Assembly: GCF_949628265.1 (NCBI RefSeq) | Contig: NC_088788.1 | Coordinates: 25,716,335 to 25,780,334 of the forward strand | DNA: 64,000 nucleotides | Direction: 5' to 3' | Origin: Cloeon dipterum | Taxonomy: Eukaryota; Arthropoda; Insecta; Ephemeroptera; Baetidae | Shown: positions 1 to 64,000 of the stretch, piece after piece | How the letters are laid out: every line of letters starts with the position of its first letter | How positions within the stretch are numbered: the stretch's first letter is position 1 | Program-made: the position numbers and the translations under genes | Notes under the pieces: generated by a model | The model's database searches: none | The model's input: only the letters and a program-made list of their open reading frames with translations | What the model was told of the DNA's origin: nothing

Positions 1-3000
1 TCCCCTCCCGCCCTTTCGAAACAAAGAGACTATGATATGTGCAAATCGCGAGTTTCTCACAACACTGTGTTCCACTTCATAATTACATACATGCGCGCAT
101 ATATTGTTACGTATGAAAAACGACGACGTTGAGGATCTTAATACACGCGAGGAGAGAATTGCGAATCCTTTTTAATAGAACTATTATTATTACTACATAA
201 ATATATATTAATGTGAGTGTCTGTGATTTTACTAAATTATTGCGGTTGTCTATATGATAAATATATTATTATTATTATTATGTATATTACCGATTGGTTC
301 ATCCACGCGCTGCACTCGATGCACACACAAGCGAGCTCTCTTAACCGTATAACCCCACGCAATACACCCTCGGTCTCCTACGATATGCCGGTTTTTAGTT
401 AAAACAGCCGAGAGCTTCAGGCAGTGCAATGCTTATCGCAGGGTTCGATTCTCGTGACAAGCAGCGATTGATCTTGGCGGGTAACTAAATTAATACTGCC
501 ATCACTCATTCTGCATCTTCCGAGTTTCACGTTCATTTTTTTAAATTTTATTTGCAGTCAGAGCGGAACTTTACGCGATTGACGAACGCAGAGATTGATT
601 TTTCCATGACGTATTTTCCTACGAGTAGAGTTGTAATTTTCATTTTCGTTCGATCACATACACACTACCAGCAGTTACCTCAGTGCGCCCTGTGTGCATT
701 TACGCGGGGCGAATCCGACGCAAAGTATTTTCATTATCTTTTATCTCAAACGCGTGAAATTCGCGAGCCGATGGAAACAGACTTGCAAATTGGCTTCCTT
801 AGAATTGATAGTATTTTAATTACGGTGCCGTTTTCCATCGCGCCCGGCGGAATTGAGCGCCGTGTCCGGAGCTAAGACGTCACTTTTAGAGCGAGCCTGT
901 TTCTTCCTGCATTTAAAACGGTTCCAACGATTCGCTGCCAAATTCCGTCATCTTCAGCTCCCCCTCGCCATTGTCAAAGGTGTGCCATTCTGGTGGGAGA
1001 CAGGCTCGCGACGGATAGGTGTAAACAAATCAATGGAAGATCTCTTAATATTGATGACTCTGCTATGCGTGAGATTCTAACAGCTAAGTGATTGTTGATT
1101 AACGCTAATCAGGCCGCGTATCGTATTTTAAATAGTTAAGTTGAATCGATTTTACAAATCACACGCAGATCTATTTATTTTGGATTTCGTTAATGATAAG
1201 TTAGTAACGCGCTAAATATATTTTTAGACAATTTTAAACAGCTCTGTTGAAACTTTTATCTTCCACGCCACCGAGGAGGCGTTTTGTTTTTTTCGCTTCT
1301 CAAATTGGTTCTCTGAATGTAGCTTCACACCTCCTAGTCCTTGCGTCAATTATTTTGGTTTCGGTTGGACCTATGTAATTTTAAAATGCAACCAAAATTG
1401 GTAAAAAAATCCGCTTATCTTCGAAAATTAGGATGCAGTAAAAATCAAGGTGAAAATGATGAAAAAATAAATTAAGATACCTCTCGCCGTTTTTTGGTTG
1501 AGATGCGAAATTTATAGATCCATACAGATATGAATCATGATATATATTTTTTGTGTATGTTTGGGCCGACTGATGTCTAAATATATTTAAATTATTTATT
1601 GTTGAAAGTGTTAAAACACGTACAGATCTTTCACTCGTAACTGGCTCAAAAACTGAAATATGTATTTGCAAGCGGTGGTGGTTGCCGCCGCGAAAAAAAT
1701 TACAGTACATGTACTTGTCTAGTGGAGTACAATTAAGTCGAAAATGTCCGAAGACGACGAGACACACATGCAGCATAATATTTTTGTATTTGCGTTAGTG
1801 ACTATACATGTAATGTGCGTAAGTGAAAGAAAAAAGAAATACCTGCATACTCCGTGAAAAAGAGATACGGGCGGAAATGCTCTTGACGCAGACTCCGCGG
1901 GTTAGTTTGCAAATTTATTTAACGCGTCCAAAGCTCAAACAGAAGCCTCATCTTTTGGCAGCCTCTCTCGAATTGACCCGACTTCCTACAATGTAGTTTC
2001 GAAAGATTGAAAGCACAATTGCATTTTCCGCGCGGTAGTATCTTCTCCGAGCAGTTAAATTATTACCTTCATCTCTCTCAAATGTACATAACCCTCCTCG
2101 TCCTCTGTACATAGAGCGAAAATCTCTCTCACTTCTCTTGGCAGGAGAGTAATTTAATTGTTACACACACGAATTTCTTGTATGAAACGTTTTGTTTACG
2201 GAAAAATTTTAATTATGTTTCGTGGCAATTTTGAAAATGCCGCCGACTTTGTTGCCAAATAACAGTGCTAATATACTTTTATGTATAGTTTTGACATTAT
2301 ATTTTCTGTAATTTAAACCGAGGAATCACTTAACTACGCGGAGTGCAAGTTGTTAATGGTGAAGAAAATTAATATAAAAATGCTGCTGAGTATTACACAT
2401 TCCTAACTAAACAAATTAACGCTTAAGTTGTATTTTAGGAAGAAGTAAACAGAATTATTACGTACGGCCGGTGCGGTCGGATTTTACCAAGCTGACGATT
2501 TTATTGTGTTTTTCGTTGTTTTTTTTCGGAAGGGTGTGTTGTTGACTGATTGACTGAACGAACGTACTTTAGCCGCATTCTTATTATACACACTCACACA
2601 AAATGTGCGAAGTATTATTATCGAGGAGCCGTTGAAAACCGAGATTAAAAGAAACAAATCTTATGCCTTGTTAAATCTGGAAGAAAAAAAACTTGCCGAT
2701 TTGCTAAATCTGCTGCTCATGGCCTAACTTGTGACATTTCAGTTTTCGGTTTACGGACATAAAGTGCCAAATTTTTGTAACAATTTCGAAAGAAATCACC
2801 TCCTTTAATTATGTATTATCGACGAGACGGAGTAGAGTGCAGTTTTGTACGGATTGGCTGATAATAAGAAAACACACGGGGGCTTTTTCGACGTGGGCAA
2901 AATTCGTTGAGAGTCTATGAATCACCATATTAACTGTGGCCTTTTTGAAATGCACTTTGGAACAGCGCCGGCTACCCTGCTGATTTCCAGAGCAGAAAAC

Positions 3001-4619
3001 CCTTCGTTATTATAGAGCTAGTACATTTACCGAATCGCAAGAAGTTTCTTTAGGCCGTAGAGTTTAGCAAGACACAATGTAATTCCAATTCGTTTGCAGT
3101 TACTCATCTTGAATAATAAATGAAATAAAATAGAGAAGCGCCACCGGGGTGTTTTTTCGGTGCGGGAATTTTGCACAAACACGGGCAAAGACCGTGTTTC
3201 TGAATTGAGAATGGGCTGTGACCACATACTATAAACACAAACAGATACACACACACACAATAGAACCGGGTGGTGAATGCCCTAACCCCCTTCGTGACGC
3301 GCGAAAACCGATTTTAGATTCGTTCGATGAAAATATCTCATTTGCTTCCAAACGCCTTCACGAACTACCAAATACATCTCGATTACTTTCGTGTTCCACA
3401 AACGCAAAAAGTGTCTTTGCATGCTGATTAACAAAAAAAAGCGGAAAAAGTGAACCTGACTAGAGTGTTTTAAAGAATATGTACTTGAATTTACTACATA
3501 TTAAATACTATAATAAGAATGTACAAAAAGAAACAGGCCTAAGTGTAATATAATGCGTATAAAAATTTCAAGTGATGTGTCAAGTTTTGCTACTTGGATT
3601 ATTATTACTACGATAATAGGGCGGAAAAACAACATTTTGCAGTAGTCACGTACACACAGCTTTCATTATCGGTGTTTGCATTTTTCCGATTGAATGAGTC
3701 GATTCATTACTGCCGCGGAAATTTCGATTCGGTGTCAGTAGTACGATAATACTGTTCCTGGCTCAAAAAAGCAATCAAATGACGATTACATAAAAGTAAT
3801 TTGGCTTACAGAAATATTATTCCACTCAATGCTTGAGTTTCTAGTAAAAAAGCAAGTCGTATTTTCAATCGTCAATTTACGACTAAGTTTGAACGTTTTC
3901 GTTTCATTCAATCAATACTTTCGTCGTTTGATGGCCAGAAACGGTATTCTCTTGCTATTGGTGTTCTTCAATGTCTTCGTTCCAGTTGAGTGTCGAAACG
4001 ATTTACATTCGATGGTTTTTGCGCTGCACACGTACTCACTCAAACACGTTTCTTTTTGCATACGAATTGTGTATCAATTGTACTCGTGAAAAACTTTGTA
4101 AGATTTTGCAGATCGCTTTCTCTCTTGCTGGCTCTATTAATGGCGCTTGGATTTTCCTGTTCGATTTTTGAGAAAAATTGCTACGAAATGCATCATCTCT
4201 TGACATTGTGTTTTGTTAAATGTTCGACGCTACACATATTCAATCTGGAAATTCATCATTGTATAATATTTGCGAAAATAAGAGAGTGTCGCCTGCCGAG
4301 GAAAAATGAGAAAAATCAATAAAATATTCAGCTCGTGCAAAAAACCTGTTTCATTTTACACAAACTTAGCGGAACGAAAAATAATAATATTCATGGTTTA
4401 GAACAATAGGTGCTTATTGTCCTAAGTAAGCACAACGATTGCACTGTAGTTTGCAAAGAATATAACTCTATTTCTGAAGATGAAGCTATTGGCCGCTTTA
4501 GTTTTGTAATTTTGGTTCTCTGAGCGACAGAAAGTGAGCCATCACAGGTGTGTTATGAGTAGTTTGGAGCAGCGCGATTATTAATTCGTCTGCTGAATTG
4601 GCCAACGAATCCACCGCCG
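1..4619. other. No gene recognised; A/T-rich intergenic or intronic DNA
   Basis: I find no conserved protein and no exon chain in this stretch. Open frames here are short, of low complexity and unlike any family I recognise. Some bounded open frames follow acceptor-like sites (for example a TTTGCAG ending at 557), so untranslated exons of an upstream gene cannot be excluded. Simple A/T and TTA-type microrepeats occur near 185-290. Confidence 0.5.
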
Positions 4620-4639
4620 CTCCGTATTATGCTGGATGG

Positions 4640-4910
4640 AGAGAGCGTGCCGCGGGACGAGTTTCCTCAGTGAGACGATCGCTAAAAATAGCAGCCTTGA
4701 GTGAGTCGAGCGACGCGCGGCTGAGAGTCGAGTGCACTACACGAAACTACACGCGGGGATAGCCGCGTGCTGGACCCTTTGCCTAACCTCGACATTCGAC
4801 GCGAGAGAGAGAGAGAGATGCGCTCAAAAGTGGTATAAACAAAGGATTGTAAAATAAAAATCTCCTCTCGGCACGACTCGACAACAATGGGCTCGGCCAG
4901 GTCAATAATG
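4640..4910 (+). other. Candidate first exon with a short coding start (MGSARSIM)
   Basis: A locally GC-richer stretch holds a TCAGT initiator-like site (about 4669) and a GA repeat (about 4803-4818). It ends with an ATG at 4887 in good context (ACAACAATGG), followed by eight codons and a strong donor, GTACGT, at 4911. The peptide begins Met-Gly-Ser-Ala-Arg-Ser, which fits the N-myristoylation pattern (Gly2 and Ser6). The reading phase at the donor is 0. I could not find a partner exon in the window: joining to the acceptor at 15539 gives an immediate stop. It could be the start of a gene with a very long intron, or chance. Confidence 0.3.
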
Positions 4911-7168
4911 GTACGTCCATAAAGCAGCAGCAACATCGCTGTTCGTTTCCCTATTCTAGACTCCTCAGCCGTCCGAAAATTTGGAAATCAAGCTCCTTGC
5001 ATGCCCATCTACACAATTTTCAAGGTAAATATTACGCGCAGTTCTTCAAACCGGTATGGCTTCCCTCGACGAAAACGACAACCTCCAACGCCAGCTGTGA
5101 ACAACAGGCATACGTAATGGTCAATTGAAGTTGAATTATTATCAAATCTGATCTTAATTTTAAGAGCTCCGCTCTACCATAAAAAAGAAAGAACGCTGCA
5201 TTCTCTTTCTGTTGTTTCCTTTTTGTTGTTATTTAAAAACTTTGAATTAACTTACTCCAATTTAATAAAATAATATGCCACGTTTAAAATTAAATAAAAG
5301 TTAATTTTCCCCGGTTTTTTGCGTGTGAAACGAGGCGTCTCAGGTGTCTACTACCTTCTAATTGAGCAGGCAAATCGGCCCGAAATGAAACGGTTGGAGT
5401 GCATATGAATGATTAATTCGTGACCGCGGCTATAAATAACAAATTGTTGATAATGTAAACCTCACACTCGTCGTGCACCAACGGCAGCGGTCGCCAAGAG
5501 TGCATTGTGTGATCGTTTAAGTTGTAATTACATCACGGTATTAATGTTATTAATTCAGCTAACATAAACGCCTGTGTGCTCGAGACGGTGGTTATTGCTG
5601 ATAAAATCGTCCACGTTGCTGAATCGGGTCACGGATACAATATAGAAGTTCCTAGAAAAGCTCATTTTCTCACTTGATCGGAAAGCTACCGTTTCTGCCA
5701 CTCCAGGTTGTGGCACTTAGTCATTTTATCCACGAGTTATTGCACACACGGAACGCTTCTTTCAATGACAAAAGGCGAGTCAGTTTAAAAAAAAATTCAC
5801 TTTTAAAATAGGATTTAGGCTCTAACTCAACAGCTATGATACATGCACAAACACTCCAATTTTAAAAATATTACACTTCTACTGCATAATCAAAATTTGT
5901 TCCCTAATTTTCAATTCTAGAAGTTTATCAATTGAATTCATTTTTTGTTTTAAATTGGTTTGCAAGGATTCTGCATTGCGAGAGGGTTAAGTTATTCTGA
6001 CATATTTGTAGCACATGTCATAAAATAATGTAAAAATGGGCAGCCAAACCCACCTGACCCAAAAAATCAGATATATTCATTTTTAACCCCTGGAGATTTT
6101 ACTCAAGCAAAAATTGAGGACTGAAAAACAAGCTTAGATTTATTCTTCAATTTTAAAATATTGTTTAATTTTGATCTTCGATGTTTGATTTTTTTGCAAT
6201 TTCGTTTGGTCTACCAATTCAATTTAATTTCCACTTTTTTTATTTTTGTCTTAGCATATGGTATTACATATGCACTACATATAATTGAAATTTTTCATAT
6301 CAACCATTTATAGACTTATAATTCATTCATTGTGTATTATTCATGCTAACGCGCCATAATTATAGCAAAGAATATTTAAAATTGCACAATTGCAATTAAT
6401 GGCATGCAGTAACTGCATAAACGTGCAAAACAAAACAAAAAATTAAATCGATGATATCATATTATGTGCCGCACTCATGGGAAACTTCGTCAAATATGAA
6501 AAATAAATCGAAATATTTTCCAGCAGAAATAATTTTGCCTCGGCCCTCGCGGTTAATTGACGTGTAGCTTTTTATTTTAAAAACTTTGATAGCTCTGAAA
6601 TAGAACTGAATTGACTTCAAGAACAATTTCAATGCGGAAAGTTGTCTCTCAAAGCTGCGATAAGAGTCATGCGGTGCAAAAGGAAAGCGGCAGAACAGGG
6701 AAATTCCACTTGCTGATTTATATTATGCCATAAAAGTTTTGTAATTTCCCCAATTGTGGTCTGAGGCAGAAAGACGCGCTGCTCTTCTCAACGCGCGCGG
6801 AGAAAACGAACGAGAGGAGTGACATTTATCAGGGCAGCTGGAAAGGTCGAAAGTCACGCGCGTGCAAAAAGCTCCGCCGGAAATTATACTGCAGATGCAA
6901 CGGCGGTTGCATAACAACCCCCAGCACTTTCTTTTTCCCTACAGAGTGGCAACCCTTTTGTCAGCACGAGCGACCAAAATACGTATTACGACTAGCTCTT
7001 GCGTTCCTCGTGAATATATTTATTGTTTGCCGCGCCTATCATTTTTACGCAAATATTCGCCGCTGATGGTGATGCGGTGATAATAACATCGCACACAAAA
7101 CGTGAATGGCCAGTTCACCAAAATTGACAGTTGCCTACCTGTCTGCCTGCTTGGGGGAGGGATCAGGG

Positions 7169-7234
7169 TGACGTCAGTCGAGGCGACTTATGAATGAGAT
7201 GAATAAAAGCAGCCGCTGCAGACGTGTGACGTCA
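7169..7234 (+). promoter_or_regulatory. Pair of perfect CRE octamers
   Basis: Two perfect palindromic TGACGTCA sites lie at 7169-7176 and 7227-7234, 58 bp apart start to start. They sit in a locally GC-rich patch with CAGC repeats. The octamer is the classic CREB/ATF binding site. No transcript start is evident next to it, so a distal enhancer or a promoter of an unseen exon are both possible. Confidence 0.4.
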
Positions 7235-8589
7235 ATCTGCCTGCCGTTGGCCGCCGCCGCCACTGCGTTGATCGATACCCTCATTGCAACGCAAAAATCG
7301 CCATATGCGTGTCCTACCTGCCGCACACAGCCTATTCTTGGACGGTATAATATTGCAAAATCGATAATTCATGTTCATTTGGAGTGCTTCAAAAAGTTGA
7401 TCAGCCGAGCAGGACAGAAAATTCGGACTCAAATTTCCCGAGGAATTTTTAAATTTATTAACTAATTAAAAGAGATGTCATCGTTTATTTGTGCATACAC
7501 AAATAAACTGAAGTTAACTTGATATTTAATTTTGTGCGCCTATGCAAATAGTTCTTGCCAATTTTTACGCCTAATTAATTATACGATTTTTTATGCTAAT
7601 ATTTTATCTGAGTTGTGTTTTTATTCATGAATAATAATCAGTAATATATTAATTAGTATTAAAGAGGAATGATACTGGAAAAGCCTGGAAAATGCTTGTT
7701 GCCAATGCATAAACTCATCCCTTAGGATTCAGTTAAAGCCTAAATTGACCTAAGGAGCGCTGTAATTTTTTGAGAAAATTGGCTGGAAAGTTACCGTGCT
7801 TTTCAAATGGTAATGGCTGTCTCCTTACTTGAAATCCGATTTAATTTCAAAACCAAGAGTTTCCCCAATAAGTGGCATACACCGTTGAACAGATCTCGAC
7901 GAGAGGAATCGGAATATGCCAAGAAAATATGTTCGAGCACTGTAAATTTTGGAGAAAATTGGCAAAATTTGAATTTTTATTGTAGGAAGGTCATTTTTTT
8001 ATTATTGCAATTTGTTGAACAAATTGTTTATCGATCAATTGTTTAAGGCATCCAACAATTTGAATCATTTTTAATTGTTGCCCAGTATCATTCCACTTAA
8101 ATTGTCTACTTATTTCAGTTACGAGGTTTTGAAATCTCGTTCAAAATTGTTCAGTAAATTTTCATTTAATCAATGCTCAAGTGTTTTAGCAAAGCATGTG
8201 GCAATCCTAGAATTATTACGATTCAAACAAGTTGCAGTCTCTTATGAATGAATAATTGAGCCGGGGCTATTTTTAATGAGCGTGACGTGTGAGTTGCGAA
8301 TCAATCACTGTCCATTGGCATGGGGATTAGCTCACGGATTACCAAGTTATGCAACACGCTCTAAATGCGAGTCGCGCAGGTTGCATAAGCCGATCTGCTG
8401 ACAATAACATCACACCTTTCCTCATCGCAGCCGAAATTAGCGCCATTTATTCAGCGTTGCGAAACCCGATCGTGATGTTGACGTGAACTCAGGAAATGAA
8501 TTTGAATTTAAACTCGTTATTTTGTGAAAATTTAATTGCAAAGAATGAGTTCCCACTCGATGAAGGTTGATTAAATATCACCAGAATTG

Positions 8590-8662
8590 TCCTCGTTAGT
8601 CGTTGGTTGAAAGTTGGGATTTTATTTCTCGACATATATTTTGGCTCAACTGTCGCCTAATT
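8590..8662 (-). repeat. Dispersed repeat, copy 1 (degenerate hammerhead-like)
   Basis: This stretch shares long blocks with 43233-43303, including GTTGGTTGAAAGTTG and the GGCTC...GCC hairpin region. Read on the minus strand it has a GGC...GCC stem at 8657-8643. A heptamer CTTATGA upstream of the stem is one change from the hammerhead box CTGATGA. The second box is AAAA instead of GAAA. It looks like a decayed copy of a mobile element end. Confidence 0.5.
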
Positions 8663-9214
8663 CATAAGAATATGAGTTTTATCATTAAATCATTTCCAAG
8701 TTTGTGCTAAAATTTTAAATGGCAAAGTTAATCATAGTTAATTATTATTACGTTTAGAAGTATTAAACCAATAAATATATAAGATTTAAAATGCAACCAA
8801 ATTTAAACTATAATTTTTTTAGCACCACCTTCCTTCTGCAATGCAAAATGATGTGGTTTGACAAGACCAATAAAAAATCAAAAATAATAATAAACCTTCC
8901 AACTATGATTCTTTTAAATCTACTTAATCTTTATCTCAATTTGGAGTAACTTTTACTTCTATTTTTGTCATGTGACTTATGCTGATATTGATTTTTCAAT
9001 TGACCTTTTTAAAATAGCTTAAAATAAAAAGGAAATATTTTGTCAGTTGCGTCGTGGTGTGGGTGAGCGGCATAGTTTCACATTATTTCGTCACTTGCTC
9101 TTTTTTTGTTCATGCTCAGCAACTGCATGAATGCAGTCACTGGTTTCCGCCAGTCGGGGATTCAGAATATCTGCATTAAATTCTGTGATGTGGATTTTGT
9201 TTTGCAAGAATCAC

Positions 9215-9265
9215 ATCCTGCTGATGAGGCCTGAGTTGACAAACCAGTTGCGAAACGTTCGGGAT
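9215..9265 (+). ncRNA. Hammerhead-ribozyme-like motif
   Basis: The order of conserved hammerhead parts is present. A 6-bp helix I forms from ATCCTG (9215-9220) with CGGGAT (9260-9265), including one G-U pair. Box CTGATGA is at 9221-9227. G9228 pairs with C9251 at the base of an imperfect stem II. Box GAAA is at 9252-9255. A two-pair palindromic helix III (AC/GT, 9255-9258) follows, and T9259 is at the cleavage position. A helix III this short is known from hammerheads of Penelope-like retroelements and retrozymes, which act as dimers. The cleavage triplet would be GUU rather than the usual GUC. No reverse transcriptase is seen nearby, so this may be a solo element end. Confidence 0.45.
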
Positions 9266-9269
9266 AATT

Positions 9270-10100
9270 TTTCCTGTTTAGCCATCCATCTTCCTGATTA
9301 TAATCCACAAAGAGAAGAGCTATTGTGTTTACTTTAATTGTCTTGCAATTAGTTGAATAAATAATCTAGTCACTTGTGATGAGGAAAGTGATCAAATTTC
9401 TTATCACGATAAGATCTATATGGTTCAACTGATTATCTAAAAATAGCATCATTGCACACAGAATGATATATATGTGATCAGCTTCGATTTTTTCCGTTGT
9501 AGTCAGTGAATCTAAACTTGAGAGGCACGTCAGACTAATGGAAAAATAAAAGACTAGACGTTGCGGAGGAAGAACTTTTTCGTGGTCTGTGTAATTTAGC
9601 CAGATTTTCCGCCACCCTTCTGTTTGCTGCGCCATATTGGAAAATATCTGCTGGCAGCGGACCAAGTTCGAGGGGGGTTCGCATACACGCAGTTTAAGCC
9701 AAGGCGAGCCGGCTCAAGTACTTCAAGAGTTATTGTCGTGTAAAAATAGGCGGCGCGCACCAGTTGAAAAAGTTGTCATAAATAGTGTGCATGTTTAGGC
9801 TGTTCTGTTCACTTTTCTTGCGATGCTGCTCAAAGGTTTATTTAATTGGAAAGTTTTGTCCTTCTGTTTAATGGTAGCAATCCATTTTCATAAACCACGT
9901 AAACAAGAAGAGGTTTTCGGTCCATTTGGTAGCATTTCCGGGTAACACGAGAGCCGTGTTGCCGCAGGCAGGAAAATCTGTTTGTAAATAGTTCATGGTG
10001 GATACCCGGGAAGCAATCAAACTTCCTTCTCCACCCGTCACCCCTTTCGAATTGACGCGGAGGCTGAAAAAGCGCGAATCAATAATCGAGCAAGTTTTTG
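9270..10100. other. No gene recognised
   Basis: No coding exon or RNA gene is recognised. The sequence becomes more GC-rich towards 9.7-10.1 kb as it approaches the CpG-rich candidate promoter at 10.1-10.6 kb. Confidence 0.45.
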
Positions 10101-10102
10101 AG

Positions 10103-10352
10103 CAGAAAATTGCGAAAAACAAAAAGATGGCGTCCAGCAACGGCAGCCGAGAGGCCAGTTTAGCACCCGCGTGAAATTCGAGCGTTTCATCAAGCAGGTC
10201 TCTTGCGGCGGGTGCGACAACTGTTGCACATTTCGGGGGAGGCTCCGGCAGGCTGGCAGCAAGACCCGGTCACGTCACCGCGGCTGCTGCTGCTGCTGCT
10301 CTCGGCAAGCTGAGCCTGTTGCCATGGCGACAATCAATATGTACATGCCCGA
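10103..10352 (+). other. Candidate 5' exon (MATINMYMP start) for the Myb/SANT-like gene
   Basis: A GC-rich, CpG-rich exon-like stretch contains ATG at 10324 in a near-optimal context (GCCATGGCG), nine codons plus two bases, then a strong donor GTGAGT at 10353. The phase left by this donor matches the acceptor at 15539, giving an open joined frame into the Myb/SANT-like gene. A phase match has a one-in-three chance of arising at random. A 15-codon upstream ORF (10127-10174, strong AAGATGG context) precedes it and would be expected to damp translation. The intervening intron would be about 5.2 kb. Confidence 0.35.
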
Positions 10353-13300
10353 GTGAGTGACGCTGCTGGCCTGCGCGCACCCCCGACCCCCGCGCGCGCG
10401 GTGTCACGCCTGCCCCTTGGCCCCCGCCCGCCCCGCACGCCACGGCACGCCACGGACGCGCCCCCTTCCTTCGCCGACCTGACACGTCGCCGGGCCACTC
10501 TGAAGGGGTCACGCTCTGCCCTCTGACCTCTCCACGGCCAGCTGCATTCGGCGTGTGCACCCCCATCGATTTTTCCTCTCTGCCACTCTCTGTGTGTCAT
10601 CGGGTGGTTGCTATTCATGTGCTGGGTTGGAAGTTTGAAGCGATTGCTTTCGCCTGTAAAGACTGCTTGAATGCGTTGGGCTCCAATCGGGAGAACGTTT
10701 AACGTCTGTTAGCGGTAGTTTTAGAAATATTGTTTTTTTTTCAGATATTATCGCAACACTGTCTTCAAGTTTAGAATCAGGATTTTTGTTAGTAAATGAG
10801 TAAAAGGATTTTTGTAATAAAATTATTTATGCTTTAACCCCAGCATCCCCCTTACAAAAGAAAAGAAATCAAACAAATGTAAACCAGAGCAAAATATATT
10901 TCTTTCCCCCTAAAACTACACGTATGAACGCTATGGGAATAATGGGAATAATATTCTTCTCACTAAAATAGTGTCAGATGGCAAGCAAGATTTTTTAAAA
11001 GTTGTTGGACCTCTTTAGTTGGTTTTATTATTAGCAATAAAGAATTAATTATTCAAGACAAGAAAAATAATATTTCTCCCTAATATAAACATCGTAATTA
11101 TTGTTGCTTGCGATTATTGACCAATTCTAAAAGTTGAGATAGAGCCAAAATTACCAAGTTAACTCTGTAAATATTTTTAGAAAAGTAACTGCATAATTTG
11201 CGGTTTTTAATTCTCTCTTTAAACATTTTAATATGTTTTATTTCGAGGAGATTTATATATGATATAAAAACCATATCGTTGGATAGATCTCGGTGAGAGA
11301 ATTTGAAATGTAGGCCACAAAAAAATGGTCAAAAGTGCTGTAAACTATCGGAAAAATAGGCAATCTTTTAATACAATCTCAAAATTTGTTGTTCATCGAT
11401 AGCTTTTTCCATCTCTTTTGATTTTTGTAGATTGTAGTATCTTTCAATCTACTCGATCAAACGACCACTCACTGATATAAACAGATATAAAAAGATAATT
11501 CAATTTTAACCCATAGAGTAATAAAATTTAGTTTTTCAAGCTCGTGGAAAAATAACTGTTATTTCAGGATATTTTTTTATTCAATTGACTCCCTGGAATG
11601 AGTAAAAATAACCTTTTGTTATTCCATTCACTTTTCCTGTCCAAATTTTAACAATTTAGTCTGGTTTGGATCAGTTAGCCTGTTTTAAGAACAACTACTA
11701 TTAATAATTAGAATTCGATCATTAAAAAATAAACTTTGTTTCAGTACTTCAGTGTTAAAAAAGAACAATTACCCATCAGGTTTCATTTACAAAATAGAAA
11801 AATATATATTCATTTTCAAAAGAGTCAAATAAATTATTTCCTCAACTCAAGCATCCTGTTTAATTCTGCATATTTGTGTCGTAAAGGTAAAGCAGATAAA
11901 GAAGTTGTTGATGGCGTAAAAATCGTGGAAAAAAATCTCGAAGTTTAATTGAATAAGCTAGTTGAGTGACTTTTATAGACTTTACGTACTTCAGGAAAAA
12001 AATTATTTCGTTAAACGCATTTGAACGGAAACGCTCATTTCCTCATCGTCGGCAGGCAGCTTGATATCTCTAAGAGGCAAGAAATCATAAATATCAGAAA
12101 GACTTCTCCTTTAATCACGCGTCTGTCACTCGCAGCATCGCTCGAGCGTTTATCTAGTTTGAGCGAAATTGTGTGTCGAGCGAGCGCTACGACTTGGCGG
12201 ACGTGAATATCCGCTTAAAATCCACTAAAACGATAATGTCTCTGTATTGATTTCCTGCCCTTCATCGGCTGCTCTTTCGAATGCACGGAATTCCTATAAA
12301 TGAATTTTTGCCCCTTGCTCCGTAAGAGAGCGCTGTCAGGGATTTATCTGACGATATTCAGGTAAAACCCTGACAAGCGCAAATCATATTCTGGCGGAGA
12401 AAGGAGCCTTTCAAAATGTAGATAAGAAAGAAGAGAAAATCTATTAGCTCCGCGGCGCAAAAGCCAGAGGAAACAAGGGAATTTTACCAATGACGGGAAA
12501 GTGGCCGCAGAGAAGCTTTCCCGAGCAGTGGCAAAAGGTCAAAGGCGCATCGTTGCGAATTAAGGCCATCGGAGCATGCGCCTCCTCGACCGCAGGAAAA
12601 TTCGCAAAGCTGAATGAAACAGCAGTGTTGGCTGTAGTTGTGCAAACATCGATTGTCCTGCTTTCGCCCTTGTTTATGCTTTACTGACTGACTAGCTCTC
12701 GTTGAAGTTTTCCTCATATCTATATCCGTAGAGGGGAAAGGGGCAGCTGGAACTCCATCCCCGAATCGAAATCTTCAATGACGCGCGCGGTTGGAAAAGC
12801 AGCCCTTTTTGTCACCCGCCCTTATAGTTAATGACGTCTGCGTGGTGGATGTCACATCAAAGGCATCAAAGCTAAAATATTTTCGTCACAAAGGAGGATT
12901 TCTTATTTGTCCAAAAACCTACCACCTTTTCATATTCTGACAGAATATTATTGCCAAATAGCTAACAAAAGCATAAAAAATCCTTTTGGAAACTTGGTGG
13001 TAGTTCTATTTATGTTCCTTTTCAAAACACACGTATAATTTCATATTATTTAAATCTGTATACAGTAAAGTTGAATGAAGAAATTTAAATGTCAGAGGCA
13101 ACGAGTTGAATTTTTTGTGGTGGAAGACCGCAATGATACACACGCTACCCGCACCAAAGCGCTGTTCCGCGGCACAGCATCCCTCCCTCTGCCAGGCGTA
13201 CGTGATTGCGCGAGTTTCTAACTTGTGATGTTATGCCTTTATTGCTTCATTTGGCCCCACACAGGTTGTATCAATTACAATATCTCCGAATAGAAAATTG

Positions 13301-13690
13301 ATTTAAGGAGGAAGCGAAATTGTTCATTAAAGTCATTTTTTAGTTATGGCTGCTTCTAATTTCATTGAAAGGTTATTAATTGGGGATTTGAACCTGTTTC
13401 TCTTGGGTTTGAAGGGCTTCCCACTCTTTACTATACACTCCAGAAATATTTTTGTCTTCATTTCAGCAGAATAAATTGCAGAGACGACGTTGAAGGGTTG
13501 TGATTTCGTTGCCAAAACAGAATACAGCTCCCGCTGGCCTAGTCCATTGCGTTTTGTCTGAGGCCGGCTGATCTGATAGCGAGAAATTTTACAAGTCCGC
13601 CCTCCTAGTCTCCCCTTGAATGGGCCGTCGTTTAATGAATGAACGCAATTTTCCCAGCAGCAGCCAGCCTGCAATTTCGGAGAAGTGAAA
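10353..13690. other. CpG-rich flank then A/T-rich DNA, no gene recognised
   Basis: Positions 10370-10560 are strongly GC-rich with CGCG runs, typical of the downstream flank of a promoter. From about 10.7 kb the sequence returns to A/T-rich DNA without recognisable coding exons. If the 10324 exon belongs to the 15.5-kb gene, this is intron. Confidence 0.45.
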
Positions 13691-13696
13691 GCGTCC

Positions 13697-13795
13697 ATGG
13701 CAGGGAAGCGGCTCAGGGGTGCACTCTTTATTATCGTGCTGCTGGCTGCTAAGTGTGCGAGTGCCAAGGAGAAAAACAAGCAGCTAATTCATTGA
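13697..13795 (+). CDS. Short ORF encoding a signal-peptide-like sequence (32 aa)
   Basis: The ORF starts at ATG 13697 (GTCCATGG context) and ends at TGA 13793-13795. The translation has the three parts of a secretory signal: a basic start (MAGKRLRG), a hydrophobic core (ALFIIVLLAA) and a small-residue cleavage region (CASA before KEK). Only about ten residues would follow cleavage. It could be a micropeptide or the first exon of a secreted protein, since GT dinucleotides near its end (for example after 18 codons) could act as donors. A TGACGTCA site lies just downstream at 13839-13846. I recognise no family. Confidence 0.3.
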   Translation: MAGKRLRGALFIIVLLAAKCASAKEKNKQLIH

Positions 13796-13799
13796 GAGC

Positions 13800-15165
13800 G
13801 GCGACTGCAGCAGTGATTTGGGCCGGCGTGCGTCAGAGTGACGTCAGGAGCGAGTTGAGCCGGCTAGGGGTTGGGGTGTTGGTTGCTCTTGCAGGGACGC
13901 CATGGGGTAGGGTTGGTTCGCACCCCTGCTCGCGGTCAGATCGATTCCTTAATACCACACCCTTTGCCTCCCTCTGCCTGCGTGAAGTGCTGTTTTTTTT
14001 CTATTTCACCTTTTTTTGCGTTTTGCACACTTTCCAGGAAGCGAGACCGCACAGTCGCACCGCTTTCCGAGAAATCGAGACCTTTCTCGCAACGAGCACA
14101 TTATATAGCCCTGCAAAATTTATGGCATGGATCGTGCGAATCGGTCCTGCTTATCAATTCCTGTGAGCATTAGATTTCAATCGCACCAGCTCCATTTCTC
14201 ACTTTGTCAATGAACGTGTTGTGAAATAAGTTTTCTATTCAATGATTATTTCTAATCACACAATCTTTGAAATTTCCTCAAATAAAAATTAACTAAACAC
14301 ACACTCAGAGCACAAAACCAGTAACAATCCCGAAGAGTAAATTAATTCAATAGAGTGAACAGACTTCATCCTCGTTGATACAAGTTTTATTCTTCAATTA
14401 GCTATGATATATAAACATTTTCCGCGATTTATGCACGTCTTCCTCGATTGAGACCAAGAGCACTTTTGAATTTTCAGACACCAATTTCAACGCTGAAACT
14501 ATACCTATAGAATAAAACTTCCTAAAGTCATCGAGGAAATGGAGACTGTTTTTTTTCTATTTTCTTAAAGAGTCGGTGGGATTTTAATTTCTGTTAGATT
14601 CTTTTTTAAATTCGTCTCTGTTGACCGCGGAATAACTTCTATATTTATTTTCAGCGGTCATTATGGGTGATAAACCATTTTTCACTGTCGTGTCATATAC
14701 TTGCTGGAAATGTTAATTTCTGTAGAAAAATCTTTCGACTGCAATTGTGTTCCTACCAACTCACAGTAAAATTTAATTTATTTCATACATGTGTGTGAGG
14801 TGAGACGCGCCATATTTACAAATACTTCAAGACCCCCCTTGGTTATCGATCGATCGATATGTGACATTTGATTCGCAAAATTTCCTGCTAGCGTTCCGTG
14901 CATATCTTTGAGCTGGCTAGACGACAGGCAGACTGTCAAAGACGTCAAGGTCGTGGTCAAGCCTGCACCATAGCTCTAGGGGCTCACTCTAGGAGTTCAG
15001 ATGAATAAGTGAAGATCACAAGAGAATCCCGAATTGAACTGACCCTACAATAATACTCGGTACGGTAGCTCTCGTCTTCTGAAGTAGGTTGGTAAGTTTA
15101 GAGTGTTCGGGGTGGAAACTTTTATATGCTGGGGAGCTATTTCGCTACAGAAAAGACGAGATGCA
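13800..15165. other. No gene recognised
   Basis: The first 250 bases are GC-rich and include a perfect CRE octamer (13839-13846) beside a TGCGTCA variant (13829-13835). The remainder is A/T-rich with no recognisable exons or RNA genes. A GATC/ATCGAT-rich patch near 14845-14860 is a simple sequence. Confidence 0.4.
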
Positions 15166-15174
15166 ATAAAAAAT

Positions 15175-15245
15175 AATTTAGTCTCCCTAAAGGAGACTAA
15201 ATTATATAGTCTCCCTAAAGGAGACTAAATTATATAGTCTCCTAA
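15175..15245. repeat. Tandem 28-bp hairpin repeat
   Basis: A 28-bp unit beginning GTCTCCCTAAAGGAGAC is repeated twice head to tail (15181-15208 and 15209-15236), followed by a partial third copy. Each unit is a hairpin: the first has perfect 12-bp arms AATTTAGTCTCC and GGAGACTAAATT (15175-15202) around a 5-nt loop CTAAA. It lies about 300 bp upstream of the Myb/SANT-like coding exon. Confidence 0.85.
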
Positions 15246-15538
15246 ATATTCGAGATGAAGGCACAAACAGCAATTCTTGCAGAACTGTTTAGATGCCGAA
15301 AAAAAAAATACTCAACGCCTGCATCTGAAATTCCATGCTGCGTGCATTTCCTGAATAATTCGTAAAGCAGAAATAGCGTTGGCCACAATAATGTGTTTAC
15401 CCGCGATGTAATTTTGATTTTAAACGTCTGTCCTTTTTTGCACTGGATTTGCCACTGAATATTCCTAAATTTTGGCCGTGATTTGTGAAATTGGATCCTT
15501 TGGTTCTATCTGAAGCCTGTGCGAAGTTTTAATTACAG

Positions 15539-17262
15539 ATTTGAACCTGTCAATGATATGGAGGATGATATGCACATTGACTTTCTTTCACCACTGGATG
15601 AGCCTCGAAGATCTAATCGCAATTGGACGACGTTCGAGACGATTGCTCTTCTCCAAATCTTGGCGAAGGAGCGTGCTGCAAATCCAATGAAAATGAAAAA
15701 AGTGGCTTTTCTGGATGACGTGTTGAGGCAATTGCATGCGTACGACTGCTTTGGCCGTGATCGCAACCAAATTAAAACCAAGATCAGCAAGCTCAAACAG
15801 CAGTACAGAGAAATGTGCGCCTCGTCAACAGACATTACTTGCAAGTATCTCAGAAGCCATAAAATTTCATGCCCATTATTTAAATTTTATTCACTTGTTT
15901 TAGATCATTTTGACAAGAGGTTTGAAATGATGAAACTTGCGTTTGGCGAAGAAATTTTACAGACTCTTGAAGAGGAACAAACGACAATAATGCTGGAAGA
16001 GGAAGGTAATAAATTAATAATTTTTATTTAACAACAACCAGCCCGTTGGCTCGCATTGCTAAGGCATTCTCGGGAGTTTCAAAGCAGTGGGAGATATTTA
16101 TAAGCATTTCGGGAATCTAATACTGGCTGCCTAATGTCAGAGAATGGCAAAATGTGGTTAGTTTCGTTACTCAAAATGCTCGATAAGCTCAACGGGCTGG
16201 GAGGCGCACCGGCGCCGACTCGCCACTTGCTGGTTTTCGCACCTTTCCAGCGGCTTTACGGACAAATATCTGGCATTACAATAAAAGACCTCGGTGCGTG
16301 GAGGCGGAAAGATGGCCACATTGGACCCAAGCTCCTCTGCGACCACTCGGGCCCCATGTTATCCGCTCGACGGTGTTATTTGGACCCTGTGAGCTTGTAG
16401 CCCGCACGGGATGTGCTGAGCAGAGAGGTTAAAAAACACCATTTCAAGAATTTTATTAAAAGATTTCATTAATTAGTCAACTTGATTATGTTTAGACTTA
16501 GTATATTACTTAATAATAATTTATTCGAAGATGAGGCGGATGATGGTAAAGATTCAAACTGGACTGCTGTGACTGACATGGAAAATGATCCACAAGATCA
16601 GTACTATGCTGCCCAACCAACAGATACCACTCACCATGACATTAAGACAGATAGCACGTGCGTATACTTTTATATTTTCCACCCTCGTCAAATCAAAAAA
16701 TTTCTCACGCAGGGAGAAACCGAGCAGCTTCCCTAATTTGGATCAGAACTTTGAGATGCATGCTGCATTTTTGAAATTGGTCAAGGAATGGTCGATGCAG
16801 ACAGCCGAGTTGACTCCTATGATCGCCTCAATGGTGAACCAGCACACCAAGTGCTTTCAGGCCAATGAAGACCTGTGCAAGCTCAAGAAAAGGAAGCTGG
16901 AACTAGAGGTCGAGGAAAAGGAGCTGACGATAAAAATACTGAGGACACAGCTTGCTGCCAAGTCGGGCCCCGTTCCTGTCGTTCCCAATTCCCTTGCTGA
17001 TGGAAAACTCGCTAACGAAGCTACTAGAAATTCTGCGCCGCGGCAAGGCGCTCATCCTACTCAAAAGCTTGTCTCAAGCTCTCCCGCGATCAGTGTTTCA
17101 AATATCAGGCAGGTGAAAAATGTATCTTTATCAGGAAACCTGCTCGGTCAAGGCGTGCCAAAGAGCAGGTTAATTTTGACTACAACCGATGGCAAGATCA
17201 TTGGTATCTATCCTTGTAACGACAAGTATCCTGCAGAGAAATTGAGAGTTATCAAAAGTTGA
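15539..17262 (+). CDS. Myb/SANT-like DNA-binding domain protein
   Basis: Coding exons are 15539-16005, 16531-16657 and 16713-17262, joined in phase; the last intron is only 55 nt. The N-terminal domain begins near N-R-N-W-T-T-F-E and has the aromatic-spaced trihelix pattern of Myb/SANT-like (MADF-type) domains, with basic residues before the third helix (FGRDRNQIKTKISKLKQQYR). The C-terminal exon carries a charged, probably coiled-coil helix (LCKLKKRKLELEVEEKEL), as in dimerising Myb/SANT factors. The protein is probably a nuclear DNA-binding factor or a domesticated Harbinger-type Myb-like protein. The start is unsure. If transcription begins just upstream, the first in-frame ATG is 15558; if the exon at 10324-10352 is used, the protein is about 390 aa. 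The first intron of this part contains a SINE. Confidence 0.75.
16036..16440 (+). mobile_element. SINE copy A (tRNA-headed, intronic)
   Basis: This segment aligns over about 350 bp with 49711-50130 in the same orientation. Both copies start AACCAGCCCGTTGGCTCGCA and share the blocks ATCTAATACTGGCT, CTCAACGGGCTGGGAGGCGC and ACCGGCGCCGACTCGC. The head GTTGGCTCGCATTGCTAAGGC resembles the D-arm/A-box of leucine or serine tRNA. Similarity fades near 16390 and an A-rich tail lies near 16429-16434. I see no clean target duplication. It sits in an intron of the Myb/SANT-like gene and is spliced out. Confidence 0.8.
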
Positions 17263-18100
17263 ATTAAATGACTATCAGCTACTTCAATTCAAATCAAAGT
17301 ATCAAAATAAATACATTTTTGCTATTCCAGACAGATCGAGTGTTTTGAACAATAGTTAAATTAATATAAAATCGATAGCTGATTTTATATTTTTATATCT
17401 ATATTCAGAAATAATTTGCAAGATATAATAAAAAATACCCGAGCCTGCGTAGCTATTAATCTCATTAAAATTAGATGTGTACCAATTTTTTTTCATTTCT
17501 TTTATTTTGATAATTTTGAATCGGAGCAATTTCTGACAAAATGATGAGTTTAAGTTTAGCTAGTTTAGCGTAGTTTAGTAGTTTTTGAACCACAAAATGT
17601 ACTATGCATTTTTGTTGTTCTGTTTTACGCACATTATGAGATTGTAGAGGATAGGTGAGCCACATCCAACTTACAATTAGTAAATGATGATGTGTTTGGT
17701 GTTTCTGAGTTTATATTATAATTTAATGCGACAACACAATATAATATGTTCAACATTGTAACATGTATGAATATTTATATTATAATATATTTATGTTGCT
17801 TCTCTTGATAAATGGAATAAATTCAATTAATAATTTTTACTTAAATTTTGTTTCTTTTCGTGTACAGGCATTTGAGTTCGAAACTAATAACCTTTATAAT
17901 AAAATACCCGCCTCTAAACCCAAAAATGCAACGATCCCGCGCCAGTTGAGCTTGTAGTTCGACCTGTCAAACTATAGCAGAAACTATTTTGCGCACTGTT
18001 CTATTTACACGTCACCAGAGCGTCTGTGAAAATAGCAGACCATAAAATTCAGCACCACCACTGCCACAGACTGCCACTGCCACCCGCCACCACTTAACTT
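17263..18100. other. Intergenic region between two + strand genes
   Basis: This holds the 3' flank of the Myb/SANT-like gene and the upstream flank of the ZAD-like gene. AATAAA-like signals occur shortly after the stop (for example near 17308). No coding exon is recognised. Confidence 0.5.
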
Positions 18101-18126
18101 GCTGCACACCAGCTGCACACCACACC

Positions 18127-18238
18127 ATGCTCATGCTTTGTTGTTTATTCTGGTTGAGAGTGGCTGCATGCTTCGTGTCTGAATTCACTTCGAAGTGTCG
18201 CATGCGAGTCTTGATTCCATTCCTACGGCAGGGCATTG
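18127..18238 (+). other. Candidate 5' untranslated exon of the ZAD-like gene with an overlapping uORF
   Basis: A stretch rich in CACCA/GCTGCAC ends in a good donor (ATTG then GTAAGG) at 18239. The next acceptor, TTTTACAG ending at 18587, precedes the main ATG by only nine bases. If the transcript includes position 18127, an upstream ORF (MLMLCCLFW...) runs through the splice and terminates just past the main ATG in another frame. The true transcription start is unknown, so the uORF may be outside the mRNA. Confidence 0.45.
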
Positions 18239-18596
18239 GTAAGGCTTTTAACAGATTTTTGTCGCCCCAATAAGTTTTAAATCAAAACACGCTTAAAAAC
18301 TGGTTAAAACGTTCGTCGTGCGTACACCTTTTGGCTTCGGGTTTTCGGTTGAAAAAGTGCTAAACATTACAGAAAATCACAATGGTTATTAATTTTTCTT
18401 TTCAAACTCACTAATTTAGATGTTGTCGAAAAGTTTTGAAGCGCCAGGGCAAGGCGCTCATCCTTTTCTTAAATATAATTAGGCGCCGTTTTCCAAAGAA
18501 AACATCATCGTTGCTTTTGTCAACGCAAAAAATATAGGAACGTCTAAGTCACTGCAAAATTAGATTAATTTCATTTACATTTTACAGCAAGTCAAG

Positions 18597-21041
18597 ATGG
18601 CAGATAGCGAGGCTGAGGAGTTTGATGTTGAATCTCATGAATGCCGCACTTGTGGAGAGAAATGTACGGTTGTAAAGAATGTGCTGCAAACGCCTTCCAT
18701 TCGCACTTGGATCGAGAAGAGCATGAATATCAAGGTGTGACTTGGACTCCTACGTATATAATGAGTTGACAATTTTTACTCGTGAAACTATGCAGCAACT
18801 GAGTCATTTAAAATTTCCAGTTTGCAGTCGAGGGCAAATCCAATTATGTGTGTGACACCTGTTCCTCATGCATCCAGACGTGGATTCGATTCCGTTCAAC
18901 TTTTACAAATGGTCAGAAGAAAATTGAAGCTGCTGAGAAAAATGGTGAAGATGTGGCAATGAGCAATCGTGAGCAGAGGAAACTTGGTGTGGCTCCCGAT
19001 TATGTATGGAACTGCTAACTTTGTTGTCTGTTGGCAAACTTAAATTTGACTAATTAAATTTGTAGACAAATGATGAAGAGGTGGATAAGAAGCCTGAGCT
19101 GCCTGTGCGCATCAAAATTGAGCCCAAAGTGGAAGCAGACCTGTTCAACACTTACGGCTACACTGGCATCAACCTTGTTGCTCCTGTGAAAATCAAGGAG
19201 GAGATCAAAGAGGAGCCCACCGACTACGACTCTGGCTGTGTTAAAAAGGAACCTGACTCTGAAGGCCCCATGTTGTCGGCTGAGCTGATCCGAAGGCGCA
19301 TTACAAACATCAAGCGCAAGTTCAAGCTGATAGGACTCAGGGAGAAGAGGAAGAAGGAAATGAAGATGCGCAAGAAAGAGAATAAGTGCCGCAGACCCAG
19401 TCTGCCCACCAAGCGCCCGAGGAAGTCTAAAATGGCAGTCCCGGTCCAGTATGAAGTCGATGACCCTGATGATCCAGAGGTATGAATAGTCAAGGTCCTT
19501 TTAATTGTTTTGCGGTTACCTACAATCCCCTGTTTGAAACAGCAGGTCAATGAACATACTAAATTCGGTATTGGATCCTTTACCAATTAATCCTTATTTT
19601 CTATTAAAAAAACTCGAATTTTGTTTTATGCTATTTTTTAGAAATTTACCTCTAAATCAAACAGTGCATGGCATCAACACTTAAACACACAACTTAAAAA
19701 GAAATAAATTTTCTCATGCACTATGAAACAGCCAAATTGGAATTATTTACATCGCAGGAAATCAATGAATTGTACTTGTAAAGCCACTTTACTTAATTTG
19801 GCAATATCTCTTCCTATTTTTGCTCGAGAATTTATTGTGGCAATTAAATATTTAAGATATTATGTCTTGATAGTTTTACCTTTACTTAAAATTATTTATC
19901 TCGTTAACAAATTTTCCTTTTCTCCCCTCCTTTCTAAAATTTTTGATTTAATTATGTATATCTTGATTTATTTTGAATATTCCTTGTTAAAATGCTGGTA
20001 TGTTCTAAAAATAAATTGCTGTTTTAAAATTACCATGAAGTGTCAACAAAGTGCAAAGTTCAAAACATTGAAAAGAGATGCTAAATTCGTTTTGAAATTA
20101 AATCAAAATTTTTAACTATATAATTATTGTAGTCATTAAATTATAATTTGCAATTTATTCCGCGTCATTATTGGGGAAAATTTTAAAATCAAGTAGTCAG
20201 CAGATGGTTAAACTGCAAGTTGAGATATATGAGAGGTGCTTGAAATTTAGAATCCTGCTAAATAGGACATAGAACGGGAAAACTCAATCTTGGTCAGACC
20301 GTCCTAAAAAAAAAAAAAAAAAAAAAAATGCAGATTATTCTAATAGAGTGATCCTACTCGCACGCACAATCAGTTGAAAAACCCGGTTGTTTGCTAATAG
20401 GAATAGGATCACTCTAGACCGCATCCTGGGGCAGTCCGTGGTGTTCGCGGATCAGTTGTTCCAGGGTGTGTTCGAATTTTCGTGCTATGCTAACCAAAAT
20501 TGAAAATTCAGCTGTGGACTCTTGTGGCAGGCGCCGCAGGTCACAGGGCGTTTAAGGGGACTGGGAGGGATACGATTTCACTGTTAACACCACAGGTTTT
20601 AAGGCTGATTATGCATCACTCGTTCTTATATTCTTTTATTTGAAAGTTGTTTATTTTCAATTTTTTAATTTTTTGGAGACAGTTGAATTTTTCCTACCGA
20701 TTCATGACCATCAGAAATATTGCAGCTATGCTTCATTTTTCGCTAACTTTCCATTATTTGGAAGCTTCCGTAATTTTTTCATTGCATTTATATATATTGC
20801 TTTAATTTGATTCCAGATGATGGATGTGGAGAGTGTGGACTCTGCTCTGAAGGAAAACAAGAAAAAACCCAGTGCCAAGCCTAGAGGTCGCAAGAAACAG
20901 TTGCTAAGCAGCTCCCTGGAAGAGAAAAAGGCAACTCCTGCAATATACAAGAAGAGGAAACTGTCTGATGCCGATCAAGGCAAGATCACACCAGGTCCCA
21001 AGAGGTCGAAAACCATGCGCGACTTCTTCTCTACCAAGTGA
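18597..21041 (+). CDS. ZAD-like zinc-binding nuclear protein with SUMO-motif cluster
   Basis: Four coding exons (18597-18734, 18821-19003, 19066-19479, 20817-21041) give 319 aa. The N-terminus has CRTC at residues 16-19 and CDTC at 57-60. The Arg inside the first pair is typical of the arthropod ZAD zinc-binding dimerisation domain. No C2H2 fingers follow, unlike most ZAD proteins. Residues 123-169 contain four matches to the SUMO consensus (IKIE, IKEE, IKEE, VKKE), two of them adjacent. Beyond this the protein is very basic (KRPRK, RGRKK, KKRK), consistent with nuclear, DNA- or RNA-associated function. The extreme C-terminus, SKTMRDFF at 309-316, resembles a PCNA-interacting PIP box lacking the usual Gln. 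No precise function can be assigned. Confidence 0.75.
20306..20416. repeat. Poly(A) tract and flanking inverted repeat inside intron
   Basis: A run of about 23 A residues (20306-20328) is followed by a 12-bp perfect inverted repeat: TAGAGTGATCCT at 20344-20355 and AGGATCACTCTA at 20405-20416. This lies in the 1.3-kb third intron of the ZAD-like gene. It may be a small non-autonomous insertion or the tail of a retroposed fragment. No coding potential is seen. Confidence 0.45.
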
Positions 21042-22110
21042 GTTGCCACATCCTGTATACATACAATCAGAAAAAGCTATTTTGTTGTTAATGATGGGGC
21101 TTTCAATCTCTATTTGATACTGATTCAAATGTTGAATGGAGGGATGAAATTTTAATATCTATAGGACTCCTTTGAAGATCTCATCAATCTATTCCTTTAA
21201 TTTAACCGTTCGGTCGGTGAACGTAAAGTGAGATTATAATATGAGTTATTTGTTATATAATTGCATTGCATGCATGTATCATGTTTGGTTGTTATCTCAA
21301 ATGTTCCTTGAAATTGACAGTGATCTGCAAACATTCTCATACTCGCTAAAATGGATTGGATGATGTATTTGAGACTTATATGGCTCGTGACTGCGGCTAG
21401 AAATTTTGGTTAGATCTGTCTATGTTAGACTGAATCTCATTTATAGTACAATTAATGAATAAAAAAATATTAACAGTTTTTATGAGCATAAATCAATCAG
21501 TGCATGTGCATTGTGTAAATTTCTGTCCTAAATAAATGGAGATTACGCCGAGTTAAAGTTTATTTGTTTATTGACCTGCAATGGAAAGAGTTGGCATCCA
21601 CATTTTTTGCCTGAACCTCAACCAAAGAGCAAGAAAAAACAAGTTATCTGTAACAGCATGCTGCCTCTCACAATTTGAGTTTTAGGAAACGATATATCTT
21701 TCTGATGTCTAAAGATATTTTTCCACAAATATCAAAAAGGCGAAAATACACATTTAGCTCTAATTAATAGACTAACTCGAGAACAATTTTTAGTGTTTTC
21801 AATTACAGATTAAAATACTATTATCGCATACTTTTTACCAGATTCCCTCACATTTACAGAACAGCTAGCTACAAATCTTCAAAGGGCAATATTCTGCTCA
21901 TTTTACAGGCCGCACATTTGCATTTGCACTCACGGATTTTTTCCAATCACAACAGCTTATCAGATAAGACGATTTGCTGGGTTTGTGTCACATAATAATC
22001 TTGCGTTGAGCGCAGCGCAGTGTGTTGCTTGTTTCTTCAATCAGCACAAGGGCCGAAGGTCAAGTTGGACAACTGGCTCTGGCGTGAGCAGAGAGCAGCA
22101 TTGTATCAGC
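21042..22110. other. Intergenic region between ZAD-like gene and GLDC
   Basis: A/T-rich DNA holds the 3' flank of the ZAD-like gene, with an AATAAA near 21530, and the GLDC promoter side. A GATAAG site lies near 21964. No exon is recognised. Confidence 0.5.
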
Positions 22111-22120
22111 GCGCGTCATC

Positions 22121-27025
<4,905 letters not shown>

Positions 27026-27037
27026 TTGTGATTTAAG

Positions 27038-27043
27038 AATAAA
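27038..27043 (+). terminator. GLDC polyadenylation signal
   Basis: An AATAAA hexamer lies 12 nt after the GLDC stop codon, implying a very short 3' UTR. Confidence 0.7.
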
Positions 27044-27779
27044 GTAGTTTCTTAAACAATATGGACGGTGTTATTTCGATTCTTTTTGCAGCAAAATCAT
27101 GCTGACAGGTCTGGCAAATTTACCTTTTTATAAGTCATTTGCGCTTCTCTTGAATTTTCCCCTCTTGGCAGTTAATAGGAGTTGAAAAGATGCCGCACAG
27201 AATGACTTTGAGGAAAAAGTTGCCTGTAACTAAATTGAACAAGACGCGACCACACAAAAATGTTGTAGGACAAGCGGAATAAATTACGATGGATGCGAGG
27301 GAAACGATCGAGCACATACCGCTACTGAGCACCAGCAGTAAAAAAGGAAAGGGGCGATAAGGCACGTTCAACTGCTTTCAATTAGCACTGCTAGAAAATA
27401 GCGAAGGAGCTGCTGACGAGATGCATATAATACTGATCGCGCTTGACCTTGGCCCCGGCGAAGCTCTTGATGAAGGTTAATGACATATCAGCTTGCGACA
27501 GCGAGAAACGAACCTGAAAACTCGCGAGTTGCATTAACCGTGAAATTAATTAGGATTGTCAGCGATCTCCAACCAGAAAATTTTTATATTTGAAACACCA
27601 AGAAAAAGTGTTTAGCTCATAAATATTTCAAAAGGTATATTCAATTCTCTCTCAATGTGAAAATTCGAAGAAGCTCGAGGCGGAATAAATTTTGTACATC
27701 ACGAGATGGATTTTTTCTTGGTGGAAAAAAGGCGAAAAGTAGTGGCAGGGCATGTGTTTGCAGTTGAGGCACCTGCTGG
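27044..27779. other. Intergenic region between GLDC and the first protease homolog
   Basis: No coding exon or RNA gene is recognised. This is the promoter side of the protease homolog that starts at 29363. Confidence 0.5.
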
Positions 27780-27917
27780 TATATCGCGCGGTGCTGGAGT
27801 CGGTTTTCTGCTCTCAGGGGGACTGCACCTGTAGGAGGAGCCGGGCATCAGTAACGGGTTAAGTGTTGCTCGAGCCAGTCAGTAACCTCTGAAAAAGCCA
27901 GCCGACAACAACCACAG
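27780..27917 (+). other. Candidate 5' untranslated exon of serine protease homolog 1
   Basis: A GC-richer stretch with a CTCAGGG initiator-like site near 27815 ends at ACAACAACCACAG followed by the donor GTAGGA (27918). The matching acceptor is GTCCCAG ending at 29359, three bases before the ATG. The end of this exon is almost the same as the end of the 5' exon of the second protease homolog (57336). Confidence 0.5.
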
Positions 27918-29362
27918 GTAGGAGAAGACGCTGCCTTTTTATTCATTCTCACTCTATCAGCTATACAAAAAATTTGTAGAACCAATTAAATTTAATAGCT
28001 TTTCCGTAAAACGCTCGTCAATAAAACCATTTTAATGGAATTTTAAAAAAGTTCAATATTTAAAAAAATTAATTTAATTTCAAAATTACAAAGTAATGGT
28101 TGAAATATATCTTACAGTGAAGTAGTTATCACTGGTTTGACTCTTTTTTGTCTCTTCAACAATATTTTTATTATAAAAAGGTTTTTTTAATTTTAAATCA
28201 ACAAATTTTGATGTTCTGAGATTTTTTGATTGTTTTTTAAATAATTCTTGAGGCAAAAGCCGAAACTATATATTTTAGATAATTCAAGGTGAAGTTTGTT
28301 GGATTCAAGGAAAATTTCCGGCAACTTAATTCATCTTGAAGTATTAAAATTGTTAAAATCAAACAATTTTTATTAAATAACAAAATTTTAAGTTTGTGTC
28401 CAGGTGTAGTAAAAAACTGTAGTTCAGTGTGTTACTTGGCCTAAAAGTTTCAAGTGCCAAGCACGGTAGACTGTGGTGCATTTTACGTGACTAAAATTTG
28501 AGTATGCGCTATCCAAGTGAATTCATACTCGTAACACACAATGCGCGAAATGCTTTCATTCTCGTTCGTCAGCGATGGCTGTCCCCTGTAGGCCTCATTC
28601 CATCAGGTTTTAAATGTCTACAAACTGTGAATTTAAAAATGTTTTACAGTAATCTGCAAATATTGTACTCGCATACACTTGAATATTTATCCTTCACGAC
28701 TGTCCTGTCACATCTTTATTTTTAGCCGCGCGTCAGTTTACAAGTGTTAGAACGGAAATATTTTTTATTTTTTGATTATTGAATTTATGTGTATAAAGAA
28801 AGAAGAATCATTATTGATCCAAGATAACAATATTTGAAATGTTCCTATCTATTTAAAATTATATACCATTTCAAATTTACTGCTCTTGAATAGCTTTCTC
28901 TTAAAAGAAAAAGGAAAAATTAAGAAAAATACAGAAATTCTAGAGAATTTTTAATTTGTTGACTAAATTAACGGTAAAGTCAGTTTTGATACGTAAGCTG
29001 CGATCGCTGTATAGTAATTCCTAATTTTATCCGACTTGGCGTCAGCGAAAGAGCGAAGAAAAAGGAAAGATAGACGTGGATAATCCACGCGCGCGTGATG
29101 CAAACTCGCACTTATTACTGCCAAGAGAGCTCTGTGAGCGAGCCAGAGTGTGCACCGTTACCCACATGGCGCGCGGAAAGAGTTCTTTAGATGCAACCAA
29201 ATATAAAATAAGTACGCTCGCACACGCGCTTTTATTTTAATTGCACTATTAGAATCGAGAAATTCGCAAGCGCATGCTAAATTATTCAATGAAAATATGG
29301 GTTAGAGCGATTAGTGCAATTTGCGCCAGGGAGATGATTTGCCTGTTTGTGTGTCCCAGAAA

Positions 29363-32300
29363 ATGCTGGTCCTAAACAAATTGAGACTGTCTCTGACGTG
29401 CACCGTGGGTCTGGTGTGCGTCATCCACCTGTGCAGGGCATTGCCTCTCGTCGACTCAGGTAAGAAGGAAACGAGCAATTAGCAGTTTTGCAATTTAAAA
29501 AATACTAGTTGATATTACATGCGATGTGATCAAAATAATCTTTAAAATCTCGTACAAAGAAGAGAAAATTCCCCTGCTGGGATTCATCAGGCCTGGTGCC
29601 AAATAGCGCATCTTATAAAATTACAATTTTTTGTTAGTTGAAAAATAAAATAAATACACTGAAACTTAAATAATACTAAAAAATTCTATTACATTAAATT
29701 TTCAAATTTACGCTAAGTTTGTCAAGGAATATACTTGAAAGTAAATAGTAATTTCAAAATTTTCAGAGAAAAAAGTAAATTCCTCGATTCCTTGATTTAA
29801 CTAAATCTGTGTTTTAGGGCTCTTTGTAATTTTGGGAGTAAGCACGTGTCGCGACGGCGCCGGCTATTGCCTTTTGGGGTCGGACTGCACGTTGGACCAC
29901 GACTTCTCCCCTGACGACACCGGTGGCCACTGCAACGGTCTGCGCACCGCTTTTACCCCGGCAGCAAACTTTGTGTGCTGCAAATACAATGGTGCTGACG
30001 TTAAAATGCCAAGCACCACCACCGAGGCGCCGCTCAAGCCAAGCACAGAGGCGGTGACACAGCCGGCGCCGTTAAAAATCACAACCCTTGAATCTAAGCC
30101 ATCCAAAAGACCAGCAATTTCAGGTAAAATTCATCATACTTATAATTTAGACGAAAAATGTTGACAAGAAATTAAAAATTAAAATAAAGCCGCCAGGTTT
30201 TACTTTGGATTTTTTTTTGCAATTTTTATTGCCAGTCTTGATGTATGTAATTTTACTTCCAAAAAATTCAAATGTTGATTTTTCAGCGACAAATAATTTA
30301 TAAACCAGAACTTAAAAATGCCTCTTAAAAATATGTTATTAATTTTAGATGGAGCAACAAGGCCTCAGGGACCCGTGTCAAACTCCAGCAATCCCGGAGG
30401 TGCAATTTTCTGGGTGGACCTGACCGCGAATGGCAACAAGACTGGCTCCCCGGACCAAGTCAAGTATGAGCCGGTGAAAAACACGGTGAACGACGCAAAC
30501 ACGCGTCCCGGCAGCATCCTCACCGTGTCTGGTGCGGCTCCTGCCGTCGTGCAAAACGTGCCCGTGTCTAACTTGCCCAGCATCGAGAACTGGATCAAAC
30601 CTGGCACCATGATGAACATCCCCTCCATTGTTGCAGCAAAGCCTGGAAGTACGGTCACCATTGGCGGCAACAATGAATTGCTGGACGAAATCGTTCACGT
30701 AAGCTAAATGTCTCAATCAGTGATAATGAGATTTTTTAATTGAACCTACAGAGGATAATTGATTTTAGATTAACTTTCTGTGTACGGGACAGTAACTATA
30801 TTAAGCTTTTGGATGTTTTCAGCTCGTTAACTTTTGTGATCTTGAAATAATCCCAATTTGAGTAGTAAAATGAGACCATTAAAAAACAGGGAAACATATC
30901 ACAAAAAAGATTTAAAATTTATAGTAAACTTTGGTCTAGTTCAAAATATTTTTTAATCTGCGTTTTGATCCAAAATTATTCATTGTATTTTAGTTAAAGA
31001 CGTATTTCATTTTCTTATCATGTACAGTCAACTTCATTAACAGAGAAATGCTCGTACATTAATTTAGTCAATGTTAAAAGAAATACAATTTAAATTTGAG
31101 CGTTAATGAAATGCGATAAAAGTGGCTTATGTGCATTGCAGGCTGTCGGCTCGGAGGTGTCTCAGGGTGTGAGCATCGTCACGCAGGACATTTCGCAACA
31201 AATCGTCAGTCCATCGCTGCAGCTGGACACGCAGGACGAGTCGGAGGACGAGGCGGAAAAGCCGGCGGTGCCCGTCGGCAGCATCGAGAGCCATGAGCCC
31301 AAACCGACAATCGAGGTGCTGCGACCGCAGGCGAGTGTGGTCACCACCTCGACCTCGACCTCCACCACTACCACCACCACCAAACCTCTGGTGACCAAGA
31401 AGCCAGCCGCCCAGGTAACGAGCACGACGAAGAAGCCCGCCGACGAGGAGGAGGACGAGGGTGCCGAAGAGGAGGAAGACGATGATGATGAGGCCACCAG
31501 CGAGGAAGAGGAGGACAGCGAGGAAGAGGAGGACGATGGCCTCTTCGGCTTCTCCGACCTGGTTGAACTCTTTGGACTTGGCGGTACCTCGCAAAAAGCA
31601 GGAGCAGCGAAGGTAATGTAATTAACAAAAATATGGACTTTTTTATTTAATGGACTGGGTTTCATCTCAAGTGTCCTTTTTTAAAGGCATTTAAATTTTA
31701 GATATAATTTTTATTTTAACAGAGTTGTTCTGCCTAAATTGGACTAATTTGAATAAGCAGGAATTGTTAATTTACCAATTTGGGGCTTAGAGGCAAAATA
31801 TTTATTTCAGAATTTCTTATTAAATTTATTTGACTGTTTTAATGTCTGATAGGTTGAGGGGAACAGAAATGAAACAGCGTATGATGCGCAAAGTAAACTC
31901 GGCGAGGATAACGTTCTCCAGGAGAGGATTGACCAAATCGAACCAAATCAGTTGGGAGTGGAGAACGGATCAATTAACTCCAACTTGTTCGGTGGATTTC
32001 TTTCCTCAGCTCAAGACTCAACAGTGAACTTGAGCAACTTTGAGACCTCAACCCTGCCTATTGATGTATATGAGACAGATAAAAATTTATATCCTCAAAT
32101 AATATCAATTTTCAAAAGCAGGGCCTGTTCAGCTCGCCATCTTCGGAGGCAGCTCCAGCGGTGAAGGAGGAAGAGCCACCCCTGTGCTTTGGCCCGGTGA
32201 GGCAGCCCATTAACCCTGCCTGCTGGGTAGTCACCTTCCAGACCGACAAGAACGGCGTGCCCACCACGCTCTGCTCAGGCGCCAGAATCACCAAGGACCT

Positions 32301-33557
32301 GGTGGTCACCTCAGCCAGCTGTGCCATTAGGTATATAAAAATTATATTTTCACAAAAATAGAACAAAGCTCATATCATATTAGCCTGCCATTCCGTGTTA
32401 AACTGTTATGGGAGTAGTAAAATAAATTAATTATTAAATTAAAAAATGCGGATTTTAAACATTTTTTTTTCAAAGTCAAAGCTTTTTTTTCTTAATGAGA
32501 GAAAATTAACTATTCACGGTAAAATTAATTAATTAAAATCTTCTTGATTAAAACAAAATGAAAATTATTGTATTATTCTTTTCTCGTCATTAATACACAC
32601 CATAATAGTCATATTTTAAATTTATAAATAATCTTGACCAAATTTGTAGGATTTCCAGCATGTCTACCTCACCCCTGGCGTCCATTAAAGCCGTTCTGCC
32701 GGCAAGTGGCGAGAATGGATCGGAAATCTCGATAAGCGACGTTGTGGTGCACGAAAATTATCATGCTGCTCCTCGACTGGCTCTGAATGATTTTGGTTAG
32801 AAAAAAATTCACTTGCACTTAAGAAAAGGAAACCAATTTCTTCGTTTTCGCAGGATTGGTGAAGCTGAACACGTCTTATTCTGACATCAAAGAATTGGAC
32901 ATGGGCCACTGCACACTTTGTCTTTCTCAAGACTCCGAGTCAGATTTCAGGTATGAAAAGTTTGATATTTTAATGCGATGTTTTTCACTAATATAGAGCG
33001 TTGCAGCCATTTGAAATGTCAAACGCCTCAATTTTTTGGCGACAACGAATCAGACTCGCCGCTGACGATTCGGTTGACCGAACTGTCCACGCTCAGCAGA
33101 AGCATGTGCGATAACCTGGTGAAAACTGGGGCAGCAGAGGGCGATGACCTGCCCACCATGCTGTGCTCTGCACCTGCCAAGTCTCAAATCGAGGTGCAAA
33201 TATTAAATTATTGAGTTTGAAATATGCAGTCACCGCACTGCTATATTGACTGAAGATATCTGAAGATAAAGAGAGGGACTTATTCCCAAAAATATTCAAT
33301 TATAAAATTATTCATTTGTTTCCTGTGTGGGAGCTCTATTAAATTTACGAATTTTTTAGCACCTGCATCACGTAGATGGTATTCCCCTCGTGTGCAGCGG
33401 AACCAGGGGGATTCCATTTTTGGCCGGCGTGACGATGAAATCTTCGATCGCCGACTGGACCATTTACTCACCGGTCGGTCAGTACGTGGATTGGATACGG
33501 GCCAATGAACTTCCGCAAATCATCAAAACCGTCACAACGAAACAGTTGTCAACGTAA
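29363..33557 (+). CDS. Non-catalytic clip-like serine protease homolog with acidic linker
   Basis: Ten phase-consistent exons encode 757 aa: 29363-29459, 29818-30123, 30349-30698, 31142-31612, 31853-32065, 32122-32330, 32650-32795, 32854-32950, 33007-33193, 33360-33557. Order: signal peptide (about 1-26), a six-cysteine clip-like knot (C43, C50, C56, C71, C86, C87), a Pro/Thr-rich region, a mucin-like Thr/Lys stretch (about 318-350), a run of Glu/Asp (352-383), and a trypsin-like domain from about 500. The catalytic triad is broken: His is Ser545 (TSASC), Asp596 is kept, and the GDSGGP motif is replaced by DGIP near 698-701. It should be secreted and act by binding, not cleavage, like the scarface/masquerade class of homologs. 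Which ortholog it is remains uncertain. Confidence 0.85.
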
Positions 33558-33749
33558 AAACGCGCGTGCATTATTGCCATTTTGGTTCTGTTCAACTCCG
33601 GAATGAGTTTTTGGTGACTGAGAAATAATAATTTATGCTTCGTGTATATGCGCATAATATGATCAGGAAGTTTTCAACAAATTAATTGTTTAGGTTTAAG
33701 TTCTTAATTGTAAGTTTATCTATTTAAGTTATTTATTGAAGCAAATACA

Positions 33750-33755
33750 AATAAA
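33750..33755 (+). terminator. Polyadenylation signal of serine protease homolog 1
   Basis: AATAAA lies about 190 nt after the stop codon at 33557, followed by a GT-rich stretch (TGTGGTTGTG). Confidence 0.6.
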
Positions 33756-33759
33756 TGTG

Positions 33760-34440
33760 GTTGTGTAAAAATCAAAATGTCAAGCTCATTTCGTAGGAAT
33801 TTCTAATTCCTCTCCAGATGTTAAAATTTATAAAAAAACGATCCCTTCGAATCTCCACTGCTCTTCTTCAAATCACATTCCTTTTTCATAATTGAGCTGA
33901 ACAGTGGGAAAATTTACAATTCAAACATTTTATAAATAATACATATAAACTCCCATACAATTTTAAAATAAGAGCACGATAATAAGAGCACGACGAAATT
34001 TATAGAATTAACGTTAAAACATAATATTATTTGTAGAAAATATTTTTGAATATACAAGAGTTCGTATCCTTATGTTTATGAAAATGGTGGAAAATCGTAA
34101 AAGCGAAATTAGAGCAGGGTGATTGAAGGCCAAACAAAAGCATTAGCTGTACATTACTCCACAAAGTGGATACTACACAAAGTTATGAAAAAAATATTAT
34201 ATTATTATATTTTCTTCATCTCTTTTGGGCAATCAGCCCAGTGACAGGGTTTTTCCCACCGCGCCAGAATTTGAAAAGGCGAGTGATATGGGTACGCCTG
34301 CGCGTAGTTTATCTCGATCGCGATCGCATCACAGCGCACGGCGCAGGCTCGCAGGCTCGCGACTCGCTAGGAAATAAGGAGTCTAGTCCACGGACGGTTC
34401 GTTCAAAGCGCAGATCTTCCAACTTTTAGAGGCTCATCGT
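33760..34440. other. Intergenic region and PUF60 promoter side
   Basis: Mostly A/T-rich up to 34.2 kb, then GC-rich with a CGATCGCGATCG palindrome near 34315. A TCAGTT initiator element at 34443 is a likely transcription start for the PUF60 gene. Confidence 0.45.
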
Positions 34441-34577
34441 TGTCAGTTTATCAACAGAGGCTTTTCCCTCGATCGGAGTCAACCGTGTAGCCAGCCGAGG
34501 TCATTTTGCTAAGTGCCCTCTTGCTCGTGTTTCAGAGAAAGCCCACTCGCTTTTCGCAAGCCTCAGCTCGCCCAGCC

Positions 34578-37500
34578 ATGGCCACGGACTCCAGCTTTGC
34601 TTCATACACGAATGGTGGCTATGTAAGCGTCCTGATTGTATTAAGGCTTCTAAGGCAGACCAATGCTCTTGGCTCCTATTAATTGCCTCGTGCCGAAATT
34701 TTGAGCGAATCGCGCAAGTTGAAGCGCGAGTATCCGAGCCGGAAACGGTAGCCGCACCTCTTGTTGACAGCCGTTTTCGATCAATCAAAATTTGCACCTC
34801 TCAGGATCAATATAGGCTTGTAAAATTTCACGACGTAATAATCTCACCAAGAGCATTGTTTTGAGTGTCTAACGTGCCTAGGAAGTATTTCGTGTATTTT
34901 ATCTCCCGACTGACCCGCTTTGTGCATTTCAGGTTGGAGGTCCTCCAGGTTCGGAACCAGCGCCGCCGGGAATGGAATCAAGTAAGTTAGGCCCACTGGT
35001 CGACTGGTTAATCTGAGTTCAGTGGTGTCCAAGCGGTCTGTGCGACACCGAAGGCAAATTTAACATGATTGCTGGAATTGTTGGACCGATAAACGCAATC
35101 ATCGGGGCATTTGTGTACACTGCGAGTTTTATGGGTTTTTAGTGTTTTCAGATGTTTTGCGGTCGAGAGCGTGCTGCCACAAAAAGTAACAGAAATTTTA
35201 ACAGACAAATTGTTGTTAATAAACAATCTCGTGTAAATGTGCGCATGACAGCGCAGGTAAGTAGGCTCATCGTAAATTTTGTTAATTCTCTATGTCTACG
35301 AACATACAATATGTACGAAGCATTGCTCGCGACCCAGCACTAAACAGCACATTTTGGTGTGTTCTCGAGATTTCAGGTCGGTGGGTGGTGACGTTAGAAA
35401 GAGCGAGCGTGGCCTCCTGCCCAGGGCAAATACAAACAAACGACGGACTGATTGAAAACTATGAGTCCAAGTATAATAAAGCGAACGAAACTGAACAAAA
35501 TCTCGAACCCAAATAATGTCACTCTGAATTCAATTCTTGTTCGTCTGCTCTTTCGTTACAGAGAATATCAAAGTTGTGTAAAATGAGCTCCTCACTCTCA
35601 GACTCTGGCCGACGAGCCTCCCAACGCTGTTGACATCAGCTTGCGTCTCAGTCCGCGCTCATTTTTCGTGTGAATGCTCAACAAGTGAATGTGCCAGTCA
35701 AAATCTAAAGAACAGTCTTAATATTGGATTGTTGTCATACATATTATATATATTTTTTTTATCTTATTTAAACTAACAACTCTTGTACTTTCGGTTCAAG
35801 GGTTGTTGAATCAAACATCTGGACCATTGGATAATAACGGAAAATCTCATTCTAATCCGTCAAAAAATTTTTTCAGTATGAGTGTTGATGAGCGATTGTT
35901 TTTTGTTGCAGGAAGAAGCGATTATGAAAACAAATTTTGACGGTTTTTCTGGTTGGATATTGACATTGTTTTGATAAAGTATAATTATGCAAAACGAGAA
36001 CAGTAGGAAAGAGTGAAAAAATAAGAGTAGGGCGTAATGTGATTACAGAACTGCCCCTCGCGTGGCTGACTGCAACCCTTGCGATAGGCTTTGAGAGGGC
36101 TTTGGCCCGTCTCGCGCCCAATGTACTTTTGGTAAACTTTGTTCAAAAATCATTAGTCCTGGGACTGCAACTTTCCATCAGAAAACAAATATATCAAAAT
36201 ACTGGGAAGCAAGTAACTGCCTAGAATTAATTATGTTAATTTTAAACCACCATATATTATTCTATACATCTCTTAGCTGTTAAATTTGATACAAGTGCTG
36301 TAGAGAAGTGCAAAATTGCCATGACAGAGCATGCAATGTTGCGCCTCTTTCGCCGCCTTTCTCATTCGCATCTCGTATTTCAGTGGAGTTGACGTCGCCC
36401 GCCTCGTACGACTTTCCACACTTTCCAATTCAGGATCTCGATCAGACCGAACAGCTCATCGCTGGTGAGTTTCCCGCACTCCGCTCATTTCTTATTATTT
36501 ATTTTTTTACTTTTTTACTGTCTTTAAGCAGGGCCAGGAGCAAAGAGGGATGTCATCCTCCAGGGTCTACTGGGCCACGGCCTACCCAAATTGTCGTCCG
36601 AGCAGCAGGATCACGTGAACCGGGCCAAGAAGTACGCCATGGAGCAGAGCATCAAAATGGTCCTCATGAAGCAAACTCTGGCTCACCAACAACAGGTAGA
36701 TAGCGATCACAATACCCCTATTCCTGTAAATAGTCTCAACCTTCCTAAATCAACAACAGAAGACAAAATTCCTTCAACTCGTTACAATATCATAAGAAGC
36801 ATAAATAAAACTTTGACAAATACTTATTTTTTATCAAAAATTTTAAAGTATTTTTTCGTGTTTTTTTATCAATGGTGAGCTGCGTTGAGTATCTCAATAA
36901 AATAACTGGAGAGTAACAACCCTCTCAATTTTAGGCCCTAAGCTTAAGAAATTTAAATTTCCTACACACAAGCTTAAGAAAAGTTTAAGGATTCAAAAAT
37001 TGCCAAGGAAAAAAATTCTAGTTGAAGGAATTTAAAAATTAATGTCACAGTATCGTTGTTAAAATTAGTACTGGAAAAACACCGTTATTGGTCATGTGGG
37101 GGTGGCTACATTTTTATTCAAGAGGAGAGACCAGCTGAAAAATGGAACAAAAGAGGCAGCAATAATACCTTAGTCCAGTTAATAAAATAAAAAAAATATT
37201 AAATTTCACTCTATTTTTTAAACAACTAAAAATGCATACAAAGTATCTGGTATTTAATTTAATTTGCTCTTTTGTCACAATAAAGAAAATGTGTAACTAA
37301 TTTATCTCTGCAGTTGATGGCCAGCCAAAGGACTTTGGTGCAGCGGCAGCAAGCTCTTGCCCTCATGTGCAGGTACAGGCAAATTGCTTTTCTACCCCTA
37401 TCTATGGGCGTGATTAATTCATTAATTGGTGACTGGGCCTCCTGTCAATCACAGTCGAAGCTCAAATGATAATCGCTGATAAGATCTGACCCTTGAATCT

Positions 37501-40437
37501 TCCAAATTCACACACCACCTTCACGCACCAGCAACCTATTCTGATATCCCATTTGTTGTCATGCAGGGTATATGTGGGCAGCATAAGTTTCGAGCTGAAG
37601 GAGGACACAATCCGCCAGGCGTTTTTGCCCTTTGGTCCGATCAAGTCGATCAACATGTCGTGGGATCCTGTCACTCAGAAGCACAAGGGTTTCGCGTTCG
37701 TTGAGTATGACATTCCTGAGGCGGCGCAGCTGGCATTGGAGCAAATGAACGGCGTGATGATAGGCGGCAGAAACATCAAAGTGGTAAGTAGCGGGGCGGG
37801 GCTGCTCCACCAACAACCATCCAACCACTCACTGCTTTTTAAACCTAACTCGTAACTAGCGTAGCAAATTGTATGTAGCTTAGGTGATTAATTTCCACTT
37901 TTTCGTTGGGTCGAGTCGATTAATATGTAGCATTTTAATTTATTTAATTTAATTTTATTTATTTTTCGGTTCTGGGATAATACTTCTTCCCTCATTTTAC
38001 TTTTATTTGGTTAGTGCATGATACATTACTTCTGTTTCTTTTGTATTTCAGTGCAGTTTTAACCTCTCTGTAAGTTGACTTTCCGTGTGCTTAAGGTAGT
38101 TCCAACACTTAACTTGTCTTTTCAGGTCGGCAGACCCAGCAACATGCCACAAGCCCAGTCCGTCATTGACGATATCACTGAAGAAGCGAAACACTACAAC
38201 CGCATTTATGTCGCCTCCATTCACCCAGACCTCACTGAAGAGGATATAAAAAGGTAAATAGAGCGCCTGAAGACGTTCCATGGACTCATTTTTTTCTGAT
38301 GGACCAGTACCTTAATTTTTAATGTTTTGTAAAAGTAAAACCTCTTCAAGCTGGTATTCCCTATTTATAATGGACAGTGTTGACCAACTTTTTGCGCTAA
38401 AAAGAATTTTGATTAAAAAAAATTTGGGCTTCACTGAACTTTTTCTCTGTCAAAACCTTCCCTCAAATCAGCTTAAAATCCATTATTTATTCTTTTAGTT
38501 GGATCATGGTCAAGCCTTGTCGGTCTGTGCCCTTTTGCAGTGCAAAGAGCACTGACCAAATATATATTGTTTTTAAAAATTCTACAGGGTAATTTTATTA
38601 AAATAATCTGCAATTTCATTCTTTTTATTGGCTAGTCCCTGTCGTAATCTTTCATGCTTTAATCCTGTCCTTGAAATGCGAGCAGCAAGAAGTTAATAAA
38701 AAAGGAAAAAAGAAAACAAAATTAAATAATATATATTGCAAATAAAATACCCTTCCAATGTTTTATAACAACCTGTTCTATATTTTATTTTGTGTAATTT
38801 GGAGATCAAGACTAAACCAATATCTTACTTAATCGTGGTTAAAAACAACTTAGATTATGTTGATGTTTTGGCTTGATCTTTGATATAACTTGTAAGCACT
38901 TCCTAAATTAACAATAGTAAATTTTCATCAGTAATTTTCATGAGGCGTAGTCACCTATATTAATTTATTCATGATTTTCAGCGTGTTTGAGGCGTTCGGA
39001 CCCATAAAGACATGCAGGCTAGCCCCAGGCAGCTCCCCAAACAAACACAAAGGCTACGGCTTCATTGAGTACGACACGGCACAGTCAACGACAGAAGCCA
39101 TTTCCTCGATGAATCTATTTGACCTTGGAGGTCAGTACCTGAGGGTTGGCCGTGCCATCACGCCTCCCAACGCCCTGCAGGTCAACACCGCCACCAAGGT
39201 GAGAGTCAGTCATCCTCTCCATAATGAAGTTGTGCTAATCGTTGTTAACAGAGCTCTGTGCAGTTATCGTTTCAGCCGTTGGCGGCTAACCAGATGCCCA
39301 CAGCGGCCGCCGTAGCAGCGGCGGCGGCCACGGCTAAAATACAGGCCATGGACGCGGTAGCGAGCAACGCAATGGCACTTGGTCTGTCAAAGTTGACAAC
39401 GGCGGCTCCTGTCAAACCGGCCATCGTGGTGCCCACTGGCCTCTCACCCGTCGGGGTCCAGATGCAGTCGCAAAGCCCCGTCATCATTCCACCTCCAGGG
39501 GTTGCCATCCCACAGCTTGGTTCTACGCCTCCCATTATAACAGGTGAGTGCTGCAATGATGAAATCAACTCATTTTGTGATGCTTGTGGTTTCAACAGTC
39601 CAAGTTTAAATTTTTAAATTGGGATCATTTTTTATTTTGAGAAGAATATCATTCCCCACTTGTACTTGTAACTAATTTATTAAATTTTCTCACTTTTAGC
39701 TTACCCTGGTGTGGTGCAACAGCCTGTCACCGTCTCCCCTTCTATTCTACCAGTCACGCAAGCACAAAACAGTGCCAATGAAGCTCTTAAGAAAGCCCAG
39801 GAGCAAGCACAGGTTGGAAAAATAAAATTAGTCTGGTTGTCACTGCTCTCTAGCGGCGATTTCTTATTTTTGCAGAAGCAGCAAGAAGAATTACAGAAAA
39901 AACTTATGGACGACTCTGAGCCACAAACGTTGCAGGCACAGGAGAATCTCAGTATTAAGGGACAGAGTGCAAGACATTTGGTTATGCAGAAGCTGATGAG
40001 GAAGACTGAGGTGAGAGAAATTGTCTTCCGAAACTCCAATAGTGATTTTAATTTTATTCTCCCTATATAGCAAAGTCGGGTTGTCATCCTTAGGAACATG
40101 GTTGGCCCAGAGGAAGTAGATGAAACGTTGCAGGAGGAAATCCAAGACGAGTGCACCAAGTGAGTTAATTTATTACTGAATTTTAAGTTGTAATACTTAA
40201 TAAAATTCCAATCGCAGATTTGGTATTGTGGACAGAGTTATAATATATAAGGAGAAGCAATCAGACGATGATGATGCAGTAGACGACATCATAGTAAAAA
40301 TATTTGTGCAGTTTTCGAAATCCTCCGAAGCAATTATCGCAAGGGACGCCCTTAACGGGAGGTACTTTGGGGGGCGGCTCGTCAGAGCAGAGATCTACGA
40401 TCAAAACCTGTACGATCACAATGATTTCTCAAATTAG
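34578..40437 (+). CDS. hfp: Poly(U)-binding splicing factor PUF60 (Half pint)
   Basis: Thirteen exons encode about 594 aa: 34578-34622, 34933-34981, 36384-36464, 36532-36695, 37314-37372, 37567-37783, 38126-38253, 38982-39198, 39276-39543, 39700-39812, 39876-40010, 40071-40159, 40218-40437. PUF60 binds U-rich pyrimidine tracts with U2AF and helps recruit U2 snRNP. The conserved helical segment [20 protein letters not shown] precedes RRM1 (about 133-208; [10 protein letters not shown] and KGFAFVEY). RRM2 spans about 231-306 ([18 protein letters not shown]). An Ala-rich linker follows ([15 protein letters not shown]). The C-terminal U2AF-homology RRM (about 493-590) carries the expected R-Y-F motif (NGRYFGGR). 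Three in-frame acceptor AGs (before 39252, 39264 and 39276) make the start of exon 9 ambiguous. The gene is intact. Confidence 0.95.
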
Positions 40438-40584
40438 GCTTTTTTTATTTCAATTTTGCCGCTGCGGTCACTGCTTAGCTGGAGAAGTGTAATATCTATT
40501 TCATAAATAGAGAGCCACCTCATATTTTTACTTATGTACTCAAAAATTGTGAGCGTAAATGGTTTTGAGTCTAATCATGTGAAA

Positions 40585-40590
40585 AATAAA
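40585..40590 (+). terminator. PUF60 polyadenylation signal
   Basis: AATAAA about 150 nt after the PUF60 stop codon. Further A/T-rich hexamers follow near 40645, so alternative ends are possible. Confidence 0.5.
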
Positions 40591-41040
40591 TCATTTAATT
40601 CTTTTATAATTTTGCTTGGATGTGTAGCTAACGAGAATCGTAAAATAAAATATAGTGTCTTTAAGTAAAAAATCAGACTTATCAATTCAACAAAATACTT
40701 TCTAGTCAAAAAGCCTATGAAATCTAGACAGCCGACAAATTTTTATTTGAGCTTCCTATCATTATGTGGCTTTTAAATGAGCACGAATCCTTCCAAAACT
40801 TAAGCTTGATTTGCTTATAACCATAGGGTATGGAATGATTTCCTGCCTATAGATAGTATGATGTAAAGCAAAGTAACGCTCTAAAATTAAAAATTTTAAG
40901 TACCAAAAAATATAATATTGAATATTTCCAATTTCAAACTAGTTATCTTGATTTGTTATCAAATATGAATATTACAAATTGATACCAAACCAGAAAATAG
41001 GAGAGTAATTTAATTTAAACCTTAGCTGAATTATACAATA
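40591..41040. other. Intergenic region between convergent genes PUF60 and VMA21
   Basis: A/T-rich DNA without recognisable coding or RNA features. It separates two convergent transcription units by roughly 450 bp. Confidence 0.55.
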
Positions 41041-41045
41041 CAATA

Positions 41046-41051
41046 TTTATT
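41046..41051 (-). terminator. VMA21 polyadenylation signal
   Basis: TTTATT on the given strand, that is AATAAA on the coding strand, lies 30 nt after the VMA21 stop codon. Confidence 0.65.
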
Positions 41052-41080
41052 TAAATCATAATAAACACGAAAAATTGGTT

Positions 41081-41395
41081 TCAGTCCATTTTTTCATTGA
41101 GTCTCTCTTTGCTGGCAGCATTGGCCGCGACATCTTTTTTATCCTCGCAATACGCATGGTAAGCGTAGGTGAACGCAATAATGTGGATAACGACGACAGA
41201 GGCTCCAACTGACCAGCACGTGTTCCTGAAGCCATCTATGTGGCAGTAGTAGGCCATTGTCCAGCGGGTGCCGTAGAAGGCGCCGAACGGAAGGGTGAAC
41301 ATGAGACAGCTGTAGAAGAAGAGCATGCCGAAGGTGCGCACGTTCCGCCTCGCCTGTTCGTCCCAGATGGGCCCCTCGTCCTGAGTGTCGCTCAT
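41081..41395 (-). CDS. VMA21: V-ATPase assembly membrane protein VMA21
   Basis: The single-exon ORF starts at ATG 41395-41393 (MSDTQDEGPIWDEQ) and ends at TGA 41083-41081, 104 aa compared with about 100 in animals. VMA21 is a two-pass ER protein that chaperones assembly of the V0 sector of the vacuolar proton pump. Two hydrophobic segments are visible: LFFYSCLMFTLPFGAFYG, with the Pro-Phe-Gly turn typical of the family, and ASVVVIHIIAFTYAYHAY. The C-terminus ends Lys-Met-Asp, comparable to the K-x-D end of the vertebrate protein that serves ER retrieval. The start lies 2 nt after the stop of the upstream zinc-ribbon ORF on the same exon. An upstream in-frame stop at about 41533 rules out a fusion to the whole exon. 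Confidence 0.9.
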   Translation of the reverse strand: MSDTQDEGPIWDEQARRNVRTFGMLFFYSCLMFTLPFGAFYGTRWTMAYYCHIDGFRNTCWSVGASVVVIHIIAFTYAYHAYCEDKKDVAANAASKERLNEKMD

Positions 41396-41397
41396 GT

Positions 41398-42240
41398 CTA
41401 GCGCCGCTTCAAATCCACCTTGGCTTTGGTCAACTGCACCGGCGGCCTCAGTTGCTTTTCTGGACACCCGCACTGTCCGCCGTGTACAAAATCGAACGCA
41501 CCAACTCGCCTTTTGCACGCAAAACAACTAAGTCGACCTTTCGTCCAGCCAGACTGAAAAACAGATTAGATCCATGTGTTAAAAATAAATTTCCAAGGAC
41601 GATTTTTATAAATGAATTATTGTGAAATTTCAACTTGTTTTGAGTTTAACATATTATATATTATGGAACTTATTTACACATATCAACAATATTTTTTTTG
41701 CTTTTAACTTTAAATAATTCTTAAATTAAATAATACAAATAAAAAGGAAACTTTCCATGATTTACACTAACAAAAGTTAAACTCAATATATTTAGGGAAT
41801 ATTATTGAGAAGAATATTATTTAGACCGAAAATATGCTTCAAAGGGTAAATACATATTAGGTTTTCCATTTTGTAATTTTTACCTGTCCAAAGTCCAAAC
41901 AGCAAAAAAATATACATATAATAACAAAAGCGAGAGAGAGAGAGAAAAATGAAGAGCAAAAATTTATCCATGATACCTCGTCTACCTGCTGTGTAATCCA
42001 GTCAGGCCAGAGCCCTTCCTTCAGGAACCAGACAGCGGTGTCGGTGCAGTTGTTGTTGCTGCTCTCGTCCCCTTCGCCGACGGTACTGTTCAGGCACAGA
42101 AGGCCGTGTGCGTCGACGATCAGGTCCTCGACCTGTCCGATTAGTTCCCTGCTACAGTGGCCGCAAGTCAGCCGAAAGCTGCTGTCCTTTACTCTCGAAA
42201 TCAAGTCACGAGATCTCTCACAGGAATCCTCTTGCTGCAT
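41398..42240 (-). CDS. RNF180/DUSP12-type zinc-ribbon protein, first cistron
   Basis: Two coding exons (42240-41977 and 41553-41398) joined in phase 0 give 139 aa, from ATG 42240 (MQQEDSCERSRDL) to TAG 41400-41398. The pattern CGHC (residues 26-29), PDWI near 80, GxLSCFAC (98-101), GAFDF and CGC (116-118) matches the zinc-binding module at the N-terminus of RNF180 and the C-terminus of the phosphatase DUSP12. The spacing from PDWI to the following Trp matches human RNF180, which supports the splice. There is no RING finger and no phosphatase domain, so it is a free-standing zinc ribbon, probably a protein- or ubiquitin-pathway-binding module. It shares its second exon, and presumably its mRNA, with VMA21. 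Confidence 0.8.
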
Positions 42241-42329
42241 TACTACCTGCCTATGTGCTTAACTTGCCCAATATCGTGTGTTGTTTTGATTTGGACGCCG
42301 AGACTGCGCAGTAAGCGGCAAATACGATG

Positions 42330-44280
42330 AGTGGACTATTTGCACGTTTGGGTGAGAATAATTGGAGAACGACAGAGTGGCACAGGGTAACAGAGAGATA
42401 GAATAAGAGCTGCATTATTTATCAATGAAAACTATAATATTAAAGAATTATAGTTAATTGTAATCGACTATTGTGTAAAGCTGTTCAAATTTCGTCTGCT
42501 TTTTCAATTCAACATTGACGAAGGAAACAGAAAAGGGAAATAATACATACACAATAATAACATTATTTTTTTAACGATTTTTGTGTATGATATAAAATAT
42601 TTTTCCTATGTTATGACAAAATCAAACTTTTGTAAACTGGTTTATTTTATTGATTTCAATGTTTTCTCTGTCGTCAAATTTTCGTCTTTCAAAAATTGGG
42701 GTTCTGAAAAACATGAACTTGTTTTCCCCCCTCCATGGAGAGGATTTTTTAAATATCAAGATGTTTTCAATTAATGTATCTATATGGTATTTCATTTCCA
42801 CTCGAGTAAAAAAATGTTTGAATTATAAACGCATTATCTTCTTTATTCAGAAATGTTATATTGTCCAATATAAAAATAAAATTGAAAATACATTTTAATA
42901 TTTGATATTTGTTCTTGTTGTTTGCAAACAATTATTAGTAACTGGATCTACACTTGCCGCCATAAACAAACTGACCCCTATTGCAGGGGCTCTAACATCA
43001 CGAACAAATAACATGGGACAGCACACGCCGCAAGGTGGATGAACCTGGTCCTTTTTTAAGGAAAAAAGAACCACCGTTGACGGGGTCTTTAATTGAGATT
43101 CGTGCCGTGCATTTAATTCACGCTTCCTGGACTGGAATTTTCGAACCAACAAAGCAGCGAGTTTGGAAATATGTCGCAATATGACTTCAAATTATCACTC
43201 GATGAGGGAGACATTTATAGTGCTGAAATAATCGGACTCGTCCTAGTTGGTTGAAAGTTGAGATTTTTTCTCAACATGTTTCGGCTCCAACTGGTGCCTT
43301 TACGTACCTTATTAATAAAAACATTGTCATATATAATTTTATAATTCTCATGAATACAGTGCTAATTCGTACCTAAACATGTAGAGAAAAACAATATTAA
43401 TAAATAATTTTCAATAAACGGGGACAAGTCCGACCATTTCATCAAAGGATCTTTCGCAATTTTTCCAATTCCGAATGGCTCGTCAAACTTAATCAATCCG
43501 CACTTTCCCTCACTCAGATTCTCGGATTGCAATTGCACGCTCAACACTGCCAGCCAACTTGATAAGAAATTTAAGACTTGATAAATTATAAGCTCTCATT
43601 TTCAAATGAACAGAGACTAAACCGCTAAAATATTATCTGTTTTATTCTTATATTGGGAAAGAATGAAATTACTGGACTTAATTGAGTATCTATTTGCTCC
43701 ATTTGCATGTCGAATATTTTTGCCTTTTTAGGCAAGCAATCCTTATACGAGTCTCTATTCCAAACTCAGAATTTACATTTATTTGAAGCGGAAACTTTTT
43801 GCGGGGAAAACTTGTCTTTAAATTGAGTTTTCCTTCAGACTTCTTGCTACTTTCCGCAGAGGGAATAATAAGTATCAAAATAAATATATCTTTGTTAATT
43901 AAACAGTAGTGATATCTTGAATTTTCACCATGGAATGTTTTTCTGGAAATTATATTTTGCTGTGAATTGTAAATGTAAAATCAAAATTGACCGCGGATGT
44001 CCTGACAGCCTATGATTGACCACGGTCAGCATATAAGTAACAATTAAAAATTCAATTTTCCCGAAAAAAAATATTTTTTAAATTATTTAACATCAGACTT
44101 CAATAATAAATATTCTCAGAACTTATTTGGACTTTGGACCAAAATTCTTTGTGTCAATAAAACTGAACTGGAAAAAACGAAGAAGGGGAGGAATCTTCTC
44201 CGTGATTGAGGGCGAGCGATTGAGCAGAAAATACGGCGAAACAAGTTGGTGTTGTAGTAGAAAACAGTGTATCTCAGTCA
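42330..44280. other. Intergenic region between divergent genes
   Basis: Upstream flank shared by the zinc-ribbon/VMA21 unit (-) and the MFSD6 gene (+). It contains one copy of the dispersed hammerhead-like repeat, listed separately. No coding exons are recognised. Confidence 0.5.
43233..43303 (-). repeat. Dispersed repeat, copy 2 (degenerate hammerhead-like)
   Basis: Related to 8590-8662. On the minus strand a stem-loop GGC-A-CC/AGTT/GG-A-GCC (43298-43283) abuts GAAA (43282-43279). A self-complementary ACATGT follows (43279-43274), in the order expected of stem II, box II and a short helix III of a hammerhead. The CTGATGA box is not recognisable. A second inverted repeat, GTTGAGA/TCTCAAC, covers about 43257-43275. 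Confidence 0.5.
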
Positions 44281-44388
44281 AGTTAAGGGGGCATCGATCG
44301 GCCCCGAGCATTCGGCCCACTCGCGGAAAGCGTGCGCCTGCGGCCTGGCCGTGCGGGTTGCATACCGAGTGAAAGGAAGGGGTCCAAG

Positions 44389-44488
44389 TGACGTCACGGG
44401 TCAATACCAGCGCCAGTGCGCGCCACCGAGGGCTCCATCTTGCTCGACCTGACACCTCAGCACCGCAGCCCGAAGGCCCTTGGCACAG
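44389..44488 (+). promoter_or_regulatory. Candidate promoter and 5' untranslated exon of the MFSD6 gene
   Basis: A GC-rich stretch contains a perfect CRE (TGACGTCA, 44389-44396) and ends in GGCACAG followed by the donor GTGAGC at 44489. It is the nearest strong donor upstream of the MFSD6 coding exon at 45708. The intron would be about 1.2 kb, with a possible acceptor TTGCAG just before 45723 that would place translation at the second ATG. Confidence 0.45.
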
Positions 44489-45707
44489 GTGAGCGCCTTC
44501 CTTCCACGCCTTTCAAAGGGCCGGCTCAACCTGAGGCCAGGTTCGACCCTAGTCGCCGCGTGTAGGCATTTTCAGCGGCGTTTTTCGCCACCGACTGTCG
44601 CTTTGTTTTTTCTAGTTTTATTTCGAGTGATTTTTAATTCGATTGATGAACAATTTTGAGTAGTTTTTATAATTTTCTATTCGTTTTGGTTTAAAATAGA
44701 AATTTTTTTAGATTGTTTGTTTTAGAAAAAGGATAATTGATTAAATAAGCAAGCCGTTGCAAAAGTCCATGTGAGTGTATTTTCGAAAATTTCCCTTTTC
44801 GTCGTTTGACGTTATTTGTTTGAGTCAATAGATTTTCGGTTTCTTGGGGAATCATACCAAAAAGAAGGTTATACAATTGTCTTTCTTCCAATATAGGATT
44901 TTCACTCTTAGGTCTTCAGCCGCATTAAAAGCCGCGGCGCGCTCAAGTGCACTTCTGGGCCACTCGAAGGAAAAAGTCACAATAAAGGGAGAGGGATTAT
45001 TAAAAAGTGTCCGCTTTTCGCACAGAATCCTCTTTGGTTAAGTCCCCGCGAAGGAACAACATTTAAGAGTAGGGAACGTGAGTTCATTTTGAAGATGGAG
45101 CGGACCGAGAAATTCAATGTTGACTTTTATACGTTCTTCCAGCAAGCTCAAAATTAATTTCAGATTCCCGAGAAAAGGGCTAACGGCAGAGAACGCTCAG
45201 AATCATCAGACCTTTCAACGACTTACAACCGACAATCAAAGACTATCATGCATAGAGCAGCTTTTAACCAATGGGATTTTGGTGACCTTAAAAAAACGAT
45301 TATTGTAGCAAAATCTTCGTATGTTTATGGTGCGCTCATACATGACGTCTTTTAAAAATAACAAAATTAATCGCGTTCTAGGGAGTTTCAAAGTTGGTCT
45401 TTGAGCATTTGCAAAGTTATTTGATTTTCTTAAAATGTAGTTTGAATTTAGGAAGATGTACTACACGTGACAATAATGGAAACGTTTAGATGAGAACCCC
45501 CATTAAATTTTTGGCATGATTTATATAGAGAGAAATTTGTCTTGTGTTTGTCGTTACTGGGACAGTAAGATACTGGCACATTGCCATAAGTCTATTTTTT
45601 ATTTGTCTTGGCCGTCTACAGCATCGCATTTCTCTACTTGTTTTTATATCGATAAATATCCAAGGTAGTCTGATTTGAACGAAAATATTACCATTAATAA
45701 TGATAAA

Positions 45708-50585
<4,878 letters not shown>

Positions 50586-50730
50586 ACTGCCTCCCTCCCA
50601 GCTGCAGGCACAATTTGAGCTCCCAAATAGGTGAGAGAGTGATCTACTCCGCAGATTTAAAAATACGGCTGGTAGTTGCAATAAAATCACATTATCAAAG
50701 TGAATAGCAATGAAACTAAAGATAATCATA

Positions 50731-50736
50731 AATAAA
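50731..50736 (+). terminator. MFSD6 polyadenylation signal
   Basis: AATAAA about 146 nt after the MFSD6 stop. Several more AATAAA hexamers occur near 52730-52750, so a longer 3' UTR is possible. Confidence 0.45.
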
Positions 50737-50739
50737 GGA

Positions 50740-53025
50740 TGATTTGACACTTTCTCAAATCACATTTGAATGATAGCCCCGCAGAATAATCTTGTCCAAT
50801 TTTGAATAATATTTTGAGGTTAAACTGAATTTCTGAACTACTGAAATTGTAAAGAATGTAATTCCAAGTAATCTTTGTCGTCAAAGAGAAAGCCATTTTA
50901 GCAATACAATCCTTTCACATAACAGCACATTTAAAAGAGGCTTTTGCAGTCCATATTCAGACGGACTTCTCTTTGTGTCATTATCTTGAAAAGGCAACGA
51001 AGTAATAAAAAATGATGACTTAATGATGATGTAACGCCGCATCGCTTGATGCACCAGTTTATATATTATCAGACTGACCTAATTTTGCACCACATCGCAC
51101 ATTCGCTTATCGAAGATTTTATATCTCTTGCAGGGGTCAAATGGCCGAAAGTCAACCAATCGCCATCAAACTCAGCAGCTTGGCGACCAAATTTTCCTCT
51201 CAAGTGGCGGAGAAATTATTCATATTTTGTTGACCCCACATTTTGTCCAGTTCAACGATTCGTTCTCTCCTGCTGATTGGAATACCAGACACCACGAAAC
51301 ATGGCCATCTTGTATGAAAATGTTGAATATCTCGTTCTTTGCGACTATTACATTTAGAGGGTACATAGGCTCGATTTACTGCCATATAGAGTCCATTATT
51401 TACAAGTGCTGGGCAAAAGTACACATTTATAGTTATCGTTTTCTTACTCATTACATATATTCGCATTGTATCGGAAAGGAAATACCTATTAAGACACGAA
51501 TGCGCTGAAGAGAACGGTAGAAAAAATACTCAAACTGTATATAAACGACTGGTCATTCTCTACAAAAAACTATTTAAAACAAAAAAATATTACAAAAATA
51601 CTCACACGACGAAATAGTAGTACGGTTCCACATGTTGTTAGGCGCACATTATATTCTGTTAACGCAGCTTTAAAAAAATATAATAAACTGAAACAATCGG
51701 CGCAGTAGTGGAAAATAAATCACGTTCCATATATTTTGGCTTGCTCAAAATTAAGTAATGCGAGTCCTCGGATAAATGGAAACATTGAAAATGTGTTGGA
51801 TACTAAAATATATTTGTTGAACTGCACAGTTCAAAAGTGATAATTAACGAAAAAGGTAAACTATTTTGGTGCTTTCTCATTCATCCACAAGCTGTTCTCA
51901 AACATATCAATAGCAAGGCCAAAATAAAGCAAATTTTGTGTTCGGGCGAGTAATAATTGTTGACGATTTTTTCAGCCATATTTATGCGAACATGTACGCG
52001 TTAAATCTCAAAACAGGAAAGAGAGATAAAAGTATTATGCTATAAAAACTGACGCCGACGGAACGTAATTTTAGTCGGTTTGTTCACAAAACACCGACTC
52101 GAGTTATTGTGGCACTGAAGAAACGACAAGCAATTTTTTAGCATTTCTTTGAGCACTCTAGAGAAAAGAAAAATAGCCAAAGATTAAAAAGATCGAGTGC
52201 CGCACGAGTTAGGGGGGATGCGTGAACAAGCCTAACATAGTTTATTTTTCTGTGGCGTCTCTCACAGAAATAATCCATCGATCTATAACAAAAAATATGC
52301 ACATAATTCTATTGCCTGACGAGAACAGATGCTTATACGTGTATCACTTATTTTAAAACAGTTTATTTGCGGTATAAAAGTCGTGTCTTCTCCTCGGGCA
52401 CACAAGGGTCTTTTAAATGTGGAGATATTAAATTATAGATATATAATTAAGTTTTATTATCAGAGATGCACCACAAAATACGCGATTGAACGAGCAGGGA
52501 ACGAGAGAGTGGATGAGTTGAATCATTCCATATGCGTACATTATCATTAAAAATACCTCCTGTGTGTTTTCAATTATTAATGTGATATACAGATGTTATC
52601 AGTTTTGTTGATTTCCTGCGTTCTCATGTTAGAACAAACTCTAGTCGTATCGCGGATGAAAGTACTAATTTTGTCTAGTGTGAAACGAAAGAAATGTCTG
52701 AGCTGCTAGTGTGTGTGAGAGAGAGAAAGTGAATAAATAAACAAGAAATAAAATAGAAATGCAAACAATAACTTGTACGCCTCATTTCGCGGATGAGCAG
52801 CTATTATGTCTCTAAAGTTGTTGCATGTTTTAGCTAATATGAAAATCTGTAATATAACAATGAGAATATCGACCTTTGTGAATGTTCACGTATATTAAAT
52901 ATACATGTGTTACTGAACCTTGAGTGATGTTGAAATTTCCTCAGAAAACATAAATATATACGCCGCACTAGAGTTCAGGAAAAGCGAAGAAAGCAAATAA
53001 AATCTCCCATTTGTGACAGAGACGA
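50740..53025. other. Region between convergent genes MFSD6 and ENTPD, no gene recognised
   Basis: A/T-rich DNA, possibly including a long MFSD6 3' UTR. The longest open frame here (about 51128-51508, +) resembles no family I know and shows no exon-like composition. Confidence 0.45.
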
Positions 53026-53026
53026 T

Positions 53027-53032
53027 TTATTA
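53027..53032 (-). terminator. Candidate ENTPD polyadenylation signal
   Basis: TTTATT on the given strand (AATAAA on the coding strand) lies about 430 nt after the ENTPD stop codon. Other A/T-rich hexamers are nearby, so the true end is uncertain. Confidence 0.35.
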
Positions 53033-53459
53033 TCAATTATTCAAGCACTTGATTAACTACACTCCAATTGAATATATATACACAGTGAGAAGTAACATTC
53101 AGTTCAATATTTTATAATTATTTACAATTCTCAGAGAGAAAGGGTGTTCATATTTAACATGCGTTTTAAACATTTTTTTTTCTTAAACTCTACTCTTGAC
53201 TTGTACCGGTACGATGTTTTGGCTAACCTCTTTTTTCGTGGAAAATGAAATACAATTGAAAAACTGCGTGCAAAGTTTTTTCTTTTAACAGATATGCTAA
53301 ACAACAGAATTACAACTACAGCTCACATAGAAATATGTATATTAATCGTTGCTTTAAAGGAGAATATCGCATGGGGAATTTTGGAAAGGATTGATATTTA
53401 TCCACATATCCCTAGGACCTTTAATTTTCGTGAGTAGCCTAATCCAAGGCAAGTATTCG

Positions 53460-56400
53460 TCAGGCAAGCGCCCCGTACAGCGGTTGCGTCTGGTTGATGT
53501 TCGATCCGATGCCGTTGTATTTGAGTGCGCTAATGGCCAGCCACAGGGACACTCCGATCAAGATGATGAACAGAAGGGACAACGTGACGAACCAGCCGAC
53601 CGGAAGGAGCGGCCGTGCCCGCTGCATCGGGATCACGTTCGTGTTTTCGATCATGAAGCCCAATGCCCAGCCCACGGACGTGTCGTTGATCTGACGATTT
53701 CCAAGGTGATTTATTAAAGCATATATATCATAATCAGAAAATTAATGTTTTGGAATATTTTACTGATGAGAATTCCATTTTTCTTTAAAGTCTGAGTCTG
53801 ATTTCATTTTTGTGTTGATTTAATGAATAATGAAACCACCACCAAGCTAAAAATAAAACAAAATATGTAGAGTTTACCTACCTTGTCAACGTATTTAGTG
53901 CCGGCCCATTCTTCTGGAGTGAACGAATACACTTCGTTGAAAAGTAAGTACATGTAAATACCCTCATAGCACATGTCTTGTTTATATTTGTCTCCCACTT
54001 CTGCAATCACCCAAAATCCACATGAAATGAGTAGCCAGCCAGATCGAAAAATAGCTCACCAGGGAAGTAAGTGGCATTCAGTGTCTCTTCAGAGAATGCA
54101 CAAACATCATTGACCTTGGCAATGAACTCTTCGCTGCCCGTCCCGTCTGTCACATTGAACCCAGATGCGATGTAGTAAAAAGTCGAAAATGCCTGAGTTG
54201 AACATGAGATAAATTGAAACAATTCTCAGGATGCGTCATGGACTTGGAAAATCTAAGAGGTAATATAGACGAACAATATTGATTTATAAATTTAGTAAAA
54301 ATATCGACGCCTGAAATAACTTTCATGCTTGAATAGAAGCGTTGTTCAAAAATTCGTTTTCCTAATCTTTTAAGGAGCGAACTTGATCATATATATTTTT
54401 CTTAGGAAATATTTACACTCAATCTACTCATTTGTTAAAATATAATTATAAACAAGTTAATCATTAAATTCTGCATCAATTGCTACAGGTTTGACGATGT
54501 AGGAAATTTGACTAGTAAAATGTACTTTGACTTTCATGAAAATCAACAATAAATTCTGACCAGAAACTCGGTTCCATTCAGTCTGGTGGGCGGCAGCTCC
54601 TCGATGCAATTGCCGGCGTTGAGGAAGGTCGCCTTGCAGTATTCAGCGCTGATAACTTTTCGCAACTGCTCGGTGCAGAGGGCGGCGTTCGCCGTGCCTT
54701 GGACGGTCACGTTTTGGAACTGATTCAGGGTCAGGTTGTCACACATGCGATGACTCAAAACTCACATTTGGTAGGAAAGCCGTATTCGTGCACTGATTTT
54801 GCAACTGGGACACCGAGGTCTCTGAAGTCTGACCGCCAGCGCGACATGGATTTTCCACTGTCACGGTTTCAGCCGGTTCTACGCCCTGCAAATCATATTA
54901 TTGCAAGGAAAAAAATGGAAAAAAACTTAAATTAAAATTGAGATTAGTATTTAGCAAACTTAATTGAATTCTTAAACAATTAAATAACTCCTGAGTAAGC
55001 AAAATAGCAACTGTGATGAAACAAAGTTCCAAAAATAATAATTAATTCATGAAACTTTTTGTTTGAATTAATAAAGCGTATTTATTTTTTTTAAATATTC
55101 TCTCTATGTTGGCTCACCTCTAAAAGTGAAACTTGGTGTCTGAGGATGAGCTGCTCGACGCCGTGACAAAGGTAGCTGTCGGCGGTGACGTTGTACTCCT
55201 GTCCGTACAACCTAAGCGTCACTTTGTCCCGACCAACGTTCTCCGTGCCGATCTCCAAAGCAATCTGGGTGGAGGCGCCACCAAGGTCGAGTGCACCAAG
55301 AGTTGTCGTTCGCTTTGTTCATAAAGGAATTAAATTTTTTGCCCTTTTATCCCGCAAAGTGCTACCTTTCCTAGTGTTTCGGACAGATAGTTGATGGCTA
55401 CCCACGCGGACACACCTTCCTGCTGTCCGGTGATGACTTTTACGTCGCCAGGTCGGTGCTTTAGTCCGGAATTATCGAAAACCTCAGACACGTTGCTCAG
55501 GATTTCGCTCACCCCAATTCCATTGTCTATTCTAAAAATTTGTCAAAATATTTTAGAAAATAAATATTTCGAAATATCTCATAATATAATGTTTGTCTAT
55601 AAAATAATCTCGTTTAATGGAATTGATTATTTGTTATTAACTATTTTTCCTAAAAGGGAAAAATACATTTGTTTCGCATAGTCTGTTTTTAGCAATTATA
55701 TTTAAAAAAATCGCCTATATTAATTCTGAAAACTATAGAGAATTTAAATTACCCTCTAATATATTAATTACACAATCAAAGAATTTTGCTTTCTGAAAAT
55801 GCAAAACGTGCGCAACGTACTGCAGCATACGCAATCCAGCTGTGGCGGCCAAGTAAACAGGACTGGTCGCTTGCTTGTCAGCAGGGATTGAGGTTAGACC
55901 CCGCGATAGACAAGTGTTTATGTATTCCTGCACCCCGGACGGGTTTTCGATGAAGAGTTGTCCGATTCCACCTGTTAAAATGAACAGCTTGGTCAGGGAT
56001 GCACGAAGAAAATTACAAAAAAAACGTGCAGTAGAATATATTTTTTTAATTAAACTTTTTTATTTTTAAAAAAGGACAAAAATCATAACTATGTGAATAA
56101 AATTTTCTTGCCATTTTAGTGCATATTTTCAAAATATCTTTTACTGTAATATTTCTGAATTAAGAATAAAAAAATAAAATGAGCTAAGGAGCTTTAATTA
56201 TTCTCTACCATTATTATGAAAAAAAGGAAATAAACTAAGTCTGGGTTCGATTAGACTTTTTGCCAGCGGAATTATTTAGAAGCAAACCATCTTGGTAGCA
56301 CGAGTCAACTTGGCGCACCCGTCCCGTCTCGTACCACTCCTTGCTCTCCCAGGTGTAGAGGAGCATCTCTGTGTGCGTCGAGCCGGCGTCAAATACGATT

Positions 56401-59400
56401 CCAAACTGAAACGGATACGTATGACTGAAGTAAAAATTAAAATTTAGAGTGCGTAGGTCAAAGCAGCACGTGTGTCGATGATTTATTTGCTCAGGGCTTC
56501 CCAGGTGCGGTTTTGGTCGACAAAGGAAATTCCAAATGCAGATCACTTGAGGAGAAAAAATAATTCTAGTGGTTTTGCAACAAATTCTTAGAATGTGGTT
56601 TGAGACGAGGCAAACCGTACCACGCGCGTAGTGTGTATAGAAAAACGTATTGTGTTAATCATCGAGTGACCATCACCCATGAGGAAAACGCTACGCATTA
56701 TTAGTGTTTGTTTCGCAAGCGTGATACGGCAAAATGATGTGTGCAAAAACAACATTCGCGAGTTTTAAAATGAAATTTTTACTCTATGAAATGCATGAAA
56801 CTATTTGTAATTTTTCGCTACTTTTTTCTCGTTGAAACACTAATCCAGATTTTTCATTTTTTTCTAACAGTCCAAAGCATAATCGGAAAATTTTTACAAA
56901 ACAAAATCTCGAAGTTATGGTTTTTCTTTCAATTTTGTCCTTTCATGACAAATAAAAACATTAGCTAATAATTTTCTCATCAATCTTTTGGCTGCAAACA
57001 GGATTGGAAATTCCTTTGGTTAGTCGCACCACTAAAACTCTGGATAAAAAAACCTAAACTCATCGCGTCATCGCTGGCCAACAAGGAGCAATTTCGAGAA
57101 CCTCCAATATAAAATAATTAGCAAAAAGCGCGGACGGATGCAAAGCGCGGAGAGCTGGAGAGTGGAGGAGGCAACAAGCGAGGAGAATTGAGCGAGGTGG
57201 GTGCCCCGTGCGTCTCGAAGGCAGCCAGTTTGAAGGTCTTTTCGGAGCGACCCAAGAGCTCTTAAAGCATCGCAGATCGCAGTTGGGAGGCGACCGTGCT
57301 GCACACGACGATCACGACAACAAACAACAACCACAGGTAAGTTCAGCAAAGATCTTAAATCAATTTTACTATTGTCAGTCAGAAAAGGGAAGAGGATTTC
57401 TTTAGATTAATAACAGAGAATATCAATTAAAGGGTTTTTATATACAATAAAATCAGATTTTCATAACCCACGGCAAAATGGTCGAATTTCAGGTCTGAGG
57501 AACATATCTAAAACAATTTAAAAACTTGGTTCATTTCTAATTTTGAGAACCTGACGCTTAGAAATTCGATTTTCGTAGCATTGTATTTAATTTATTTTCT
57601 TAATGTTTCTCCAGTTGACTCGGGTTTGAATCATTAAAAAAAGAGCAAAAAATAAAAAATAAATGCTAATGCGAGCAGACATAACTGTACAGAGTGCCTT
57701 TACTTTTGCCGATCGCGTTCATGACCTTGCCGAACCTGCTTTCTCTAATTCAAAACTTGGGTTTTCGCATACCATCGCGTTGACTTAATTGTGATTAGCG
57801 TAGCGCACCATCGGCTTGCAGGCGCGGTTTTCCCTCTTAAGCAAGGTCACACGCGCACGCATTCGTGCCGTCTCTTCTCACGTCAGGAATTTAATTGAAA
57901 GTAATCTCTGTCTTCATATAATTGTTGCAAAATTAAGGCAAAAACTGACCGTTTTGATAATTAATGTATTGTTTCTATTCAAATTTAATCTAAAACACCA
58001 TAGCTAATGAGAAAATTCGCTTCGTGTAATTATTGTTTTGTTGCCAATGAGATTAAAATCAGACACTACAAAGCGAGTAGTTAAAACTTGGTTTAATTAT
58101 ATTTCAGCTAATTTAATAAAACACACCTGCATTTGAGTTCAATGACTTTTCTCAAGTACGCATTGTATATTGAGGAAATGTCACGGCATTGTTTTGTAAC
58201 CAATTAAACGTTTATTTCTGGTTTTTCTCTCGCAACGGAATCCTGAGGATATTATTTACAGTTGAAATATTTCCATTTGTTTTAAATAGCCAATTAAGAA
58301 TATTGTGAACTCGTTTCAGTAACGTAAAATGCAAGTAAACAGTTCACAAACCTGTAACCTTTATCTTTTGGAATTATTTTTTACGGTTTAAAAATTGTAT
58401 AGCCTTTACAGATCTTAAAGCTCGTCAAAAAATTATCATAGTTTTCGATCTTAGAATTTAGCTCACAAAATTATTAAAATAAATGCGATGAAATTTGCTT
58501 TCTGAAATAGTTGATGTGTGTACTTGCCAGAATTGAAATGTTTTTTGTCTGAATAAAAATTTGGTTCAGGATGCGAGGTCGACTGTGCGTTTTGCTGGTG
58601 TTTCTGGCGGTGGAAGTGGTGCTTTGCCAGCAAAAACCACCAGTCGACGGAAAGAAACTGGACGACCTGATCAAGCAAGTGTTCACGCCGGCGCCGACTG
58701 ACGCGAGGAACAATGACCAGTTCAGAGCCACCACGGTGGTAGGCCAGCAGCCTCTGTCCTGCACCTGCGTGCCCTACTACCTCTGCCAAAATGGCACCAT
58801 CAAGACTGACGGCGAAGGAGTCATTGACATCAGGTATGGATATCATGAAACTTTGTTTATTTATATTTCGATGGGAAAAATGAAGACAGTGAACCACAGA
58901 GTTCCGACTTCCTCCCTCGGTCTTCTCTTAGCCACATCCGACACAATTTGATTTTTATTTATGTCAGGGAATCTGGTTGGTGGTTTCAGTGGCTTTGTTG
59001 CAATTTTTGAAAACCACAACATCTGATGTTAAGGCTAAAAAAAAGCTTGAATTTGTCTGCATTTTCTTAGCTTCGGGGATAATTTTATGTTGGAGATTTG
59101 TGGTACTTATATTTCAAACAGTCAATCAAAAGCAAATCCCAGTCAGCTGAAACCAGTTATTTGTTTTCAGCAAATTAGTTGCCAATACCAATTATTAGGA
59201 CACTATGAGCGAAGAAACAATTTAACAGTTTTTTTAATGTTATAAACTGTCTTGAATGACATGAATATATTGCTGTTTATTGAAATTATGTCTTGCCTAA
59301 AAATCCCCTCAAAGGACGTGCACCCTAAATTTAACCAATTTTCAGGATAAAGGAGCCGACCTGCGAGAGCTACCTGGACGTGTGCTGTCAGGCGGAGCCA

Positions 59401-62400
59401 CTCGATACGCCGATTCCACCACCACCGCAGCCGGCGCGCGTGGGCTGCGGCCGACGCAACCCTGACGGCGTCGGCTTCCGCATCACCGGAGACCTGGACG
59501 GCGAGAGCCAGTTCGGCGAGTTCCCTTGGATGGTGGCCGTGCTAAAGGACGAGTTTGTCAAGCAGAACGAGCCACCTGTCAAACTGTACCAGTGCGGGGG
59601 CGCCCTCATCCACCCCCAGGTCGTCATGACCGCCGCACATTGCGTTGCTGGGTAAGCCATGCGTACTAGAAACCCAAAAATCGGATTGGAAAACTGATTT
59701 AATGAGTAAAAGTAAAAAACTATAATGTAATGTTTGTTTTACAATAATTTTTTGTTCAAATTTCAATTTAAATTTATATTTTTGTCCCGTTATAGTGGTT
59801 CGATTTAAGTATTTTTTTCTTTAAAATCTCCCCTGCCCCTAATTTAGAAATTACTTGCTCGCAAAAAATTAAACCTATTCTGCATTTATTAACCGTTTTG
59901 TAATGATTCCACAGAAAGGATGTTGCAAGCCTGAAAATCAGGGCTGGTGAGTGGGACACGCAGACGAAGAACGAGTTGTTCCCGCACCAGGACCGCAACG
60001 TGATCGATTTGCTGATCCACCCTGAATACTACGCGGGTGCCCTCTACAACGACGTCGCCCTGCTCAAGCTGGACGCGCCTGTCGACCAGGCGGACAACGT
60101 GGACGTCGTCTGTCTGCCTGAACAAGGACAGATCTTCGACCTCAAACGCTGCTTTGCCAGCGGATGGGGAAAGAACGTCTTTGGTAGGCGGTCAATGTTT
60201 CGATATTTTAAATCCAAGATAATTATGGGCGGAAGTAAAAATAATTTGTTTCGTTATTTCTATAATTGCGTGTATCGTTTGATAATGCTGAGTAACATTT
60301 TTTGCCTTATTCCACAAATTTCATAAACAGGATTTGTGTCCCTATTCAATTTTATCCCTTTTTCACATCAAGTGTCAATTTGAGTTAGTTAATAAATTAG
60401 CCTCGATTTTATGTATTCAGGAAAAGAAGGACAGTACCAGGTGATCCTGAAGAAGGTGGAGCTGCCGGTGGTGCCGAGGCAGCAGTGTCTGCAAGCCCTG
60501 CGCCAGACGAGGCTTGGACAACACTTTCGGCTGCATAATAGCTTCTTGTGCGCCGGCGGAGAGCCAGGAAAAGACACTTGCAAGGTTAGAAAAGCACGTA
60601 AACCGTCGAACGTGTGTCGATAAAATCGATCCACAAGTACAGATGATTGACACAAATTTGCGGGCTCGTTTCGAAAAACGCAGAGAAAAATCTTGGACGG
60701 CGACCAACTTTCGGTGACAGGCATTATTTTCAGCACACCTGCCACTATTCACTGCATGAGATTGCAAAAAGGTCAAAGTGTATATTGATTGGCGTTTACC
60801 GATCGAGCAGAACACTCAAATGCATGTATTGACAATGAGTTCCAACCTGTTCAAATATTTTATCATTAATTGAGTCTCAACTTTCATCTAACTTTGCCTT
60901 CGGCATTTAGTTCCATTAGGAAGTGTATGTTTCATAAAAATAAAAATAAAACATGACAAATTTAACAGTTTGATGTTGTGGATAATATAGAGAAGAAAAA
61001 TTTCAATCAATATTTGGAACTTTCCGAGTATGTTTCTTTATCTCGATCTTTCAAAGTAAAAAATATATTCAAATTAAATGTGAATCAGAATTGAGTTACA
61101 ATTAAATGAGTTTATCCAGACTGAACAATATTTTCCAAGAGTAAAATATTGACAGTTTTTAATTAATTCATTGTTCCTGTTTTTAAAATTTGTTTCCACG
61201 TTATTAGGCGATTGAATCGTTTTAAGCCTATTTCAGGATGTCGTCATTTGAAATTATTTGCGAACTACGTAGTTCAGACTGCAACGAACAACAGATTCTC
61301 AAAGAAAATACAAGAGGATGTCAAAAATACTTTAATTAAAAATATGTAGTTTATCATGCACAAGTGACGTGAAATTTGGAAAACAAGTTCATTTTTTTAA
61401 TAACAAGTAAAACTGGTAACATGCGCTTGTTTCAAAGTCTCTTCAAAATCCAAAAGGGCCCAATTATTTACTGGAAAAGATAATTTCATCTCATCATTTT
61501 TGGCAATCATAATTTAAATCTATAAAATATTCAGAAATTTAAAATTGAATTATCAACGGCCATATAAATGTCATGTTCTATTTAAAATTTCAGGGCGATG
61601 GTGGCAGTCCTCTAGTGTGTCCGTTGCCAAACCGTCCCGGACACTACGCGCAAGCCGGAATTGTTGCCTGGGGTATTGGGTGCGGCGAGAACGGAACCCC
61701 CGGCGTGTACGCGAATGTGGCCGTCTTCCGGCAATGGATCGACCAGCAGATGCGAAACATGAACCTCGACCCGGGCGTTTACCACTTCTAATGAGACAAA
61801 AACTGCATTCATACGCGCGCGTGATATCATTATCATTTATATTGTGTAACCTTAATAAAACTGGATTTTTATTACGCTCATCGGCTTTTCATATGTTGGG
61901 CGCTCAAACAAAACAAAAAACGAAAAGTGATTTTTCGCGATGGCCATGCAAGCGCTACATTAGGCGCGTGCACCGTGCATTATTTGCCGTGAAATAGAGA
62001 GGGGCATGCGATCTGGTACTTACGTCAAAGGGCACTTGTCTGGCGAGCGCGTAGACCAGGGTGACGGTGAGCAGGCCGCTCAGGGCCAGCAGCAACACCC
62101 CCAGGGCCAGCGCCCACAGCTTGTTCCATCGGCATCCTTGAAGCTTCTTTAAAGCACTCCTTCCTGAGAACATTGAACATAAAATGATTATGCAATTATG
62201 TCAACGGATTTTATAAATGTTAGTTTGTTACCCATCTTTTTTAACAAAAATAATAGCCACAAAATGATAACGTAAAATTAAACGTATTTTAATTAAAATT
62301 ATGCTGTAGAACTGACTTATTTATGCTAGACAACCTCTCGTTTTACTTATTGTTAGTTGTAAAATTTAGATACTTTTTAAAGCTGATGCTCGCAAATATC

Positions 62401-62884
62401 TCTAGAAAAAGTTAAAAATCAGTTGAAACTTTTACTTCTTCGTGTGTAAACATGATAGTTATCCCATTTTCCCTCCTGTTTGGACCAGTTCAGGAGTGGC
62501 TGAGTGTCGATGTTGTCGTGGTTCAGCATGATCGGGCCGAGACTCTCGAGCCGAGTGTGTACCAAAAAAAGGTACACAGTTTTGAGAGAAAAGATAAGAA
62601 CAAATCTAAAAACGCATCCGATTTAGAGACTAATCAGCATCTTTTGATTGCGATAAAAATGCTGAAATTCACGGAGGGCAAAGTTTGACCGATATTGTTG
62701 CACGATTTTTTAAAGCAGCAAAAATAAAAAAATCCCCGCGTGGTTTTTAAAAATTTACTAAATGCATCTCTCAGGAAAAGTATGCAACTATGATCTCACT
62801 CCAAAAGGTCCTGTGCTTGGGTTCGGAGGTTGTTGCGAGGGTGGCGGTTGAACTGCCCAAGTCAGAAGTGGTGGTGTGCGCCAT
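53460..62884 (-). CDS. ENTPD: Ectonucleoside triphosphate diphosphohydrolase (CD39 family)
   Basis: Eleven exons on the minus strand encode about 538 aa: 62884-62800, 62163-62024, 56405-56288, 55971-55821, 55531-55366, 55312-55118, 54885-54766, 54719-54561, 54192-54060, 54000-53882, 53690-53460. The enzyme hydrolyses extracellular nucleoside tri- and diphosphates. All apyrase-conserved regions are visible: ACR1 DAGSTHT (81-87), ACR2 YLAATAGLR (154-162), ACR3 ITGQQEG (198-204, with catalytic Glu203), ACR4 LDLGGASTQ (228-236) and ACR5 GWALGF (469-474). N- and C-terminal membrane helices ([36 protein letters not shown]) place it with the cell-surface CD39-like members. Two introns are very short (46 and 53 nt). 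The 5.6-kb second intron hosts a complete gene on the other strand. The first exon (start at 62884) is inferred from an in-phase donor and is less certain. Confidence 0.93.
57110..57336 (+). other. Candidate 5' untranslated exon of serine protease homolog 2
   Basis: A purine-rich, GC-rich stretch without an ATG that opens the main frame ends at AACAACAACCACAG followed by a strong donor GTAAGT at 57337. The acceptor TTGGTTCAG ends at 58569, one base before the start codon. Its start is only approximate. The 1.2-kb intron between the two shows no recognisable feature. Confidence 0.5.
58571..61791 (+). CDS. CLIP-A serine protease homolog (PPAF-II type), nested gene
   Basis: Five exons (58571-58833, 59346-59651, 59915-60183, 60421-60584, 61594-61791) encode 399 aa. 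After a signal peptide (cleavage after about C19) comes a clip domain with C64, C66, C72, C94, C101 and C102 and the signature CTCVPYYLC...SYLDVCC. The trypsin-like domain keeps His186 (TAAHC) and Asp236 (NDVALLKL), but the catalytic Ser is Gly337 (GDGGSP), so it is inactive. Homologs of this class act as cofactors in prophenoloxidase activation in insect haemolymph. The Cys pattern and GWGKN/YANV blocks are intact. The gene lies inside the second intron of the ENTPD gene, on the opposite strand. Fourth and fifth exons are separated by a 1-kb A/T-rich intron. Confidence 0.95.
61854..61859 (+). terminator. Polyadenylation signal of serine protease homolog 2
   Basis: AATAAA lies about 62 nt after the stop codon. 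The predicted end falls about 150 nt short of the ENTPD exon at 62024-62163, so the two mRNAs need not overlap in exons. Confidence 0.65.
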
Positions 62885-64000
62885 GCCACCCCGGAGTCAA
62901 CTGACACACCGCTCTCGCTGGCAGATTGATAGTCGCCGTCAAAGTGCGTTCACCGGTTCATCGACCAACGTGTACGGCCGCTAGACACATTAAAAATAGG
63001 CACAATACACGCTGTTTTTGTCAATTTAAAAATCAATTCCGGTCACTTTTTACGGCCCAAACGAGCAACCAGCCTTGCAGAGAGTGCTGCGAGAGTTTTA
63101 ATCTTTCCTCTTAAATGCACGCAATAATTATTTCCTGACAATATAGGGTTGCCGCGTGCTTTAAATGAAGCGGTTTGCTAGAGGTGGATATTGTTTTATT
63201 TTAATTGTATATTGATAATTGAATTATGTCAATTAACGCATGCAGGAATTCGATGAAAAAATCAACAGGAGGCTAGATTTAGTTGCTGCTTGGAATTGAT
63301 TTAGACCAAGTCGAATATTGGCAACACTATCTCATGCATTCGGACTGTTTATCTGTTTTCTGATCGCATTATACACTGGCGTGTCTGTGGGAATTTTCAC
63401 ACAATTACTGCCGTTGTTATGTTTACATTTGAGCTACAAAAGCAAAGCATTGTGTATCCACTCTTAAGTTCATCACTTAAAATGTTTTACTGAAGACTAT
63501 AATTTGAAAAAGAGCATATAAATATGTAAAAACAAACTTGACATGCCCTCGTAAAATTTCCTGTCGTGAAAAGGCACTTTTTGGATTTTTGGTAAGTTCA
63601 AATAAACAAGCATGTTTTTGTTTACCCTCCACTTTTAAAATCTTAAAATTCATTTTGCTATACAGCCATACCCATTCTTGACTAATTCTAATTTGAGACA
63701 TTGAATAGATTTTCTTATTTTTCATTAAAGTTTCAGAAGGGAAGGTATCAAATAAATTTAATATATATGGCCTGTCTAATTTCTCTATTATCTTAATAAA
63801 AATTTGAAATTAGTAATGGAGCAAAAATATGACGGTATTGAACGTACGTTTTTCAAATAGTTGGAAATTCATCTTCAATTTTAACATGCACGACAGAGCC
63901 AACTCGCTTAGAATATAATTTAAATTAGCTGCTGCGCTGTAACCACCAATAAAATTTGGACTAATTCCAAGCTTATTGCTTGTTTATTCTCACCAAGAAA
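62885..64000. other. ENTPD upstream flank, no further gene recognised
   Basis: A GC-rich 150 bp next to the first ENTPD exon is likely promoter. On the minus strand a TCAGTT initiator-like element lies at 62904-62899, only about 15 nt from the start codon. Beyond about 63.1 kb the sequence is A/T-rich with no recognisable exon to the end of the window. Confidence 0.45.

Follow-up and report, generated by a model that had tools for sequence, protein, structure and literature searches.

A putative dicistronic gene in Cloeon dipterum: a free-standing zinc domain followed by a VMA21-family protein

One spliced mRNA probably encodes two unrelated proteins on the minus strand of the window, the whole 64,000-nucleotide stretch of Cloeon dipterum DNA that was analysed: a zinc domain protein comes first and a VMA21-family protein second, the latter being translated by leaky scanning. 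The zinc domain ORF (ORF1) is divided over two exons and ends with TAG, which is followed by the dinucleotide AC and the ATG of the 104-aa VMA21-family ORF (ORF2). Both ORFs are intact and do not overlap, the splice sites are usable, and the spliced message has no other ATG between the two starts. A poly(A) signal is present only after ORF2; between the ORFs there is neither such a signal nor a spacer of promoter size. From this layout, we infer a single mRNA carrying both ORFs.

The first coding exon of ORF1 (41977..42240, minus strand) opens with the ATG at 42240-42238 and encodes part of a zinc domain of the RNF180/YVH1 type. Two donor sites, both in phase 0, can end it: 41977 (GAG|GTATCA) and 41986 (CAG|GTAGAC). 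Both match the consensus weakly, 41986 slightly better when a simple consensus is used. The 41977 donor is favored, as the comparison with a provisional RNF180 sequence is free of gaps at the exon junction if the residues VDE are kept. The product has 139 aa with this donor and 136 aa in the alternative form. The intron (41554..41976, minus strand; 423 nt with the 41977 donor) has GT...AG ends and a GC content of 24%. Its acceptor, TTTTTCAG|TCTGG, places the start of exon 2 at 41553 and is preceded by 12 pyrimidines in 18 positions, the joint-highest value among the 19 AGs listed for the last 330 nt before ORF2; the other AG with this value, at 41719, would shift the ORF1 frame.

Exon 2 (41398..41553, minus strand) contains the second zinc module, CxxC...CxC. 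The layout given in the preliminary description is borne out, with the stop TAG at 41400-41398, the spacer AC at 41396..41397 and the VMA21 start codon from 41395. The closure of the VMA21 frame upstream is confirmed as well: a stop lies at 41530-41528, and this frame differs from that of ORF1. ORF2 (41081..41395, minus strand) extends from the ATG at 41395-41393 to the stop TGA at 41083-41081. A polyadenylation signal AATAAA at 41046..41051 (minus strand) lies 3' of it and is the only one on that strand between 42300 and 40900, where one ATTAAA was also found, at 41014-41009.

Both ORFs look like coding DNA. Their GC3 values are 0.66 (ORF1) and 0.72 (ORF2), against 0.69 in sampled coding segments of the same genome. 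ORF2 matches the Pfam family VMA21 (PF09446) with 51.9 bits, above the cut-off of 29.5 (E = 8e-14), and a single-sequence AlphaFold model predicts two long helices, albeit with low confidence (pLDDT 65.9). VMA21 is a chaperone of V-ATPase assembly; ORF2 belongs to this family by sequence, and its role in assembly is putative. Relatives of ORF2 were searched among viral contigs and bacterial and archaeal genomes and none was found, which agrees with an origin in an insect.

The first cistron of the message lacks ATG triplets after its own start. Counted from the start of ORF1, the spliced message has an ATG at offset 0 and the next one at 422, which is the VMA21 start (offsets 0 and 413 with the alternative donor 41986). 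The 420 nt of spliced ORF1 thus hold no internal ATG in any frame, and the 315 nt of the VMA21 ORF hold 10, its start included. Directly upstream of the ORF1 start, 172 nt of genomic DNA are also free of ATG, the nearest being at -175. The absence was noticed post hoc, after inspection of the sequence. The null consisted of coding segments of the same genome. From 48 loci (the best 30 of 152 kinase matches and all 18 DSPc phosphatase matches), 30 segments totalling 9,780 nt were kept, and 18 were dropped because their matched part is interrupted by a stop. The segments retained contain 147 ATGs, or 6.27 per 417 nt. Met makes up 3.2% of the codons in these kinase and phosphatase exons (104 in-frame ATGs over the 9,780 nt), a share that may be above average. 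Windows of 417 nt that lack ATG are rare in this material (P = 0.0009 and 0.0008 in concatenated coding sequence), and none of the 384 windows taken within single segments was free of ATG.

The signal can be divided into two parts. With the residues of ORF1 fixed, finding no ATG out of frame is only slightly unexpected (codon permutation gives P = 0.071, and the codon usage of the genome gives 0.059). Much of it is the missing internal methionine: if Met rates from 3.2% down to 2.0% are assumed, the lack of any Met in 138 residues has a P of 0.01-0.06. If both effects are independent, their combination amounts to roughly 0.07-0.44%. A first cistron devoid of in-frame AUGs is reportedly a determinant in two Drosophila dicistronic transcripts, according to the title of Wall et al. 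2005, and ORF1 is like them in this respect.

The proposed mechanism would make use of this property. Some of the scanning 40S subunits would initiate at the first AUG (AGTAATG) and give the zinc protein. The remaining ones would pass this codon, encounter no further AUG over the next 419 nt and begin translation at the VMA21 AUG (AGACATG). The first start is below the best insect context, but the two contexts do not discriminate strongly between the ORFs, since both have a G at -3.

The same genome offered two controls, MOCS2A/MOCS2B and sloth1/sloth2, both known to be dicistronic in Drosophila. Both have the same layout here, each with a gap of 1 nt, as read from the DNA alone. For MOCS2, a MoaE match was found on contig C3, and the exon before it matches ThiS (E = 5.5e-12), as expected for MOCS2A; the pair occupies positions 1145-1400 and 1477 onward of locus L068. 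After splicing, stop and start are arranged as TAA C ATG, and no ATG occurs in the part of MOCS2A that was read, a 258-nt stretch that excludes the first exon. For the second pair, a match to UPF0640, the family of SMIM4, lies on contig C5 (positions 1492-1955 of locus L069). It is followed by TAA A ATG and by a 57-aa ORF matching DUF4516 (E = 3.3e-16), the family of the human relative of sloth2. The sloth1 ORF has one internal in-frame ATG in this genome. With its gap of 2 nt, the zinc ORF/VMA21 pair fits the established pattern.

Support for the single dicistronic mRNA suggested in the preliminary description comes from the layout, from the shortage of space in which one transcript could end and another promoter could lie between the ORFs, from the ATG-free ORF1 and from the control pairs; the presence of both ORFs on one molecule is predicted from the arrangement of the DNA. 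Two-cistron mRNAs had also been described there as rare in animals outside trans-splicing lineages. For insects this does not hold: 159 dicistronic pairs are annotated in FlyBase release 6.04, and 2.5% of the protein-coding gene models are reported to include a polycistronic transcript (PMC4528330). In Drosophila, both MOCS2 subunits are reported to be encoded by one bicistronic transcript, CG10238 (PMC2276209). The fly ORFs sloth1 and sloth2 are separated by 5 nt, and reporter experiments support leaky scanning: ORF2 expression rises when sloth1 translation is impaired and falls when sloth1 is given a better start context (PMC9681215). Reporters likewise support leaky scanning, as for sloth1/2, in bicistronic mRNAs of green algae (PMC11892635).

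The zinc ORF/VMA21 pair resembles sloth1/sloth2 of Drosophila in having two ORFs on one predicted spliced mRNA, with only a few bases between the stop of the first and the start of the second. Like MOCS2A/MOCS2B of the present genome, it has a stop and an ATG with next to nothing between them. It differs from both in the relation of its products. MOCS2 encodes the small and the large subunit of one enzyme, molybdopterin synthase, whereas the two proteins described here are mutually unrelated, unlike those of the Drosophila dicistrons that use leaky scanning, and their translation is predicted from the sequence. We know of no common pathway for the zinc protein and VMA21.

Termination-reinitiation, which the preliminary description had suggested, is less likely than leaky scanning. 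It would act on the same dicistronic mRNA, with ORF2 reached by ribosomes that have just terminated 2 bases upstream. The short gap does place a terminating ribosome at the next AUG. Nevertheless, reinitiation is generally inefficient after long ORFs, and ORF1 measures 420 nt. The motif TGGGA, the reinitiation motif of caliciviruses, was looked for in ORF1 and is absent. The absence of internal ATGs plays no role in reinitiation and would be left unexplained, whereas scanning past ORF1 needs it; leaky scanning is favored for this reason. A variant of the same explanation places an IRES inside ORF1. According to the FlyBase authors, most fly dicistronic pairs do not satisfy the requirements of ribosomal scanning, and IRESs may be common among them (PMC4528330). 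Taken together, reinitiation and its IRES variant appear unlikely, and we infer that leaky scanning would feed ORF2.

ORF2 might also be translated mainly from a shorter mRNA of its own, whose promoter would lie within the AT-rich intron or exon 2, so that the shared exon would reflect overlapping transcription units. A transcript starting in exon 2 would present the VMA21 ATG first. Monocistronic transcripts also occur at many dicistronic loci of Drosophila, and at only 45 of the 159 are both products apparently made from dicistronic transcripts alone (PMC4528330). The distribution of the missing ATGs speaks against such an origin: exon 1 is also ATG-free after the start (P = 0.013 for this exon alone, 0.079 for exon 2 alone), a property that a separate VMA21 mRNA would not need. 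This alternative is considered improbable, and the dicistronic mRNA read by leaky scanning is retained as the preferred explanation.

The 136-aa form of ORF1 gave nothing above the cut-off in a Pfam search. Searched against the PDB, the 139-aa form reached the zinc domain of yeast YVH1 at an E value of only 0.07. A BLASTP comparison with a provisional sequence of human RNF180 gave E = 1e-12 with 27 of 89 residues identical. A profile built from these two sequences (ORF1 and the provisional RNF180) then matched residues 212-342 of yeast YVH1, i.e., the whole zinc domain, with E = 3.3e-9; the runner-up had an E value of 0.099. The two-module Cys pattern of the RNF180/YVH1-type domain spans the entire domain of ORF1. 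The predicted structure of exon 2 alone was weak (pLDDT 67).

ORF1 shares with the N-terminal domain of the provisional RNF180 sequence both zinc modules and the stretch VW...P.WI...WT.G.L. RNF180 continues with a RING and a C-terminal membrane anchor; ORF1 ends after the zinc domain and has neither. The C-terminal zinc domain of YVH1/DUSP12 is matched by ORF1 over its whole length, but the dual-specificity phosphatase domain of these proteins has no Pfam counterpart in ORF1. ORF1 is thus best read as a putative free-standing double zinc domain of the RNF180/YVH1 type, without RING or phosphatase. No second copy of the zinc ORF was found in the genome at E <= 1, the two matches being the exons of ORF1 itself. 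A regular expression for DUSP12-like zinc ribbons found none near the DSPc loci (L048-L065), which does not imply that DUSP12 is absent.

It is very improbable that ORF1 is untranslated, either as a relic or as a non-coding 5' region that would make the locus an ordinary VMA21 gene with an extended leader: the lack of a Pfam match above the cut-off would agree with this, but the zinc domain is intact across two exons, GC3 is that of coding DNA, and the profile match covers the whole YVH1 domain, the profile including the provisional RNF180 sequence.

Two other arrangements were rejected. In a trans-spliced operon, a poly(A) site upstream and a trans-splice acceptor downstream would be required, and the gap of 2 nt leaves no room for them outside ORF1; the AGs inside exon 2 are preceded by at most 9 pyrimidines in 18 positions. 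A fusion protein made through another acceptor is incompatible with the VMA21 frame, which opens only at 41527, past the acceptor that is used.

A second VMA21 match exists in this genome, on contig C2 (54.9 bits). It corresponds to a short two-exon gene, read by eye at positions 1407-1728 of locus L001 (C2 24218588-24218909), with the start context CAAAATG. The two VMA21 copies are 31% identical, and both share a C-terminal K-x-D with a provisional sequence of human VMA21. The preliminary description had further suggested that the pairing may couple the zinc protein to V-ATPase assembly. Because the genome has this additional VMA21 gene on a different contig, such a coupling is unproven, and any biological link between the two proteins is speculative. 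In its strongest form, the idea would be a stable insect gene in which the choice of start codon on one mRNA sets the ratio of the zinc protein to a specialized second VMA21, thereby tying their doses together for a joint task in V-ATPase or ER membrane protein quality control. We regard this as doubtful.

CG5969 is the fly gene number of VMA21. Neither VMA21 nor CG5969 is named in the main text of the paper cited above for CG10238 (PMC2276209). A search for VMA21 together with dicistronic or polycistronic in 5.39 million papers, a collection without subscription journals, supplementary tables and genome annotations, returned no report, and neither did a literature search for RNF180 with insect and zinc-binding domain. 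The particular pair is apparently unreported, whereas the dicistronic arrangement itself has precedents among the genes of insects. The locus adds a testable pair to the dicistronic genes of insects and gives an example of a free-standing RNF180/YVH1-type zinc domain. Conservation of the pair across insects would suggest a functional link between the zinc domain and a VMA21 paralogue; if it is not conserved, the locus is one more compact dicistron.

Two other regions of the window, both on the plus strand, were noted. Two ORFs lie at 15489-17259, and the first of them weakly matches a Myb/SANT-like DNA-binding domain (26.3 bits, just under the Pfam cut-off of 27). At 58553-60323 a stretch encoding a CLIP domain of the PPAF-2 type, a family characteristic of insects, is found together with trypsin-domain stretches, probably as exons of one serine protease gene.
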